This document shows, piece after piece, positions 1 to 64,000 of a stretch of DNA of 64,000 nt. This stretch comes from Rhodopseudomonas sp. AAP120 (GTDB taxonomy: Bacteria > Pseudomonadota > Alphaproteobacteria > Rhizobiales > Xanthobacteraceae). Made by a program: the position numbers and the translations under genes. The notes under the pieces were generated by a model. The model was not told the origin of the DNA, did not search any database, and saw nothing but the letters and a program-made list of their open reading frames with translations. How positions within the stretch are numbered: the stretch's first letter is position 1; each line of letters opens with the position of its first letter. The DNA lies in the NCBI RefSeq assembly GCF_001295845.1, contig NZ_LJIC01000137.1, positions 1-64,000 on the forward strand, written 5' to 3'.

Positions 1-251
1 TTGCGGCCGTTGACCGTGCCCCAGCCGGTGACCACACCGTCACCCGGAATTTTGGTCTTCTCCATCCCGAATTCGGTCGAGCGGTGCTGGACGAACATGT
101 CCATTTCCTCGAACGAATGCTTGTCGAGCAGCAGGTCGATGCGCTCCCGCGCGGTCAGGCGGCCGCGCGCGTGCTGCGCGTCGATGCGCTTCTCGCCGCC
201 GCCGAGTTTGGCACCGGCGCGACGTTGTTCGAGAGCTTGAATAACGGACAT
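1..251 (-). CDS. pccB: Propionyl-CoA carboxylase beta subunit, N-terminal part
   Basis: This is the first 83 residues of a biotin-dependent carboxyltransferase; the rest lies beyond the left window edge. The translated start has the family features: a [20 protein letters not shown] stretch and [20 protein letters not shown]. In the family this subunit transfers carboxyl from biotin to propionyl-CoA. The start ATG is 17 bases past the lpdA stop, so it probably belongs to the same transcript. A methylmalonyl-CoA or acetyl-CoA carboxyltransferase homologue cannot be excluded from the N-terminus alone. Confidence 0.85.
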
Positions 252-268
252 CGATTGGGCCAACTGAT

Positions 269-1996
269 CTATCGCTTTCTGGCGATGGGAGGCAGGTCGG
301 TGCAAATGCCCTCATAGACTTCGGCAGCCATGCCGATCGTCTCGCCGAGGGTCGGATGCGGGTGAATGGTCTTGCCGATATCGATCGCGTCGGCGCCCAT
401 TTCGATCGCAAGACAGATTTCCCCGATCAACTCGCCGGCATGCGGGCCGACGATCACGCCCCCGACGATGCGACCCGTTTCGGCGTCGAACATCAGCTTC
501 GTTAGGCCATACGACGCGCCCGAGGCGATGGCCCGACCGGACGCGGCCCATGGGAATTTTGCCGAACGGACCTTTCCTCCGGATGCGGCGACATCGTGCT
601 CGGACTTGCCGACCCAGGCGATCTCTGGATCGGTGTAGGCGACGTTGGGAACGATCCTCGCGTCGAAGGCAGCCGGCTTGCCGGCAGCGACTTCCGCAGC
701 GACATGTCCCTCATGCACCGCCTTGTGGGCCAACATCGGACCGCCGACCACGTCGCCGATGGCGAAGATGTTGCGTGCCGTCGTTCTCATCTGCTCGTCG
801 ACTTTGATAAAGCCGCTATCATCGACTGCAACGTCTATCCGATCGAGGCCGAGCTCGCGGCTGTTGGGAACACGGCCTGCGGATTGCAACACCAGATCGT
901 AGGATCGCGTTTGCATCGATGCGCCCGTGATACCAACCGTCACGCCGTCCGGCGTCACCGCGGCGGTTGTTACGCTGCAGGCGACGTCGATACGCTCGAA
1001 GCGATGCGCGTTGCGCGATCGCCAGATCTTCACGGCGTCGGCGTCCACGCCCGCCAGGATCTCGGGGAGCCTTTCGACGAGGTCGATTTTGGCGCCGAGC
1101 GCGCTGTAGACGGTCGCCATCTCCAGCCCGATGATCCCCGCGCCGATCACCAGCATGCGGCCCGGGATGCTGCGCAGTGCGAGCGCGCCGGTCGAGGTCA
1201 CGACCCGCTCGTCCTTGGGAAGCATCGCCAGTTCGACTGCGCGCGAGCCTGTCGCGATGATGCACTGTCCGAATTCAATCTGCCGCGAACTCGGCGCGTC
1301 GCCGGCGATCTCGAGCCGCGTGGCGGAGACGAATGTCGCGGTGCCGCGGATCACCGTCACGCGGCGCGCCGTCGCCATCTGGCTCAGCCCATCCGTGAGC
1401 TTCTTGACGGTGCCGTCCTTGAAGGCGCGCAACGCCGGCAGATCGATCTGCGGCGCGGCAAAACGAATGCCCTTGTCGGCGATCCGCTCGGCTTCCTCCT
1501 TGACGGCCGCAACATGCAGCAGCGCCTTGGACGGGATACACCCGACGTTCAGGCAGACGCCGCCCAATGTGTCGTATCGCTCGACGATGGCTGTCTTCAG
1601 TCCAAGGTCTGCAGCCCGGAAGGCTGCGGAATAGCCGCCAGGGCCGCCGCCGATCACCACCAGATCGTAGCGCTCGTGATCGACTGCTACCCCCTGGTTA
1701 GCATCGGATCGGCTTGCGTCGACATCTTCCGCCTGTCCCGCCGTCGCATCGGATGCCGACGTCGCGGCCATGCCGATCAGTGTGCCTTGGGACACCTTGT
1801 CGCCGACGCGCAGGGCGACGCTGGCGATGACGCCATCGATCGGCGACGGAATCTCCAGCGTCGCCTTGTCGGATTCCACGACGATCAAGGCCTGCTCACG
1901 CGCGACGACGTCGCCGGCCTTGACGTGAACTTCGACAACTTCGACGTCCCGGAAATCCCCGATATCAGGGACCCGGATCTCCTCTGTCCGCTGCAT
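269..1996 (-). CDS. lpdA: Dihydrolipoyl dehydrogenase (E3) with N-terminal lipoyl domain
   Basis: This 575-residue E3 reoxidises the dihydrolipoyl groups of pyruvate dehydrogenase using FAD and NAD+. Residues 1-80 form a lipoyl domain with the lipoylation lysine K44 in ESDKATLE, so this E3 carries its own swinging arm. The FAD motif GGGPGG is near residue 117. The redox disulfide is C148/C153 in [13 protein letters not shown]. The C-terminal HPHPTLGE (H547, E552) supplies the His-Glu base pair of the partner active site. It lies just downstream of aceF, with a gap of only 8 bases. E3 proteins with a lipoyl domain accompany the homodimeric AceE-type complex in other bacteria. Confidence 0.95.
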
Positions 1997-2004
1997 CTAT
2001 ATCC

Positions 2005-3288
2005 TCACAAAGCGAAGCGCCGCAGATCGGCCAGCACCGATGCGACGAAGCCCAGGAACCGGGCTGCGGCGACGCCATCGACCACGCGGTGATCCCACGA
2101 GAGATTGAGCGGAAGCATGAGCCGTGGCTCGAATTCGCGTCCGTTCCAGACCGCCTCGGTGGCGGCCCGCCCGGCGCCGAGAATCGCTACCTCGGGCGCA
2201 TTGATGATCGGCGTGAAGCCCTGACCACCGACGCCGCCCAGCGAGGACACTGAGAAACAGCCACCCTGCATTTCGCCCGACGCGAGTTGTCCTGCGATCG
2301 CCTTGTCGGCGAGCGAGCGCATCTCTGCGGCGATCTGCCGAAGGCCCTTTTGGTCACAGTCGCGGATCACCGGCACGACCAGACCTTTCGGCGTGTCGAC
2401 GGCGAAGCCGATGTGGACGTAGCGCTTGAGGATCAACTCATCGCCCTCGAGCGACGAATTGAAGCGCGGGTATTTCACCAGCGCCAAGGCCGCCGCCTTG
2501 ATCAGCAGCGACACCATGGTGAGCTTCGCCGCGTCCTTCGAAGCCTCCGCATTGGCGAGCTGGCGAAAGGCTTCGGCGTCGGTGACGTCCGCTCTGTCGA
2601 AATTCGTCACATGAGGAATGACATTCCAGTTGCGCGACAGGTTGGCACCGGTCAGCTTCTGGATCCGCGTCAGCGGCAGGCGCTCGACCGCGCCGTACTT
2701 CTCGAAATCCACCTTTGGCCAATCGACCGGCGCTTGGGTCGCGGGCGCCATCGCCGGCCCCGATCGCACCAGGCCGTTGACGAAGGCCGCTACGTCCTCG
2801 CGCAGGATCCGGCCCTTGGGCCCGGTGGGCTTGACGGAGTCCAGCGCAACGCCGAGCTCACGGGCCAAAGCGCGGACCGACGGCGACGCATGAGCGGCGC
2901 CGATCGGCTGTGGCTGCTGCGCACGGCCCCGGGAGTCGACGGGCGGCGCTGCGGGCGCTGGCGGTTGCGGCACAGCGGCCTGCGGCGAGACCGGTTGCTC
3001 CAGCATCGGCGCCAACGTAGCCTCCGGTGGAGATGCGGTGGTTTCTCCTCGCTGTTCGAGGATCATCAGCACCGAGCCTTGAGAGACTCGCGCACCGACA
3101 TCGATCAGCAGTTTCGCCACCGTGCCTGCGGCCGGGGATGGCACCTCCATGGTCGCCTTGTCGGACTCGATCGACAACAGCGGCATGTCGACCGTGACCT
3201 CGTCGCCGACCGACACATTGATTTCGACCACCGGGACGTCTTTGTAATCGCCGATATCCGGCAGAACGACTTCCATTGAATGAGACAT
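2005..3288 (-). CDS. aceF: Dihydrolipoamide acetyltransferase (E2) of pyruvate dehydrogenase
   Basis: The protein is 427 residues and transfers acetyl from lipoate to CoA in the E2 core. It has one lipoyl domain (K44 in ESDKATME), an Ala/Pro-rich linker, a peripheral subunit-binding domain beginning ASPSVRALARELGV, and the acyltransferase domain with SWDHRVVDG near the C-terminus. The ATG at 3288 is preferred over an in-frame start at 3318, because it follows a purine-rich GAGAGAGGGG and avoids overlap with aceE. It sits between aceE and lpdA in one operon. Confidence 0.94.
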   Translation of the reverse strand: MSHSMEVVLPDIGDYKDVPVVEINVSVGDEVTVDMPLLSIESDKATMEVPSPAAGTVAKLLIDVGARVSQGSVLMILEQRGETTASPPEATLAPMLEQPVSPQAAVPQPPAPAAPPVDSRGRAQQPQPIGAAHASPSVRALARELGVALDSVKPTGPKGRILREDVAAFVNGLVRSGPAMAPATQAPVDWPKVDFEKYGAVERLPLTRIQKLTGANLSRNWNVIPHVTNFDRADVTDAEAFRQLANAEASKDAAKLTMVSLLIKAAALALVKYPRFNSSLEGDELILKRYVHIGFAVDTPKGLVVPVIRDCDQKGLRQIAAEMRSLADKAIAGQLASGEMQGGCFSVSSLGGVGGQGFTPIINAPEVAILGAGRAATEAVWNGREFEPRLMLPLNLSWDHRVVDGVAAARFLGFVASVLADLRRFAL

Positions 3289-3305
3289 GGCGCTTCGCCC
3301 CTCTC

Positions 3306-5984
3306 TCAGCGGGACCAAGGCGATGAAACGCCGGTCGGCAATTCATAGCGAGTGATCGCTTCGGCAACCTGCTGCCGCGTGACGTCGCCCGTTTTCGCCA
3401 GCGCCGACAGCGCCGCGACGACGATCTGCTTGCGGTCGACCTCGAAGAAGGCCCGCAGCGCGGCGCGCGTATCGCTGCGCCCGAAGCCGTCGGTGCCGAG
3501 CACCGTAAACGGCGCTTCGATGTAGGAGCCGATCAGTTGCGGATAGCCGCGGACATAATCCGACGCCGCGACGATCGGCGTGCTGCCGCCGAGGCACTTT
3601 GCGACGTGGCTTTCGACCTGGTCTGACAGCGGCGCGAGCCGGTTGGTTCGCTCGACCTCGCGCGCGTCCCGCGCCAACTCGGAATAGCTGGTTGCCGACC
3701 AGACTTCGCTCGACACATTCCATTCGCTGAGCAGCATCGCCGCAGCGGCCATCACCTCCGGCAGAATGGCGCCCGAGCCGACCAGCCGTATTCTTGCCGG
3801 TCCGTCCGCACTGGGCAGAACCCGATAGAGTCCCTTGATGATGCCCGGTTCCGCATCGGCGGGTATCGAGGGCTGCGCGTAGTTCTCGTTCATCACCGTG
3901 AGGTAGTAAAACTCGTCGTTGCCCTGCTCGAGCATCGACCGCATGCCGTGGTCGACGATGACGGCCACCTCGTAGGAGAACGCCGGATCGTAAGCGCGGC
4001 AGTTCGGAACGGTCGCCGCCATCAAATGGCTGGAGCCGTCCTGATGCTGCAAGCCCTCGCCGCCGAGCGTCGTCCGGCCGGCCGTCGCTCCGATCAGAAA
4101 GCCGCGCGCGCGTTGATCCGCCGCCGCCCAGATCAGATCTCCGACCCGCTGGAAGCCGAACATCGAGTAGTAGATATAGAACGGCAATAGCGGGAAATTA
4201 TGGGTGCTGTAGGACGTCGCCGCCGCGGTCCAGGATGAAATCGCCCCGGCCTCGGTGATGCCTTCCTCCAGCAGCTGACCGTCGATCGCCTCCTTGTAGT
4301 ACAGCATGGAGCCGGCATCCTCCGGCTCGTAGAGCTGGCCTGCCGGCGAGTAGATGCCGACCTGCCGGAACAGATTGGCCATGCCGAAGGTGCGGGCTTC
4401 ATCGGCGACGATCGGAACGATGCGCGGGCCGAGCGTCTTGTCTTTCAGCAGATTGGTGAACAGCCGCACGATCGCCATCGTGGTCGATGTCTCCTTGCCG
4501 TCGCCGCGCAGCGCGAACTCGCCATAGGATGGCAGCGGCGGCACCGGAAGCGTCTCCGAGTTGCGTCGCCGCGCCGGCATGTAGCCGCCGAGCGCCGCGC
4601 GGCGGCCGCGCAGATACTGAATTTCCGCGCTGTCCTCCGCCGGCCTGAAGAACTCCAGATTCTCGACCTGGTCGTTGCTGAGCGGAAGGGCGAACCGATC
4701 GCGGAACGCATACAGCGCGTCAACGTCGAGCTTCTTGGCCTGGTGCGACGTCATGCGCGACTCGCCGGCGCCGCCCATGCCGTAGCCCTTCTTGGTCTTC
4801 GCCAGAATGACCGTCGGCCGGCCCTTGGTGTCCTTGGCGGCCGAGAAGGCTGCGAACAGCTTCTTGAAGTCGTGACCGCCGCGCTTCAGGCCGTCGATAT
4901 CCGCGTCCGACATGTGCGCGACCAGCGCCCGAACTTCAGGGTCCTCGCTGAAGAAATTGGCGAGGTTGTAGGCCCCGTCCTTGGCGCCGAGCGTCTGATA
5001 TTTGCCGTCGACGGTCTCGGCGAATTTGCGCAGCAGCGCGTGCTTGCTGTCGCGGGCGAAGATATCGTCCCAGTCCGATCCCCACAGCACCTTGATGACA
5101 TTCCAGCCTGCCCCTTGGAACAGCGATTCCAATTCCTGGATCACCTGGCCGTTGCCGCGGACCGGTCCATCAAGGCGCTGCAGGTTGCAATTGACGATGA
5201 AGGTGAGGTTGTCGAGATTTTCGCGCGCCGCCAGTGCGAGCCCGGCGATCGACTCCGGCTCGTCCATCTCGCCATCGCCGAACACACCCCAGACGTGGCG
5301 ACCAGCGGTCTGCACCAGACCGCGATGCTGCAGATACTTCATGAACCGCGCCTGGTAGATCGCACTGATCGGCCCGAGGCCCATTGACGCACAAGGCACC
5401 TGCCAAAATTCCGGCATCAGCCAGGGATGCGGATAGGACGACAGCCCGGGGCCGCTCAGTTCCTGCCGATACAGCTTCAGGTTCTCGTCCGTCAGCCGAC
5501 CTTCGAGAAACGCGCGCGCGTAGACTCCGGGCGACGAGTGTGGCTGGAAATACACCAGGTCGCCTTCGGACTCCGGGCTCGCCGCGCGGAAGAAATGATT
5601 GAAGCCGACCTCAAAAATCTCCGCGGCGGAGGCGTAGCTGGCGACATGGCCGCCGAGTTCGCCATAGGCCTTGTTGGCACGCACCACCATCGCCAGCGCA
5701 TTCCAGCGAATCATCGCCGTCAGCCGGGTTTCGATCGCGATATCTCCGGGATAGGGCTGCTGCCGCTCAAGCGGAATCGAATTGCGATAAGGCGAATACG
5801 GCGGAGCATCCGGCAGCACGCCGAGTTCCTTCGCACGCCGATCGAGCGCAGCCAGAATGTATCGCACGCGTTCGGCGCCTGCGCTGTGGTGGAGCGAGCC
5901 AAGCGAGGCCAGCCAATCGGCGGTTTCGATCGCGTCTTGATCGGCGTTGATGGCTTTGCGCGGTGGATCGATGTGAACAGTCAT
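3306..5984 (-). CDS. aceE: Pyruvate dehydrogenase E1, homodimeric type
   Basis: The protein is 892 residues, close to the roughly 890 of homodimeric E1, and does the thiamine diphosphate-dependent decarboxylation of pyruvate. The ThDP motif is visible as GDGEMDEPES followed by NLTFIVNCNLQRLDGP. The open frame extends 98 codons further upstream. The ATG at 5984 (protein start MTVHIDPPRK) is chosen because the upstream part is not E1-like and GGGAG lies 7 bases before the ATG. It is the first gene of aceE-aceF-lpdA, divergent from an AraC-type regulator. Many alphaproteobacteria use the heterodimeric PdhA/PdhB E1 instead, so this type is worth noting. Confidence 0.94.
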   Translation of the reverse strand: MTVHIDPPRKAINADQDAIETADWLASLGSLHHSAGAERVRYILAALDRRAKELGVLPDAPPYSPYRNSIPLERQQPYPGDIAIETRLTAMIRWNALAMVVRANKAYGELGGHVASYASAAEIFEVGFNHFFRAASPESEGDLVYFQPHSSPGVYARAFLEGRLTDENLKLYRQELSGPGLSSYPHPWLMPEFWQVPCASMGLGPISAIYQARFMKYLQHRGLVQTAGRHVWGVFGDGEMDEPESIAGLALAARENLDNLTFIVNCNLQRLDGPVRGNGQVIQELESLFQGAGWNVIKVLWGSDWDDIFARDSKHALLRKFAETVDGKYQTLGAKDGAYNLANFFSEDPEVRALVAHMSDADIDGLKRGGHDFKKLFAAFSAAKDTKGRPTVILAKTKKGYGMGGAGESRMTSHQAKKLDVDALYAFRDRFALPLSNDQVENLEFFRPAEDSAEIQYLRGRRAALGGYMPARRRNSETLPVPPLPSYGEFALRGDGKETSTTMAIVRLFTNLLKDKTLGPRIVPIVADEARTFGMANLFRQVGIYSPAGQLYEPEDAGSMLYYKEAIDGQLLEEGITEAGAISSWTAAATSYSTHNFPLLPFYIYYSMFGFQRVGDLIWAAADQRARGFLIGATAGRTTLGGEGLQHQDGSSHLMAATVPNCRAYDPAFSYEVAVIVDHGMRSMLEQGNDEFYYLTVMNENYAQPSIPADAEPGIIKGLYRVLPSADGPARIRLVGSGAILPEVMAAAAMLLSEWNVSSEVWSATSYSELARDAREVERTNRLAPLSDQVESHVAKCLGGSTPIVAASDYVRGYPQLIGSYIEAPFTVLGTDGFGRSDTRAALRAFFEVDRKQIVVAALSALAKTGDVTRQQVAEAITRYELPTGVSSPWSR

Positions 5985-6307
5985 TCGTCGGCTCCCAGAA
6001 AGCCCGCACTTGGTAGCACCGGGTGCCGTGGCACGTGCTGCTGAATACGGCTCCGGTCTGGGCTCGTATGCAGCATTCTCTGCTGCGGGATTAATCAGGG
6101 AGTGACCAAACTCCACGCTGCGCTGCAGTCTCCCCGGTTTGCCGACGACGCAGAATGCCGAACGACTAAGCGCACACGTGCAGGTCACGGGCATCATGTC
6201 GCGGACGGTCGAAGCTAACGGCTTGTCGCGACTAGTGACCCGAGCTTCGAAAGCAGCTAATCTCGGATCGCACGACAATCTGCGTCAAGGCTTGACGAAT
6301 TGGCAGG
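5985..6307. promoter_or_regulatory. Divergent intergenic region between aceE and an araC-type gene
   Basis: This 323-base gap must hold the promoters of both genes. I see short inverted repeats on the aceE side: GCAGCA (6070-6075) with TGCTGC (6081-6086), and GTGCC (6023-6027) with GGCAC (6030-6034). These could be regulator sites but are short enough to be chance. No open frame here looks like a gene. Confidence 0.5.
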
Positions 6308-7174
6308 ATGGGAATGCGGCCCGAGACCGAGTTCGATCCAGATTTTGCACGGATGGATCTGCCTGATCTTCGGATCAACTATGATCCCGTCGATCCGGAT
6401 CAATTCGATCGTCCCATCACTTCGTTTTGTCTCGAAACCAGCAAAGACAACGACGATCTCCCGCTGCACTCGCATCGCAAGGGCCAACTGGTCGTCGCAT
6501 CTCATGGCTCGGTGATGTGCCGGGCGCCGGGCGGCTTGTGGATCGTGCCGCCGCAAGGCGCGGTCTGGATCCCCGCTGGCGTGCAACATAGCAATTGCGT
6601 CGCCGACTTCGGCAAACTCTACACAGTCTTCATCGATCCGCAGGTCAGCATGCTGCCGCGGACCTGCTGCACGTTGATGATCACGTCCCTGGTGCGCGAG
6701 TTGATCCACCGTCTGTCCGTCTTCCCACCGCTCTATCCACTGGAGGGACCGACCAGCCGTCTCGGCCGCGTCTTGCTCGACGAACTCGTGCAGATGACGA
6801 CCACGGATGAAATGTATCTGCCGATTTCTGCAGACGCTCGCCTCCAACACCTCGCGGCATTCATGCTGCACAATCCGGGCGACCGGAGCACGATGGACGA
6901 AGTCGCCTCGCGCTACGCAATGAGCGAGAGCACGTTTGCGCGTTTCATCGTCAAGGAAACCGGGATGACCTTCGGGCGCTGGCGCCAGCGTCTCCACATC
7001 CTCCTCGCGATGCAACGCCTCACGGCGGGCAGTTCGGTTCAGGCGGTGTCGCTGGAACTCGGCTACGAGACGCCCAGTGCGTTCATCACGATGTTCAAGA
7101 AGACGATGGGAAAGAGCCCGCGGCGCTTTCTGGCCGAGCGGTCGCGCCTGATCAATTCCGAGATTTTGTCGTAG
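6308..7174 (+). CDS. AraC-family transcriptional regulator (first of a pair)
   Basis: The protein is 288 residues. The N-terminal half is a cupin-like effector domain with LPLHSHRKGQL and GLWIVPPQGAVWIPAGVQHS. The C-terminal third is an AraC double helix-turn-helix, ending in the typical YETPSAFITMFKKTMGKSPR. It is clearly related to the regulator at 20838-21782 (shared HRKGQLV, VWIP, SAFITMFKK). The two bracket the catabolic island between them. It is divergent from aceE and convergent with the binding-protein gene at 7248. An alternative ATG at 6314 has AGGA 5 bases upstream and may be the true start. Confidence 0.88.
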   Translation: MGMRPETEFDPDFARMDLPDLRINYDPVDPDQFDRPITSFCLETSKDNDDLPLHSHRKGQLVVASHGSVMCRAPGGLWIVPPQGAVWIPAGVQHSNCVADFGKLYTVFIDPQVSMLPRTCCTLMITSLVRELIHRLSVFPPLYPLEGPTSRLGRVLLDELVQMTTTDEMYLPISADARLQHLAAFMLHNPGDRSTMDEVASRYAMSESTFARFIVKETGMTFGRWRQRLHILLAMQRLTAGSSVQAVSLELGYETPSAFITMFKKTMGKSPRRFLAERSRLINSEILS

Positions 7175-7206
7175 CCGGTCTATAGCCCACCGGCCGCCAG
7201 TTGGTT

Positions 7207-7233
7207 GCGGCCCCACGATCATTGTGGGGCCGC
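7207..7233. terminator. Strong GC-rich hairpin between convergent genes
   Basis: A perfect 10-bp stem (GCGGCCCCAC with GTGGGGCCGC) and a 7-base loop lie between the stops of two convergent genes. Its position suits a bidirectional terminator. There is no clear T-run on either side, so factor-independent termination is not certain. Confidence 0.6.
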
Positions 7234-7247
7234 ATGGCGTCGTGAAG

Positions 7248-8471
7248 TCAGCGTTTGCTGTAGGGCGCGAGCGGATATTCAAGCGACGCTTCGGCGATGG
7301 CTTGTGGAGCCACCACCCGCGGCCTGCCTTTCAGGCCCTGCAGCATCACCATCGAACAATGAATGTTCTGGCCGGTCTCGTCGAATTTGGTGTTGTCGCC
7401 ATGCATCAGGATCGGCTTCATGTCGGTCGTCTTGAGTGCGCCGTGGATCGCCGCCGACTCCGTCGATGCTGCCCGCGTCACCGCGTCCGCGACGATCTGC
7501 ACGGCCTCGAATGCGCAGCCCGCATTGGCATCGAACCAGTCGTTCGGGTAGTCGGCCGTGAACATCTTCATGATCTTGTCGGTCTCGGCGCCCTTCGGAT
7601 TGAGCCACAGCGCCGACAGGATCGGCCCGTCGCCGTATTTCCCGAGCGCATCGTGATACGCCTTGTCCGAGACGCCGTTGGAGTTGGGCGAGAACACCAT
7701 CTTGGGATCCCAGCCCTGCTTGATGCATTCGCGGGCGATCATGATCGCGTCGTTGACGCGCGTGACCGAGATCAGCGCGTCGGCACCCGATGCTTTCGCT
7801 TTGGCCACCTCGACCGACAGATCCTTGGCTTTCTCGTCGTAGGCGACGTACTGCGCGATCTTGAGCGGGACATCGACTTCCTTCCACGCCTGACCGATGC
7901 TCGCCGCCGTCGATTGCCCCATCGTATTGTTGAGATGGAGCACCACGGCACTGCTCGGCGGATCCTTAAGCGTACTAAGCACGGACTTCAGTTCGGTCAG
8001 CGATTGCCGCACGATGGTCAGCGACGTGGGGTAATAGCGGAAGACCTGGGTGAAGCCCTGCGACGTCACTTGCGTGGCGCTCGCGATGTGGACCACCATC
8101 GGCACCTTCGCCGCTTCGCAGGCCTGCAGCGCCGAGATGGTGGCGCCGGAATCCCACGCGCCGATCAGCACGGTGCAGCCTTGCCGGATCAGGCTCTCGG
8201 CGGCGATGCGGCCGTTTTCCGGACGGCTCTGCGTATCGGCGTGAACGATCTCGATGTCGAGGCCGAACTTTTCACGCGCGAACTTGGCGCCGAGATCGAT
8301 GCCGCGTACGCAGGCCTGGCCGGGAAACGCCAGCACGCCGCTGCTGGGCATGATCGCCCCGACCTTCACCTTCGTCTTCGCCGCAAGCGATGGCTTTGAT
8401 ACCAAGCCTGCCGCAATTCCCAATCCGGTTCCGACAATCGTCCGCCGCGTGAGTCCGCCTTGCTTGGTCAT
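7248..8471 (-). CDS. ABC transporter periplasmic binding protein, LIV type
   Basis: The protein is 407 residues. A twin-arginine-like signal (TRRTIVGTG, then a hydrophobic stretch ending SLAA) points to the periplasm. The mature part has the Leu/Ile/Val-binding-protein fold pattern, beginning VKVGAIMPSSGVLAFPGQ and including VLIGAWDSGATISALQACE. It probably presents substrate to the LIV-type permease encoded at 14261-17579, which has no binding gene of its own. It is on the same strand as, and 161 bases downstream of, the acyl-CoA ligase. The ligand cannot be read from the sequence. Confidence 0.88.
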   Translation of the reverse strand: MTKQGGLTRRTIVGTGLGIAAGLVSKPSLAAKTKVKVGAIMPSSGVLAFPGQACVRGIDLGAKFAREKFGLDIEIVHADTQSRPENGRIAAESLIRQGCTVLIGAWDSGATISALQACEAAKVPMVVHIASATQVTSQGFTQVFRYYPTSLTIVRQSLTELKSVLSTLKDPPSSAVVLHLNNTMGQSTAASIGQAWKEVDVPLKIAQYVAYDEKAKDLSVEVAKAKASGADALISVTRVNDAIMIARECIKQGWDPKMVFSPNSNGVSDKAYHDALGKYGDGPILSALWLNPKGAETDKIMKMFTADYPNDWFDANAGCAFEAVQIVADAVTRAASTESAAIHGALKTTDMKPILMHGDNTKFDETGQNIHCSMVMLQGLKGRPRVVAPQAIAEASLEYPLAPYSKR

Positions 8472-8632
8472 CTCGATGCCCTGTTGCTGAAGGAAGGAAA
8501 ATGATCTCGACTTGTAGCTTCGTCCGCATGGTCACGACCGGCGCCGGCGAGCCTCACCGTGCGCCCCGCTGTTCGCGGCCCGCGCAATCGTCCGGACACC
8601 GACGGTTCCGGGCGCTGCTCCGGCCGCCGACG

Positions 8633-10498
8633 TCAAAGGCCCATCTCGGCCTTGATCAATCTTTCTTCGGTCTCATCGTAGAGCGACGCGATCAGCGACT
8701 GATAGCGCTCGTTGATCTGCTTGCGACGCTTCTTCCGCGTCGGCGTCATCACGCCGTTCTCCAGCGACAATTCCTCCGGCAGAATCCGAAACGCCTTGAT
8801 CTGCTCGGCTCGCGCCAACCTTCCATTGGCCTTGCCGATCTCCGCCTCGATCAGCCGGTTGACGATCTCGGAGGCCGCCAGGTCGGCGTAACCCGCGATC
8901 TTATCGTCACGCGACTTCGCCCACTCCATCGTGGCGGTGGCATCCACTTCGATCAGCGCGGTGAGATATTTTCGCCCCTCGCCGATCACCGCCGCCTCGG
9001 AAATGAACGGACTGTGCCTCAATTCGTTTTCGATCTGAGTCGGGCTGATCGACTTGCCGTTGGAGGTGTTGATGATCTCCTTCTTGCGATCGACCAGCTT
9101 GAAGATTCCCTCCGGCGACACCTCGACGATGTCACCCGTGTAAAGCCAGCCGTCGCGCAGCGCCGACTTGGTCTCGTCCGGCTTATTCCAATAGCCGGCA
9201 AACAAGCCCGGCCCGCGGACGATCATCTCGCCGTCCTGGAGCACGGCGGTCTCCCAGGCCGGATCCGGCAGCGGCACGCCGACATTGCCGGCCTGCGGCC
9301 ACTCCGCCATCTGCACCAGATTGGCACCGACCAATTCGGTCTGGCCGTAGCATTCCTTGAGCTGTAGGCCCCACAGCTGCCACAGCGACATCAGCTCGGA
9401 CGGCATCGCCGCCGACGAGGTGAACGCGACCTTCAGCTCGTTGAACCCGATCTCGGCGAGCAGCGGCCGGAACACCTCCTCGCGGCAGGTCGCGAACAGT
9501 TTCGCCACGAATGCATCGTGGTGACCGCGCTGACGGTCCTCGAGCGCCCGGCGCGCGATCGTCATGGCGAGGGCGTAGTTCGGATCTCCCGCTTCGCCGG
9601 CCGGATGCACCTTGCTGAGGATCTGCGTCGCAAACCGCTGATAGAACCGCGGCGGCGCCATGTAGTAGGTGGGCTTCACCTCCTTGATGGTCTGGGCGAA
9701 GTCGGCGGTGGTCTCGCCGAAATACGGAACGGCGTCGGCGAACAACGGCAGCGCCGTCGCCTGCCCGCGCGCAACGGTGTGCGACATCGGCAGATGCACC
9801 ACCACCCGGTGCTCGTCCTGGCGCATGCTGGGGCCGAACAGAGTGATGCAATGCGCGCCGGCCAGAATCGAGAGATGCGTCAGCATCGCTCCCTTGGGAT
9901 TGCCGGTCGTGCCGGACGTATAGCCGATGCTGACCACATCGGAGGCCTTCGCGGTCGCGCTCTCCTTTTGCAGATAATCATGCGCGTCGACGTCGTCCGC
10001 GCCGACGAACTCGGCCAGCGGCTTGATCAACGCCGTGGCCTCGCCGGACCAATCGGGGTCGAGCACGATGATGCCGCGCAGCTGCTCGGCCTGACCGGAG
10101 GCGAGAACGATGCGGAGCTGCTGCTCGCCGCCGACGAACGCGAACTTCGCGCCCGAGTCCGTGAGGCAGTAGGCCACCTCTTCGGGCGACGAGGTGAAGT
10201 AAACGCCCACCATGACGCCGCCGGCGCACATCGTGGCCATGTCGGCGATCAGCCATTCCTCGGACGAATCGCCCATGATCGCCACCCGATCGCCGCGCTG
10301 GAGACCAGCGCGCCGAAGCGCACTGGCCAGGTTCACGACACGCTGCGCATAGACGCCCCACGTCATGGCGGTCCAGGCACCGTGACGCTTTTGTTGCAAG
10401 GCGATCTTGTCGGGCCGCTCCGCGAGTCGCGCAGCCAAAAGCTGCGCGACGGTCGTATCGGCCAACTGGGCGCCGGATGTAATCGCAGCGACGTTCAT
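8633..10498 (-). CDS. Long-chain acyl-CoA synthetase-like AMP-forming ligase
   Basis: The protein is 621 residues and belongs to the adenylate-forming family, which activates carboxylic acids to CoA thioesters. The P-loop-like motif YTSGTTGNPKGA is at about residues 193-204, and the YTGD motif is in DGWLYTGDIVEVSPEG. The length and the VDRKKEIINTSNGK region resemble fatty acyl-CoA synthetases of the AMP-binding FAA1 type. An in-frame start 15 codons upstream exists, but the ATG at 10498 is one base from the stop of the preceding crotonase (TGAGATG), which suggests translational coupling. The substrate is unknown. Confidence 0.88.
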   Translation of the reverse strand: MNVAAITSGAQLADTTVAQLLAARLAERPDKIALQQKRHGAWTAMTWGVYAQRVVNLASALRRAGLQRGDRVAIMGDSSEEWLIADMATMCAGGVMVGVYFTSSPEEVAYCLTDSGAKFAFVGGEQQLRIVLASGQAEQLRGIIVLDPDWSGEATALIKPLAEFVGADDVDAHDYLQKESATAKASDVVSIGYTSGTTGNPKGAMLTHLSILAGAHCITLFGPSMRQDEHRVVVHLPMSHTVARGQATALPLFADAVPYFGETTADFAQTIKEVKPTYYMAPPRFYQRFATQILSKVHPAGEAGDPNYALAMTIARRALEDRQRGHHDAFVAKLFATCREEVFRPLLAEIGFNELKVAFTSSAAMPSELMSLWQLWGLQLKECYGQTELVGANLVQMAEWPQAGNVGVPLPDPAWETAVLQDGEMIVRGPGLFAGYWNKPDETKSALRDGWLYTGDIVEVSPEGIFKLVDRKKEIINTSNGKSISPTQIENELRHSPFISEAAVIGEGRKYLTALIEVDATATMEWAKSRDDKIAGYADLAASEIVNRLIEAEIGKANGRLARAEQIKAFRILPEELSLENGVMTPTRKKRRKQINERYQSLIASLYDETEERLIKAEMGL

Positions 10499-10499
10499 C

Positions 10500-11279
10500 T
10501 CAGCGCTCCGCGAAACGCTTGCGCTTGGCCGCGAATGCGGCAACCGCTTCGGCCCGCTCGGGCGACTTGAACGTCAACATCTCCAATGCCGCAGAGGTGT
10601 CGAGCAGCAGGTGAGCGTACTGCTTGATGATCTTGTTGACGCTGTACTTGGTCCACACGATTGATTCCTTGGGCCCGCTTGCCAGCAGTTCGGCGTACTC
10701 GATCGCGGCATCGAGAACGTTGCCGTCCGCGATTACCTCGTTGATCATGCCTATCGCGGCCGCCTTTTCGGCCGAAATGAATTCGCCGGTCATGAGATAG
10801 TGCTTGGCACGCACCGGCCCCATCAGCAGCGGCCAGATCACCGCACCGCCATCGCCGGCGACGACGCCGGCATTGACGTGAGTGTCGGCAAACCGCGCGG
10901 TCGAGCTTGCGTAGATTACGTCGCAGAACAGCGCGAGCGTGGCCCCCAGGCCGACCGCGACGCCGTTGACGGCCGCGACGATCGGCACTTCGACTTCCAG
11001 CATGTTGCGGATCAGGTGACGACCGCTGCGGGTCGGGGACGGCAGCGCGCCTTTGTCCAGCGACTTCTGGTCACCGCCCGAGCAAAAGCCGCGTCCCGCG
11101 CCGGTTAGAACGATTGCGTTGACGGAACTGTCGTGGTCGAGCTTGACGAAGACGTCTTCGAGCTCCTCATGCATCTCCCAGTTGATCGCGTTGAGGATCT
11201 CCGGGCGGTTCATCGTGACGATCGCGACGCCGGTGGCGCGCTTTTCGACGATCAGATACTTGTAGTTGAATTGCGACAT
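10500..11279 (-). CDS. Enoyl-CoA hydratase/isomerase family protein
   Basis: The protein is 259 residues with the crotonase fold. The oxyanion-hole segments are GAGRGFCSGGD and AVNGVAVGLGATLALFCDV. The usual catalytic glutamates of hydratases are not obvious (VVAGDGG instead), so the reaction may be isomerisation, C-C hydrolysis or another crotonase chemistry. The ATG at 11279 follows GGTGAG with good spacing; an ATG three codons earlier is less likely. It is coupled to the downstream acyl-CoA ligase. Confidence 0.88.
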   Translation of the reverse strand: MSQFNYKYLIVEKRATGVAIVTMNRPEILNAINWEMHEELEDVFVKLDHDSSVNAIVLTGAGRGFCSGGDQKSLDKGALPSPTRSGRHLIRNMLEVEVPIVAAVNGVAVGLGATLALFCDVIYASSTARFADTHVNAGVVAGDGGAVIWPLLMGPVRAKHYLMTGEFISAEKAAAIGMINEVIADGNVLDAAIEYAELLASGPKESIVWTKYSVNKIIKQYAHLLLDTSAALEMLTFKSPERAEAVAAFAAKRKRFAER

Positions 11280-11294
11280 CGATCTCACCGTTGA

Positions 11295-12428
11295 TTACTG
11301 ATTCTGGGCCCGCATCTGGCGGATCGTGCCGAGGATTTCCTCGGTCGGCCGCACGACGTTGTTCCGATCGTTGAAATGCGGGATCACGTAACGGCCGACC
11401 ATGTCGATCGCTTCCATGATCTTTTCGTGCGGGACGGAGTCCATGTGCAGCAGAACCTCGTCGACTCCCATGGCTTCAAACTTCTCGATCTGCCGGATCA
11501 CCGTATCGGGGCTGCCGCACACCGTGGTGGCCGACTCGTTGACCAGATAGTCCCAGTCGTTGGCGGCGCGCTCCATCGACGGCACGCTCTCGCCCATGTA
11601 CTTGTAATCGTCGGCGATCGCCGCGAGCCGCGGATAAGCGTCGGTCGAGATCTTAGCGTAGTGCATCAGCGGACCGGCGTAATCCGCCTTGGCCTGTTCG
11701 TCGGTCTTGCCGATGCCGATGAACAGCGGGACGCCGATACGCGGACGTTGCAGCGGCCCTTCCTCGTCGCGTTTCCAGTTCTTGTGATAGGCGTCGATCA
11801 GCTTCTGCTGGGCATCCCAGCCCTGATAGATGTTGCTGCTCATCACCGCGAAGCCCTGCGAGCCCGCCCAGACGTGGCTGCGCTCACTGGTCGCGGCGAT
11901 GCCGATCACCGGATGCGGCTTCTGCAGCGGCTTCGGCACCAGCTGGCGCGGCGGGATCTGGTAGTACTTTCCGTCGAACGTGAAGATGTCCTGGCGCATC
12001 GCCTTCTTCAGCAGCGCCAGCCCTTCTTCCATCTGCGGCAGCGTCTCGTTCGGGTCGACGTTGAACGCCCGCATCGCGATGGTCGTATTGGCGCGGCCGC
12101 CGTAGAATTCCATCCGTCCGTTGGACAGGATGTCGGTCACCGCAAGCCGCTCGGCCGAGCGCAAGGCGTGGTTGATCCGCTGTGGCATCAACGTCACGGC
12201 CGCGCGCAGCTTGACGCGCGACGTCACCGCAGCCAGATAGCCGAACACCACTTCGGGCGCCGAGCTCGAGATGCCACCGAGCGCGACGTGTTGCTCGGAG
12301 AGCGCAACGCAGTCGAAGCCGACCTTCTCGGCCAGCCGGACTTCGTCGACCAGTTCGTGAAGCCTGCGCGTGTAACTGTGGCCAACCTGGGTTTCCTGTT
12401 CAGACCAGAACCCAAACGTAAGTGCCAT
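11295..12428 (-). CDS. Luciferase-like (LLM class) flavin-dependent monooxygenase
   Basis: The protein is 377 residues with the TIM-barrel LLM pattern: GFWSEQE at the start, GFDCVALSEQHVALGG, VTLMPQRINHALRSAERL and SNGRMEFYGGR. These enzymes use reduced FMN or F420 and O2 to oxygenate substrates or cleave C-N, C-S or C-C bonds. A flavin reductase at 17693 and a riboflavin biosynthesis protein at 19803 could supply reduced flavin. It is the first gene of a transcript with the crotonase and CoA ligase (15-base gap). A 14-bp element shared with the VOC/flavin reductase promoter lies about 100 bases upstream. Confidence 0.9.
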   Translation of the reverse strand: MALTFGFWSEQETQVGHSYTRRLHELVDEVRLAEKVGFDCVALSEQHVALGGISSSAPEVVFGYLAAVTSRVKLRAAVTLMPQRINHALRSAERLAVTDILSNGRMEFYGGRANTTIAMRAFNVDPNETLPQMEEGLALLKKAMRQDIFTFDGKYYQIPPRQLVPKPLQKPHPVIGIAATSERSHVWAGSQGFAVMSSNIYQGWDAQQKLIDAYHKNWKRDEEGPLQRPRIGVPLFIGIGKTDEQAKADYAGPLMHYAKISTDAYPRLAAIADDYKYMGESVPSMERAANDWDYLVNESATTVCGSPDTVIRQIEKFEAMGVDEVLLHMDSVPHEKIMEAIDMVGRYVIPHFNDRNNVVRPTEEILGTIRQMRAQNQ

Positions 12429-12522
12429 GTCTCAATCCTTTTAGCTTTCGAGATGGCACAGGGTTTCATAGCCAGAGCGACATTTTCGCCCGAAGGCCGC
12501 GCCGCGTAGCAACGCTTTCCAA

Positions 12523-12536
12523 ATTTTATGCTGTCC
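12523..12536 (-). promoter_or_regulatory. Shared 14-bp element, copy 1 (upstream of LLM operon)
   Basis: On the plus strand this reads ATTTTATGCTGTCC. It matches 13 of 14 bases with 18762-18775, upstream of the VOC and flavin reductase genes. On the coding strand it reads GGACAGCATAAAAT, which contains a TAAAAT that could act as a -10 box. Both transcripts belong to the same island. Confidence 0.4.
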
Positions 12537-12594
12537 GTAATCGCAAGATGGCAGAAGCGCAGGAAGGCTAGGCGCACAACCGATGCGCAGGCCG

Positions 12595-13386
12595 TCAGCG
12601 GCGAGCACCAACGGCTGTAGAGCCGCCGTCAAACGTCTCGATCAGCAGGTCTGCGACCGCCGCGAGGCAGGCTTCGCCGATCTGACGGCTCGATCCAAAC
12701 GGACATCCGATCACACCGTTAGGCGACACCGACCGGATGCCGTTCTTCCACATCAGTTCGAGATCCGCCTCCGACAGGCCGCCAAGATGGCCGACTTCGA
12801 AGCGATCCTGTCTGACGCTATCGGGGCGGATGGCCATCATCAGCGAGGTCTCGGCAATATCGGCGTGGCCGCCGACCGCCGACACATCGCCTCCGGCGTT
12901 GCGCACCGCTTGGCGCCACGTATCGATCCATGCGGTCGAGGCCGTGAACGCCTGGATCTCGACATCTGGCGGGACGGCTGCGCGCAGGCGGCCGAGCATA
13001 TCCTTCAGGACCGGAAAATTGCCGATATGGCCGGAGTGGATCAGAATGCGCTTGAATCCATGCCGCGCCAGGCTGGTGCAGTAGTCGAGACAGATCGCTT
13101 CGAGCGTCTCCGGTCGGAGCGAGATCGTGCCCGCAAACGGCAGATGGTGAGCCGAGCAGCCGGTCTTGATGGTCGGCGCCACCAGCGTGGCGCCGCGGCG
13201 GCGCGCGATCCGCTCGGCCAGTGCCTCGGCATGATCCGCGTCCATGCCCAAAGACAAATGCGGTCCATGCTGCTCGACGGCCCCTAGCGGAATCACCACC
13301 GTGGTGCATCCTTGCGCCAGCGCAGCGGCGACTTCCTCGTGGCTCATCTGCTCAAGATAGATCTGGTCGGGATATCCGCGCGCCAT
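12595..13386 (-). CDS. Creatininase-family amidohydrolase
   Basis: The protein is 263 residues. The family metal-binding signature is present: PLGAVEQHGPHLSLGMDADH gives Glu, His and Asp ligands. A further histidine is in HSGHIGN (usually NGHGGN) and a glutamate in GGHADIAETS. Known members hydrolyse cyclic amides such as creatinine, or act in cofactor pathways (MftE, archaeal FAPy deformylase). Here it neighbours a crotonase (4-base gap), a LIV transporter and an LLM monooxygenase, so I infer amide or lactam hydrolysis in the same pathway. The specific substrate is unknown. Confidence 0.87.
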   Translation of the reverse strand: MARGYPDQIYLEQMSHEEVAAALAQGCTTVVIPLGAVEQHGPHLSLGMDADHAEALAERIARRRGATLVAPTIKTGCSAHHLPFAGTISLRPETLEAICLDYCTSLARHGFKRILIHSGHIGNFPVLKDMLGRLRAAVPPDVEIQAFTASTAWIDTWRQAVRNAGGDVSAVGGHADIAETSLMMAIRPDSVRQDRFEVGHLGGLSEADLELMWKNGIRSVSPNGVIGCPFGSSRQIGEACLAAVADLLIETFDGGSTAVGARR

Positions 13387-13390
13387 CGCT

Positions 13391-14155
13391 TCAGCCCTTA
13401 TTGTTCTTCGACAAGAACTTCGCCCGCGCGTTGGTGGAGCTTTCGGCCGTGACGTAGGCGTCGAGGTCGGCCACGGTCATGTCTTCGAGCGCCTGATCGC
13501 TCAGCTGAGCCGTGCGGTTGAGCGATCGTTTGATGGCGTGAAACAGCTTGCGATCCTTCTGCCGCAACGCGCCGCAGACGTCCCGCGCCCGGGATGCCAC
13601 CTTCGTGGACGCCACGATCTCATTCACGGCGCCGATCGCCAGCGCGCGCTCCGCGCCGACGAGGTCGCCCCAATACAACAGCTGCTGCGCCGCCCGCACG
13701 CCGAGCTTCTCGACGGCGCGGCGCATGCCTTTGGTCACCGGCAGCAGGCCATGGTTGATCTCCGGAAAGCCGATCTTGCACGCCGCATCGGCCACGACAT
13801 AGTCCGCATGTAGCAGAAACTCCAAGGCGCCTCCGACCGCATAGCCGCGGACCGCGCAGACGATCGGCCCCGGATAGGTCTCCATCACCACCAGCAGTTG
13901 GTGGAAGAATCGGATGCGCGGCCTTGCGACCTCGAGCCCGACCACTTCCTTGATGTCGCCGCCGGCGCTGAAGAAGCGGTCGCCGCTGCCGGTGAGAATG
14001 ATGCCCGGCGAATTCTCCTCACCGGCAAAGCCCCTGATGGTCTCCAGCAACTCGACGATAAGCTGCGCATTCAGCGCGTTGGCCGGTGGCCGGTTCATCG
14101 TGATCGTGACCAGGTCGCGATCGCGCTCGATCAGCAGAGAAGTGGCAGTGTTCAT
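13391..14155 (-). CDS. Enoyl-CoA hydratase/isomerase family protein
   Basis: The protein is 254 residues with crotonase motifs GSGDRFFSAGGDIKE and RGYAVGGALEFLLHADYV. A glutamate occurs in IGFPEINHGLLP, in the region where hydratases place catalytic acids. The ATG at 14155 (MNTATS) gives the usual family N-terminus; the frame is open ten codons further. It lies between the LIV ATPase genes and the creatininase gene on one strand, probably in the same transcript. It is not closely similar to the crotonase at 10500. Confidence 0.87.
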   Translation of the reverse strand: MNTATSLLIERDRDLVTITMNRPPANALNAQLIVELLETIRGFAGEENSPGIILTGSGDRFFSAGGDIKEVVGLEVARPRIRFFHQLLVVMETYPGPIVCAVRGYAVGGALEFLLHADYVVADAACKIGFPEINHGLLPVTKGMRRAVEKLGVRAAQQLLYWGDLVGAERALAIGAVNEIVASTKVASRARDVCGALRQKDRKLFHAIKRSLNRTAQLSDQALEDMTVADLDAYVTAESSTNARAKFLSKNNKG

Positions 14156-14260
14156 CAGTGAGACCCAAGCGAGTGGTGGCTGCAACAGCCGGGAAGCGGT
14201 GAACCGAACGGCGGCGCGACGTGAGCTGCGACGCCTGACGCCGTGCCTGGCCAGCGCGCC

Positions 14261-14980
14261 TCACAGTCCCAGATAGGCGCGCTGAACATCGGGGTTCTCG
14301 AGCAGATCGCGGCTGGCTCCATGCAACACTACCGAGCCATTCTCGAGCACATAGCCGCGGCTGCTCAGCGCGAGCGATTTCGCGACATTCTGCTCGACGA
14401 GCAGGACCGTGATGCCCTGGTCGTTGAGGGATTTCACAACGTCGAACATCACGTCGGTGAGCGCCGGCGACAGCCCGATCGACGGCTCGTCGAACATCAC
14501 GATCTCGGGCTTCGACATGATCGCCCGGCCGATCGCCAGCATCTGCTGCTCGCCGCCGGACAGCGTACCGGCGAGCTGGTCGCGGCGCTCGCGCAGTCGG
14601 CCGAACAATTGATAGACGGAATCGAGCGTGGTCGCGCGATCATGCCTGGCCCGCTTCAGCGAGCCGCCGATCAAGAGATTGTCCTCGACAGAGAGGGCGC
14701 CGAAGATCTGGCGGCCCTCGGCGACCTGAGCGATGCCCATTTCGCAGATGTCCCAGGGCGGGCGCCGCGAAATATCAATCCCGTTGATCTTCACAGACCC
14801 GCGCGACGACGGCACGATCCCGGCGATCGACCGGATCAGCGAGGTCTTGCCGGCGCCGTTGGCGCCGACCACGCAGATCAGTTCGCCCTTGTGGATGCGG
14901 AGCGACACGCCGTTCAGCGCATTGGAGCCGTCATAGGCCACGCACAAATCGTCGATGGTGAGCAGCGCATCATCAGGCAT
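14261..14980 (-). CDS. ABC transporter ATP-binding protein, LivF type
   Basis: The protein is 239 residues. It has Walker A GANGAGKTS, signature LSGGEQQM and Walker B IVMFDEP, as in LivF-type ATPases of branched-chain amino acid or aromatic acid importers. The ATG at 14980 overlaps the LivG-type stop by 8 bases (ATGCCTGA); the longer open frame upstream belongs to the neighbour. It is the last of four transporter genes (HMGF order). Substrate specificity comes from the separate binding proteins. Confidence 0.92.
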   Translation of the reverse strand: MPDDALLTIDDLCVAYDGSNALNGVSLRIHKGELICVVGANGAGKTSLIRSIAGIVPSSRGSVKINGIDISRRPPWDICEMGIAQVAEGRQIFGALSVEDNLLIGGSLKRARHDRATTLDSVYQLFGRLRERRDQLAGTLSGGEQQMLAIGRAIMSKPEIVMFDEPSIGLSPALTDVMFDVVKSLNDQGITVLLVEQNVAKSLALSSRGYVLENGSVVLHGASRDLLENPDVQRAYLGL

Positions 14981-15698
14981 GGAAGCCGGCTCCCAGATAA
15001 CTTTCCAGCACCGCAGGATCCGCCACCACCTCCGACGGCTTGCCCTCGGCGATCTTGGCGCCGTGGTGAAGCACCACAACGGTCGAGGCCACCTCCATCA
15101 CGATCCGCATCACGTGCTCGACCAGCAGGATCGTCAGTCCGCCCTCGGCGAGCTTCTGCAGTACGCCGACAACGCCGGCCGCTTCTGTCGGCCGCAACCC
15201 CGCCATCACTTCGTCGAGCAGCAGCAGCTTGGGGCGGGTCGACAGCGCCTTGGCCATCTCCAGCATCTTGCGATCGGGCAACGTCAACTGATCGGTGCGG
15301 GCATTGGCCTTGCCGGCGAGCCCGACGCTCTCGAGCGACTGATACGCCTTCTCCCGCGCCTCCTTGACGCTCGTCGTCCAGCTGAAGGCACCCACCATGG
15401 CATTCTCCAGCACCGACATATCCTTCATCGGCCGGACGATCTGGAAGGTCCGCGCAATGCCCATGCGGCACACCGCTTCGGGCGGCTCGCGCTCGAGCGA
15501 ACGGCCTTCGAACCGCACCTGCCCGGCGGTCGGCCGCAGCGCGCCGGCGACGAGATTGAAGCAGGTCGTCTTGCCGGCGCCGTTCGGCCCGATCAGCGCG
15601 GTGATGCGGCCCGCCTGCAGCGAGAAGCTGACGTCGTTGACCGCGACCAATCCGACGAACGCTTTGGTGAGGTTGTTGACTTCGAGCAGCGCGGTCAT
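14973..15698 (-). CDS. ABC transporter ATP-binding protein, LivG type
   Basis: The protein is 241 residues. Walker A is GPNGAGKTT and Walker B LLLLDEV. Where LivG proteins normally show LSxGxQ, the signature region reads LTLPDRKMLEMAKAL, a more degenerate form. It pairs with the LivF-type ATPase. The start overlaps the LivM-type stop by 4 bases (ATGA), indicating translational coupling. Confidence 0.92.
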   Translation of the reverse strand: MTALLEVNNLTKAFVGLVAVNDVSFSLQAGRITALIGPNGAGKTTCFNLVAGALRPTAGQVRFEGRSLEREPPEAVCRMGIARTFQIVRPMKDMSVLENAMVGAFSWTTSVKEAREKAYQSLESVGLAGKANARTDQLTLPDRKMLEMAKALSTRPKLLLLDEVMAGLRPTEAAGVVGVLQKLAEGGLTILLVEHVMRIVMEVASTVVVLHHGAKIAEGKPSEVVADPAVLESYLGAGFHA

Positions 15699-16726
15699 TC
15701 TTCGACCTTCCGCAATTGTCCAATCCGTCCTCGCGCCGGCAGCTGGATCGCCTCATAGCGGCGGACGATCGCCGGCCAGATGCCGTCGGGCAGAAACCAC
15801 ACGACCAGGATCAGCACCGCCCCGTAGGCGACGCTGTTCAGTCCAGGGAGCCCCATGCTGTCGCCGAGCGCCCCCATGGCGTGATGCAGCGGGATCGCCG
15901 CCAACGAGCCGACCAGCGGACCGAACGCCGTGCCCAATCCGCCGACTACGGGACCGATCAGCACGTCGACCGAAATCGCCATCCCCATGATCGAATCCGG
16001 GAAGATCGAGCCTTGCACCAGGCCCAGCACACCGCCGCCGATCGCAGCCGCGGCGGCCGATATCGAAACCACCAGAACCTTGTGACGAAACGTCCGCACC
16101 CCCAACGCCCGCGCGGCCTCGTCGTCGTCGCGCATCGCCCGCCAGACGTAACCCCAATACGACCGCGAGATCATTTCCGTTCCCGCGACGCCGAGCGCCG
16201 CGAGGGCTAGCGCGACGAAGTAATAGAACCGCGCGTCGCCGCGCAGCATCGCCAAATCCATCGCCCCGCTCGGCGCCTGATAGAACAGGCCCTGCATGCC
16301 GCCGACATAGTCCCAGCCGCCGAACATGATCCGGGCGAATTCGGCGGCTGCGATCGTGAGCAGCGCGAAATAGATGCCGCGGACCTCGAAGCGGAAGCTC
16401 AGCCACGCCAGCACCGCGCCGACGAAACCAGCAATCACCGCGCCCAGCAGCAGACCGATCCACGGCGTGATGCCGTACTTGATGTTCAGGATCGCCACCG
16501 CATACGCACCAATTCCAACGAACAGGGCGTGGCCGATGGACAGTTGCCCGCCGATCCCGAGCATCAGATTCCACGATTGCCCCATGAAGGTGAACAGCAG
16601 GACGATCGTGAGAAGCGAGACGACGTAGGCGTTGGACGCGCCGCCCACCACGGCGAGGACGGCGAACACCAGAGCGCCGGCGCCCCAGCGCTTGATGTCG
16701 CTCAATCGATCAGATGTCCTTTGCAC
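15695..16726 (-). CDS. ABC transporter permease, LivM type
   Basis: The protein is 343 residues with about ten hydrophobic segments. It contains the LivM-like GIGGQLSIGHALFVGIGAYA and a cytoplasmic EAA-like segment (RDDDEAARALGVRTFRHK). It forms the membrane pore with the LivH-type partner. Its start overlaps the livH-like stop by 17 bases. Confidence 0.92.
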   Translation of the reverse strand: MQRTSDRLSDIKRWGAGALVFAVLAVVGGASNAYVVSLLTIVLLFTFMGQSWNLMLGIGGQLSIGHALFVGIGAYAVAILNIKYGITPWIGLLLGAVIAGFVGAVLAWLSFRFEVRGIYFALLTIAAAEFARIMFGGWDYVGGMQGLFYQAPSGAMDLAMLRGDARFYYFVALALAALGVAGTEMISRSYWGYVWRAMRDDDEAARALGVRTFRHKVLVVSISAAAAAIGGGVLGLVQGSIFPDSIMGMAISVDVLIGPVVGGLGTAFGPLVGSLAAIPLHHAMGALGDSMGLPGLNSVAYGAVLILVVWFLPDGIWPAIVRRYEAIQLPARGRIGQLRKVEE

Positions 16727-17579
16727 CGAAAAACCCCCTCGGACGGAAAATCAGGATGACGATCAGGAGCGCGTAAGGGAGTGCTGTTTTCATCGACGGC
16801 GTGAACATCAGGGCCGCGATCGCTTCGGCGACCCCGATCGTCAGGCCGCCGAGAAGAGCGCCGCCGAAGCTGCCGAGACCGCCGACGATCACCGTCACGA
16901 AGGCCAGCAGCGTGAAGTCGACGGCGAGGTAGGGCTGCGCATCGAACAGCGGCGAGATCAACGCACCGGCGACGCCGGCGCAGGCGGTGCCGATGCCGAA
17001 GGTCACCGCATAGACCCGCGGAATGTTCAGCCCGACCACCAGTCCGCCCAGCCGATTATTTGCGGCGGCCCGCAGCGATCGGCCGAATGCGGAGTACTTC
17101 AGATAGGCTCCCAGGGCGGCGATCAGCAGTCCGGCCGTCGCGGCCGCCTGGATGCGGGCCCAATCCAATGTCAGCGGCCCGATGCTGACGGTCTGGAAGG
17201 AGAGCTGCGACGCCGTCGGCCGCGGATCCGGACCGAACGACATCAGCAAGACGCCGCTGAAAAGCAATGAGAGGCCGATGAAGACGATGAACTGATAGTG
17301 ATGCGGCCGATTGACGAACCGCTTCACGAGCAGCGTCTCCAGCAGATACCCGAACACGAACATCACGACCGCCGCGATCGCCGCGGCGACCACGATCGGG
17401 ACGTCCCAGACGCGAACGGTCCAATAGCCGATGTAGATGCCGAACACGACCATCTCGCCATGGGCGAAATTGACGACACGCATGACGCCGAAGATGATCG
17501 TGAGACCGAGCGCGACGAGGCCGTAGACCAGCCCGATGAGCACCCCGCCGGCCAGAACATTGAGCCACAGCGACAGCAT
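16710..17579 (-). CDS. ABC transporter permease, LivH type
   Basis: The protein is 289 residues and very hydrophobic. It begins LNVLAGGVLIGLVYGLVALG and contains RVVNFAHGEMVVFGIYIGYW, a LivH hallmark. It is the first gene of the four-gene importer. No binding-protein gene adjoins it; candidates are at 7248 and 26935. Close relatives import branched-chain amino acids, aromatic acids, or urea and amides. Confidence 0.92.
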   Translation of the reverse strand: MLSLWLNVLAGGVLIGLVYGLVALGLTIIFGVMRVVNFAHGEMVVFGIYIGYWTVRVWDVPIVVAAAIAAVVMFVFGYLLETLLVKRFVNRPHHYQFIVFIGLSLLFSGVLLMSFGPDPRPTASQLSFQTVSIGPLTLDWARIQAAATAGLLIAALGAYLKYSAFGRSLRAAANNRLGGLVVGLNIPRVYAVTFGIGTACAGVAGALISPLFDAQPYLAVDFTLLAFVTVIVGGLGSFGGALLGGLTIGVAEAIAALMFTPSMKTALPYALLIVILIFRPRGFFGAKDI

Positions 17580-17692
17580 CAGCGACCGACCGCTGTCGAT
17601 TGCGCGATGGATCGTCTTGGTTTTCCTTGCATGCTCATCGGCTCCATCCTGGCTGTCGCGAAAGCGTAAGGCGTCGAACGTCGCCGCATGTC

Positions 17693-18238
17693 TCAGAGCG
17701 CCGTCAGCGCGGCGAAGGATCCATCCATGTAGACGAGCGGCTCACCGCGGCCTCGCGTCGTCTGAGCCACCACCTCTCCGGTGAAGATGGTGTGGCTACT
17801 CTCGCTGTAAGCATTCACGACGCGGCAATCGAAGCTGCAGACCGCGCCGATCAGACTGGGGGCGCCGGTCGTGAGATCGCACCACACCCCGTCGGCGAAG
17901 CGGACGTCGCCCTTGCTGCCGTCCTGCCCGGAGAACTTCAGCGCCAGATCGAGGTGCTCGACGCCCAGAATGTTCCAACAGAACGCCCCGCTGCTGAGGA
18001 TGGTGTCGTGCGCGCCAGCGGAGCGGTTGACGCACACCAGCACGCTGGGCGGAGCCGCGGACAGCGAGCAGCCTGCCGTCAGTGTCAGGCCATGGCGGAA
18101 CGGCGCCTGCCCGGTCGTGACGATCGACACGGTGCCCGGTACGTTGCGCATCGCGGCCCGGAATTCTGCGGCATCGAACGGGAGCGCTTCGGACAGCGGC
18201 GGTGTTGCGGGCGGCATGGGTGCGATACTTGGATTCAT
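17693..18238 (-). CDS. Flavin reductase-like domain protein
   Basis: The protein is 181 residues of the HpaC/DIM6 flavin reductase fold. It starts with FRAAMRNVPGTVSIVTTG, and has LTAGCSLSAAPPSVLVCVN and GAFCWNILG. Such proteins use NAD(P)H to reduce FMN or FAD for a partner monooxygenase. The obvious partner is the LLM protein at 11295. It lies 69 bases downstream of the VOC gene on the same strand. Confidence 0.88.
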   Translation of the reverse strand: MNPSIAPMPPATPPLSEALPFDAAEFRAAMRNVPGTVSIVTTGQAPFRHGLTLTAGCSLSAAPPSVLVCVNRSAGAHDTILSSGAFCWNILGVEHLDLALKFSGQDGSKGDVRFADGVWCDLTTGAPSLIGAVCSFDCRVVNAYSESSHTIFTGEVVAQTTRGRGEPLVYMDGSFAALTAL

Positions 18239-18307
18239 GAGAAGGATGAGTCCTGTTTGTCTAATTGCGGGCCGGGCGTGACGCCGCTGCCCCGCTGAAC
18301 GTCTGAG

Positions 18308-18661
18308 CTATCTGGCTGCTTGGTAGAACTGGATGATGTTGCCGCCCGGATCCCGCACCTTCACCGCGCGGCCGTGACCGGCCATGTCCCGAACCGTGCC
18401 GATGTCTGCGCCCAGAGCTGCGGCGCGCTCGGCCGCAGCTTCGAGATCGTCGACATCGAATACGACGACGGCGTCTTGCAGCTGGGTCGACACCGACTCC
18501 GTCGGGCCGGCGACGCAGAAGGCAGCCGCATCGCTGACGAACTGGATCCACTTGCCGGGATCGGCGAAGCGCACCTTCAAACCCAGACCTTCGTAAAACG
18601 TGGCCAGGCGTTCGGGGGCGTTCGCGGTGAGATAGACTTGCTTCAGTTTCACGCTCGACAA
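18308..18661 (-). CDS. VOC (glyoxalase/bleomycin-resistance fold) protein
   Basis: The protein is 117 residues, one VOC module. It has VKLKQVYLTANAPERLATFY at the start and VKVRDPGGNIIQFYQ at the end. Family members include metal-dependent lyases, isomerases and dioxygenases, and non-catalytic binders. It heads the transcript with the flavin reductase. Its exact reaction cannot be assigned. Confidence 0.8.
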   Translation of the reverse strand: MSSVKLKQVYLTANAPERLATFYEGLGLKVRFADPGKWIQFVSDAAAFCVAGPTESVSTQLQDAVVVFDVDDLEAAAERAAALGADIGTVRDMAGHGRAVKVRDPGGNIIQFYQAAR

Positions 18662-19032
18662 TCCAAACCGTTCGCTGCCTGTGTGCGATCGTGGATGGAT
18701 AGTCTCCCGCCCCTCTCAGCATTACTGCTTGAACAACGCGTGTCGCAGAAGCTTCATCAGCATTTTATGCTGCCCTGACTCGTCGAAGCAGCCGGTTTAA
18801 TCCAACAAGGTCACGCTGCATATCGCATGTGCAAAAAATGTATCGAAAATAGGCAACTAACATTTTGATCGCAATGCACAATCCGAACTTTGACGGTTTT
18901 TCGATACAAGTCGGCGTTTTGTCGAAATCCCACAAGCACGTTTGCGGTTAGCGTTTACCACGCAATTGTCATCACCCCGCGAATGCGGGTGATGGATGCC
19001 GCAAGAAGACTACCAGATTTGGGAGACACGCG
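18662..19032. promoter_or_regulatory. Divergent AT-rich control region between VOC and Lrp-type genes
   Basis: This 371-base gap is much richer in A/T than the rest of the window. It contains a perfect 11-bp inverted repeat, TGTATCGAAAA (18839-18849) and TTTTCGATACA (18898-18908), 48 bases apart. It also has two related words, TATCGCATGTGC and GATCGCAATGCAC. This suits binding of the adjacent Lrp/AsnC-type regulator, which commonly binds two phased sites. No gene is seen inside. Confidence 0.6.
18762..18775 (-). promoter_or_regulatory. Shared 14-bp element, copy 2 (upstream of VOC/flavin reductase)
   Basis: On the plus strand this reads ATTTTATGCTGCCC, differing at one base from the copy at 12523-12536. 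It lies about 100 bases upstream of the VOC start, the same distance as copy 1 from the LLM start. A common regulator or promoter type is inferred. Confidence 0.4.
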
Positions 19033-19656
19033 ATGTCGACGACCTCTCTCGACAGAATTGATATCAAGATCCTGAACGAGCTCCAGCAGAATGCGAGCTT
19101 GACCAATGTCGAGCTCGCATCACGCGTCAATCTCTCGCCGTCGCCGTGCCTCGCTCGCGTGCGAACGCTGGAGAAACTCGGCGTGATCGATCGACGGATC
19201 GCCCTTCTCGACCCCGCCGTGCTTGGCATTGGGGTAACGGCGTTCATTCAGATCAAGCTTGAAAAACAAGTCCAGACGTCGCTCGAGAGCTTCACCCGAT
19301 CCATCGACCGGCTGGCCCAGGTGATGGAATGCTATCTGATGACGGGTGAGAGCGACTACATGCTCCGCGTCATGGCGGCCGACATCGAGGATCTCGAAGA
19401 TCTCATCGTCAACAAGCTGTCCCGCATTCCCGGCGTCAGCAGCATCCGGTCGAATCTCGCTCTCAAGCGCATTTCTCACAAGACAGTGCTGCCGATCGAT
19501 ACCAATCGCCCTGTCACCGTGAAGGCGTGCAGCAATCCCTCGCGCCCAATGGAGCGCTCCCCAAGGCCCCGGTACGATGCAGCAAGCCCTTCGCTATCCG
19601 AAGCGCCGATCGGCCTCGACGCGCACTGCCCCAGCTACAGCGTCGAAAGACTATAG
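19033..19656 (+). CDS. Lrp/AsnC-family transcriptional regulator
   Basis: The protein is 207 residues. It has an N-terminal winged HTH (LDRIDIKILNELQQNASLTN, then VNLSPSPCLARVRTLEKLGV) and a RAM ligand-sensing domain (ESDYMLRVMAADIEDLEDLI). Family members are usually about 150-165 residues. The last roughly 45 residues, rich in Pro/Ser/Arg, are an unusual tail. It is divergent from the VOC/flavin reductase genes and probably controls them and itself. Confidence 0.9.
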   Translation: MSTTSLDRIDIKILNELQQNASLTNVELASRVNLSPSPCLARVRTLEKLGVIDRRIALLDPAVLGIGVTAFIQIKLEKQVQTSLESFTRSIDRLAQVMECYLMTGESDYMLRVMAADIEDLEDLIVNKLSRIPGVSSIRSNLALKRISHKTVLPIDTNRPVTVKACSNPSRPMERSPRPRYDAASPSLSEAPIGLDAHCPSYSVERL

Positions 19657-19802
19657 GCAACCGATGCAATCCGTCTCGAGTCTGGGCCGGTTCCCGACAA
19701 TCGTGAAGACGAGATCAGCAGATGACTCGAACGGCATTCCGCGTCCAGACACCCAGATGGCTCTTCCGCAAGCGGACGTAAACTTCAGAGACATGAATTG
19801 AG

Positions 19803-20879
19803 ATGACGGCATCCATCAAAGCAGCACTACAGGCGTTCGCGGATGGCGAAATCGTCGTGGTCACCGACGATGACGATCGCGAGGGCGAGGGCGACCTGGT
19901 TGTCGCCGCCTCGCTGTGTACGACCGAGAAGATGGCCTTCATCATCCGCAATACATCGGGAATCGTCTGCGCGCCCATGACGGTCGAGGACGCAAGGCGC
20001 CTGCGGCTCGACCCGATGGTCCTCAACAACGACTCGGCCCACACCACGGCCTTCACCGTGTCGGTGGATTATCGACCGGACAACGGAACAGGCATCTCGG
20101 CCGAAGAGCGGGCGTCGTGCTGCCGTGCCCTCGCCAACCCCAACGCCGGCGCGGACGATTTTTGCCGGCCGGGACACGTTTTCCCCCTGATCGCCAAGGA
20201 GGGAGGCGTGCTGATGCGCTCGGGCCACACCGAAGCGGCGATCGACCTGTGCAAACTGGCTGATCTCGAACCGGTCGGTGTCATCAGCGAACTCATGAAC
20301 GACGACGGCTCGGTGATGAAGGGACCGCAGGTCGCGGCCTTCGCCGACAAGCACAAGCTGAAACAGGTCACCATCGCCGACCTGATCCGCTTCCGGCAGG
20401 CCCGCGAGACGCTAATCGAGCGCGTCGCGAGCGTCACGGCGGAGAGCCCGATCGGCCCGCTCCAGGGCTATTCCTACCGGTCGCCGTTCGACCCGATCCA
20501 TCACGTCGCATATATCTATGGCGACTTGGGCGACGGCACCAACGTCCTCACGCGCTTCTACAAACCGAACATCCTGCGCGATCTGTTTTCGGGGCAGGAA
20601 CAGGCGAGGATGAGTGTCATCCTGCAGCGCTTCAAGGACAATGGCAGCGGCGTGCTCGTCTATCTGCGCGACGGCGCGGCGGGTGTTCCGCCGGCGCCGC
20701 TGGGACCTGTCACTTCCCGCGAGGATGATCGAAATCGGGAGTGGCGCGAGATCGGCGTCGGCGCCCAGATCCTACGGGATCTCAAGATCAGCTCGATCCG
20801 TCACCTGACCTCCTCGACGCATCACTTCAAGGGGCTGTCAGGCTTCGGCATCGAGATCGTCCGAAACGAGGCGCTCTAA
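19803..20879 (+). CDS. ribB: RibBX-type 3,4-dihydroxy-2-butanone 4-phosphate synthase
   Basis: The protein is 358 residues. The N-terminal domain has the DHBP synthase signatures DDDDREGEGDL, FCRPGHVFPLIAKEGG and RSGHTEAAIDL, so it should make the four-carbon precursor of riboflavin. The C-terminal domain looks like GTP cyclohydrolase II (GVGAQILRDLKISSIRHL) but lacks the Cys cluster that binds zinc and the catalytic GRGxG region. It therefore resembles the proteobacterial RibBX variants rather than a working RibBA. It lies among flavin-dependent catabolic genes and probably boosts flavin supply. Its 3' end overlaps the convergent AraC-type gene by 42 bases. Confidence 0.87.
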   Translation: MTASIKAALQAFADGEIVVVTDDDDREGEGDLVVAASLCTTEKMAFIIRNTSGIVCAPMTVEDARRLRLDPMVLNNDSAHTTAFTVSVDYRPDNGTGISAEERASCCRALANPNAGADDFCRPGHVFPLIAKEGGVLMRSGHTEAAIDLCKLADLEPVGVISELMNDDGSVMKGPQVAAFADKHKLKQVTIADLIRFRQARETLIERVASVTAESPIGPLQGYSYRSPFDPIHHVAYIYGDLGDGTNVLTRFYKPNILRDLFSGQEQARMSVILQRFKDNGSGVLVYLRDGAAGVPPAPLGPVTSREDDRNREWREIGVGAQILRDLKISSIRHLTSSTHHFKGLSGFGIEIVRNEAL

Positions 20880-21782
20880 TTGCAACCAGCGGCGTTGCGA
20901 AAGCCCGTTGATCGCGTCGCGCATGTCGGGCATCCGGCGAAGCTTGCAGTCCGTCTCGCGACAGATCTCCCCCGGACCCGTCTGGCCGGCCTCACGCTCG
21001 GAGAAGTAGCGCGCGGGCGACTTGCCGAGCGCCTTCTTGAACATGGTGATGAAGGCGCTCACCGACTCGTAGCCAAGCGCTCCCGACACCGACTGAACCG
21101 TGTCGCCAGCAGACAATTTCTGAATGGCGACGATGATCTGAAGCTGCTGACGCCAGCGACTGAAGGTCATGCCGGTCTCGGCGAGCACAATGCGCATCAG
21201 CGTCCGCTCGCCGAGCGCGACGGCTTGCGCCCACTCCGCCACGGTCCGGCGGTCGGCCGGATTGTCCATCAGGGCATCGGCGATGATGCGCAGTTTCGAA
21301 CTCCGCGTGATCGGAAGATGCAGCCGTTCGGTCGGCATCGCGATCAACTCGTTGAGGAGCACCGCAGCGATCTGCGCGGTCGGGCCCTGGGAATCGTAGA
21401 GCGGCGGCAGTGTCGCCATCCGATGGATCAGCTCGTGCAACAGCGGTGAGATCGACAGCGTGCAGCATTCCTGCGGGACGTTCGCCGCGTCCATGTCGAC
21501 ATAGAGAAACAGCAGGCTGGCATTGCCGCTGACCCGGTTGCTGTGAGGCATGCCGCCGGGGATCCAGACGCCGCAGCGTGGCGGGACCATCCACAGGCCG
21601 CTCGGCACTTCGCACGTCACCCCGCCGCGCTGGGCGAGGACGAGCTGTCCCTTGCGGTGGGTGTGAACCGGCAGTTCGTCCTCCTGCTCCTTGGTATCCA
21701 CCATGCCGGCCACGATCGGACGGTCCAGGATGTCAGGATCGAACTGGCGATAGTGCTGATGCAGCGTGCCGCGCATTGTCAT
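20838..21782 (-). CDS. AraC-family transcriptional regulator (second of a pair)
   Basis: The protein is 314 residues. It has a cupin-like sensor (LPVHTHRKGQLVLAQ, GLWMVPPRCGVWIPGGMPHS) and an AraC HTH domain ending YESVSAFITMFKKALGKSPA. It is a paralogue of the protein at 6308 but carries about 50 extra C-terminal residues, encoded where the gene overlaps ribB. It is divergent from the efflux operon at 21868 and is placed to control it, the island, or both. Confidence 0.88.
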   Translation of the reverse strand: MTMRGTLHQHYRQFDPDILDRPIVAGMVDTKEQEDELPVHTHRKGQLVLAQRGGVTCEVPSGLWMVPPRCGVWIPGGMPHSNRVSGNASLLFLYVDMDAANVPQECCTLSISPLLHELIHRMATLPPLYDSQGPTAQIAAVLLNELIAMPTERLHLPITRSSKLRIIADALMDNPADRRTVAEWAQAVALGERTLMRIVLAETGMTFSRWRQQLQIIVAIQKLSAGDTVQSVSGALGYESVSAFITMFKKALGKSPARYFSEREAGQTGPGEICRETDCKLRRMPDMRDAINGLSQRRWLQLERLVSDDLDAEA

Positions 21783-21867
21783 CTCTTAGCAATTAATTGG
21801 CAGAGTAACGAAATTCTTGCGGGGCAGCAACACCTATGGTCGCCGGGTGTCACGGACGATCAGGACG

Positions 21868-23940
21868 ATGCCCGCATCACTTCTCTCTCGGCTTCTCGCA
21901 GCAGTCGCGCCCGGTCGACTCGATCCGAAATGGGCGCTGTTCTCGGCGAATTCCTTTATCGCCGCGATGCTGGCGATCTATCTCGCCTTCCGCCTCGGCC
22001 TAGAACGGCCGTATTGGGCGATGCTCACCGTCTATCTGACCGCGCAGCCCTTCGCCGGGGCGGTCCGGTCACGCGCGGTCTATCGTTTTCTCGGGACATT
22101 GCTGGGCGCTTGCGCGGCGCTGGCGTTAGTGCCGGTGCTGGTCGACCAGCCGGCGTTGTTGTCGGTCGCCGTCACCGCGTGGGCTGCGCTCTGCCTCTAT
22201 ATCTCCCTGCAGGACCGCACGCCGCGCAGCTATGCTTTCCTGCTGGCGGGGTACACCGCGACGACAATCGCGTTCTCCAGCGTCGCCGTTCCGACCATGG
22301 TTTTCATGACGGCGCTGTCGCGGGTGGAGGAAATCCTGCTGGGCATCGGCTGCGCCACCCTGGTGCACACCCTGTTGTTCCCGAGCGACGTCACCACTCC
22401 TGTGCTGAAATCCCTCCGTGGCGCATTGTCGGACGCCTTCGCCCGGACCACCGATGTGCTCTCCGCGCGCCTCGGCGAAATGCAGGATACAGGACGCTGG
22501 AAGCTCGCTGCGGACATCACGCAGATCGAGATCTTGGCGACGCACCTGCGTTACGACACCGCCGCGAGCAAGCCGGACCTGCGTGCCATCGGTGCCGTGC
22601 AGGACCAGCTCGCATTGGTCTTGCCGATGCTGCTGTCGGTCGAGGAGGGACTCGCCGCCTTGGGAGAGAGGCGCTCGGCCGAGTTGAACCAGCTGCTGTC
22701 CGAGCTCGCCGACTGGACGCGCGCACCAGACCGGTCACCCGCCAGTGCTGACGATCTGATCAGAAAGTGCACATCGTTCGAAGTAACCTGCCGCGACGAC
22801 CGCTGCGAATGGGATCGGCTGATCGAGGCCGGAACGGTGGCCAGATTGGCCACGCTGATCGAAGCGCTGGCTGCCGCCCGAAGCCTGTCTGCCGCGCTGC
22901 ACGACGGTCATCGAACGTCCACCTGGAGCAAAGCTGGCTTTCGGGATGGGCACGTGAGGCGACGCCTGCACAGCGATCCCGGCCTCGCCGTTCTGTCGGT
23001 CGCGGCTCTTGTTGTCGCCGTCCTCGGCTGTTGCACCGTGTGGATCGCGGCAGCGTGGCCGGAAGGCGGCGTCGCCGCGCAAATCGCCGCGATCGCCGCG
23101 GCGCTCTATAGCAGCCTCGACGACCCCGCGCCGACGCTGATCTCCTACGCGCTCTGGACGCTGGCTTGCCTGCCGATCGCAGCGATCTACCTGTTCGTGA
23201 TATTCCCGGCCATCACCGGCTTTCCGACGCTGGTGTTCTCGCTGGCGCCGACCTTTTTGGTGATCGGCTATCTACAGGCCAATCCCCGGCATTTCATCAA
23301 GGCGCTGGCGCTCGGTCTCGGACTGATCAGCGCGCTCGACCTCCAGAACAAATTCAGCGCCGACTTCGCTCTGTTCATCAATAGCAATGCGGCTGCGATG
23401 ATCGGACTTCTCGCAGCGTTCATCGCTATCCGATTGCTACGCTCACTCTCCGCATCTGGCGCGGCGCAACGTCTGCTGCGCCATGGCTGGGCCGATCTGG
23501 CGAGGTTGGCCACGGCACGGCGGCCGATGAGCCGCGCCAGATGGACCAGCATCATGCTTGATCGATTTGGCCTGGTCATCCCCCGGCTGGCCGGCGCGGC
23601 GACGGACATCGCGGCGGAAGCCCGCCCTTTGGCCGCGCTGCAGATTGGACTCGATCTGCTCGCGCTCAGGCAATCTGCGCTCTATGACGAGGAGCGTAGC
23701 GATCCTGGACTCCAACAACTTCTACCCAGGCTGTCGCGCGCATTCCGCTGGCTGGCGCGCGGCAACGCGAAGCTGAAGCCAGACGACGCTCACGCCCTGC
23801 TGGCGGCGATCGACAACGCGCTGAGCGACACGTGCGAAGACGCGCCCGCCCGCCGACAGCGAAAACTCGCGCTGATCGGTCTACGCCGGACGATGTTTCC
23901 GGATGCCCATGCCTTCTCGTCCGGCGAGGTCCCGCGATGA
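21868..23940 (+). CDS. AaeB-like fusaric acid resistance (FUSC) efflux protein
   Basis: The protein is 690 residues with two blocks of hydrophobic segments (about residues 25-160 and 375-520) separated by a long soluble part. This is the layout of FUSC/AaeB aromatic acid exporters. The early segment LERPYWAMLTVYLTAQPFAG is typical. The ATG at 21868 follows AGGA; the open frame extends 17 codons upstream. It is followed by a DUF1656 gene and an HlyD-type gene with 4-base overlaps, the same three parts as the AaeB/AaeX/AaeA p-hydroxybenzoate efflux system. Confidence 0.88.
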   Translation: MPASLLSRLLAAVAPGRLDPKWALFSANSFIAAMLAIYLAFRLGLERPYWAMLTVYLTAQPFAGAVRSRAVYRFLGTLLGACAALALVPVLVDQPALLSVAVTAWAALCLYISLQDRTPRSYAFLLAGYTATTIAFSSVAVPTMVFMTALSRVEEILLGIGCATLVHTLLFPSDVTTPVLKSLRGALSDAFARTTDVLSARLGEMQDTGRWKLAADITQIEILATHLRYDTAASKPDLRAIGAVQDQLALVLPMLLSVEEGLAALGERRSAELNQLLSELADWTRAPDRSPASADDLIRKCTSFEVTCRDDRCEWDRLIEAGTVARLATLIEALAAARSLSAALHDGHRTSTWSKAGFRDGHVRRRLHSDPGLAVLSVAALVVAVLGCCTVWIAAAWPEGGVAAQIAAIAAALYSSLDDPAPTLISYALWTLACLPIAAIYLFVIFPAITGFPTLVFSLAPTFLVIGYLQANPRHFIKALALGLGLISALDLQNKFSADFALFINSNAAAMIGLLAAFIAIRLLRSLSASGAAQRLLRHGWADLARLATARRPMSRARWTSIMLDRFGLVIPRLAGAATDIAAEARPLAALQIGLDLLALRQSALYDEERSDPGLQQLLPRLSRAFRWLARGNAKLKPDDAHALLAAIDNALSDTCEDAPARRQRKLALIGLRRTMFPDAHAFSSGEVPR

Positions 23941-24155
23941 ACGAGGAAATCGCCATCGCGGGCGTCTACGTTCCGACCTTCGGGTTGGCCTGCGCTTGCG
24001 CGCTCGCCACCTGCTTCATCGCTTCCTCGGCCAATCGCAGATTCATCGGTATCGACCTCCGGAAGTATGCGTGGCACCCGGCGCTGTTCGACTTCGCCGT
24101 CTTCGTCATTCTGACCAAGATCTTCTACGCTGTTCTGGGAAAGCTGCCGCTATGA
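23937..24155 (+). CDS. AaeX-like DUF1656 small membrane protein
   Basis: The protein is 72 residues with two hydrophobic segments, VYVPTFGLACACALATCFI and FDFAVFVILTKIFYAVLG. It matches DUF1656/AaeX proteins, which occur between AaeB- and AaeA-like genes. Its ATG overlaps the upstream stop (ATGA), and its stop overlaps the next start in the same way. The molecular role of AaeX is not established. Confidence 0.85.
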   Translation: MNEEIAIAGVYVPTFGLACACALATCFIASSANRRFIGIDLRKYAWHPALFDFAVFVILTKIFYAVLGKLPL

Positions 24156-25045
24156 CAACGATCAGTTCGATGTTTCCCCGCATGATGCTCACCGTCCTTA
24201 TGGTCAGCGTCGCGGCTCCGGTCGGCATCGGCATGTGGGAGCATTACGAGACGGCGCCATGGACCCGCGACGGACGCGTTCGTGCCGACATCATCGCCGT
24301 CGCCCCCGACGTGTCCGGCCTGGTCGACGCGGTCCTCGTCCACGACAATCAGCTCGTCCACAAGGGCGACGTCATGCTGCGCCTGGATTCCGAGCGTTTT
24401 CGCCTCGCGGTCCGCCAAGCGGAGGCCGCCTTGGCCAGCCGCGAAGCCGCAGCCGAAAAGGCCGCCGGCGATCGCGTCCGATACGAGAAGCTGAGCGAGG
24501 GAGTCGTTTCACAGCAGCAGCGCGAGGCGGTCCGCGCCGCGGACCTGCAGGCCAAGGCCGTGTATAATCAGGCGGTGGCCGATCTGGCCATCGCACGCCT
24601 CAATCTCGATCGATCCGAAATCCGGGCGCCCGTCAACGGCCGCGTGACGAATTTCGACTTGCGGCCGGGCGCCTATCTCGCCGCGGGGCACGGCATCATG
24701 GCGCTGATCGACACCGATACCGTGCGCATCGAAGGCTATTTCGAGGAAACCAAGATTCCTAGAATTCATGTCGGCGACATCGTTGATGTGAAGCTGATGG
24801 GCGGAGCGAAGCTGGCAGGCCGAATTGAGAGCATCGCCGGGGGTATCGAGGACCGCGATAGAACTCTGGGCTCCAGCCTCCTTGCCAGCGTCAATCCTTC
24901 CTTCTCCTGGGTCAGGCTTGCACAACGCATCCCGGTTCGGATCCGCATTGAGAGTAAGGATGTCGATCGCCTCATCGTCGGAACGACCGCGACGATACAA
25001 GTCAACGTCCGACGCCGCCACAAGCCGCAACGCGCTGGTCTTTGA
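24152..25045 (+). CDS. HlyD/AaeA-type membrane fusion protein
   Basis: The protein is 297 residues with an N-terminal membrane anchor, then a barrel-sandwich (lipoyl-like) domain split by a coiled-coil hairpin. VAPDVSGLVDAVLVHDNQLV begins the first half, and IRAPVNGRVTNFDLRPGAYL is the second. It links the inner-membrane AaeB-like exporter to the outer membrane or periplasm. The ATG overlaps the DUF1656 stop by 4 bases. The longer upstream open frame is out of frame with real coding sequence. Confidence 0.9.
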   Translation: MTTISSMFPRMMLTVLMVSVAAPVGIGMWEHYETAPWTRDGRVRADIIAVAPDVSGLVDAVLVHDNQLVHKGDVMLRLDSERFRLAVRQAEAALASREAAAEKAAGDRVRYEKLSEGVVSQQQREAVRAADLQAKAVYNQAVADLAIARLNLDRSEIRAPVNGRVTNFDLRPGAYLAAGHGIMALIDTDTVRIEGYFEETKIPRIHVGDIVDVKLMGGAKLAGRIESIAGGIEDRDRTLGSSLLASVNPSFSWVRLAQRIPVRIRIESKDVDRLIVGTTATIQVNVRRRHKPQRAGL

Positions 25046-25198
25046 TCAGTCCCGACGCCGCCCGCCAGCCCCGATGCCCCGAGGACGCGGCGACCCCAAT
25101 CAGGAGATTTCAAGAGGCAACGTTGCGTTCGAAACTTCAATCGGGAACGGCCGCTGTCACTTGGGTTTCTGGCAGGCGTCGGATGGTACGCATGGCCC

Positions 25199-25966
25199 CT
25201 AGTAGGTCGCTCGCCCGCCCGACAAATCGAACACCGCCCCCGTGCTGAATGAGCATTCTTCGCTAGCGAGCCAGCAGATCAGCGAGGTGGCTTCGTCCAG
25301 CGTGCCAAATCGTTGCAGCGGAATCTTGGACAGCATGAACTGGATGTGCTGCTCGGACATTTGATCGAATAACGGCGTTCGGATCGCGGCCGGCGCGATG
25401 CAATTCACGCGCACTCCCGTGGAGGCCATTTCCTTGCCGAGCGATTTGGTGAGAGCGATCACCGCTGCTTTGGATGCGCTATAGGCGGAGGCGTTGGGGT
25501 TGCCCTCCTTCCCGGCCACCGACGCGACGTTGACGATCCGCCCATAGCCGTGGCGCTCCATGGCGCGAACCGCGGCACGATTGCAGTAGAACGTACCGTT
25601 GGCATTGATATCGAATACCTTCCGCCAATCACCGCCGGTGTAGTCCTTCACTGGCGCATTCGGCCCCGTGACACCTGCGCTAGCGACCAGAATATCAACG
25701 CGGCCTCCCAACGCCGCGAGGCTTCGTTGAAACGCCGCGTCGACCGCTTGTTCGACCGAGACATCGACGGGTTGCGCATCGGCAGCCCGCGTCTCTCCCA
25801 TCGCGGCGTCGAGCGCTGCGGCATTCAGATCCCAGATCGATACGCGCGCACCTTCTGCCGAAAGGCGGCGCGCGACGTCGCAGCCGATGCCTGATGCACC
25901 GCCGGTCACGACGGCCGTGCGTCCTTCGAACCGCCCTTTGAAAACGCTCACGGCCACCCCGTTCAT
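25199..25966 (-). CDS. Short-chain dehydrogenase/reductase
   Basis: The protein is 255 residues, a classical SDR. It has the NAD(P) motif TGGASGIG, an active-site serine in NVASVAG and YSASK (Tyr, Lys). The residue before SAG is Ala (LVASAGVTG) rather than the usual NNAG. The ATG overlaps the hydratase stop (ATGA). It probably oxidises a hydroxyacyl or alcohol intermediate of the meta-cleavage pathway. The substrate is not determinable. Confidence 0.88.
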   Translation of the reverse strand: MNGVAVSVFKGRFEGRTAVVTGGASGIGCDVARRLSAEGARVSIWDLNAAALDAAMGETRAADAQPVDVSVEQAVDAAFQRSLAALGGRVDILVASAGVTGPNAPVKDYTGGDWRKVFDINANGTFYCNRAAVRAMERHGYGRIVNVASVAGKEGNPNASAYSASKAAVIALTKSLGKEMASTGVRVNCIAPAAIRTPLFDQMSEQHIQFMLSKIPLQRFGTLDEATSLICWLASEECSFSTGAVFDLSGGRATY

Positions 25967-26745
25967 GCGAACCGCGCCGACACGGTGCCTAGACCCGTGA
26001 TCGTCGCTTCGAACACGTCGCCGGTGCTGACCGGGACCATCGGTCCCAGCGCGCCGGACAACACGACGTCGCCGGCCCGCAGCGGGCGCTTGCGGCGTGC
26101 CACTTCGCCGGCCAGCCAGACCATCGCATTGAGCGGATTGCCCAGACAGGCCGCACCGCTCCCTTGCGATACGATTTCTTCGCCTCGAGTCATCCGCATC
26201 TGCATCGCGCGAAGATCCAGGCCGTCGAGCCGACGAACCGGGCCGCCCAACACGAACAGCCCGGACGACGCGTTGTCGGCTACCGTATCGACGATTCCAA
26301 TGTCCCAATTGGTGATGCGGCTGCCGACGATCTCCAGCGCCGGCATCACATAGGCGACCGCGCGGATGATATCCGCGACCGTCGGAGCTTCGACATCGAT
26401 ATCCCGATCGAGGACGAACGCCACCTCGGCTTCGATCTTCGGCTGCAGCACTCGCCCCACGCCGACCGGTTCGTCTTCGCCGACGATCATGTCGGCGAAC
26501 AGCATGCCGAAGTCGGGACGGTCGACGCCGAGTTGCTTCTGCACCGCGCGCGACGTCAATCCGATCTTGCTGCCGACCACGCGCCGTCCCTCCTTTTCCC
26601 ACAAGGCCGTATTGCGCTGCTGAATCGAATAGGCCGCATCGATGTCGAGGTCGGCCAACTCGGATCGGATCGGGGCAATCGTCGCGCCGTGATAGGCCGT
26701 ACGGATACGCTCGGCGATCCCGCCGATGTCTGCCTGCGTGTTCAT
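25963..26745 (-). CDS. 2-Keto-4-pentenoate hydratase family protein
   Basis: The protein is 260 residues, the usual size for MhpD/DmpE/DmpH relatives. GSKIGLTSRAVQKQLGV, EAEVAFVLDRD and GDVVLSGALGPMVPVSTGD are family segments; the glutamates of EAEVAFV bind the metal. It would hydrate 2-hydroxypenta-2,4-dienoate to 4-hydroxy-2-oxovalerate, or decarboxylate 4-oxalocrotonate. The ATG at 26745 has GGGGA 8 bases upstream; earlier in-frame starts are unlikely. It fits downstream of the hydrolase at 28475. Confidence 0.89.
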   Translation of the reverse strand: MNTQADIGGIAERIRTAYHGATIAPIRSELADLDIDAAYSIQQRNTALWEKEGRRVVGSKIGLTSRAVQKQLGVDRPDFGMLFADMIVGEDEPVGVGRVLQPKIEAEVAFVLDRDIDVEAPTVADIIRAVAYVMPALEIVGSRITNWDIGIVDTVADNASSGLFVLGGPVRRLDGLDLRAMQMRMTRGEEIVSQGSGAACLGNPLNAMVWLAGEVARRKRPLRAGDVVLSGALGPMVPVSTGDVFEATITGLGTVSARFA

Positions 26746-26934
26746 TGGAAGGTCCCCTGCTGCTTTGTCGAAGAGTTGAAAGGCCACAATGTCGGCCGAG
26801 GTGCGCCTCTCACGAGGACATCGAATTTCGACGACGAAATACTCGCGGTCGGGCGCGGCTTTTGTGCCATCCGCGAGCAATCGACGACACGACAAACGAC
26901 CGGGCGCCCGATCACGGGAGCCCGGCACGTGTGG

Positions 26935-28164
26935 CTAAGAGGCGATGTTATTCAGGTCGATCTTGTCTCCGTGCGGCATCCAGTTCGCGCCGTCGAACTT
27001 CGTGATCTGGATGTTGTGGATCGCCCGGTAATCGGTCGACGAATTCCCCACCTTGATTCCATCGAGGAACAATGGAGGCTGCTCGTCCCGGAGCGAGGTC
27101 GCCTGCTTCAACAGATTTTCGCGCGTGAGGTCGTTGCCGCAGCGGCGCAGCACCTGCTCGATCATATACGCGTTGTTGTAACCGGGGGTCGCGGTGGTGT
27201 CGTCGAGAGTCACCGTCGGCATATACTGCTTCATGAACTCGACAAAAGTCCGAATTCTCTGCTTGTCGCGATAGTTGGGGTCGGTGGCGATAGCCTCCCA
27301 TGAGGCAGACACAAGCCCTTTTGCATTGTCCAGCCCGGCAGGCGCCAACGTCCCCCCGACGGAACTACAATTCGAGTTCACGATGTGAAGCGGCTTCCAG
27401 CCGAGTGCCGCGACCTTGCGGATGCCCTGCGCGGCGAACTTCGAGTAGGTGAGCTGCACGAACACGTCGGCACCGGCGGCCTTGCAGTCGGCGACCTGGT
27501 TGTCGATCGACGGTTCGGTAATCTCGTGACTGACTTCCTTGACGATCTGGCTGGCCTTGTCCCCGAGACCTTTCTTGAACCCGCGCAGAAAATCCTTGCC
27601 GAGATCGTCGTTGAGATACTGAACCGCAATCTTCGCGTCTGGCTTCTCCTTGAGGACGTACGCGCCGAGGGCCGCGCCTTGGGCGACGTAGAGCGGATAG
27701 AATGGGATGATCCAGGGATATTCCTTGGGATCGTTGAAGCGCTCGGCGCCGGACGTCAGAAACAGGTTCGGCACCTTCTTGCCGTTGAGATACTTCTGAA
27801 CGGCGGCATTGGCGGCGGTTCCCAAGAATCCCGCAATGGCGAAGACTTCGTCGGACTCCACCAGCTTGCGGGTCTGCTCCACCGCCTTCGGCGGCGAGAA
27901 GGCGTTGTCCAGCGAAATCAGATTGATCTTGCGGCCATTGATGCCGCCATTGTCGTTGATCATCTTGAAATACGCGGTCTGCGCCTGGCCATAGATGCCA
28001 TAGCTCGACGCGGGTCCGCTATAAGGCGCAGTGGTGCCGAGCTTGATCTCGGTATCGGTGACGCCGGGACTGTATTTGGACGCCGCGCGGGCGCGCGAGC
28101 CGTTCAGCGCCAGGGCAGTCGCGCCCAGGCCGGCAAGCGCGGCTCGTCGTGAGATGGCCTTCAT
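26935..28164 (-). CDS. Orphan ABC transporter binding protein, LIV type
   Basis: The protein is 409 residues with a twin-arginine signal (ISRRAALAGLGATALAL, ending ARAA). The mature start is DTEIKLGTTAPYSGPASSYG, characteristic of periplasmic binding proteins for branched-chain amino acids and aromatic acids. No permease or ATPase gene lies in this cluster, so it may use the LIV-type system at 14261-17579 or one outside the window. Its place among aromatic degradation genes suggests an aromatic or phenylalkanoic acid ligand. Confidence 0.88.
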   Translation of the reverse strand: MKAISRRAALAGLGATALALNGSRARAASKYSPGVTDTEIKLGTTAPYSGPASSYGIYGQAQTAYFKMINDNGGINGRKINLISLDNAFSPPKAVEQTRKLVESDEVFAIAGFLGTAANAAVQKYLNGKKVPNLFLTSGAERFNDPKEYPWIIPFYPLYVAQGAALGAYVLKEKPDAKIAVQYLNDDLGKDFLRGFKKGLGDKASQIVKEVSHEITEPSIDNQVADCKAAGADVFVQLTYSKFAAQGIRKVAALGWKPLHIVNSNCSSVGGTLAPAGLDNAKGLVSASWEAIATDPNYRDKQRIRTFVEFMKQYMPTVTLDDTTATPGYNNAYMIEQVLRRCGNDLTRENLLKQATSLRDEQPPLFLDGIKVGNSSTDYRAIHNIQITKFDGANWMPHGDKIDLNNIAS

Positions 28165-28474
28165 GTCGTTTCTCCCTCATGTTGTTGTCGTTGCACGTTT
28201 GGAGCGCAATCTTTCCGTCTCGTTCGCTGCCGCGTTAAGCTGATCTAGACAGACGAGACGGACACTTGTGCGAAGCCTGACGCGCAGACTTCGTCGTCGT
28301 CGCGGGACAGACGGGCGGCAGTCGCCGGGCTGACGGCCGCGCTCGGTCCTTGAAGCGGGACTGCTGCTGAGCCGCGAGCGGCATCAGCTCGATGTTGCGA
28401 CGCTTACGACAACCGTGTGATGGAGAAGCCGTGACTTCGTCCGCTCACACGGTGATGCGCACGTCACCGCTCCC
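28165..28474. other. 310-base intergenic gap with a terminator-like hairpin
   Basis: The gap separates the binding-protein gene from the hydrolase gene upstream of it on the minus strand. It must contain the binding-protein promoter near 28200-28260. An inverted repeat, CCGTGTGA (28413-28420) with TCACACGG (28445-28452), lies just past the hydrolase stop and may end that transcript. No convincing coding frame is seen. Confidence 0.5.
28413..28452 (-). terminator. Hairpin downstream of the hydrolase gene
   Basis: An 8-bp perfect stem with a 24-base loop sits 22 bases after the stop of the operon ending at 28475. There is no strong T-run, so the terminator call is tentative. Confidence 0.35.
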
Positions 28475-29284
28475 TCAGGGACGGTCGAGGAAGTCGGCAA
28501 CCAGGGCGTTGAACTCGTCCGCTTTCTCCCACTGTGCCCAGTGGCCGCACTTCGGGTAGACGTGAAGTTGCGCGTTAGGGATCGACTTCAGCAGGATGAA
28601 GCTGGAGTCGAACGGCACCACGCGATCCTCGCGCCCCCACACGATCAGCGTGCGATGCTTCAGCGAAGCCAGATCTTCGCGCCACAGGTCGAGCCCCGGC
28701 CGCTTGAAGATATCGATGGTGTCGGATCGCGAAGCCGCTTCGAGCCGTTCCTTCATCAGAGACTCGGTGATGGTCGACTGATCGTAGACGAGCAGGTCCA
28801 GCACCGCCTTCAGCTTTTCCATGCTCGGACCGCTGCCGGCGTTGAAGCGCGCCATTCGCATCAAGCCCTCGGTCGGCATCGGCGAGAACACCGCCTGGCT
28901 GCCGCCGGTGCCCATCAGCACCAACCGGTTGACCCGCTCGGGCGCACGCAGCGCGACCGTCAGCGAGGTGCCGCCGCCGAGCGAATTGCCGACGAAGCTG
29001 GCCTTGTCGACGCCGATCGCATCCATGAACGCCCGGGTGAACTCTCCCAGGACCTCGTAGATCGCGCCGTCCTTCAGCTTACCCTCCGTCTGCCCATAGC
29101 CCGGCAGATCGAAGACGATGACGCGCCGCTTGGCGGCGAGCGCTTCGATATTCTTGCGGTAGTTGCTCAAACCCGACGCGCCCGGGCCGCCGCCATGAAT
29201 CAGGATCGTCGCTTCGCCCTGCCCTACGTCATAGTAGTGCGTGCGAGCCCCCAACACGTCGACCTGTTTGCCTTTGAAGTCCAC
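28475..29284 (-). CDS. Meta-cleavage product hydrolase (alpha/beta hydrolase)
   Basis: The protein is 269 residues and resembles MhpC/BphD C-C hydrolases. It has the diagnostic HGGGPGASGLSN (residues 30-41), a nucleophile S101 in GNSLGG, D220 in WGREDRVVP and H248 in CGHWAQWEK. It would cleave the vinylogous 1,5-diketone made by the extradiol dioxygenase at 38262 into 2-hydroxypenta-2,4-dienoate and a carboxylic acid. The downstream hydratase at 25963 uses the first product. Confidence 0.91.
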   Translation of the reverse strand: MDFKGKQVDVLGARTHYYDVGQGEATILIHGGGPGASGLSNYRKNIEALAAKRRVIVFDLPGYGQTEGKLKDGAIYEVLGEFTRAFMDAIGVDKASFVGNSLGGGTSLTVALRAPERVNRLVLMGTGGSQAVFSPMPTEGLMRMARFNAGSGPSMEKLKAVLDLLVYDQSTITESLMKERLEAASRSDTIDIFKRPGLDLWREDLASLKHRTLIVWGREDRVVPFDSSFILLKSIPNAQLHVYPKCGHWAQWEKADEFNALVADFLDRP

Positions 29285-29311
29285 CGTCTCTCTCCTCTTG
29301 CCATTCGGCGC

Positions 29312-30835
29312 TTAATGGATGCGGGCACCTTGCAGATAGGCGTCGCGCAGTTTCCGCTTGAGCAGCTTCCCACTCGCTTCGCGCGGCAGCGCGTCGAGCA
29401 TGAGAAAGCGCTTGGGAATCTTGAAGCGGGCGACGTGGCGCTGCAGGAATTCCATCGCCTTTGCCGGCGTGACCTGTCGATCGTCGTCAGGCTCGACCGC
29501 CGCGACCAGGCACTCACCGAATTCCTCGTCCGGCACGCCGAACACCGCGCAGTCGCGGACACCAGGACAATTGACCAGCACGCTTTCGATCTCGGCCGGA
29601 TAGATGTTGACGCCGCCGGAGATCACCATGTCGCGCTTGCGATCGCAGATGAACAGGTAACCGTCGGCGTCGAGATAACCGACGTCACCACAGGTCACGA
29701 GCCCGTCGCGGTCGATCTCGCGGCGCTGTTCCGACCGATTGTGATAGGTGAAATCGGAATACGCCTGGGTCCGAAGATAGATTTCGCCGACTTCGCCGGC
29801 GCCGACCGGCGCGCCCTGCTTGTCGTAAATCCGCACCGTCGTGCCGGCCATCGCGCGGCCGACCGTGCCGGGATGCGCCAGCCATTCCTGCGAGCTGCAG
29901 CCGATCGCCGGGCCGGTCTCGGTGGCACCGTAGGTCTCGTAGATGACCGGCCCCCACCACGCGATCATCTGCCGCTTCACCTCCGGCGGGCACGCCGCGC
30001 CGGTGTGGGTGACCCATTTGATCGACGACACGTCGTAGCGACTGCGCACCTCCTCGCTGAGGCGCAGCAGGCGCACGAACATCGTCGGCACCATGGTCAG
30101 GTGCGTGATCCGGTGCTGCGCCACGGTGCGCAGCAAGTCCTCCGGATCGAAGCCGTGCTGCAGCACGACGAGTTCGGCGTGCTGGAATGCCTGGCGCGCG
30201 AACGCGCCAGGCGAAGCGTGATACAGCGGCCCGCACACATAGGCCCGCATTCCTGTCTCGATGCCGTAGATCAGCTTCAGCAGCGCCGAATTATGCGCGA
30301 ACTGCTCGGCGGTCATCGGCTGGCGTCGCACGCCTTTCGGCCGGCCGGTGGTGCCCGAGGTGTAGATCATCGTGCCGCGCGGCGCGCGGGCGGGCTCGCA
30401 CCAGGCCGAAAAGCCGTCGCGAAAATGCTCCCAGGATCTCCAAGGCCAGTCATCGACGTCGGAGACTGCGGCCCCGCCTGGGTGTTGGACGACGAAGGTA
30501 GCCAGGCTGTCCGGAATCGCACCAGCGGCGGCATCGAGAAGACTGCGATGCCCGATCAGCGCGCCCGGCGTGCAATCGGAGAGAATGTAGCGGATTTCGT
30601 CGGCGCTGCTGTGCCAGTTCAGCGGCACCACATAGGCGCCGAGCAACGCCGCCGCGTGAATGAGCTCGAAGTAGACCGGGTCGTTCTGCAGCAGCAGCGC
30701 GATCGCGTCGCCTTCACGAACACCAGCCGAGGCCAACGCCGATGCCGCCCGCGCTCCTCGGTCGACAAGATCCCGCCGGGCGACGCGTTGCTCTCCGAGC
30801 ACGACGGCGGCGTCGCCGCCGCTCGCTATAGACAT
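29312..30835 (-). CDS. AMP-forming acid-CoA ligase
   Basis: The protein is 507 residues. The motif MIYTSGTTGRPKGV is at about 157-168. DRKRDMVISGGVNIYPAEIE and the catalytic lysine region REASGKLLKRKL are present. It probably activates the aromatic or aliphatic acid entering or leaving the pathway. It overlaps the unknown gene upstream by 10 bases and is followed after 27 bases by the hydrolase, so the three are cotranscribed. Confidence 0.9.
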   Translation of the reverse strand: MSIASGGDAAVVLGEQRVARRDLVDRGARAASALASAGVREGDAIALLLQNDPVYFELIHAAALLGAYVVPLNWHSSADEIRYILSDCTPGALIGHRSLLDAAAGAIPDSLATFVVQHPGGAAVSDVDDWPWRSWEHFRDGFSAWCEPARAPRGTMIYTSGTTGRPKGVRRQPMTAEQFAHNSALLKLIYGIETGMRAYVCGPLYHASPGAFARQAFQHAELVVLQHGFDPEDLLRTVAQHRITHLTMVPTMFVRLLRLSEEVRSRYDVSSIKWVTHTGAACPPEVKRQMIAWWGPVIYETYGATETGPAIGCSSQEWLAHPGTVGRAMAGTTVRIYDKQGAPVGAGEVGEIYLRTQAYSDFTYHNRSEQRREIDRDGLVTCGDVGYLDADGYLFICDRKRDMVISGGVNIYPAEIESVLVNCPGVRDCAVFGVPDEEFGECLVAAVEPDDDRQVTPAKAMEFLQRHVARFKIPKRFLMLDALPREASGKLLKRKLRDAYLQGARIH

Positions 30836-31305
30836 ATCGTCACCTCAGCAGTGACGGACGGCAGGCGCACGGCGTGCAACGACTTGAATTGGTCGTCGCT
30901 GAGTTCGATCGGATGCGCAAGCGTCAGCGGATCCATGTGGCCGGAAAGGACATCCGGATACGACCACGCGCTGGTCGTCACCACGCCGGCTTGCGACAGC
31001 AATTCGATCTGCAACGCAGACCCCGCCGACGATCCGCGCCCGCTGTGATAGCCGTCGCCGATCGCGTAGGCCTCCAGCACATAATGGTTGGACGCACGGC
31101 GCTGCACGCAAATTTCGACGTCGAGCAGGCCGAAGGCAACGTCGTCGGCCGCGCCCTCACAGTAGAAATAGACGTACGGAACGCGAGCGTATCGACAGTC
31201 GCCAAGACTGGCATCGATCGGCACCTGGGCGTCGGAACGACCGGGCGTGCGCGGCGGAATGGGGCCGAACAGCGCCATCTGGGAAATCGAGCGGCACAAC
31301 ACCAT
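30826..31305 (-). CDS. Unknown protein embedded in the meta-cleavage operon
   Basis: The protein is 159 residues and I do not recognise the family. It has no signal peptide or membrane segment. Notable stretches are ARVPYVYFYCEGAADDVAFG, NHYVLEAYAIGDGYHSGRGS and DVLSGHMDPLTLAHP. The ATG at 31305 follows GGAGAGG at 9 bases; an in-frame ATG at 31353 would overlap the amidohydrolase end by 44 bases. Tight packing between two pathway enzymes suggests a pathway role, perhaps as an oxygenase accessory or small enzyme. That is a guess from position only. Confidence 0.7.
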   Translation of the reverse strand: MVLCRSISQMALFGPIPPRTPGRSDAQVPIDASLGDCRYARVPYVYFYCEGAADDVAFGLLDVEICVQRRASNHYVLEAYAIGDGYHSGRGSSAGSALQIELLSQAGVVTTSAWSYPDVLSGHMDPLTLAHPIELSDDQFKSLHAVRLPSVTAEVTICL

Positions 31306-31309
31306 GGGG

Positions 31310-32365
31310 TCATGCCTCTCCGACGGCGGCGGTAGCGGGACGACGAGATTCATGCGATGTGTCCTGATCTTTGCTGCGCCCCAGCAGCGCCAGCGCGTTG
31401 CTGCAGAGGGCGTCGCCGTTGTGAGGCAATGCCTCGCGGACGAAGTGAGCGGGCTGTTTTTGCTCGATCGCGAACGGGTAGTCCGAGCCGACGACGATGC
31501 GATCGGTGCCGACCGCCGCCTCGAGAAAGCGCAATGCGGCCGGATCGTAGACGACGGAGTCGTAGTAGAAGCGGCGCGCCGCCTCGGACGGCCGCAACGG
31601 CATCCGTTTGCGCATGTCGCCGCCAAGCGACCAGCTGTGATCCATGCGCGGCAGGATCCACGGCAGCGCGCCCCCTCCGTGACTGAGCATCACCCGCAGC
31701 GTCGGGTACTTGCCCGGCACGTCGGCCGCGAGCAGAGACGCCGCGGCGAGCGCCGTCTCCAACGGAAACACCGTCGTGGCCGCAAATTCCGGACCTGCCG
31801 CAACGCGCTCCACCCCGGCGGGATGCAGCGGATGGATCATGATCGCAAGATCCAGCGCCTCAGCGGCTTCGTACAGCGGATGTAGGACCTCGGCCCCCAG
31901 CGCGACGCCGTCGATATGCGTGCCGATCTCGATGCCGTTCAGTCCGAGCGCCTTGAGGCGATCGAGTTGCCGCAGTGCACGCGGCATGTCCTGCACGCAC
32001 ACCATGCCGATCCCGGCGAAGCGCTGCGGTGCCTGCGCGATCATGTCGGCGATGTGATCGTTGATGATATCACCGAGATGCTCGGCATCGTCGGGCGGAA
32101 GCCAGTGCGACAGCAATTCCGGCATCGGCGACAGCACCTGTACCGCAATATCGTCGCGGTCCATGTCCGCCAGGCGTTTTGCGACGTCCCACGAGCGGTG
32201 ATCGAGCTTGCGGAAGACCTTGCCGGCGATCATGACCACGCCGTTGTCGCCGGCGATCTCCACGCTCGGCCAGCGGCGATCGCGCGCGGGGTCAGGCGGA
32301 AGTCGTGCGGGCACGACATGCGTATGGGCATCGATCACGCTCAAGGCGCGCCTCCCCGGTTTCAT
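31310..32365 (-). CDS. ACMSD-like amidohydrolase, possible decarboxylase
   Basis: The protein is 351 residues of the amidohydrolase-2 family. Metal ligands are visible: the two His of DAHTHVVP, His in IMIHPLHPAG, His in LSHGGGALPW and Asp in VVGSDYPF. Relatives include ACMSD and resorcylate or 5-carboxyvanillate decarboxylases, which are non-oxidative decarboxylases, and some hydrolases. A decarboxylation step is plausible if the dioxygenase acts on a carboxylated ring, as in the cumate route. The start (ATG 32365) is less certain because upstream in-frame ATGs exist up to 32470. Confidence 0.85.
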   Translation of the reverse strand: MKPGRRALSVIDAHTHVVPARLPPDPARDRRWPSVEIAGDNGVVMIAGKVFRKLDHRSWDVAKRLADMDRDDIAVQVLSPMPELLSHWLPPDDAEHLGDIINDHIADMIAQAPQRFAGIGMVCVQDMPRALRQLDRLKALGLNGIEIGTHIDGVALGAEVLHPLYEAAEALDLAIMIHPLHPAGVERVAAGPEFAATTVFPLETALAAASLLAADVPGKYPTLRVMLSHGGGALPWILPRMDHSWSLGGDMRKRMPLRPSEAARRFYYDSVVYDPAALRFLEAAVGTDRIVVGSDYPFAIEQKQPAHFVREALPHNGDALCSNALALLGRSKDQDTSHESRRPATAAVGEA

Positions 32366-32424
32366 CCCATTGTGTTTTTCCGCCGCCCGACGTTTGCACA
32401 TCGCCATCGACGAATTCACTTTAC

Positions 32425-32442
32425 AAACAGGAATGATTGTTT
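32425..32442. promoter_or_regulatory. Inverted repeat in divergent promoter
   Basis: AAACA (32425-32429) and TGTTT (32438-32442), 8 bases apart, form a palindrome. It lies between the divergent amidohydrolase and ferredoxin reductase genes, in a locally AT-rich stretch. It could be the operator for the TetR-type regulator at 36616 or another regulator of both arms of the pathway. Confidence 0.45.
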
Positions 32443-32510
32443 CTAGTTTGCGTGTCAAGAGCATTCGCAAGAGCGCTGATAGCAGCGCCGGGCGCGTCGG
32501 AGGAAACTAC

Positions 32511-33719
32511 GTGGATCTTCTCGAGTCACGCATCGTCATCGTCGGCGCCGGTCAAGCCGGCGCACGCGCAGCCGAGGCACTCCGCGCCGCCGGTCATCGC
32601 GGCGCGGTGACGTTGATTGGCGACGAGCCTCATCCGCCCTACGAACGGCCGCAACTCTCCAAGAAAATGCTGCTCGATCAGCAGGCCGACGCGGCATTCA
32701 TCCGAACCACTCAGGAATGGTCGGACCTTGGCGTGACGCTGCGCACCGGCACGCGTGTGGTGACGATCGATCTTGGTCAGCGCAAGCTCGCGCTGTCCGG
32801 AGGCGATGACGTCGGCTTCGACCGTCTGCTGATCGCCACCGGCACACGGCCGCGACGACTCGCCGCGCTCGAGGGCGCGACGATTGCGGTGCACTATCTG
32901 CGCGGCATCGATGATGCGCTCACGCTGCGACCGCAGCTGGTCGAAGGACATCGCGTGGCGCTCGTCGGCGGCGGCGTGATCGGCCTCGAAGTTGCGGCTG
33001 CTGCACTGTCACGCGGCTGCAAGGTCACCATCATCGAGCGCGCCGACCACCTGCTGCCACAGATCGGCTCGCCATCGCTGAGCCGGTTCGCGCACGACAT
33101 GTTCGTCAAGCGCGGCGCCGCCGTCCTTTGCAAGGCAGAGCTTTCCGATCACCACGCCAGCGGTCTCATGCTCGCGGACGGCCGCGTCGTCGATGCTGAC
33201 GTTATCGTCGTCGGCATCGGCGTCGAGCCCGCCGGCGAGCTCGCGCAGCAGATCGGCCTCGCTGGCGTGCAGGGTATTCGTGTCGACGCCCGTGGCGCGA
33301 CCGAATGCGACAACATCTTCGCCGCCGGCGACGTCGCCGAGCAATGGAGCGCCTGCCACGATCGCTGGCTGCGTCTGGAAAATTGGGCCAACGCGCAGAA
33401 CCAGGCGATCGCGACCGCACGGGCGATGGTCGGTCTCGACAGCCGCTACGAAGCGCCGTCCTGGTTCTGGTCGGATCAGTTCGACGCGAACATTCAGGTG
33501 GTCGGCCATCCGGCCTGCGCCAACGAGATCATCCGCGGCGATGCCGGATCGGCCCGCTTCAGCGCGATCAGCGTCCGGGATGGCGAAGTCGTCGGCGCGG
33601 TCAGCGTGAACAACGCCAAGGACATGGCGATGCTGCGCCGCCTCGTGGCATCGCGCAAGAAGGTCGACCCCGCCGCACTCGCCAACCCGAATTTCGATTT
33701 GAAGCGCGCCCTCGCCTGA
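32511..33719 (+). CDS. Ferredoxin reductase component of ring-hydroxylating dioxygenase
   Basis: The protein is 402 residues, a GR2-type FAD-dependent reductase passing electrons from NAD(P)H to the Rieske ferredoxin at 36303. FAD motif [19 protein letters not shown], second nucleotide motif [17 protein letters not shown], and [11 protein letters not shown] are present. The start is a GTG at 32511, with GGAGG 7 bases upstream; no in-frame ATG fits as well. It is the first gene of the plus-strand oxygenase operon. The C-terminal region [16 protein letters not shown] is typical of this class. Confidence 0.92.
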
Positions 33720-33748
33720 AGAAGGGCCGTCCCAAGGAGGAGGAAACC

Positions 33749-35038
33749 ATGCAACATCAAAGCGATCCCGCTATCCTGATCGATCAGGCTGAGAAGACCT
33801 TCAAGGTCGCACGGCGCAACTTCACCGATCCGGACATCTTCCGTGCGGAGAAAGACCGCATCTTCGAACATTGCTGGCTGTATCTCGGCCACGCCTCGGA
33901 GCTACCCAAGCCCGGCGATTTCATCAGCCGCACGGTTGCGGGCCGCAGCATCCTGCTGAGCCGCGACAGCAAGGGCACGCTGCGCGCGCTGCTCAACACC
34001 TGCCCGCACCGCGGCGCACAGGTCTGCCGCGAGCGGAAGGGCAACGCCAAATCCTTCCAGTGCTTCTACCACGGCTGGGTGTTCGGTGCCGACGGCAAGC
34101 TCCGCAGCCAGCCCGGCGAAGAATCTTACGCTGCGGATTTCAAGCAGCGCGACTCTTCGAACATGCAGCCGGTGCCGCGGTTCGAGATCTATCGCGATTT
34201 CTGCTTCGTCGCGTTCGACAAGGACATCGTTCCCCTCGTCGACTATTTGGCCGGCGCCAAGGAATATCTCGATCTGGTGTGCGACCAGGCCGATGCCGGG
34301 CTGTCGATCATCGGCGGCACCCAGGAATACTCAATCCGCGCCAACTGGAAGCTGCTGACCGAAAACAGCATCGACGGCTATCACGCGGTCACCACTCATG
34401 CGAGCTACTTCGACTACCTGATGAACACCACCGACGGCCTGTCCGGCGGCATGGGCGGTGGTTACGGCTACGATCTCGGCAATGGTCACGCCGTGCTGGA
34501 ATACGCCGCGCCGTGGGGCCGCCCGGTCGCCCAATGGATCCCGTCATGGGGCGAGGACGGCAAGCGTGAGATCGAGCAGCTGCACCGGACGCTGACCGAG
34601 CGCCACGGTCGCGAACGCGCCGACCGCATCGCGCTCAAGAACCGTAACCTGTTCATCTTCCCCAATCTGGTCGTCAACGACATCATGGCCTTGACGGTGC
34701 GGACCTATTTCCCGATCGCGCCCGACTACATGCTGATCAGCGCCTGGGCGCTCGGACCGAACGACGAGTCGGCTTGGGCCCGCAAATATCGACTGAACAA
34801 TTTCCTGGAGTTTCTCGGACCCGGCGGCTTCGCGACACCTGACGATGCCGAGGCGCTCGAGCACTGCCAGCGCGGCTTCAACAACGCCAAGGAAGCGCAG
34901 TGGAACGACATCTCCAAGGGCATGGGCAAAGATCGCCCCGCGCACAATGACGAGTTGCAGATGCGCGCCTTCTGGACGCGCTGGAACGCCATGATGTTTC
35001 CGGAGCCGGTGCCCAGCCTCAAAGGCGTGGCGGCGTAA
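33749..35038 (+). CDS. Rieske ring-hydroxylating dioxygenase, alpha subunit
   Basis: The protein is 429 residues. The Rieske [2Fe-2S] ligands are C85, H87, C105 and H108 (CPHRG, then CFYHGW). The mononuclear iron site is [13 protein letters not shown], with D209 as the bridging Asp and H212/H217 as ligands; the third Asp is probably in [13 protein letters not shown]. It adds O2 to an aromatic ring to give a cis-diol. The start has a strong AAGGAGGAGG. It is followed directly by the beta subunit, diol dehydrogenase and ferredoxin genes. Substrate is unknown; benzoate-, cumate- or phenylpropionate-type acids are possible. Confidence 0.94.
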
Positions 35039-35050
35039 GGAGGGATGGCC

Positions 35051-35536
35051 ATGAACACGATCGAACGCAGCAAGGTCGAAGACTTTTTGTTTCACGAGGC
35101 TGATCTGCTGGATCAGTGGCGATTGCCGGAGTGGCTCGAACTGTTCACCGACGACGCGACCTACGAGGTGCCGTGCACCGACCTGCCGGCCGATGCGTCG
35201 TCCGACGTCAGCCTGTTCTACATCGCCGACGACCGGTTCCGGCTCGGCGAGCGCGTCAAGCGGCTGATGAAGCGCACCGCACATGCCGAGTTCCCGCACT
35301 CCAAGACCAGTCGTCTGATCGGCAACGTCCGGATCTGCGAGAGCGACGACGACAGCCTGCGGGTGAGCGCCAAGTTCCAGACCTATCGCACCAAGGATGG
35401 CACCACCGACGTGTATTTCGGCACGGCGAACTATCGGTTGCGACTCGATGGGGACCGGCTGCAGATTCGCGACAAGCGCTGCCTGTTGGCCGGAGACGGC
35501 CTGCGGCCGAGCGGCCGCATCTCGATCGTGTTGTGA
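35051..35536 (+). CDS. Ring-hydroxylating dioxygenase, beta subunit
   Basis: The protein is 161 residues with the NTF2/SnoaL-like fold of dioxygenase small subunits. VEDFLFHEADLLDQWRLPEW and FTDDATYEVPC are characteristic. It structurally supports the alpha hexamer and has no redox centre. The ATG at 35051 is preferred over 35045 because GGAGG (35039-35043) is then 7 bases away instead of 1. Confidence 0.92.
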   Translation: MNTIERSKVEDFLFHEADLLDQWRLPEWLELFTDDATYEVPCTDLPADASSDVSLFYIADDRFRLGERVKRLMKRTAHAEFPHSKTSRLIGNVRICESDDDSLRVSAKFQTYRTKDGTTDVYFGTANYRLRLDGDRLQIRDKRCLLAGDGLRPSGRISIVL

Positions 35537-35544
35537 GCCGGCGG

Positions 35545-36306
35545 ATGACGGATCGCTTCTCCGGACAGGTCGTGGTCGTGACCGGTGCCGCCAGCGGCAT
35601 CGGCGCGGTCATCGCCCGCCACTTTGCCGAACAGGACGCAGCGCTCGTGCTGTCCGACATCGACGGCGCCAAACTAACAGCCAGCGCCGATGCGCTGGCT
35701 GCGGCGGGCCACCGCAAACCGATGATCCATGTCGGCGACCTGGCGAAGGAGGACGTCGCCGGCAAGCTGATCGGCGATGCCGTCGAACTGCACGGTTCGA
35801 TCGATATCCTGGTCAACAACGCCGGCGGCGGCATCATCAAGCCATTCCTGGATCACACGCCGGACACATTGCGGACCACCGTGGACCGCAACCTCTGGAC
35901 CGCGCTGTGGTGCACCTGGCACGCGGTGCCGATCATGAAGGCGAAGGGTTATGGGCGCATCGTCAATATCGGCGCCGACTCGGTCCGTAACGGCCTTTGG
36001 GACCACGCCGCCTACAATGCCGCCAAGGGCGGCGTGCATGCGATGGCGACCGGCCTCGCCCGCGAATTCGCCACCAGCGGCATCACGGTGAACGTCGTCG
36101 CGCCCTGCATCGTCAATACACCCCAGGTGCAGCAGGCGTCCGCGACGGTCCCTCACCTGATCAAGAAGTTCGTCGATGTCGTTCCGATGCAGCGGCCCGG
36201 CGAGATGGATGAGATCGCCTCGATGGTGACCTATCTGGCATCGAAGGAGGCGTCGTTCGTCACCGGCCAGGTGATCAGCGTCAACGGCGGAAGCACGATG
36301 CTATGA
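35545..36306 (+). CDS. cis-Dihydrodiol dehydrogenase-like SDR
   Basis: The protein is 253 residues, with TGAASGIG, ILVNNAGGG and YNAAKGG (Tyr/Lys catalytic pair). Placed between the dioxygenase beta and ferredoxin genes, it very likely oxidises the dioxygenase's cis-diol to a catechol with NAD+. Its start lies 8 bases after the beta stop and its end overlaps the ferredoxin start by 4 bases (ATGA). Confidence 0.9.
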   Translation: MTDRFSGQVVVVTGAASGIGAVIARHFAEQDAALVLSDIDGAKLTASADALAAAGHRKPMIHVGDLAKEDVAGKLIGDAVELHGSIDILVNNAGGGIIKPFLDHTPDTLRTTVDRNLWTALWCTWHAVPIMKAKGYGRIVNIGADSVRNGLWDHAAYNAAKGGVHAMATGLAREFATSGITVNVVAPCIVNTPQVQQASATVPHLIKKFVDVVPMQRPGEMDEIASMVTYLASKEASFVTGQVISVNGGSTML

Positions 36307-36632
36307 ACACGATCGCATCCACCGACATCCAGGTCGGCACCATGTCGGACTTTCCAGAGGGGGAGATCCGGCCGGCGACATTGCCCGACGGCACAGTCGT
36401 CGCGATCTACAATGTCGACGGCACGCTTTATGGAACCGCCGACCTGTGCAGCCACGGCGAGGCGTCGCTCTCGGAGGAGGGGATCCTCACAGGGACGACG
36501 GTGGAATGTCCTTGGCACTTCGGCACGTTTGACGTTACCGACGGTCGCGCCACCGGCATGCCCTGCACCGTTGCGCTGAAGACTTACACCGTCAAAATTG
36601 CCAATGGAAATGTCTATGTCGAATCCCGATAA
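36303..36632 (+). CDS. Rieske-type ferredoxin of the dioxygenase system
   Basis: The protein is 109 residues. The Rieske cluster ligands are C49, H51, C69 and H72 (LCSHGEASLSEEG, then ECPWHFG). It shuttles electrons from the reductase at 32511 to the oxygenase at 33749, and possibly to the second oxygenase at 43822, which has no partners of its own. Translationally coupled to the diol dehydrogenase gene. Confidence 0.93.
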   Translation: MNTIASTDIQVGTMSDFPEGEIRPATLPDGTVVAIYNVDGTLYGTADLCSHGEASLSEEGILTGTTVECPWHFGTFDVTDGRATGMPCTVALKTYTVKIANGNVYVESR

Positions 36633-37365
36633 GCCGCGATCGACGCGGCCACGTTCCCAATCGCTGTCGGCCTCCCCGCCACGTCAGAAACTGCAGTCCA
36701 GGCGAAACAGTTCGACCGGCGCCAGCTACGCACCGCGGCGGACCCAGGCGGAGCGCAGCGAAACGACGCGGACCCAGCTGATCGAGGCAGCCATCAAGCT
36801 GGTTCGGGCCAACGGCCTGAGCGGACTGCGGACGGTAGAGGTGGCGGAGCTCGCCGGCGTGTCGCGCGGCGCGCTGATGCACCATTTCAAGAGCAAGCAC
36901 GATCTGGTGGTGGCCGTGATCCGCCACGTCAACGAGATCTCGCGCGTCGAGAGCGCCCGGCGTGCGACGCTTGCGAAGCGAGCCGACAAGGATCCGATCA
37001 AGGGCATCATCGAGGACGCCCACGACTTCTACTTCGGCGATTACTTCTTTATCGAACTGGCGATCGCGATGAGTGCGGACGCCGAGTCGCGGGTCCTGAA
37101 GCGGGAGACGTTCCAGACGTCGCGCACGAGCCGCTTCTCGGTCGAGGCGGCGTGGATCGAGGCGCTGGTGGCGACAGGCATTCCCAAGCAGGTGGCCGAA
37201 AACGTGCTCGCCCTGACGCTCAGCGTGGTCCGCGGCTTCTCCGTGCGCATGTTGCTGCAGCGCGATCCCGAGCAATTCAGTCATCTGCTCAAGCTCTGGC
37301 ACAGCATCCTGCGGCACTATCTCGACAGCGAGCTGGCGCCCTCCTCGAAGAAACGTGGTTCGTGA
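36616..37365 (+). CDS. TetR-family regulator inside the oxygenase operon
   Basis: The protein is 249 residues. A basic, Ser/Pro-rich N-terminal arm of about 40 residues precedes a TetR HTH (GLRTVEVAELAGVSRGALMH, then HFKSKHDLV). The coding region overlaps the ferredoxin stop. Several ATGs (36598, 36604, 36610, 36616) are possible; the last has GGA 7 bases upstream. It is cotranscribed with the oxygenase genes, so it probably regulates its own operon, perhaps through the palindrome at 32425. Confidence 0.87.
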   Translation: MSNPDKPRSTRPRSQSLSASPPRQKLQSRRNSSTGASYAPRRTQAERSETTRTQLIEAAIKLVRANGLSGLRTVEVAELAGVSRGALMHHFKSKHDLVVAVIRHVNEISRVESARRATLAKRADKDPIKGIIEDAHDFYFGDYFFIELAIAMSADAESRVLKRETFQTSRTSRFSVEAAWIEALVATGIPKQVAENVLALTLSVVRGFSVRMLLQRDPEQFSHLLKLWHSILRHYLDSELAPSSKKRGS

Positions 37366-38243
37366 TGGCACCAGTTCCGACAGACGGCGGTCCCGAGATG
37401 AAGCTGTGCTACGTCCGGCTGGGCCTGCGCGAACCCGCCGCCGCCGCCGCCTTCGCCAGCGACATTCTCGGCTTGCAGCCGGTGCCGAACGACCTGGGCT
37501 GTCATCTGTTTCGATCCGACCAGCGCGCTCATACGCTTTGCCTGTCCGACGACAGCGAACCTGTCGTGATCGGCATCGAGTTGCTGACGGATGAACTGGA
37601 GCCGATCGGCGACGCGATCCGGGCCGCAGGTTTCGAGGTCAAGGTCGCGAGCGATGACGATTGCCACCGGCGCGCCGTGCGGCAGGCACTGCTGGTCCGA
37701 GATGCCAGCGGAAACGCGATCGATCTGGTCAGTCGCCCATTGGTCAGCGGACGACGCTACTTTCCCAGCCGCGATGCCGGCGTGACCGGGTTGCAGGACG
37801 TTGGGCTACGCAGCCGCAACGTGGCGGAGGATCTGAAGCTGTGGACGGCGATCCTCGGCGCCCGCGTGAGCGATTGGGCCGGCGACGCCGCCTACATCAA
37901 GATCGACGAAAAGCATCATCGCATCGTGCTGTACCCGTCCGACCGCGCCGGGCTGGTCTATGTCGGCTACGCGGTCGAGAGTTTAGACGCGATCATGCAG
38001 AACCACTATTTCGCCCAGGAGCGGCAGATCAAGATTCTGCACGGCCCCGGCCGCGAGCCGGCTTCGGGCCAGATGTTCGTGCGGTTCGCGGGGCCGGAGG
38101 GCCACGTCTTTTCCTACGGCTACGGCATGAACGACATCACCGCCAGGCACCGCTGCCGGCAGTTCTCGCCCGTGCCGTCGTCGCTTTGCGAATGGGGAAG
38201 TGACGGCTCGGAGATCCCCGAGTTTCGCCGCTTGGTGGGCTGA
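37365..38243 (+). CDS. Extradiol dioxygenase paralogue lacking all iron ligands
   Basis: The protein is 292 residues, two VOC modules as in type I extradiol dioxygenases. It aligns without gaps, at a constant offset of 5 residues, to the C-terminal domain of its neighbour at 38262. The three iron ligands are replaced: H140 by D145, H197 by Y202, E245 by S250. Two further active-site residues are also changed (H226 to E231, Y235 to R240). It cannot be a normal iron dioxygenase. It could be a structural partner, a binding protein or an enzyme of another chemistry. The start overlaps the TetR stop by one base (TGATG); an ATG at 37398 is an alternative. Confidence 0.85.
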   Translation: MAPVPTDGGPEMKLCYVRLGLREPAAAAAFASDILGLQPVPNDLGCHLFRSDQRAHTLCLSDDSEPVVIGIELLTDELEPIGDAIRAAGFEVKVASDDDCHRRAVRQALLVRDASGNAIDLVSRPLVSGRRYFPSRDAGVTGLQDVGLRSRNVAEDLKLWTAILGARVSDWAGDAAYIKIDEKHHRIVLYPSDRAGLVYVGYAVESLDAIMQNHYFAQERQIKILHGPGREPASGQMFVRFAGPEGHVFSYGYGMNDITARHRCRQFSPVPSSLCEWGSDGSEIPEFRRLVG

Positions 38244-38261
38244 TACTGAAAGGACACGACC

Positions 38262-39113
38262 ATGATCGAACTCAAGGACGTCGCTTATGCGCGTCTCGGT
38301 ACGCCCGATCTCGAAGACGCTGAATCCTTCGCGACGTCCTGCCTCGGCCTGCAGGTCGCCGAGCGATCCGGCAAGGCGCTACATCTGCGGTCCGACGATC
38401 GCGCCCACACGCTGTGCTACTACGACGGCGATCCGTCGGAACAGACGCTGGGATTCGAAATTGCCGACGAGGACGAGCTATCCTCCGCGGCCACGACCCT
38501 GGAAACGATCGGTCATCCGGTTCACGTCGGCACCGAGTCCGAGTGCGCGGTGCGCAAGGTGAAGGCCTTCATCGGATTCAAGGATCCGAGCGGCAACAGC
38601 ATCGAACTGGTGGTGCGGCCGGAGCGCCTCGGCCGCCGATATTTCCCGACGCGCGATGCCGGCATCACCGGCTTCAGCCACGTCGGCCTCAACTCGACCA
38701 ACCCGCGCCGCGATGAGGCGTTCTGGACCAAGGTCTGCAACGCGCGTGTCAGTGACCGGATCGGCGACATCGCGTTGATGCGCGTCAACGCCATCCATCA
38801 CACCGTCGCGCTGGCGCCTGCCGCCGGGCCCGGCATCCAGCACATCAATCATCAGGTGCAGAGCAACGACGACGTGTTGCGCTCCTATTATCACCTGTCC
38901 GAGCAGCGCGTTCCGATCGTGTTCGGCCCGGGACGTCATCCGACGTCAGGCGCCCGCTTCCTCTACTTCAAGGGGCCGGACGGAATGGTGTTCGAATATT
39001 CGGTCGGCGTCGACGAGATCGAGGATGAAGCCACGCACCGTCCGCGCCAGTTCGGATTCGAGCCGTCCAGCCTGTGCATGTGGGGCTCGAAATCTCAACG
39101 GATGGCGCGTTGA
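38262..39113 (+). CDS. Type I extradiol ring-cleavage dioxygenase
   Basis: The protein is 283 residues of the vicinal oxygen chelate superfamily with two tandem modules. The iron triad is H140 (TGFSHVGLNS), H197 (IQHINHQVQ) and E245 (GMVFEYSVG); H180, H226 and Y235 fit second-shell catalytic positions. It would cleave the catechol made by the dioxygenase and diol dehydrogenase, next to a hydroxyl (meta cleavage). It is the last gene of the plus-strand operon, 18 bases after its inactive paralogue. The hydrolase at 28475 takes its product. Confidence 0.93.
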   Translation: MIELKDVAYARLGTPDLEDAESFATSCLGLQVAERSGKALHLRSDDRAHTLCYYDGDPSEQTLGFEIADEDELSSAATTLETIGHPVHVGTESECAVRKVKAFIGFKDPSGNSIELVVRPERLGRRYFPTRDAGITGFSHVGLNSTNPRRDEAFWTKVCNARVSDRIGDIALMRVNAIHHTVALAPAAGPGIQHINHQVQSNDDVLRSYYHLSEQRVPIVFGPGRHPTSGARFLYFKGPDGMVFEYSVGVDEIEDEATHRPRQFGFEPSSLCMWGSKSQRMAR

Positions 39114-39391
39114 CGGCCTGACGAGAGGTTCATCGGGGCGGCGGTCGCGCCGTCCCGCGTCCGAGGCTGGTCGCGCGGCGCCGCCCCGAATACACCCGCC
39201 GTCAAACTCACCGGCCGCGCCGTCGTCCCAGCCGAGCAGCTCGCAAATGTCTGTTCGGTGTGCAGGCCGACCGTCGTCACGGCCCATAGGCTGGATGTAT
39301 CAGGGCGATCGAAAACTGCGCATCTTGCATGGTCGTAGACCAGAGGGCCCAACATGCAATCTGTCAGCGACACGTGGATGCGCAGCCCCTG

Positions 39392-40003
39392 TCACTCACC
39401 CCCGCCCGCAGCCGGGCTCGTAAACCCATAAAGGAAAAGATCCACGATGGTGTCGGCAAACTCGGTCGGGCTTAGTCCACGGGCCGGATCGAACCACGTG
39501 TGGCTGAAGTTGAGAATGCCAAACAGCATCATCGTGTAAACGGTTTTTGTCCGCTTCGCGATCTTGCGCTGCTTGTCCAATCGGATCAGAAGCTCCGAAA
39601 TGATATCGACGATCTGTCGCTCCAACGATTTGATCGACGTCTGCTCGGCTTCGCTGAGAAACGCCATATCGTTGAGGATCAGCCGCTGCTCGTTGGGCGA
39701 ACGGGCATTGAGTTCGACGATCGCGCGGATCGCGGCGCGAAACTGAGCGAGCGTATCCGTCTCGGCTGCGATCGCATCCTCGACATCCGCGATCATGCGC
39801 CGCACATGGGCATCCAGGATCGCGAACAGGATCGCTTCCTTGGATTGGAAGTAGTGATAGAGAGCTCCGCGGGACAGCCGGCAGGCGTCCGCGAGTTCGG
39901 CGATCGACGCCCGCATATAACTCTGGCGGGCGAATAGTTCGCAAGCGACGGTCAGAATTCCGTTCTGGATGTCGTCGTAATTTTCTGAGCGGGTGCGCGC
40001 CAT
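39392..40003 (-). CDS. TetR-family transcriptional regulator
   Basis: The protein is 203 residues. HTH in ASIAELADACRLSRGALYHY followed by FQSKEAIL. It is a paralogue of the TetR at 45199 (shared RTRSENYDD-like start and a FGILNFSHTWFDP-like end). It lies between the meta-cleavage operon and the second island. An inverted repeat directly upstream (40018-40040) could be its own operator. Confidence 0.9.
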   Translation of the reverse strand: MARTRSENYDDIQNGILTVACELFARQSYMRASIAELADACRLSRGALYHYFQSKEAILFAILDAHVRRMIADVEDAIAAETDTLAQFRAAIRAIVELNARSPNEQRLILNDMAFLSEAEQTSIKSLERQIVDIISELLIRLDKQRKIAKRTKTVYTMMLFGILNFSHTWFDPARGLSPTEFADTIVDLFLYGFTSPAAGGGE

Positions 40004-40017
40004 TCCAGCCTTTCGGG

Positions 40018-40040
40018 CCGTCCGACGGCGAGTCGGACGG
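40018..40040. promoter_or_regulatory. Inverted repeat upstream of TetR gene
   Basis: CCGTCCGAC (40018-40026) and GTCGGACGG (40032-40040) form a perfect 9-bp inverted repeat, 15 bases upstream of the TetR start. Its half-sites contain TCCGAC/GTCGGA, like the operators of the neighbouring island, but with wider spacing. It may be an autoregulatory operator or a leader hairpin. Confidence 0.45.
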
Positions 40041-40195
40041 GTTGCCTGTTCGGGCCTCCGTTACGCGCGCCGGGCGGCCAGCGCAATCATTATCGAACGG
40101 ACGACCGGACTGCTCAAAGCTGCGAGCTGGCCCGCGCAAGAGATTCAGCACGAACACGAGACAGGCGAGATGACCTGGCGGTCATGGCGGCTGGC

Positions 40196-41380
40196 TCACC
40201 GGCCGCGGAAATCAGGACGTCGCTTGTTGGCGAACGCCACCACTCCCTCCCGCGCGTCATCGGTTCGCGCGGCGAGGACGATGGACTCGCATTCGTCGCC
40301 GAGTTGCTCCCTCAGACTGGTTTCGTGGGATTGGCGAAGCAGACGGCGCATCGCGCCATACGCCTTGGTCGGCCCGGCGGCGAGCTTCTTGGCGAGACCG
40401 AAGACTTCGCTTTCCACTTCGCCATCAGCCACGACCCGGCTGACGATGCCATAAGCGAGCGCTTCGTCGGCGGTCAGACGGCGGTTCAGCAGGAAGAGCT
40501 CTTGCGCCCGGCGCATGCCGACCATCCGGGGCAGAAACCAGGTGTTGCCACCGTCCGACGTCAGCCCCAGCGCCGCATAGCCGAGCGCGAACCGGGCATC
40601 ATGGGCTGCGACCACGATGTCGGCGGCATAGAGAAGGCCTAAGCCTCCCCCTGCGGCAGCGCCCCGAACGGCTGCGATGACAGGCGCATCGAAGCTCGTC
40701 AACCTCTCGATCGCCAGATGATATGCATCGATCATCGAGCGCAAACGTCCGGGCAATCGATCGGGCTCGGTGCCGGCGAACAACGCCACATCCCCGCCCA
40801 CGGTGAAATTCGCCCCTGCCCCCGCCATGACGATGGCGCGAACCCCGCTCGCATCGGCGATCGTCTTCACGGCCGCGTTCAAGTCCGACGCCATCGCTTC
40901 GTTGATGGCGTTGCCCTGATCCGGGCGGTTCAACCGAAGCGTGGCGATGCCTTCGACAATGTCGAGCTGCACTGCGCTCGACGCTCCGGCTGCATCGCGC
41001 CAACGCGCCGTGTCGGTGTATTGCCGAAGCGCGCGGATCTGCTCGCCGTCGAACGTCAAGATATGCGCGAACGCAGCGTCGAGCGGCCCGCCGCTTCTCC
41101 CGCGTCCGCGGTAACGACCAGTCACCAACAATCCGTCGGCGCCGATCTCGCGGAAGCTGTCCGGCTCGGCGCGGGCTTCGAAATGCCGGGCGATTCCGCC
41201 CCAACCATTCCGACGCATCGCAGCCGCGCCATCGTGCGTGCCGCCGATGTCGAACGGCATGCCCTCGGCGATTTCTCCGACGAATTCCGGATGCAGAAGC
41301 TGATCGAGCTGCTGACGGTCTCCGCGAGACAGCGCGTCGTACAACGAGCGCGCGAGATCCGCACGAGTTCTGACTTGCAT
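40196..41380 (-). CDS. SnoaL-like domain fused to enoyl-CoA hydratase/isomerase
   Basis: The protein is 394 residues. Residues 1 to about 130 resemble a SnoaL/NTF2-like domain (ARSLYDALSRGDRQQLDQLL, then LHPEFVGEI, ITHIL-like strands). Residues from about 137 form a crotonase with GAGANFTVGGDVALF and RGAAAGGGLGLLYAADIV. LGLTSDGGNTWFLP has the Asp seen in PaaG-type isomerases. Such a fusion is unusual: the NTF2-like part might isomerise or dehydrate, or bind the partner substrate. It follows the CoA ligase gene, 78 bases downstream. Confidence 0.85.
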   Translation of the reverse strand: MQVRTRADLARSLYDALSRGDRQQLDQLLHPEFVGEIAEGMPFDIGGTHDGAAAMRRNGWGGIARHFEARAEPDSFREIGADGLLVTGRYRGRGRSGGPLDAAFAHILTFDGEQIRALRQYTDTARWRDAAGASSAVQLDIVEGIATLRLNRPDQGNAINEAMASDLNAAVKTIADASGVRAIVMAGAGANFTVGGDVALFAGTEPDRLPGRLRSMIDAYHLAIERLTSFDAPVIAAVRGAAAGGGLGLLYAADIVVAAHDARFALGYAALGLTSDGGNTWFLPRMVGMRRAQELFLLNRRLTADEALAYGIVSRVVADGEVESEVFGLAKKLAAGPTKAYGAMRRLLRQSHETSLREQLGDECESIVLAARTDDAREGVVAFANKRRPDFRGR

Positions 41381-41427
41381 GGACGGCCTCTCTCCACGGG
41401 GCGAATGCGGTGAGCTTTGTTATAGTG

Positions 41428-41451
41428 GGAGGGCCGGTGCGACGGCCCTCC
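41428..41451 (-). terminator. Hairpin between CoA ligase and fusion gene
   Basis: GGAGGGCCG and CGGCCCTCC form a perfect 9-bp stem with a 6-base loop. It lies just after the CoA ligase stop and before the SnoaL-crotonase start on the minus strand. Without a T-run it may weaken rather than stop transcription. Confidence 0.4.
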
Positions 41452-41458
41452 GGCGCGA

Positions 41459-43024
41459 TCACCCTACGGCGCGATCGCGTCCCTCCCAGTACGGGCCGCG
41501 CAGCTCGTGCTTCAGCAGCTTGCCGGCCGCCGACGTCGGCAAGGCGTCGCGGAATTCGACGCTCACCGGACATTTGTAACCGGCGATGTATTGGCGGCAA
41601 TGCTCGCGCAATTCTGCCGACGTCGCCTCGGCACCCACTCGCAGAACGACGACGGCATGCACCTGCTCGCCCCACCGCGCGCTGGGAATGCCTATCACGG
41701 CGCAACTCGCGATCGCCGGATGACGCGCCAGCGCATTCTCCACCTCGGCGGAATAGACGTTCTCACCGCCGGAGACGATCATGTCCTTGAGGCGATCCAC
41801 GATGAACAGATATCCTTCGTCGTCGACGTAGCCCATGTCGCCGGACCGCAGCCAGCCGTTGCGAAAGGCGTCGTTAGTTTCCCGCTCGCGATTCCAATAG
41901 CCGATCATCACGCCGATGCCGCGGGCGACGATCTCTCCCACCGTTCCCACCTCGGCCTCGACGCCGTCCATGCCCTGAATTTGCATCTCGATGCCCCACG
42001 CCGGGCGTCCGGCGGAGCGCAGCCGCGCCTTGTCGGCGGCGTTGTGCGAGCGATGACAATGTGGCGGCAGCACCGTGTACGGCCCTCCGGTCTCCGTCAT
42101 GCCGTAGCCCTGATAGAAGTCGACGTGAGGCAGCGCCTGCAGAAGTCGACCGAGCAGTTCCTCATTAATCGGGGAAGCGCCGTAAACGATCTTGCGCAGG
42201 CTGCCGAGGTCGAACTCGCCGAACCCCGGATGTTCGATCAGACGCTGCAGCATGGTCGGCACAAGCAGCGTGAAGGTGACGCGTTCCTTCGCCATGGCAC
42301 GCAGCACGACTGAGGGCTCGAACGCCTCCACGTAAACGGTCCTGCACCCGCGCACCAATGCCCGGATGAGGATGCACATGCCGGCCTGGTGAAAGATCGG
42401 CGCGACCGCGAGCACGACCTCATCTGACGCGTAGGCGACGTCCAGCAGATTGCAGATCGCGTTCCCCAGAAGTGCGTTGTGACTCAGCATCACGCCCTTC
42501 GGAAACCCGGTGGTGCCGCCGGTGTAGAACACGCCCGCGAGATCATCGCCTCCCCGCCGCGCATCTTCGGCCGGCTGCGCGGCGCGCATCAGCTGTTCGG
42601 CGTGCAGCACGCCGTCGGGAGCCTCACCGTCGCCGACATAAACGATCGTCCGCAGCGATCGGCTCAGCGTACGAAGATCGTTGCACCACGACAGGAAGTG
42701 ATCATCGACCAGCAGGATATGGGTGTCGCAATCGTCCAGAGAGAACGCGACCTCGGCCGCGCTCCATCGCGTATTCGCCGGATTGAGGGCGCCGCCACCC
42801 CACCAGACGCCGAGCATGTATTCGAGATAATGGTCGGAATTCAGCGCCAGCATCCCGACGCGATCGTCTTTCGCCATGCCGATCTGCTGCAGCACCGCGG
42901 CGAGACGCGCGGTGCGGTCCGCGAGCTCTCGCCAGGTTCGGCGCCGATCGCCGAAGGTCGTCGCCACCGCGTCAGGTGCCGACCGCATCTGGCGATGGAG
43001 TCCATCGGTCAAATTGAGCTTCAT
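41459..43024 (-). CDS. AMP-forming acyl-CoA ligase
   Basis: The protein is 521 residues with FYTGGTTGFPKG at about 167-178, GYGMTETGGPY, DRLKDMIVSGGENVYSAEVE and SAAGKLLKHELR. It belongs to the FadD3/feruloyl- or medium-chain type of CoA ligases. The ATG at 43024 has GGAGG 8 bases upstream; a start nine codons earlier is less likely. Its promoter carries a palindrome shared with four other promoters of the island (43116-43133). Confidence 0.9.
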   Translation of the reverse strand: MKLNLTDGLHRQMRSAPDAVATTFGDRRRTWRELADRTARLAAVLQQIGMAKDDRVGMLALNSDHYLEYMLGVWWGGGALNPANTRWSAAEVAFSLDDCDTHILLVDDHFLSWCNDLRTLSRSLRTIVYVGDGEAPDGVLHAEQLMRAAQPAEDARRGGDDLAGVFYTGGTTGFPKGVMLSHNALLGNAICNLLDVAYASDEVVLAVAPIFHQAGMCILIRALVRGCRTVYVEAFEPSVVLRAMAKERVTFTLLVPTMLQRLIEHPGFGEFDLGSLRKIVYGASPINEELLGRLLQALPHVDFYQGYGMTETGGPYTVLPPHCHRSHNAADKARLRSAGRPAWGIEMQIQGMDGVEAEVGTVGEIVARGIGVMIGYWNRERETNDAFRNGWLRSGDMGYVDDEGYLFIVDRLKDMIVSGGENVYSAEVENALARHPAIASCAVIGIPSARWGEQVHAVVVLRVGAEATSAELREHCRQYIAGYKCPVSVEFRDALPTSAAGKLLKHELRGPYWEGRDRAVG

Positions 43025-43115
43025 CTTGTCGTCCTCCCTCGAATCGATCACGCGAGCTCGGGACCTGGCGGACCGGCTCCGCGATCATCAGCCCTCTTGC
43101 CGGGGCTCATTTATT

Positions 43116-43133
43116 AGACCGACGCGTCGGTCT
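43116..43133. promoter_or_regulatory. Island operator, site 1 (CoA ligase promoter)
   Basis: AGACCGACGCGTCGGTCT is a perfect 18-bp palindrome about 100 bases upstream of the CoA ligase start, flanked by TTTAT-like sequence. It is the best example of the motif also found at 45105, 45968, 51235 and 52497. TetR-family operator is the likely identity. Confidence 0.7.
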
Positions 43134-43264
43134 TTATCTTGCGCCGCGATGTCCGCCGGGTCGGCGAACGCCGCTGCTTATCAATGTAGCCTTCCCGTCA
43201 CATCGGACCGCGCAGGGATATCGCCCTCCTGCCGCGCAACGACGGGAAAGATCGGGCCGTCCGA

Positions 43265-43822
43265 TCAGATCAGAAAGGAGATCGTGTAGATAGGCTTGTT
43301 GTTATTCACCAGCACGACCTTCTTGTAGACGATCTTGAGAGCGCCTTGCTGCCGACGGAGTCGGTAGCAGCAGCGCGCCGCCCACATCGTATCTCCACGC
43401 AGATTGGTCTCGAAGATCTGACTGTTGCAGGCGACGCCGATGTCCTGCCCCTCGGACTGCAACAATTCGACATTGCCGATGATGCGCGCGAGCTGCGATG
43501 GCGGGGTTTGCGAATGGCGGCGTCCCGTTTTCAACTGACGCACACGGAGCGCGATCCGGGATCGATTGTCGTAGATCAGCGACATCTGCCGTTCCGGGTC
43601 GGTGTCGGCGCCGTTGGCGGGCACCCAATACACCGCGTCGTCGGTCCACAGCGCCTCCCACGCATCGTATTCATGCGTGTCCTGCAGGCGCGCCTCGCGA
43701 TAGAGAAACTGGCTCACTTCATGATGGAGGTCGGCGTCGACCTCGGTGGCGTAGCTCAGATCCCGGCCCGTCCACTGCTTCAGGATATTGTCCGCAGGGC
43801 GTTCGCTCGTCTCGGCATCCAT
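43265..43822 (-). CDS. Ring-hydroxylating dioxygenase, beta subunit (second system)
   Basis: The protein is 185 residues with the small-subunit pattern: HHEVSQFLYREARLQDTHEY, DAWEALWTDDAVYWVPANG and ARIIGNVELL. The start overlaps the alpha-subunit stop by one base (TGATG). It is distinct from the beta subunit at 35051. No further oxygenase components follow. Confidence 0.91.
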   Translation of the reverse strand: MDAETSERPADNILKQWTGRDLSYATEVDADLHHEVSQFLYREARLQDTHEYDAWEALWTDDAVYWVPANGADTDPERQMSLIYDNRSRIALRVRQLKTGRRHSQTPPSQLARIIGNVELLQSEGQDIGVACNSQIFETNLRGDTMWAARCCYRLRRQQGALKIVYKKVVLVNNNKPIYTISFLI

Positions 43823-45078
43823 CAGCAGGCCTCCATCAGTGCGCGGTAGTGCTTCCAGATCTCCCGCGACGGAAGATCGTCGGTCGAATGCCCAATGAGG
43901 AAGCCGTCCTCGTCGCGCCGTTCTCGATGCTCGCCGCGCTTCAAATAGAGATACTCCGGCGCGCGAATTTCGAGCCCCCGTTGGTTTCGCTCGTACATCT
44001 CGGTGTCGTCAGCGAGCAGGAAGCCGGCCGGCCCCACGGACCCCATCGTCTGTTGCCTGAGTCGCCGGTTGATCTCCGGCGAGTCCTTGAATTGAATGGC
44101 GGTAACGTGCTGGATCGACTCGACTGCCGAGACCGGCTGAATGACGAAGATCTGAATTTCGGCGATGAACAGATTGGGAAAGATCATGACGTGCGGCATC
44201 CCGTCGATCATGATCTGCCGGGCGCGCTCATCGCCATAGGCCGACTGCATCTGCGCGGTGTATTCGGGCAGCTTGTCGGCCGTGGTCCCGAACCAGCTCA
44301 TCGGTTGATCGCGGCGGCGGAATTCCGGACGCGGGTCGACCTCGGTGTGACCGTTGCCGAGCGCACGCGTGACGGCGACGGCGTCGTTCCCATAAAGGCT
44401 GCCGATGGCGCTATCGGCGACCGAGAAGATCGAGGAGTGCACGAAGGCGGGGTGATAGCCGTCGCACTCATTCTCCAGGATGAACTTCCAATTGGCTCGC
44501 GCGCGATGCCGCAGGAAGCCGGCGCTGAGGTCCAGTTCGCTGGTCGGCGAATTTTCGCAGGCTTGATCGAGCGTTCGGCGTGCGCCGCCGAGATGCTCCT
44601 CGAGCGACGGCCCATCCTGCGCCATCGAAGCGAACACGAAGCCGCGATAACTCGCGACGCGCGGCACCTTCGCCAGACCAAGTCCTGACTTGTCCGTCCC
44701 GGCGTATCCTTCGGGGAAAGCGTAGTTCATCAACCTGCCGTCGTTCGCGAACGTCCAAGAGTGATACGGGCAGGTGAACGACTTGCGGTTTCCCTTGTCC
44801 TGCACGCAGACCGCGTTGCCGCGATGAGGGCAGCGATTGAGCAGCAGGTTGATCTCACCGTGCTGATTGCGGACCATCAGCACGGGCATCGGGCCGATCG
44901 ACTTGGTGACGAAATCGTTAGTGTTGGGCACCTCGCTTTCGTGCCCGACATAGACCCAGGTCTTGAACCAGATCTTCTCCAGCTCCTCCTTGAAGATCAC
45001 TTCGTCCGAATAGAGGGAGCCATGAACCATTCCTGGCCGAATGAGGGTTTCCCAAGGGCTGTGCAGACCACCGTCCAT
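43822..45078 (-). CDS. Rieske ring-hydroxylating dioxygenase, alpha subunit (second system)
   Basis: The protein is 418 residues. Rieske ligands C83, H85, C103, H106 (CPHRG, then CPYHSW). Mononuclear site ENECDGYHPAFVH with D206, H209 and H214. It differs clearly from the alpha subunit at 33749. No ferredoxin or reductase is encoded nearby, so it may use those of the first system. The operator-like site at 45105-45122 lies 35 bases upstream of its start, where a repressor would block the promoter. Confidence 0.93.
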   Translation of the reverse strand: MDGGLHSPWETLIRPGMVHGSLYSDEVIFKEELEKIWFKTWVYVGHESEVPNTNDFVTKSIGPMPVLMVRNQHGEINLLLNRCPHRGNAVCVQDKGNRKSFTCPYHSWTFANDGRLMNYAFPEGYAGTDKSGLGLAKVPRVASYRGFVFASMAQDGPSLEEHLGGARRTLDQACENSPTSELDLSAGFLRHRARANWKFILENECDGYHPAFVHSSIFSVADSAIGSLYGNDAVAVTRALGNGHTEVDPRPEFRRRDQPMSWFGTTADKLPEYTAQMQSAYGDERARQIMIDGMPHVMIFPNLFIAEIQIFVIQPVSAVESIQHVTAIQFKDSPEINRRLRQQTMGSVGPAGFLLADDTEMYERNQRGLEIRAPEYLYLKRGEHRERRDEDGFLIGHSTDDLPSREIWKHYRALMEAC

Positions 45079-45104
45079 CGGCGCTTCTCCCGTCGTCTCT
45101 TTAT

Positions 45105-45122
45105 AATCCGGACAGTCGGTCT
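45105..45122. promoter_or_regulatory. Island operator, site 2 (second dioxygenase promoter)
   Basis: AATCCGGACAGTCGGTCT has one perfect half-site (GTCGGTCT) and one weak one. It is embedded in a wider dyad with TTATA (45101-45105) and TATAA (45122-45126) arms. It lies 35 bases from the alpha-subunit start. Confidence 0.55.
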
Positions 45123-45198
45123 ATAAATAGAACGCAAACAATTGTCAATCGCTGAGACCACCGGGAGCGGACTTCTACGTGACAAACGTCAGCGGTTA

Positions 45199-45867
45199 TC
45201 AGCTTCGATCGAGTTTACGGGCGCGCGCCTTGCTGCCGCGAGCTGTTGAACCTTCACGCTCCCGCGACCGATCAGCCGGCCCCTCGGCCAGAACGCCGTC
45301 GAGATAGAGCCGTGCGATCCGATCACATAGTTCGCGAGGCTTCATCTTTCCTCCAGGCCGGAACCAGAGATCGGTCCAGTTCAGCATTCCGATCAGCAGC
45401 ATGGCATAGGGCGCATAGACTTCGTCGGGCATCCCAGGATTGACCGCACGTAGCAATCCGCTGAGCGTCCGCCTCACCTTCCGCTCCAGCTTAAGGACCT
45501 GCGCACGCTTCTCGGCGGGAAGGAACTTGGCATCGTTCATGGCGCTGACATGGCGTTGCCGCGATTGAGCGGACTTCGTCACGAACACGTCGATGAAGCG
45601 CTGAAGCTGGTCCTCCGGCGATTGGCTTTCACTGAGCGCTTGGTCGATGTCCGCCAGAAGACGTTCGAGATGATCGATCAGCAGCGCCAGCAGCAGGTCG
45701 TCCTTGGTCGGGAAGTAGTGATACAGCATCGACTTGGTCGCGCCGCACAGCTTGGCGACATCCTGCAGCTTGGCGCTCGGGTAGCCTACCTTCGCAAACA
45801 GAGTCGCGGCACTGTCGAGGATCGCTCGATATTTGTCGTCGTAATTGTCGGCTCGAACGCGTGGCAT
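45199..45867 (-). CDS. TetR-family regulator, candidate for the island operator
   Basis: The protein is 222 residues. HTH in AKLQDVAKLCGATKSMLYHY followed by FPTKDDLL; a basic C-terminal tail (ARGSKARARKLDRS). It is related to the TetR at 39392. An operator copy lies about 109 bases upstream of its start, in the divergent region shared with the MBL gene. This makes it the simplest candidate for binding all five copies; binding is inferred, not shown. Confidence 0.9.
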   Translation of the reverse strand: MPRVRADNYDDKYRAILDSAATLFAKVGYPSAKLQDVAKLCGATKSMLYHYFPTKDDLLLALLIDHLERLLADIDQALSESQSPEDQLQRFIDVFVTKSAQSRQRHVSAMNDAKFLPAEKRAQVLKLERKVRRTLSGLLRAVNPGMPDEVYAPYAMLLIGMLNWTDLWFRPGGKMKPRELCDRIARLYLDGVLAEGPADRSREREGSTARGSKARARKLDRS

Positions 45868-46175
45868 CTTGGTCCCCCAATATCGCGTTTGCCATCGCAG
45901 CGTCCGGCCTGGAGCCGACCATCTGAGGCATCGGTCAGCGCGCGCCAGCGGCTGAGCGCGTTGACATAAACCGTCTCGTCGGTCTTATAACTTGCCACAG
46001 ATCAAACATGCAGGTCATCTTGCGAGTGGACGCAACATTGCCCTGCCGACCGATCGGTGAACGAGCAAAGGCGGGTTCGATCAGGCCGAATTCTGATCAG
46101 TGCGACGCCGGCAGGACGGGCGACGACCGTCCGAACACCAGCCAAGCTTCGACCGACAATCGTGGAAGGACGATC
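45868..46175. promoter_or_regulatory. Divergent region between TetR and MBL genes
   Basis: The 308-base gap holds an island operator at 45968-45985 in a locally AT-rich stretch. An open frame runs into the MBL gene from 46008 but has no coding character before 46176. Nothing else was recognised. Confidence 0.55.
45968..45985. promoter_or_regulatory. Island operator, site 3 (TetR/MBL divergent promoter)
   Basis: AAACCGTCTCGTCGGTCT retains the GTCGGTCT half-site and an ACCG left half. It is flanked by ATAA and TTATAA. Position between two divergent genes suits autoregulation of the TetR gene plus control of the MBL gene. Confidence 0.55.
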
Positions 46176-47231
46176 ATGCAGCCCGAAACTGCGACGCCTG
46201 CGCCAGCCCGCTTGAACTTTCCCTTTCCTGAGCCACCGCGGTTCGGCGAGGTGACGGAGGTGCGTCCCGGCCTGCTCTGGCTGCGTCTGCCGCTGCCGTT
46301 TCAGCTCGATCACGTCAACATCTATCTCATTCAGGATACGGACGGCTGGGCCATCCTCGACACCGGCTTGTCGGAAGATGAAGCGCTCGCGGTTTGGGAC
46401 GGCTATTTCGACGGTCCGCTGGGTGGACTGAAGATCACGCGGATCGTGGTGACGCACCACCATCCCGACCACATCGGGCTCGCGGGATGGCTGTGCAAAC
46501 GCTTCAAGGCGCCGCTGCTGACCAGCCTGTCGAGCTACATGAGCTGCCGGATCATCTCCCTCGACCCCCAGGCCTTCGAGTCGCCGGCGAACCGGCTGTT
46601 CTACGAGAGCCACGGCATGGACGACGATGCGGCGCGGATCGTCAGTACCCAGGGTCACGAATACTTGCGGCAGGTCGGCCCCCTGCCCGACACGTTTCTG
46701 CGCCTGGTGATGGGCGATACGCTGACGCTCGGCGACAGAAATTTTCGCGTGCTCACCGGCGATGGTCATTCCGCCGAGCAGGTCATGCTTTACTGCGAGA
46801 AGGACCGGCTGCTGTTCGTGGCCGATCAGGTGCTCGAGCGGATTTCGCCGAATGTCGCCGTCTGGGCGGGTGAGCCGGACGGCGATCCGCTCGGGCATTT
46901 CCTACGCAGCCTCCGTTTGCTGGCGAGCCAGATCCCCAACGACGTGCTCGTGCTTCCCGGGCACCGGCGGCCGTTCTACGGCCTTCATGAACGTACGCAG
47001 GAGTTGGTGCAGCATCACGAGACTCGCTGCCGTGTGCTCGCGAATGCCTGCGAGACCGGCGCCCATTCGGTCGCGGAGCTCGTTCCACTGCTGTTCAGCC
47101 GTCCGCTCGATCCGCACCAAATGGGGTTCGCCTTCGCCGAAACGCTCGCACACGCCAATCGGCTAGTGCGCCAAGGGATCCTCGACGTCGTCTCGCGACA
47201 CGATCGCTACGCCTTTACTGCAAGGCGCTGA
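46176..47231 (+). CDS. Metallo-beta-lactamase-fold hydrolase
   Basis: The protein is 351 residues. The metal motif is THHHPDHIGLAG (H94, H96, D98, H99), with a later His in GDGHSAEQ, Asp in FVADQVLE and His in LPGHRRPF. Family members hydrolyse thioesters, lactones and other esters; a CoA thioesterase or lactonase role would suit the island. The ATG at 46176 follows GGAAGGA. The 3' end overlaps the convergent FAD gene by 17 bases. Confidence 0.89.
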   Translation: MQPETATPAPARLNFPFPEPPRFGEVTEVRPGLLWLRLPLPFQLDHVNIYLIQDTDGWAILDTGLSEDEALAVWDGYFDGPLGGLKITRIVVTHHHPDHIGLAGWLCKRFKAPLLTSLSSYMSCRIISLDPQAFESPANRLFYESHGMDDDAARIVSTQGHEYLRQVGPLPDTFLRLVMGDTLTLGDRNFRVLTGDGHSAEQVMLYCEKDRLLFVADQVLERISPNVAVWAGEPDGDPLGHFLRSLRLLASQIPNDVLVLPGHRRPFYGLHERTQELVQHHETRCRVLANACETGAHSVAELVPLLFSRPLDPHQMGFAFAETLAHANRLVRQGILDVVSRHDRYAFTARR

Positions 47232-48561
47232 CGGCCTCGTCTCGAGGATGAGCGTGGCCGGCGGCGAGTAAGGCCAGCGCCTTGTTAGCAGCCTCGCGCC
47301 CGGTGAAGGCACAGGCCTGTGTCCCGCCGTCGCCATAGTCTTTCACGGCGTCGCCGACATGCCAAAGATTGGCGAGCGGCGTCTCTTGCGGCATGTCGAA
47401 GCCCGCGCAGGAGCGCTGCGCCGGCCAGTCGCCCTTCATGACGCGAACCGACAGCATCTTGGCCCCGGCGAATGCCGGAAACAATTCGCGAAGATCCGCC
47501 AGCGACGCCTCGATCTCGGCCTCTTCGTCGAACTCGCCGATCGCCGGCCGCGGCACGGCGTAAGCGACGTACTGATACCAGCCGGCGGGAGCGAGCTCGG
47601 GGCAAGTCGCGGTCAGCTCCCCCATGTTGCACAGCCGCCGGGTTTTGCCGAATGTCACCAAGCCGGGCACATCGAGAAGCCGTTCGCGTGTTGCGAAGTT
47701 GATGACGATGTTCGCAGCCGGCTTGGGAAGCACCTTGGCCTGCTGGAGATAGGCCTCTCCCATCGCCTCTGCGCCAGGGAGAGATGCCGTCGCTGCCGGG
47801 CCGATATTGCTGATCACCACCGAAGGCACAACCGTCACGGAGGAGCCGGCGTGGTCGATCGTCACCGCGACGATGCGGCCGCCGCGAACGTCGAGGCCGG
47901 TCACGGTCGCTTGCGTCCAGACCTGGCCGCCGCGGCCGCGGATCCCCTCGGCCAAATCGTTCCACAATCCGACGGTCCCGCGCGGGCAGAAGCCGAACCG
48001 CTTGAAGGCGCCTTTGACTGCGAAGTAAGTGAGAAATGCGCGCGCCGGCAGTTCGTCCGCGTTGACGGCGAAGATGGCTGCGCAAAGATTGCGGAAGATC
48101 GCATGCACGGTGGCGTTGGTGGTGTATTGCTCGAGCCATTGCTTCGTCGTCAGCTTGGCCTCGGGAAGGTCGCCGGCGCGGGCATCGGAGAATTTCGCCC
48201 CGATCTTCGCAGCCTGCTTGGTGAATGTACCCAGCAACATGCCCCAACCGCCTTTGGCGACGTTGATGACCTTGCCGTCGATGAAGAATACGGTGGCGGG
48301 GTTGGGTTCGCGAATGTCCAGCGGAACGCCGAGCAAGTCGAACGTTTCCTCGAAGACCCCACCGCGTTCGATCGCGATCGCGCCGACATTGACGATGTGG
48401 CCGTCGATGACTTCGCTGGAGGCGCGGCCGCCCAGGCGGTCCAGACGTTCGGCGACCAGCACGGACTTGCCGGCCGCGACCAGACGCGCTGCAGCCGTGA
48501 GGCCGCCGGCGCCGGCACCGATCACGAGAGCATCGACATGCAAGGCTGATGTATCAGTCAA
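47215..48561 (-). CDS. Phytoene desaturase-like FAD-dependent oxidoreductase
   Basis: The protein is 448 residues. It has an FAD-binding GAGAGGLTAAARLVAAGK, a following LDRLGGRAS and a C-terminal FAD contact in LWHVGDAVKDYGDGGTQACA. This is the layout of the amine oxidase/phytoene desaturase superfamily. A TTG at 48561 with AGGAGG 5 bases upstream appears to be the start; the frame has no suitable ATG. It could oxidise or desaturate a pathway intermediate. Substrate unknown. Confidence 0.85.
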   Translation of the reverse strand: MTDTSALHVDALVIGAGAGGLTAAARLVAAGKSVLVAERLDRLGGRASSEVIDGHIVNVGAIAIERGGVFEETFDLLGVPLDIREPNPATVFFIDGKVINVAKGGWGMLLGTFTKQAAKIGAKFSDARAGDLPEAKLTTKQWLEQYTTNATVHAIFRNLCAAIFAVNADELPARAFLTYFAVKGAFKRFGFCPRGTVGLWNDLAEGIRGRGGQVWTQATVTGLDVRGGRIVAVTIDHAGSSVTVVPSVVISNIGPAATASLPGAEAMGEAYLQQAKVLPKPAANIVINFATRERLLDVPGLVTFGKTRRLCNMGELTATCPELAPAGWYQYVAYAVPRPAIGEFDEEAEIEASLADLRELFPAFAGAKMLSVRVMKGDWPAQRSCAGFDMPQETPLANLWHVGDAVKDYGDGGTQACAFTGREAANKALALLAAGHAHPRDEAVSALQ

Positions 48562-48660
48562 GTAAGCCTCCTGGCTGTAGTGGCCACACGGGTCAGGTCC
48601 AAATGCTCGGCGACGTCGGGCCCTTCGATGCCTGCCACGCGCCAAGATGCCGCCCGTCCA

Positions 48661-49587
48661 TCACTCGGTCTTCGCTGCCGGAGCGAGATGACGGGCGATG
48701 AAGTGTCCGCCGGCAGCGATGGCCTCGTGCGCCTGAGGCAGATCGCCCGCGAATTGTTGAAACACGTGAATCATCCCGGGCCAGATTTCGAATTGCACGG
48801 GCGCTCCCTCGGCTTGCGCGCGCATCGCGAAATCGACGGTGTCGCTGACCAGCGTTTCGCGTTCGCCGACCTGAAGCAGCATCGGCGGCAATCTGCCGAA
48901 CAGATCGCGCGGAGCGTGCAGCGGCGACCATCGCGGATCGTCGGCTGCGCGATCCGCTCCCAGCGCCCCCTGCGCCATCGCCAGAATGAGATGGCGCTGG
49001 TGAATCGGATCGAGCTCGGAGCGCTCGGTGTAGCTGGCGCCCGACGCGGTCAGGTCGGTCCAGGCCGACATCAGATATGCGGCCGCCGGGCTTGGCTTCC
49101 CGTCTTTCAGCCGCGACAGCATCGCCGAAATCGCAAGACCGCCGCCTGCGGAATCACCCGCGACAGCCGTGCATTCCGGAGCAATGCCGATCTGCTCCAA
49201 CCAATCCAGCACCGCCACGGCGTCGTCGATCGCCGCAGGCAGCGGATGCTCCGGCGCCAGCCGATAATCGACGCCCAGCACCTGCACGCCGGCCGCCGTC
49301 GCCAGCCGCGCCATCAGGTCGCGATGCGACGCCACGGAGCCGACACGATAGCCCCCGCCGTGCAGATAGATGATCACGGCGTCTCTTCGCGTGCCGGCAG
49401 GCCTGATCCAGTGACAAGGAACAGGGCATGCGGCGACCGGTTCGACCTCCGCATCGACCTCAACGTCGAACAGAGCGTCCCAGTCGGCGCGCATTTGCGA
49501 CACCGGCGTATCGCGTCGCCACCGCGAGTACACCGCGCGGACTCTGGCGACCACAGTATCGATCGGGTCTTGCGTCACGCGCCGCAC
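48661..49587 (-). CDS. Alpha/beta hydrolase, hormone-sensitive lipase type
   Basis: The protein is 308 residues. HGGGYRVGS supplies the oxyanion hole, GDSAGGG the nucleophile serine, and HVFQQF the His. Such esterases hydrolyse short acyl esters or lactones. The likely start is GTG at 49587, overlapping the SDR stop by 13 bases; a GTG at 49578 is also possible. It is cotranscribed with the SDR and crotonase upstream. Confidence 0.88.
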   Translation of the reverse strand: MRRVTQDPIDTVVARVRAVYSRWRRDTPVSQMRADWDALFDVEVDAEVEPVAACPVPCHWIRPAGTRRDAVIIYLHGGGYRVGSVASHRDLMARLATAAGVQVLGVDYRLAPEHPLPAAIDDAVAVLDWLEQIGIAPECTAVAGDSAGGGLAISAMLSRLKDGKPSPAAAYLMSAWTDLTASGASYTERSELDPIHQRHLILAMAQGALGADRAADDPRWSPLHAPRDLFGRLPPMLLQVGERETLVSDTVDFAMRAQAEGAPVQFEIWPGMIHVFQQFAGDLPQAHEAIAAGGHFIARHLAPAAKTE

Positions 49588-50309
49588 CCCATGCCGCCTG
49601 ACACGCCGAGAGCTTCGCCCGTGATGTAGCCAGCCTCCTCGGAGGCGAGGAATGCGATGGTGGCCGCGACCTCATCGGAGGATCCGAGGCGGCCCAGCAA
49701 CGTCGCCGAGGTCATCGCCGCCATCAGTTTGTCGCCGCCATCGGAAACCGCGCGCCGAAGCATCGGCGTATCGATCGGGCCGGGCGCGATGACATTGGCC
49801 GTCACGCCCATGCCGCCGCTTTCGCGCGCGATCGATCGCGTGAACGCGATGACGCCGCCCTTGGCCGCCGCGTAAACGGCGCCACCGCGCGAACCAAGGC
49901 GGCCGGCTTCGGAGGCGACGTTGACGATGCGGCCATAGCCGCGCTGCTGCATCGCCGGCAGCAGCACGTGCGTCGTGTTGAGTACGGAGATGAGGTTGAT
50001 GGCGATCAGCCGCGCCCAATCCGATGGGGCGGTTCGGGTGAAGAAGGCGTGCTGATCGACGCCCGCGCTGTTGACCAGAATATCGAACGGCTCGCGGGCC
50101 GCGATCGCCTGGCTCACCGCATCATAGTTCGTCAGGTCGGCCGCGACGAAGGACGCGCCGATCTGCTCGGCCACGCCTTCACCGCGACTCCGATCAAGAT
50201 CGGCTATCGTCACGTCGATGCCCTGCGCCGCCAGGCGCGACGCCGCAGCAGCGCCGATACCACTAGCGCCGCCGGCCACGAGTGCGCGTCGCTTGCTCCG
50301 CCCGGTCAT
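49575..50309 (-). CDS. Short-chain dehydrogenase/reductase
   Basis: The protein is 244 residues with GGASGIGAAAASRLA, ILVNSAGVDQ, NVASEAG and YAAAKGG. Classical SDR of FabG/3-hydroxyacyl-CoA dehydrogenase size. It starts 3 bases after the crotonase stop, suggesting successive hydration and oxidation of an enoyl-CoA. Not closely similar to the SDRs at 25199 or 35545. Confidence 0.9.
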   Translation of the reverse strand: MTGRSKRRALVAGGASGIGAAAASRLAAQGIDVTIADLDRSRGEGVAEQIGASFVAADLTNYDAVSQAIAAREPFDILVNSAGVDQHAFFTRTAPSDWARLIAINLISVLNTTHVLLPAMQQRGYGRIVNVASEAGRLGSRGGAVYAAAKGGVIAFTRSIARESGGMGVTANVIAPGPIDTPMLRRAVSDGGDKLMAAMTSATLLGRLGSSDEVAATIAFLASEEAGYITGEALGVSGGMGCGA

Positions 50310-50312
50310 CGA

Positions 50313-51149
50313 TTAGCGTCCGGTGAATTTCGGACTGCGCTTCTCGATCACGGCCGCGAGGCCCTCGCGCGCGTCGGCCATACCGGACAAAATTTCCTGC
50401 GCGTGGTTCTCCTCCGGCATGGCGGCTTCGACGCCCTCGCCCAAGCCGTTCCAGAGCAGCCGCTTGGTATTCGCCAGCGCCGCCGGCGCCCCGGCAGCCA
50501 AGGTGCGCGCCAGGGTCCATGCCTGGTCGAGGAGTTCGGCGTCCGGCACGACGCGCGTGATCAGGCCGATGTCGCGCGCCTGCGGCGCGTCGATGATCGG
50601 ATTGAGCATTAGGATTTCCGTGGCGCGGCGAAGTCCAACGAGCTGGGTGAGCGTCACCGTGACCCCGGCGTCCGGAACCATTGCGACCCGGGTAGCTCCG
50701 GCAATGAATTTGGCGCTCTCACCGGCGACGACGAAGTCGGACGCGCACACGAGCCCCATGCCTCCACCGCCCGCGGCATATCCCTGCACGGCAGTCACGA
50801 CCGGGGCTTTCAGGCGGATCAAACTACTTGCGACCATGCCGAGATAAGCGGTGGCCACGCGGATATAGGCGGGCAACTCCGTGCCCTTGGCGAGGAAGGT
50901 GTGCACGTCGCCGCCCGCGCAGAAATTGCTGCCCGCTCCTGTCAGCAGAACGACGCGGACGCGATCGTCGCCATGGAGCAGCATGATTGTTTGGTGAAGC
51001 GCGGTGAGAAGCTCGACATTCAGCCCGTTAGCGGCTTCGGGCCGATTCAGCCGGACGTGAGCGACGCCATCGGGATGAAGCTCCGCCGTGACCGGCCCAG
51101 AGGCGACCAGCAGCAACGAGGCGCCCGTCGTCGTTTGTTCGGTCTGCAT
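50313..51149 (-). CDS. Enoyl-CoA hydratase/isomerase family protein
   Basis: The protein is 278 residues. Motifs GAGSNFCAGGDVHTF and VQGYAAGGGGMGLVCASDFV; MVPDAGVTVTLTQLVG has the Asp of PaaG-type isomerases rather than the second catalytic Glu. ATG 51149 has GGAGGA 5 bases upstream. It heads the crotonase-SDR-esterase transcript, with an island operator about 94 bases upstream. Confidence 0.89.
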   Translation of the reverse strand: MQTEQTTTGASLLLVASGPVTAELHPDGVAHVRLNRPEAANGLNVELLTALHQTIMLLHGDDRVRVVLLTGAGSNFCAGGDVHTFLAKGTELPAYIRVATAYLGMVASSLIRLKAPVVTAVQGYAAGGGGMGLVCASDFVVAGESAKFIAGATRVAMVPDAGVTVTLTQLVGLRRATEILMLNPIIDAPQARDIGLITRVVPDAELLDQAWTLARTLAAGAPAALANTKRLLWNGLGEGVEAAMPEENHAQEILSGMADAREGLAAVIEKRSPKFTGR

Positions 51150-51234
51150 GGGCTTCCTCCCGTTCACGCTTGTCGCCACTCTTTGGAGTGATCGTCGCCA
51201 AGGGCGGTGATGCCCAAGCCGTCCTTCAATAAAT

Positions 51235-51252
51235 AGTCCGACTAGTCGGATT
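51235..51252. promoter_or_regulatory. Island operator, site 4 (crotonase operon promoter)
   Basis: AGTCCGACTAGTCGGATT contains a perfect 14-bp palindrome (TCCGACTAGTCGGA) and is flanked by AAAT and TTATG. It lies in the gap between the acyl-CoA dehydrogenase and crotonase genes, about 94 bases from the crotonase start. Confidence 0.6.
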
Positions 51253-51306
51253 ATGTCAAATGCGCGCTGCTGTGCTCCGCCGCTTGCCGGCGACGTCTTG
51301 CGAGCG

Positions 51307-52461
51307 TCACATCCGCTTGGCGACCTCTTCGAGCATGACCTCGGTCGCGCCACCGCCGATCGTCAAAATCCGCGCGTCCCGGACCATGCGTTCGATCGGA
51401 GTTCCGGACATGTAGCCGATGCCGCCATGGAGCTGCAGGCAGGTGTGCACCACTTCCTGCAGTGTCTCGCCCGCCAGCGCCTTCAGCATCGAGACCTCGC
51501 GGACGACGTCCTGCCCCTCGTCGATCATCGTCGCGCATTGATAGGTCAACGCGCGGACGGCGGCGGCTTTCGCCGCCACCCACGCCATCTTGTTGCGCAC
51601 CACGGGCTGATCCCACAGCGATTTCCCGAAAGCCTTGCGCTGACGCAGATAGTCGAGCGTGAGCTGGATGGCTTTTGCACATGCGCCGGAGACGAGCCCT
51701 CCGATCACCAGACGCTCGTTCTGGAATGTGCCCATGATGTAGTAGAAGCCGCGCCCCTCTTCGCCCAGCAGCGCATCCTCGGGCACGAACATGTCCTGAA
51801 AGAACAGCTCTGCGGTGTCGGAGCTGAGCCAGCCGTGCTTGCGCAGCTTTCCGGACACGGACAATCCCGGCGTGCCGCGCTCGACGACGAACAGCGAGAT
51901 GCCCCGCGCGCCGCCTGCATCCGGATCGGTCCGGGCAGCGACGATGTAGATGTCGCCGAGAACACCGTTGGTGATGAAGGTCTTGGACCCGTTGATCACC
52001 CATCCACCATCGACCCGCGTCGCGCGTGTCTTGAGCCCAGCAACGTCGGAGCCGGCGTGCGGCTCGGTGACGCAAATGACGCCGACCTTTTCTCCCGCGC
52101 AGGCCGGCGGCAGGTAGCGGGCTTTCTGTTGCTCGTTGCCACGATGCGCGATGTGCGAGATCGACATGTCGGAATGCACCGTCAGTGCGCTCGCGACACC
52201 GCCGAATGACGAGCGGGACAGCTCCTCGGCGAGGATCACGGACGACAACGCGCCTAGTCCGCCACCGCCGTAATCCGTCGGATGTCGCATCCCGAGAAAG
52301 CCGAGTGCGCCCATCTCGCGAAAGATCTCCCGCGGAATTTCGCCAGCTTCTTCCCATGACAGCCCCGCCGGCGATATGCGCTCGTCCACGTACCTGCGGA
52401 GCTGAGCCCTGAGGAGCGTCAGATCTGCTTCCGGTAGAGCGGGTTCGGCGAATTCGAACAT
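51307..52461 (-). CDS. Acyl-CoA dehydrogenase family protein
   Basis: The protein is 384 residues. CVTEPHAGSDVAGLKTRA, NGSKTFITNG and QLHGGIGYMSGTPIERMVRD are family signatures for FAD and substrate binding. The usual catalytic glutamates are not obvious: the C-terminal site reads TIGGGATEVM instead of IYEGT, and the alternative site reads RKAFG instead of REAFG. ATG 52461 follows GGGAGG at 7 bases. An island operator lies 44 bases upstream. Confidence 0.9.
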   Translation of the reverse strand: MFEFAEPALPEADLTLLRAQLRRYVDERISPAGLSWEEAGEIPREIFREMGALGFLGMRHPTDYGGGGLGALSSVILAEELSRSSFGGVASALTVHSDMSISHIAHRGNEQQKARYLPPACAGEKVGVICVTEPHAGSDVAGLKTRATRVDGGWVINGSKTFITNGVLGDIYIVAARTDPDAGGARGISLFVVERGTPGLSVSGKLRKHGWLSSDTAELFFQDMFVPEDALLGEEGRGFYYIMGTFQNERLVIGGLVSGACAKAIQLTLDYLRQRKAFGKSLWDQPVVRNKMAWVAAKAAAVRALTYQCATMIDEGQDVVREVSMLKALAGETLQEVVHTCLQLHGGIGYMSGTPIERMVRDARILTIGGGATEVMLEEVAKRM

Positions 52462-52496
52462 CGTGCGGCCTCCCATGCGACATCGATCTAATTAAT

Positions 52497-52514
52497 AGAC
52501 CGACGGGTCGGTTT
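52497..52514. promoter_or_regulatory. Island operator, site 5 (acyl-CoA dehydrogenase promoter)
   Basis: AGACCGACGGGTCGGTTT differs from site 1 at two positions and is flanked by TAAT and ATAT. Its centre is 44 bases from the start of the acyl-CoA dehydrogenase gene. Confidence 0.65.
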
Positions 52515-52743
52515 ATATTTTAGACGGACGTGCCGCGCAATCAATATCGACGCCCGGCAGAACACGTCCGCAGGAGCCGAGCCGGACCGCTGGAATTAGC
52601 TCGCTTGTTTCAGATCGTCGTCGCGAGTTGCAGGCCGGCGGAGACGGACAATCCGTCGAGGTGCAGATCCGGGCCAAAACAGCACCGGAGTGGCTTTGCT
52701 CGGTCGCGACTGGCAGGCTTTAATTGTCCCAAGAGCGTAGACT

Positions 52744-54393
52744 TCATCGCAGAGCCGTCGGCTGACACGCTTCAGCCAACGGCTCCAGTGACGCGGCTTC
52801 AGTGTCGGTTTCCGGCAGCGCGAGCAGCATAATCCAACGATCCGGCGGCAGGCTTTGGCCGAGCGCGCCCCGTTCGGTGGTCACGACGATCCGTTCGGCG
52901 CACGGCCGCAGCGCGGTGATGCGGTCGACACAGGCCGGTGCCGAGGCCGGACATATCCCGACGAAGCCGCTGCGATCGAGCATGTCGGCCGAAATCCACG
53001 GCGTCAGTTCAGGTGTGCCGGCCGAGAACATGCGCGGATGGTCGGTGCTGTAGAACGACACGGTGGCGATCTCCTCGATGTCGCCGACCACAACCCTAAG
53101 CGGCGTGCCCACGCGCTCGCGCCACAGGTCGGTTGCAATCTCCGCTAAACGATCCAGCCGCGGCGACAGCGCACGATTCGGTTCGAACAGAACCTTCACC
53201 GTCGCGAGCCCCGGCGCCGCCATCAACGCTCCCACCCCGAGCACCAGCAGGATCACCGCCGCCCTGGCCACGGCGCGCAGCGGCACGGCAAGCCGCGGCA
53301 GCGCCAGAACGGCGAGCGGGACCAGCGAGAACAACGGGATGGTCCAATCGCTCTTCATCAAGACCGGCATCGCAATGGCGGCGATGAGCGGCCCTATCGT
53401 CAACACGGCGACGATGATCCAGATCTGGCGGGCGCGCTCCAGCACGTCCTCCGGGGGCGCCACCACACGCCGAAGCCGCGGCAGCAACACGGCGACTGCG
53501 CCGGCCACCAGCACCGGCAGCAGCAGAGCGAAGGCGTGCAGCGTGGAGTCCATGGCATGCCGCGCTGCCGTCCCGCGATCGACCGCAAGGAACTGCGAGG
53601 CGTAGCGGAACGGCGTGAAGCCGACCGCAGAAAGCCAGTCGAGATGCGGAGCCATCGCCAGCACGAACACCGCGACCGCGACATAAGGCACCGGCGAGCG
53701 GAACAGCCGGTTGCGGTCCGGCCGCGTCACTGCCGCAACCGCGATCGCCACCAGTGCCCACGCGCCCCAGTACTTCGTCATCACCGCGCCGGCGCCGGCG
53801 AGCCCGATGACCACGCCCCACAGCGCGGTTCGCCGTTCGGCCGCGACCATATAGGCCCAAACGATCAGCACCACGAACGGCAGCTGCAACAAGTCGGGAT
53901 TGAACTTGTATCCCTTGAAATTCAGGATCGGGTAGATCATCGCCAGCAGCGTGGCGAGGACGGCGCGCCGGCGATCGACCACCTCTCCGGCCAGCAACCT
54001 GATCAGCAAGACGGTGGCGCCGGTGACGGCCATCGCCAGCGCGTAGAACGCCCAATCGCTGGTCGGAAACACGCTGAACCATGCCCGCGCCACCCACCCT
54101 GCCATCGGCGGGTGCTTGCCCGAGCCCCAGGCCAGGGTCTGACCCCACGCGAACGCTTCCGTGCTGTCGGAATGCAGCACCTGAGCAAATTTCAGGATGG
54201 TCAGCACAGCGACCCACAGCAGCGCATTGCCGAGCACAATCCCCAGCAGCAGCGGCGTCCCGAGTCCCGGATGCAGCAGCGCTGCGGCGCCGCGGCGAAA
54301 GGCGCATCGCAAGTAGCAATAGCGGATCACGGCCGGCCGGGATGAGCCCGCGCCCAGATCGCGATGAAGCGCGTCGGCATTCGTGAGAGTCAT
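52744..54393 (-). CDS. GT39/ArnT-like membrane glycosyltransferase
   Basis: The protein is 549 residues with about ten hydrophobic segments and a C-terminal soluble domain. An acidic early loop (LHSDSTEAFAWGQTLAWGSG) followed by KHPPMAGWVARAW fits the PMT-2/ArnT fold, which transfers sugars from polyprenyl phosphates. Length and layout match inner-membrane dolichyl-phosphate-mannose-type transferases of bacteria. Acceptor unknown; lipid A or another envelope component is a reasonable guess. Confidence 0.85.
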   Translation of the reverse strand: MTLTNADALHRDLGAGSSRPAVIRYCYLRCAFRRGAAALLHPGLGTPLLLGIVLGNALLWVAVLTILKFAQVLHSDSTEAFAWGQTLAWGSGKHPPMAGWVARAWFSVFPTSDWAFYALAMAVTGATVLLIRLLAGEVVDRRRAVLATLLAMIYPILNFKGYKFNPDLLQLPFVVLIVWAYMVAAERRTALWGVVIGLAGAGAVMTKYWGAWALVAIAVAAVTRPDRNRLFRSPVPYVAVAVFVLAMAPHLDWLSAVGFTPFRYASQFLAVDRGTAARHAMDSTLHAFALLLPVLVAGAVAVLLPRLRRVVAPPEDVLERARQIWIIVAVLTIGPLIAAIAMPVLMKSDWTIPLFSLVPLAVLALPRLAVPLRAVARAAVILLVLGVGALMAAPGLATVKVLFEPNRALSPRLDRLAEIATDLWRERVGTPLRVVVGDIEEIATVSFYSTDHPRMFSAGTPELTPWISADMLDRSGFVGICPASAPACVDRITALRPCAERIVVTTERGALGQSLPPDRWIMLLALPETDTEAASLEPLAEACQPTALR

Positions 54394-54397
54394 GGGC

Positions 54398-54520
54398 TTA
54401 CGACGACGAACGCGATGCGCAGCGAAGCCGATCGTCGTCCTGCAGGCCGAGCCGAAAATCCGTCAGGTCCGCTTCATGCGCCGGGACCAGGATGACGCGT
54501 TTTGCCTCATCCAATCTCAT
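54398..54520 (-). CDS. Possible 40-residue small protein upstream of the glycosyltransferase
   Basis: A 40-codon frame (start MRLDEAKRVILVPAHEADLT) ends in TAA four bases before the glycosyltransferase ATG. AGGAG lies about 9 bases before its ATG. It is charged, with no signal or membrane segment. It may be a real small gene, a leader peptide, or a remnant. I recognise no family. Confidence 0.4.
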   Translation of the reverse strand: MRLDEAKRVILVPAHEADLTDFRLGLQDDDRLRCASRSSS

Positions 54521-54565
54521 TGCGTCGTCTCCTGCATTGCCGACCTGTGTTTCCAATCGTCTCGC

Positions 54566-56308
54566 TCATAAAGCCGCACGCCGATGCGTGATCGGACCGG
54601 CTGGATGCGGTCCGGTGTCGACGTCGATCACCTCTGGCGTCAGCGAATCGACCTCGCCGTCCCACCCGCCGCCGAGCGCCTTGTTCAGTGCGATGTAGTC
54701 CGAGACGATCTTGACCCGGCTCTGCAGCAACGCATCCTCGGCGCCGTAGAGCGATCGCTCGGCGGTCAGCACGTCGAGAAAGCTCGACGATCCGGATCGA
54801 TACAGCGACTGCGACAGGCTCGCCGCTTGTCGATAGGCCGTGGTCGATGTCGTGAGAATTCGGCTTCGCGCGCGCTCGTTACTCAGCGACACCAGCGCGT
54901 CCTCGACGTCCTTCAACGCGGTGAGCACAGACGCCTGGTAGGCCAAAAATTGCTGATCACGCTGCGCCTGCGCGATCTCGACCGCAGCCCGCAGTTTTCC
55001 GCCGTTGAAGATCGGCACCGTCAGGGTTGGACCGAGCGACCAGCTGATCGACGAATTTCTGCCGAGATCGCCGAGCTTGGTGCCGGAGGTCGCGATGTTT
55101 CCCGCCAAGCTGACGCTGGGATACAGCGCCGCTTCGGCCTGCCCGATCCGGGCGGTGGATTGCGCGTAGCGGCGCTCCGCAAGCCGCACGTCAGGCCGCG
55201 TCAGCAGAACGTCGGCCGGAATCCCGGCCGGCACCGGCAGCTTCGGCGCCGGGATCGGCTTCGGCCGCGCCAGAAGTGCCGACAGCGCGGCCGGCGGCCG
55301 ACCGGTCAACACCGACAGCCGGTGCACGGTTTGGGCGTAGGCCGTCTCGAGCGTGGGAATGACGGCGCGCGTCGCCGCCGCCTGCCCGGTGGCGGTGGCG
55401 AGGTCGACGGCCGATGCGGTGCCGGCGGCCAGGCGGTTGCGGGTGATCGTGGTGGTTTCGTCCTGCGACAGCGCGGTGCGATGGGCCAGCGCAATGCGCG
55501 CCTGATAACCGCGCGCCTCGACGTAGCTCGACGCGACATCGCCGACGAGCGTCAGCAACACGGCGCGCAGATTCTCGTCCGAGGCATCGATGCCGTAGGC
55601 CGCGGCCTCGACGGCCCTGCGGTTGGCGCCGAACAGATTGAGTTCCCAGCTTGCATCGAAGCCCGCCTGATACAGACCGGAAGTGCCGTCCGATCCCACC
55701 ACCGAAGATGAACCGCCGAGGTTCGGTCGCCCGGGTGCCGCCGATGGATCACCGGTCCCCTTTGCCAGCCGGGCCGAGTCGCTGTTGGCGATCGTCGGAA
55801 GCAACGCTCCCACGGCCTGCCGATAACTTGCCCGCGCCTCGCGCACCCGCGCGCTTGCCGTCGCGACATCGAGATTGCCGTCCACGGCCTCGACCACCAG
55901 CCGATCCAGGGTCGGATCGCGCAAGCGAGTCCACCAGCGTGGCAACACGGGCGGCGCAGGGGTTGCGACGCCGGCCCGGCTCCACTGCGCGGGCGTCGCG
56001 AGAGATGGCGTCTGGTAATCGGGACCGACCGCACATCCACCGAGTAGCACGGCGGCGAGGATCATCAGCGTAGCAAACGACGAAGCTGCGGCAGGTTTCG
56101 CGGGCACGCCAGGCGTCGCAGGCGTCTCGGCGGGCGGCGGTGCCTTTGCAGGGTGCAGCGGAATCTCGATGGCGCACCCGCTCAGCGCAGTGGCTGCAGA
56201 CGCCAGCGACGCGGACGCGGCGAGCAGCACTCCGGCTCTCCGGCAACGCCGAAGCCACCGGCGAGGCCGCATCATCGGCGTTCGGACTTGCATCATTGCT
56301 CTGCTCAC
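54566..56308 (-). CDS. RND efflux outer-membrane factor, NodT family, with two lipobox motifs
   Basis: The protein is 580 residues and forms the outer-membrane channel of the tripartite pump. The family-typical lipobox [14 protein letters not shown] has its Cys at residue 92. An additional N-terminal segment (1 to about 80) has its own signal-like stretch and lipobox [11 protein letters not shown] (C45), then a Pro/Ala linker. NodT proteins normally have only the second. GTG at 56308 overlaps the pump stop (GTGA); ATG 56296 is an alternative. Confidence 0.9.
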
Positions 56309-59300
56309 GAGTCTTTCGGGCCCGAAAGGCCGAGGGCGGCGGACGGGGTCGGAGTCGCGGCGATCTCGGTGGCGGGCGCGCCCTTGAAGACACGCCGGAC
56401 CACGACGAACAGCAGCGGCACCAAGAAGATGCCCAGTACGGTGGCGGCCAGCATGCCGCCCATCACGCCGATGCCGATCGAGTTCTGCGCCGCCGAACCG
56501 GCGCCGCTGGCGACGACCAGCGGCGCCACGCCGAGGATGAAAGCAAACGACGTCATCAGGATCGGCCGCAGCCGCTGCCGCGCGGCGAGCAAGGTGGCGC
56601 GGTGCAATCCCAGACCGGCCTGCTGCCGTGCGATCGCGAATTCGATGATCAGGATGGCGTTCTTGGCGGCAAGGCCGATCGTGGTCAGCAGACCGACCTT
56701 GAAGTACACGTCATTGCTCTGACCGAGCAGCAGCGCGGCTGCCAGCGCGCCGAACACGCCGACCGGCACCGACAGCATCACCGCGAACGGGATCGACCAG
56801 CTCTCGTAGAGCGCGGCAAGACACAAGAACACCACCAGGATGGAGATCGCGTACAGCGACGCCGCCTGATTGCCGGAGAGCTGTTCCTGCCGCGACAACG
56901 CTGTCCATTCGTGGCCGAAGCCGGCCGGCAGGCCGGCGACAAGGCGATCGATCTCCGTCATCGCCGCGCCGGAGCTGACCGACGGGGCAGCGTCGCCCTG
57001 GATCTGAACCGCGGCCGCCCCGTTGTAACGCTCGAGTCGCGGTGAGCCGAACGTCCAGCGGCCAGAGGCGAAGGCCGAGAACGGCACCATAGCGCCGGCG
57101 TTGTTGCGGACGTACCAGAGATTCAAATCTTCCGGCTGCATCCGGAAGTCCGCCGCCGCCTGCAAATAGACTCGCTTGACGCGGCCACGATCGATGAAGT
57201 CGTTGACGTAGCTGCTGCCCCAGGCAATCGACAGCGTCGAGTTGACGTCGGCGAGATTGAGGCCGAGCGCACTCGCCTTCTCCTGATCGATGTCGATCGA
57301 GAATTGCGGCGTATCGTCCTGCCCATTGGGCCGGGTCCCGCTCAGCAGCCGGCTTTTTCCGGCGGCGCCGAGCAGCTGATAGCGCATCGCCATCAGTCTG
57401 TCGTGCCCCGCGCCGTTGATGTCCTTCAGATAGAAATCGAAGCCATTGCTGGTTCCGAGCCCTTCGATCGCCGGCGGCGCCAGCGCGAACACCTTCGCGT
57501 CGCGAATGCCGGCGAACACCGCCATGGCACGCTCGGCGACGGCACTGGCGGAGAGGTCGGTGTCTTTCCGTTCGGCGAAGTCCCTCAGACGCACGAAGGC
57601 CATGCCGACATTCTGGCCGGCCCCGGAAAACGAAAAGCCCGTCACCGTCATGAGGCCATCCACGGCCTTGGTCTCGTGATCGAGAAAATGGCGGGTGACC
57701 TTGTCGAGGACGCGCTCCGTGCGGTCGGTGGTGGCGCCGACCGGCAACTGCACCGACACCATCAGCAGCCCCAGGTCTTCTTCCGGCAGGAACGAGGTCG
57801 GCAGGCGGATGAACAATGCGGCGGCGGCGACGATGACGAGCACGAACGCGATCAGCCCTTGCCGCGGACGCCGCAGCATGCCGCGCGCCCCGGCCTGATA
57901 GGCATCCGTACCTCGGCCCAACACGTGGTTGAACCATCCGAACATGCCGCGCTTCTCGTCGTGCGGCTTCGGCGGACGAAGAATCGTCGCGCACAGGGCC
58001 GGCGTCAGCACCAGCGCCACGATCACCGACAGCACCATCGCGGAGACGATCGTCACCGCGAATTGCCGATAGATCACCCCGACCGAGCCGCCGAAGAACG
58101 CCATCGGCACGAACACCGCCGACAGAACCGTGGTGATGCCGATCAGCGCGCCGGTGATTTCCGTCATCGATCGGACGGTCGCCTCGCGCGGCGACAATCC
58201 CTCGTCGTGCATCACGCGCTCGACGTTCTCGACCACCACGATCGCGTCGTCGACCAAAAGGCCGATCGCCAGCACCATGGCGAACATGGTCAGCGTGTTG
58301 ATCGAATAGCCGGCTAGCGCCAGCACGCCGAAGGTGCCGAGCAGCACGACCGGTACCGCCAACGTCGGAATCAGCGTCGCGCGAAAATTCTGCAGGAATA
58401 CCAGCATCACCACGAAGACGAGGACAATCGCCTCGACCAGCGTGCGGGTGACGTCGCCGATCGAGATCTCGACGAACGGCGTGGTGTCGTAAGGGTAGAC
58501 GACCTTGACGCCTTGCGGCAACGTCGGGGCTATCTCGTTGACCACTGCCTTGACGGCAGCGGCCGTTTTGATCGCATTGGCGCCCGTCGCCAGATTGATG
58601 GCGAGCCCCGTCGCCGGCAGGCCGTTGTAGGTCGACGCGCTCGTATAATCCTCCGCGCCGAGTTCGACAGTGGCGACATCGTTGATGCGCACCATCGATC
58701 CGTTGGTATCACTCTTGACGACGATGTTGCGGAATTGCGCCGGCGTCTGCAGCCGGCTCTGCGCGGTGACGGTCGCGTTGAGCTGCTGGCCCTTGCGCGC
58801 CGGCAGGCCGCCGAGCTGACCAGCCGAAACCTGGGTGTTCTGAGCCTGGATCGCCGCGGTGACGTCGGCCGGCGTCAACGCATATTTCAGCAGCTTCTCC
58901 GGATCGAGCCAGATCCGCATCGCATAGCCGCCGCCGAACAGCTGGGTATTGCCGACGCCTTCGACCCGCTTGAGCCTGTCGTTCAGCGAGCTCTTCACAT
59001 AGTCGGCGATATCGGTCTCGCTCATCTTGCCGTTGGTCGAGACGAAGCCGACGATCATCAGAAAGCCGTTGGTGGATTTGGTGACCGAGAGCCCCGTGGT
59101 CTGGACGATCGACGGCAGCAGCGCGGTGACGAGCTGCAGCTTGTTCTGCACCTGCATCTGCGCGACGTCCGGATTGGCCTTGTTGGTGAAGGTGAGCGTG
59201 ATATCGGCCTGGCCGCTCGAGGTCGACGACGCAGTCATGTAGTCGAGGTTGTCGAGGCCGGTCATGCCTTGCTCGATGACCTTGGTCACCGAATTCTCGA

Positions 59301-59472
59301 CCGTCTGCGCATCCGCCCCGGGATAGCTGGCGCTGATCTGGATCGTCGGCGGCGCGATCTCCGGATATTGCGACACCGGCAGGGTGGTCAGCGCCAGCAG
59401 CCCGCCGAGCATGATCACGATCGCGATCACCCAGGCGAAGATCGGCCTCTTGATGAAGAAGGCGGAGATCAT
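56305..59472 (-). CDS. RND multidrug efflux pump, HAE1/AcrB type
   Basis: The protein is 1055 residues, normal for the family. It starts [20 protein letters not shown] and has the transmembrane proton-relay Asp pair in [19 protein letters not shown]. It has large periplasmic loops and a repeat of the fold in the second half (ending [14 protein letters not shown]). It exports hydrophobic or toxic compounds using the proton gradient. ATGA overlaps the membrane fusion gene stop. A longer upstream frame exists but is the neighbour's region. Confidence 0.95.
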
Positions 59473-60686
59473 GGCTCGGTCCTGGAGCGGGCGGCGCGCC
59501 GTCGCGGCGGCAACCGTCCGAGCACTTCGCCGGTCGTGTCGTCGACCACCACTTCGGCGCCGGAGGCTTTCTGCCCGGGACGCACATGCTGCGTGCCTTC
59601 GACGATCACCCGGTCGCCGTCGCGAACGCCGGCACCGATCAGCCAATTGTTGCCGACGCTGCGGATCACGGACAGCACGCGTTCCTCGGCTTTGCCGTCC
59701 TTGTCGAGAAACGTCGCGATCGCCTCGCCTTTGGTGTTTCGGGTCACCGCACGCTGCGGCACCAGGAAGCTGTCGGGTGCGACGCCTTCTTCCACCACGG
59801 CGCGGGCATACATGCCGGGCAGCAGCAGTCGCTGCGGATTCGGAAACGCGGCGCGTAGCGTCACCGTGCCGGTCGAGGTGCTGACATTGGCCTCGGAGAA
59901 TTCCAGCTTGCCGGTCAGCGGATAGATCGCACCGTTTTCCAGCTTCAGTTTCACCGCGACATGCGGACCGCTCACCTTCAGCCGTCCGGCGTCGATCGCC
60001 TGCCGCAGGTTGAGCAGGTTGGTGCTTGATTGAATGACGTCCACGAAAATCGGGTCGAGCGTGCGAATCGTCGTCAGCAAGCCAGTCTGGCCGGCCGTGA
60101 CCAGCGCACCCGGCGTCAAGGACGAACGGTCGGTCCGGCCGCCGATCGGCGCTTTGATCGTCGTGTAGTCGAGGTTGATCCTGGCGGTCTCGACCGCGGC
60201 TTTCGCGGTGGCCACCTCCGCTTTCGCCTGCGCCAGCGCAGCTACGGCATCGTCGAAATCCTGCTTGCTGACGGCGTTCTGCTTGACGAGACCCTGATAG
60301 CGCTCCGACTTGGCCTGCGCGCTGGGCACCGCGGCTTCCGCCTTCCGCAGCGCCGCAACGGCGCTGTCATAAGCCGCCTGGTAGGGCGCAGGATCGATCT
60401 GGTAGAGCGACGCGCCTTCGGCGACCTCGCTCCCCTCGGCGAACAGGCGCTGCTGAATGATGCCCGACACCTGGGGACGCACTTCGGCCGTCTGCGAGGC
60501 GACGACGCGGCCCGGAAGCTCCGCAGTCATCACCACCGCCTGGGGCCGCAGCGTCACCACGCCCACCTCGGGGAGAGCGACGCCGGCGGAATTGGCGCTG
60601 TGATCATTTGCGTGGGGCTTGCAGCCGGCAACCACCGCGGCAAACGTCAGTGCGGCAATCACCGCAATCCTTGATTGGGACGACAC
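59469..60686 (-). CDS. RND efflux membrane fusion lipoprotein, AcrA type
   Basis: The protein is about 405 residues from the proposed GTG at 60686. The signal ends with lipobox VVAGC (from [20 protein letters not shown]). [19 protein letters not shown] and [18 protein letters not shown] form the lipoyl domain halves around a coiled coil. It connects the pump at 56305 to the outer-membrane factor. The start is uncertain: GTG at 60722 and ATGs further upstream are in frame. Confidence 0.9.
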
Positions 60687-61002
60687 GAGTTTACTCTCGA
60701 GGGGAGTACGACGGGGCGTCACCCAGCCGGAACGCAGGGCGCATGCATGACGCGAGAGACTTATCCGCGGCGCATTGGCCGCGTGTGGAGACATGGTGGA
60801 GGTTTGATGGAGATCGCGGCCCGGCGACTGCCGAAAGCGCCCCACCCATCCAAAATAAATAATAATTTCAAATGACTAGCAGGCACTGAGGGCACGGGCG
60901 ACGCGGCCGGCGCAGCTCGCCGTCAGCAGGATTTTGGCCGCGATCTTCGCTAACAACACACGGGTCGCCGATCGCGACATTGTTAGGGAGCTCTGTGATC
61001 CG
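60687..61002. promoter_or_regulatory. Divergent region between the efflux operon and a small exported protein
   Basis: This 316-base gap should carry promoters for the RND operon (minus) and the small protein gene (plus). An AT-rich stretch occurs near 60850-60875. I see no clear operator. The response regulator at 61402 is a natural candidate to act here. Confidence 0.45.
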
Positions 61003-61329
61003 ATGAAAAAGCTGGTGTTGAAAGCCGCCGTACTGATGGGCGCATTGTCGCTGTGGGGCGGCGGTGCGGTGGCGATGCCGTTCGGCCATGCGCGACAGGC
61101 GTCGCCGGATGTGATCCAAGCCGACTGGCAATGCGGCCGTGGATGGCATGTTACGTCCTGGGGCACCTGTCGTCCGGATCGCCGCCTCGGCTATCGGTTT
61201 TCATCGTGGCCCTACCGCTATGATGGCTACCGCGCCTACGACTGGAGTGACGATCACGACTGGCGCCATGACCACGACCCGTCCGATGACGACGCTCCGC
61301 CCGCATACGACTGGTCATGGGACCACTGA
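61003..61329 (+). CDS. Small exported GCG_CRPN-type protein
   Basis: The protein is 108 residues with a signal peptide (MKKLVLKAAVLMGALSLWGG, ending AVAM). The mature part begins with a Cys motif CGRGWHVTSWGTCRPD, which resembles the GCG_CRPN motif. The tail is rich in Asp, His, Trp and Tyr (for example WSDDHDWRHDHDPSDDD), suggesting metal or proton sensitivity or a cell-surface role. It sits directly upstream of the two-component genes. Function unknown. Confidence 0.8.
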   Translation: MKKLVLKAAVLMGALSLWGGGAVAMPFGHARQASPDVIQADWQCGRGWHVTSWGTCRPDRRLGYRFSSWPYRYDGYRAYDWSDDHDWRHDHDPSDDDAPPAYDWSWDH

Positions 61330-61401
61330 ACCGGGCCCGCGCCGAGCCGGGCCGATCCGGCAAGCCGTCCCGATCGGCGCGCCCTTGTTGGACGATGAAC
61401 T

Positions 61402-62088
61402 GTGAACGAACTCATCCTGATCGCTGAAGACGAGCCGGAAATCGCCAAGATTCTCGACGCCTATCTGGTGCGCGAGGGATTCCGCACGGTGAATGCGGCC
61501 GACGGGCAGACGGCGCTCGATCAGCACATCATCCTGAAGCCGGATCTGATTCTTCTCGATGTGAAGATGCCGAAGATCGATGGCTGGGAGGTCCTCGCCG
61601 AGCTGCGTCGTCGGGGCGAGACGCCGATCATCATGATCACGGCGCTCGACCAGGATCTCGATCGTCTGCAGGGGCTGCGTCTCGGCGCCGACGACTATGT
61701 GGTCAAGCCATTCAACCCGCTCGAAGTCGTCGCCCGCGCCAAAGCAGTCCTGCGGCGGTCGGGCCACGCCAACAATCGAACGATTCTCCGCATCGGAAAC
61801 CTCGAGGTCGACCTCGAGAGTCACCTTGCCAAGGTACATGGCGACGGCGCCTCGATGTCATTGCAACTCACCCTGACCGAATTCCGACTGCTGGCTCACA
61901 TGGCAAAAGCGCCGACGCGAGCGTTCGGCCGGCACGAACTGATCGACGCCTGCCTTCCGGGCGGGGACGCGCTGGAGCGGACGGTGGACAGTCATGTCAG
62001 CAATCTGCGCCGCAAGCTCGACGATGCAGGCGCGACCGGCATGATGTCGGTCGTCCGCGGGATCGGCTACCGGCTAACGGCCGCATGA
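61402..62088 (+). CDS. OmpR-family response regulator
   Basis: The protein is 228 residues. Receiver: D10-type acidic pocket (AEDEPE), phosphoacceptor D53 (LLDVKMP), K102 (VKPFNP). The winged helix DNA-binding domain is at about 125-228 (ALERTVDSHVSNLRRKL). The start is GTG 61402. BaeR/AdeR-like regulators control RND pumps, which fits the adjacent operon. The kinase gene overlaps by 4 bases. Confidence 0.93.
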   Translation: MNELILIAEDEPEIAKILDAYLVREGFRTVNAADGQTALDQHIILKPDLILLDVKMPKIDGWEVLAELRRRGETPIIMITALDQDLDRLQGLRLGADDYVVKPFNPLEVVARAKAVLRRSGHANNRTILRIGNLEVDLESHLAKVHGDGASMSLQLTLTEFRLLAHMAKAPTRAFGRHELIDACLPGGDALERTVDSHVSNLRRKLDDAGATGMMSVVRGIGYRLTAA

Positions 62089-63188
62089 GACGTCATCGCC
62101 TCAGCCGGCAGATCACGCTGTCGATGAGCTTCGTCGTCGCCATCGCGGTGCTGATGGTGTTCGTCGGCTCGTTCATCTTCTACAGCATCTATCTGACTTG
62201 GTTCCCGCCGCCGCCGGATCCGCCGACGTTGCTGCCGGAGGCGCCCGACTTCATCTTGATTGCGATCTTCCTTCTGCTCGGCCTCGTCATCGCGATCCAC
62301 GCCGCGCTGAGGCTGACGCGGCGCATCCTCGCGCCGCTCAATTCGCTGGCCGAAGGCGCCCGCAAGATCGCAGCCGGCGACCTCACCGCGCGCGCCGTGG
62401 CCGGCGATCGCTCGCTCGGCGAGACCGCTCAATTGGTCGACGATTTCAACGCGATGGCTCAGCGTCTGGAAGACGCGGCGGAGTCGATGACCTCGTGGAA
62501 CGCTGCCATCGCTCATGAACTGCGGACACCGCTGACAATTCTACGCGGCCGCCTGCATGGCCTCACCGACGGCGTCTTCGAACCGAGCGACGAGCTGTTC
62601 AGGAGCCTGCTGGCTCAGGTCGAGAACCTGTCGCGTCTCGTCGACGATCTGCGGGTGGTGACTCTGTCGGACAGCCAGCGCCTCGATTTGCACGTCGAGC
62701 CGACGGATCTCGCCAACGAGGTGGCGCAGGCTGTCGATGCGATGCGCCCTGCCCTCGACGGAGCCGGCTTCTCGGTTCGAACGACGACCCAGCCGGTGAC
62801 GCTGCCGTGCGACGGCGCGCGGATTCGACAGGCGTTGCTCGCGCTTCTGGAAAACGCGCGCCGCTACGCGACGCCAGGGGTGATCGAGATCCGGATGTCT
62901 CTGGAGAAGGCGGACGTTGTCATCGCGATCGAAGATGAGGGACCGGGCCTGAGCGCAGAGTTCGCCGCACAAGCCTTCGATGCGTTCGCACGCGCCGAGC
63001 CATCCCGCTCACGGCAATTCGGCGGCTCCGGCTTGGGATTATCTGTGGTCCGCGCGATCGCCGAGGCCCATGGCGGACACGCCCGATACAGGACATCAGA
63101 AAAGGGCGGCTCTGTATTCGAGATCGTTCTCCCCCTCGACGGCGCAGCTGCCGACGCGAACGCTGCGTCTTGCGCTCCAAAGGTTTGA
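62085..63188 (+). CDS. Sensor histidine kinase, BaeS/AdeS-like
   Basis: The protein is 367 residues. Two membrane segments (about 11-39 and 56-75) bracket a very short proline-rich periplasmic loop (PPPPDPPTLLPEAP). HAMP, then phosphorylated H144 (AIAHELRTPL), N box (LLENARRYA), G boxes (EDEGPGLS, GSGLGLSVV). The short loop suggests sensing within or close to the membrane rather than by a large periplasmic domain. Partner of the regulator at 61402. Confidence 0.93.
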   Translation: MRRHRLSRQITLSMSFVVAIAVLMVFVGSFIFYSIYLTWFPPPPDPPTLLPEAPDFILIAIFLLLGLVIAIHAALRLTRRILAPLNSLAEGARKIAAGDLTARAVAGDRSLGETAQLVDDFNAMAQRLEDAAESMTSWNAAIAHELRTPLTILRGRLHGLTDGVFEPSDELFRSLLAQVENLSRLVDDLRVVTLSDSQRLDLHVEPTDLANEVAQAVDAMRPALDGAGFSVRTTTQPVTLPCDGARIRQALLALLENARRYATPGVIEIRMSLEKADVVIAIEDEGPGLSAEFAAQAFDAFARAEPSRSRQFGGSGLGLSVVRAIAEAHGGHARYRTSEKGGSVFEIVLPLDGAAADANAASCAPKV

Positions 63189-63309
63189 AGACTGCATGAA
63201 GCAACAATTTTTCGGCGTTGGACTTTGTCGGCAAAAATAGAGGAGTCGGAATTCGCCGACGCTCCCGCTAAACGCCCCTTTTGTAACGCTTCGATTCTGA
63301 GAATAACGC

Positions 63310-64000
63310 TTAGCTTCCGAAGCTCTCGGCCGGCTCGGCGGTCAACGAATAGCCGAGACCGTGCACCGTGATGATCTGCAGCATGCTCCCGGCAATGCGC
63401 TTGCGGATTCGGGAAACCAGCACATCACCCGTGCGGTCGCCATAAACCCACTCCCGCCCCCCAATAGCCTTGCTGATGTCGCTGCGGCTTTGCGGGATGT
63501 CGATGTTCTGCATGAAATGAGCCAGAAGGCGACACTCTGCCGGCGAAAGGCACTCCGTTCGTCCTGCCACGGTGAGCCGGCGGGTCATGGGATTGAGATG
63601 GAACGTCTTGCCGATCGACAAGGTGGCAGGGCCGGGCGTGTCGCGCCGCGTCGCCAAGTGCCTTTCCATGCGGGCCTTCAACACGGCCGGCTCGACTGGC
63701 TTGGTGACATAGTCGAGAGCACCAAGACCGAGCCCCAGCAACTGATCGTTCGGCGTGGCCAGGCTCGAAAGAACGATGAAGGACGATCTCGGGTCGGCCT
63801 GTATGTCGGGTGCGAGCAGCAAGCCGTCGGTGTCGGGAAGGCGCCTGTCGAGAATGACGAGGTCGAAATGATCGTCCTTGAGTGCGGCCCGTCCACCGGC
63901 GCCGTCGGCCACGCAGGTGATCGAGTGTCCCATCTGCCTCGTGATGTCTTCGATCATGTAGTGAATCACGACATCGTCGTCGACCAGGAGAATTTTCGCA
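63310..64000 (-). CDS. Response regulator, OmpR/PhoB type, truncated by window edge
   Basis: The frame is open to the last base. Residues before the first possible internal start read AKILLVDDDVV, the normal receiver N-terminus, so the gene begins outside the window. The phosphoacceptor Asp is in VILDRRLPDTDG and the conserved Lys in TKPVEP. A winged-helix DNA-binding domain ends with ITVHGLGYSLTAE. It is convergent with the kinase gene. No cognate kinase is seen in the window. Confidence 0.9.
   Translation of the reverse strand, partial: AKILLVDDDVVIHYMIEDITRQMGHSITCVADGAGGRAALKDDHFDLVILDRRLPDTDGLLLAPDIQADPRSSFIVLSSLATPNDQLLGLGLGALDYVTKPVEPAVLKARMERHLATRRDTPGPATLSIGKTFHLNPMTRRLTVAGRTECLSPAECRLLAHFMQNIDIPQSRSDISKAIGGREWVYGDRTGDVLVSRIRKRIAGSMLQIITVHGLGYSLTAEPAESFGS

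Follow-up and report, generated by a model that had tools for sequence, protein, structure and literature searches.

A near-identical short palindrome stands at five promoters of a catabolic gene island of Rhodopseudomonas sp. AAP120, within the stretch of 64,000 nucleotides analysed here (the window). The sequence-only reading had described it as one palindrome repeated at five promoters, and this observation was confirmed as genuine and above chance. Sequence comparison indicates that the five palindromes very probably define a single regulon, with the TetR-family protein encoded at 45199-45867 (TetR2) as its regulator. We consider it highly likely that TetR2 is a repressor acting on these five predicted operators and that a CoA thioester of the pathway releases it.

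The five cores and their scores with the weight matrix described below are as follows.

Operator 1, core 43116..43133 (perfect), 5' of the CoA ligase-crotonase operon: AGACCGACGCGTCGGTCT; 26.7 bits
Operator 2, core 45105..45122, 5' of the Rieske dioxygenase alpha/beta genes: AATCCGGACAGTCGGTCT; 22.3 bits
Operator 3, core 45968..45985, between the divergent TetR2 and MBL genes: AAACCGTCTCGTCGGTCT; 21.7 bits
Operator 4, core 51235..51252, 5' of the crotonase-SDR-esterase-FAD oxidoreductase operon: AGTCCGACTAGTCGGATT; 33.1 bits
Operator 5, core 52497..52514, 5' of the acyl-CoA dehydrogenase gene: AGACCGACGGGTCGGTTT; 33.6 bits

The AT-rich flanks noted in the sequence-only reading were borne out: the 20 bases flanking each core are 60-90% A+T, whereas the window as a whole has 64% G+C. 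Operator 1 occurs at the same place in two congeners. Judged by eye, operator 2 overlaps a TATAGA -10 element at 45125-45120, and operators 3 and 4 lie within the spacers of TTGACA-N18-TTATAA (the MBL promoter) and TTGACA-N18-TATTTA, respectively; these positions were placed by eye because a consensus promoter scan found promoters no more often than in shuffles.

In the window, AGACCGACNNGTCGGTCT with ≤3 mismatches gave five matches against 0.37 expected, and none of 100 shuffles reached five. The site at 45105 differs by four mismatches and was therefore missed; the match at 52158, counted among the five, falls within the coding sequence of the acyl-CoA dehydrogenase and was put down to chance. 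A weight matrix trained on 16 sites of other genera, several of which are near copies, placed the five sites at ranks 1-5 of all window positions (21.7-33.6 bits); the next position scored 10.1 bits and the best of 100 simulated windows 17.2. The strict flank-containing pattern WWANWCCG-N6-CGGWNTWW matched five times in the 6.16-Mb genome (reversed control, 1), all at the five claimed places, where the matches follow by construction as the pattern was drawn from these sites; its evidence is the absence elsewhere in the genome and the matches in other genomes. At one mismatch, seven further matches against nine in the control amounted to noise. Thus, the claim that the other islands carry no copy held for the whole genome, and the many matches at unrelated promoters named in advance as speaking against a regulon were not seen in this genome. 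Stripped of the flanks, the 18-base pattern discriminated poorly across the genome, with 124 matches at ≤3 mismatches where the control had 96; a looser pattern lacking the A+T flanks occurred in 262 of 299 genomes and was dropped as uninformative. A consensus-free search for the best palindrome 5' of each TetR2 gene reached the threshold of 10 of 12 pairs nowhere and so yielded no training set; dyad counting was used instead.

The genes following the operators are listed below.

40196..41380, minus strand, SnoaL-like/crotonase fusion (Pfam SnoaL_2 + ECH_1), probably co-transcribed with the ligase
41459..43024, minus strand, AMP-forming acyl-CoA ligase (Pfam AMP-binding; start chosen by ribosome-binding site)
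43265..43822, minus strand, Rieske dioxygenase beta subunit (Pfam Ring_hydroxyl_B)
43822..45078, minus strand, Rieske dioxygenase alpha subunit (Pfam Rieske + Ring_hydroxyl_A)
45199..45867, minus strand, TetR2 (TetR_N + TetR_C_24), whose orthologues have the operator upstream
46008..47231, plus strand, metallo-beta-lactamase-fold (MBL) hydrolase (Pfam Lactamase_B; an ATG at about 46177 is also possible)
47215..48645, minus strand, FAD oxidoreductase of amine oxidase/phytoene desaturase type (Pfam Amino_oxidase; CrtD/CrtI-type NCBIfam matches below cut-off)
48661..49587, minus strand, hormone-sensitive-lipase-type esterase (Pfam Abhydrolase_3)
49575..50309, minus strand, SDR dehydrogenase (nearest NCBIfam model BadH, below cut-off)
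50313..51149, minus strand, crotonase (Pfam ECH_1), start probably at about 51149
51307..52461, minus strand, acyl-CoA dehydrogenase (Pfam Acyl-CoA_dh domains), start probably at about 52461

All five placements before these genes stood, with three amendments: the site at 45976 lies between two divergent genes, so that the five operators stand before six transcription units with about 11 genes in all; the starts of the crotonase and the acyl-CoA dehydrogenase were revised to the positions listed; and the operon led by the site at 51243 includes a fourth gene, the FAD oxidoreductase.

TetR2 contains a TetR_N helix-turn-helix domain above the Pfam cut-off, and the palindrome at its own promoter (45968-45985) lies about 110 bp before its start, so TetR2 is probably autoregulated. 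The operator was found 5' of the TetR2 gene in 19 of 24 TetR2 loci at ≤4 mismatches, against about 2 expected. In L024, L033, and L037 the TetR2 gene itself lacks a good site upstream, L023 is truncated at this point, and the site in L039 was found by the matrix only. The same operator also precedes the corresponding acyl-CoA dehydrogenase, dioxygenase, and ligase genes in distant bacteria. Among 299 genomes of the Caenimonas family, at least three sites occurred in five of the six with TetR2-clade genes and in none of the 293 others. The operators before orthologous TetRs and the same enzyme genes, together with this whole-genome co-occurrence, support the single TetR regulon that had been proposed. 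One member of the order (G087) has six strict matches, four of them the same core with AAATT flanks, and has no TetR2 orthologue (best match about 27%), so the operator core alone is not diagnostic. In another genome, G031, a one-mismatch site on contig C5 (L198) scored 17.4 bits; no window protein matched nearby and no pathway context was seen there. In the open-licence literature we found no paper on the TetR2 regulator, and among the matches listed for the operator letters the papers look unrelated by title and the start of the abstract.

The second TetR protein of the island had been named as the alternative regulator, and its promoter bears a palindrome of its own.

39392..40003, minus strand, TetR1, paralogue of TetR2 (32%)
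40018..40040, a different palindrome before TetR1 (half-sites CCGAC, 5-bp spacer)

That TetR1 rather than TetR2 is the main regulator, or that both bind the same operators, is unlikely. TetR1 adjoins the ligase-crotonase operon, and it co-occurs with TetR2 in the three genomes of the genus; as both are in the same three, this co-occurrence cannot separate them. G031 has a TetR1 orthologue (64%) and, transcribed divergently from it, a pathway-type FAD oxidoreductase gene; the gap between the two contains a degenerate site of 15.8 bits. On a Sulfitobacter plasmid, the dioxygenase region includes a TetR1-like gene (42%). However, G031 has TetR1 and no strict site, and the promoter of TetR1 lacks the operator (best -11.2 bits). 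The other palindrome found there was not repeated beyond chance in the window (12 matches against 8.3 expected at ≤3 mismatches). Moreover, the recognition helix of TetR1 differs from that of TetR2, and 22 loci outside Rhodopseudomonas had no TetR1 orthologue within locus stretches of at most about 17 kb. The operator-bearing clade includes TetR2 and excludes TetR1, which together with the 19 of 24 loci agrees with the earlier choice of the TetR at 45199 as the best candidate.

We regard it as very improbable that the five sites are recognised by the PaaR-type regulator of this organism, within phenylacetate control. B. cenocepacia PaaR (BCAL0210) is a TetR repressor of phenylacetate degradation with the operator ACCGACCGGTCGGT, core ACCGAC-NN-GTCGGT, according to the part of that report available (PMC2770484). 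The sites at 52499 and 43118 differ from it by 1 and 2 bases, and the five sites share its core with a variable centre; their flanks, ATAG/CTAT, are different. The PaaR-like paralogue of this genome, which adjoins paaA (TIGR02156) on contig C87, is preceded by TTGACCAATTGGACGGTCAA and not by the ATAG-flanked form, and the strict site is absent in 12 of 13 congeners without TetR2. It is hardly conceivable that the palindromes are RNA hairpins or terminators, for although terminator-like calls were made at 43116, 52512, and 51250, the total of 9 such calls did not clearly exceed the 6.3 (sd 2.7) of shuffles, and the palindromes stand before genes, show conservation of half-sites and flanks, and go together with a TetR clade.

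With TetR2 as the preferred regulator, the likely mechanism is promoter occlusion relieved by a pathway CoA thioester. A TetR2 dimer, or a pair of dimers, would bind ATARWCCGACNNGTCGGWYTAT and cover the -10 element or the -35/-10 spacer at the promoters of six transcription units, its own included, thereby blocking RNA polymerase. A CoA thioester, probably the product of the regulon's own CoA ligase, would bind TetR2 and release it from DNA, and the ligase, Rieske dioxygenase, acyl-CoA dehydrogenase, crotonases, SDR, esterase, FAD oxidoreductase, and MBL hydrolase would be induced jointly. What is seen directly is where the sites lie, that this genome has them nowhere else, and that they are conserved with TetR2; binding, repression, and the effector class we infer. 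The nearest folds in the matches listed include acyl-CoA-binding TetRs, with QacR chains scoring almost as high.

The operator may serve as a genome-wide flag for one pathway, grouping about 11 genes in Rhodopseudomonas and adding ferredoxin, ferredoxin reductase, and uptake genes in Burkholderiales; the gene set so defined would narrow the substrate search and offer a ready inducer screen. More tentatively, and with doubt slightly outweighing belief, TetR2 and its sister TetR2b may form an undescribed PaaR-related subfamily whose operators differ mainly in flanks (TTGACC vs ATAGACC) that insulate TetR2 from PaaR in the same cell. This subfamily would have been exchanged between alpha- and betaproteobacteria along with an uncharacterised Rieske-dioxygenase/CoA pathway, and in some hosts (Janthinobacterium) its control would have been redirected to the genes of ETF, thiolase, and FadB.

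Three known systems invite comparison. The dioxygenase alpha subunit is 42% identical over 97% to that of the ipf ibuprofen cluster of pIBU218, which, in the part of its description available (PMC9195938), likewise has a CoA ligase alongside the dioxygenase, together with OB-fold genes. There, ipfA expression is independent of ibuprofen, and LysR and XylR/DmpR regulators were proposed for the lower pathway; the locus compared (L157) had no site above 9 bits by the matrix. MbdR of Azoarcus sp. CIB, as far as the accessible text goes (PMC4424350), is a repressor of the TetR family; it controls a CoA-dependent aromatic pathway, its regulon includes a CoA ligase promoter, as proposed for TetR2, and its induction by the first CoA thioester resembles the effector class suggested here. 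Its pathway is anaerobic, a difference from the TetR2 system, and its operator is ATACN10GTAT, which was absent from the five sites on inspection. The two proteins show weak sequence similarity (4uds, 33 bits); MbdR was not in the best 50 of the fold lists, an absence that is uninformative.

PaaR is the third. In the available part of its report (PMC2770484), PaaR shares with the predicted TetR2 system the TetR family, an inverted repeat whose core agrees apart from a variable centre and which is placed between -35 and -10, a set of several catabolic promoters with few further genome sites, and a CoA-dependent pathway. TetR2 differs in belonging to a separate supported clade, in lying neither in nor beside a paa cluster, with ligase and dioxygenase genes as neighbours, in having its sites at a Rieske-dioxygenase/CoA island, and in the ATAG/CTAT flanks as opposed to TTG/CAA before the PaaR-like genes of relatives. 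The PaaR-type core had not been recognised in the sequence-only reading. PaaR and TetR2 may be a natural pair, alike in the operator core and unlike in its flanks, in which the insulation of TetR paralogues could be studied, and by its letters the predicted TetR2 operator is a cousin of that of PaaR, the known phenylacetate switch.

One palindromic operator was confirmed to recur at five promoters, as the sequence-only reading had claimed. Its cores start at 43116, 45105, 45968, 51235 and 52497 and lie about 30-110 bp upstream of the likely gene starts of six transcription units, one site being shared by the divergent TetR2 and MBL hydrolase genes. Genes were assigned with Pfam and NCBIfam, and their starts were placed at those ATG codons that follow a good ribosome-binding site. 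We infer the operons below from the order and spacing of the genes.

40196-43024, CoA ligase-crotonase unit
43265-45078, Rieske dioxygenase alpha-beta unit
45199-45867 (-), TetR2 unit (TetR-family regulator)
46008-47231, MBL hydrolase unit
47215-51149, crotonase-SDR-esterase-FAD oxidoreductase unit
51307-52461, acyl-CoA dehydrogenase unit

If the MBL hydrolase starts at 46177, its palindrome is about 200 bp away. The gene list of that reading held at all five promoters, with two amendments: the units number six, and the crotonase-SDR-esterase operon also contains the FAD oxidoreductase. In the crotonase of 40196-41380, a SnoaL-like domain is fused N-terminally. A weak second operator-like stretch (52519-52542, 6.5 bits) adjoins the fifth operator and may be due to chance.

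Allowing up to three mismatches, AGACCGACNNGTCGGTCT matched five times in the window against 0.37 expected, and none of 100 shuffles reached five matches. Genome-wide, the signal of AGACCGACNNGTCGGTCT alone was weak at this tolerance (124 matches versus 96 in the reversed control). After addition of A+T flanks, WWANWCCGNNNNNNCGGWNTWW matched five times in 6,157,888 bases (control, 1), always at the claimed sites; at one mismatch, it gave 7 further genome matches versus 9 in the control. Since WWANWCCGNNNNNNCGGWNTWW, whose matches are termed strict sites, was derived from the same five window sites, a more independent test was made with trinucleotide pairs, tallied over the 300 bp upstream of TetR2 orthologues at 21 loci outside Rhodopseudomonas. 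ATA-N16-TAT was present at 15 of the 21 (0.49 expected) and CCG-N11-TAT at 17 (1.39 expected). Furthermore, a 24-bp weight matrix was built from 16 of 19 TetR2-orthologue upstreams of other genera (two Bradyrhizobium were left out; two upstreams were dropped for insufficiently A+T-rich flanks and one for having no match). Its training sites were selected by CCG-N6-CGG between A+T flanks, and there are near copies among them. The matrix ranked the claimed sites first to fifth in the window (33.6, 33.1, 26.7, 22.3 and 21.7 bits); the sixth-best position scored 10.1 bits, and the maximum over 100 simulated windows was 17.2 bits.

TetR2 orthologues (53-88% identity) were compared at 24 loci from Rhodopseudomonas, Bradyrhizobium, Erythrobacter and Burkholderiales. 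An operator match with at most four mismatches was located within 300 bp upstream of TetR2 at 19 of them; other stretches of equal length at these loci matched in 87 of 979 cases, so about 2 of 24 were expected. Sites of at least 16 bits preceded TetR2 at 20 of the 24 loci, 16 of these being training sites. The sequence of L023 ends before the TetR2 upstream, and L024, L033 and L037 had no good site before TetR2, sites preceding other pathway genes instead.

Genes preceded by the 68 operator sites (matrix, at least 16 bits) at the 24 loci, two longer islands and one plasmid locus; the islands extend two of the 24 loci and some sites are counted twice, and divergent sites are counted for both genes.
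TetR2: 23
Acyl-CoA dehydrogenase: 20
ABC transporter: 15
Dioxygenase alpha: 7
CoA ligase: 4
Ferredoxin: 4
MBL: 3
Second TetR (TetR2b, the sister type of TetR2): 3
Ferredoxin reductase: 2
Transport gene: 2

Twelve of the 68 had no gene assigned, among them two that are the crotonase site, hidden under an over-long frame, and five from a Janthinobacterium locus. That locus (L039, 5171-13612) has six sites, one preceding TetR2 and the other five close to where ETF, thiolase/FadB and flavin oxidoreductase frames begin; thus, the regulon content is shifted there. Below cut-off, the ferredoxin reductase resembles HcaD/AndAa, which belong to the electron chains of Rieske oxygenases. In Variovorax sp. 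SRS16, plasmid 3 (L154) carries a TetR2b-type gene and a dioxygenase-crotonase-SDR-esterase operon with an operator of 26.8 bits, so the regulon is plasmid-borne there.

The operator before TetR2 and its co-occurrence with TetR2 across genomes support the earlier proposal of a single TetR regulon with TetR2 as the best candidate; TetR2 is very probably the regulator. Three of the 16 genomes in the genus carry TetR2 (G000, G007 and G015), and each of these had five strict sites at matching promoters; 12 of the other 13 had none and one had one. All 22 genomes reached via TetR2 loci had at least two (108 in total versus 4 in the control); two of the 22 repeat the places found in G007 and G015, and L018 and L023 are outside the set. 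Among 101 genomes around the window's own, TetR2 orthologues (>40% identity over most of the length) were detected only in G000, G007 and G015. Some other family or order members had 2-6 strict matches, with up to 5 in controls. One order member, G087, had six, four of which were AAATTCCGAC-NN-GTCGGAATTT, where the common core is differently flanked; by this comparison, G087 lacks a TetR2 orthologue. Its contigs C8, C12, C60, C61 and C55 carry four copies of AAATTCCGACTCGTCGGAATTT and one variant, another repeated palindrome sharing the operator core. In the Caenimonas family, 6 of 299 genomes had TetR2-clade genes at ≥42% identity (up to nine candidates scored per genome). At least three strict sites were present in five of these six versus 0 of 293 others (Fisher P 3e-10), and at least two in all six versus 3 of 293 (P 9e-11), the P values being only a guide because the genomes are related. 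Without the three genomes known beforehand, the counts were 3 of 3 versus 0 of 293. TetR2b probably reads the operator of TetR2, because G258, one of these three, has a TetR2b-type gene (43%) as its sole TetR2-clade gene.

It is improbable that the paralogue TetR1 (39392-40003, -) is the main regulator or binds the same operators as TetR2. TetR1 is 32% identical to TetR2, differs in its recognition helix and has no operator upstream; a perfect CCGTCCGAC-N5-GTCGGACGG palindrome is found instead (40018-40040), which is kept in two congeners (one mismatch in one), is absent before the TetR1 orthologue of genome G031 and shows no repeats beyond chance elsewhere in the window. In a tree of 89 rows with several long branches, the TetR1 group among those flagged, TetR1 fell into a separate supported group, whereas TetR2 and TetR2b joined at 98/90. 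Moreover, G031 has a TetR1 orthologue without TetR2 or any strict site. However, this orthologue and an FAD oxidoreductase gene (61%) are arranged divergently, and the gap between them contains a degenerate 15.8-bit site (the pair is L146, G031:C8, 2472-4583). On a Sulfitobacter plasmid, a TetR1-like gene (42%) is located in the region of the dioxygenase, and TATAGACCG-type elements lie near L081 and L093, TetR relatives tree-joined to the TetR1 group. For these reasons, TetR1 may recognise an element related to the operator.

As to the pathway that TetR2 would control, the dioxygenase alpha subunit is 81% and 65% identical to copies on Sulfitobacter and Variovorax plasmids, respectively, and 42% identical over 97% to the alpha subunit of the ibuprofen plasmid pIBU218. 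Among the closest NCBIfam models, none of which reached its cut-off, were BadH (SDR), acryloyl-CoA reductase and cyclohexane-1-carbonyl-CoA dehydrogenase (acyl-CoA dehydrogenase), and oxepin-CoA hydrolase/PaaG (the 40196 crotonase). We guess that an aryl- or alicyclic-carboxyl-CoA route would fit.

No description of the TetR2 regulator was found in passages of a recent paa-regulator survey (PMC13186573) and of a proteobacterial regulon compendium (PMC5343134). PaaR, the TetR repressor of phenylacetate degradation in B. cenocepacia, is reported to have the core ACCGACCGGTCGGT (PMC2770484). The core of the window operator resembles it, with a variable centre. TTGACC...GGTCAA-type elements accompany the PaaR-like genes of relatives and the one beside paaA in this genome, whereas those of the TetR2 group read ATAGACC...GGTCTAT or nearly so. 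Given the similar core and the differing flanks, the TetR2 system is predicted to work like PaaR without being PaaR.
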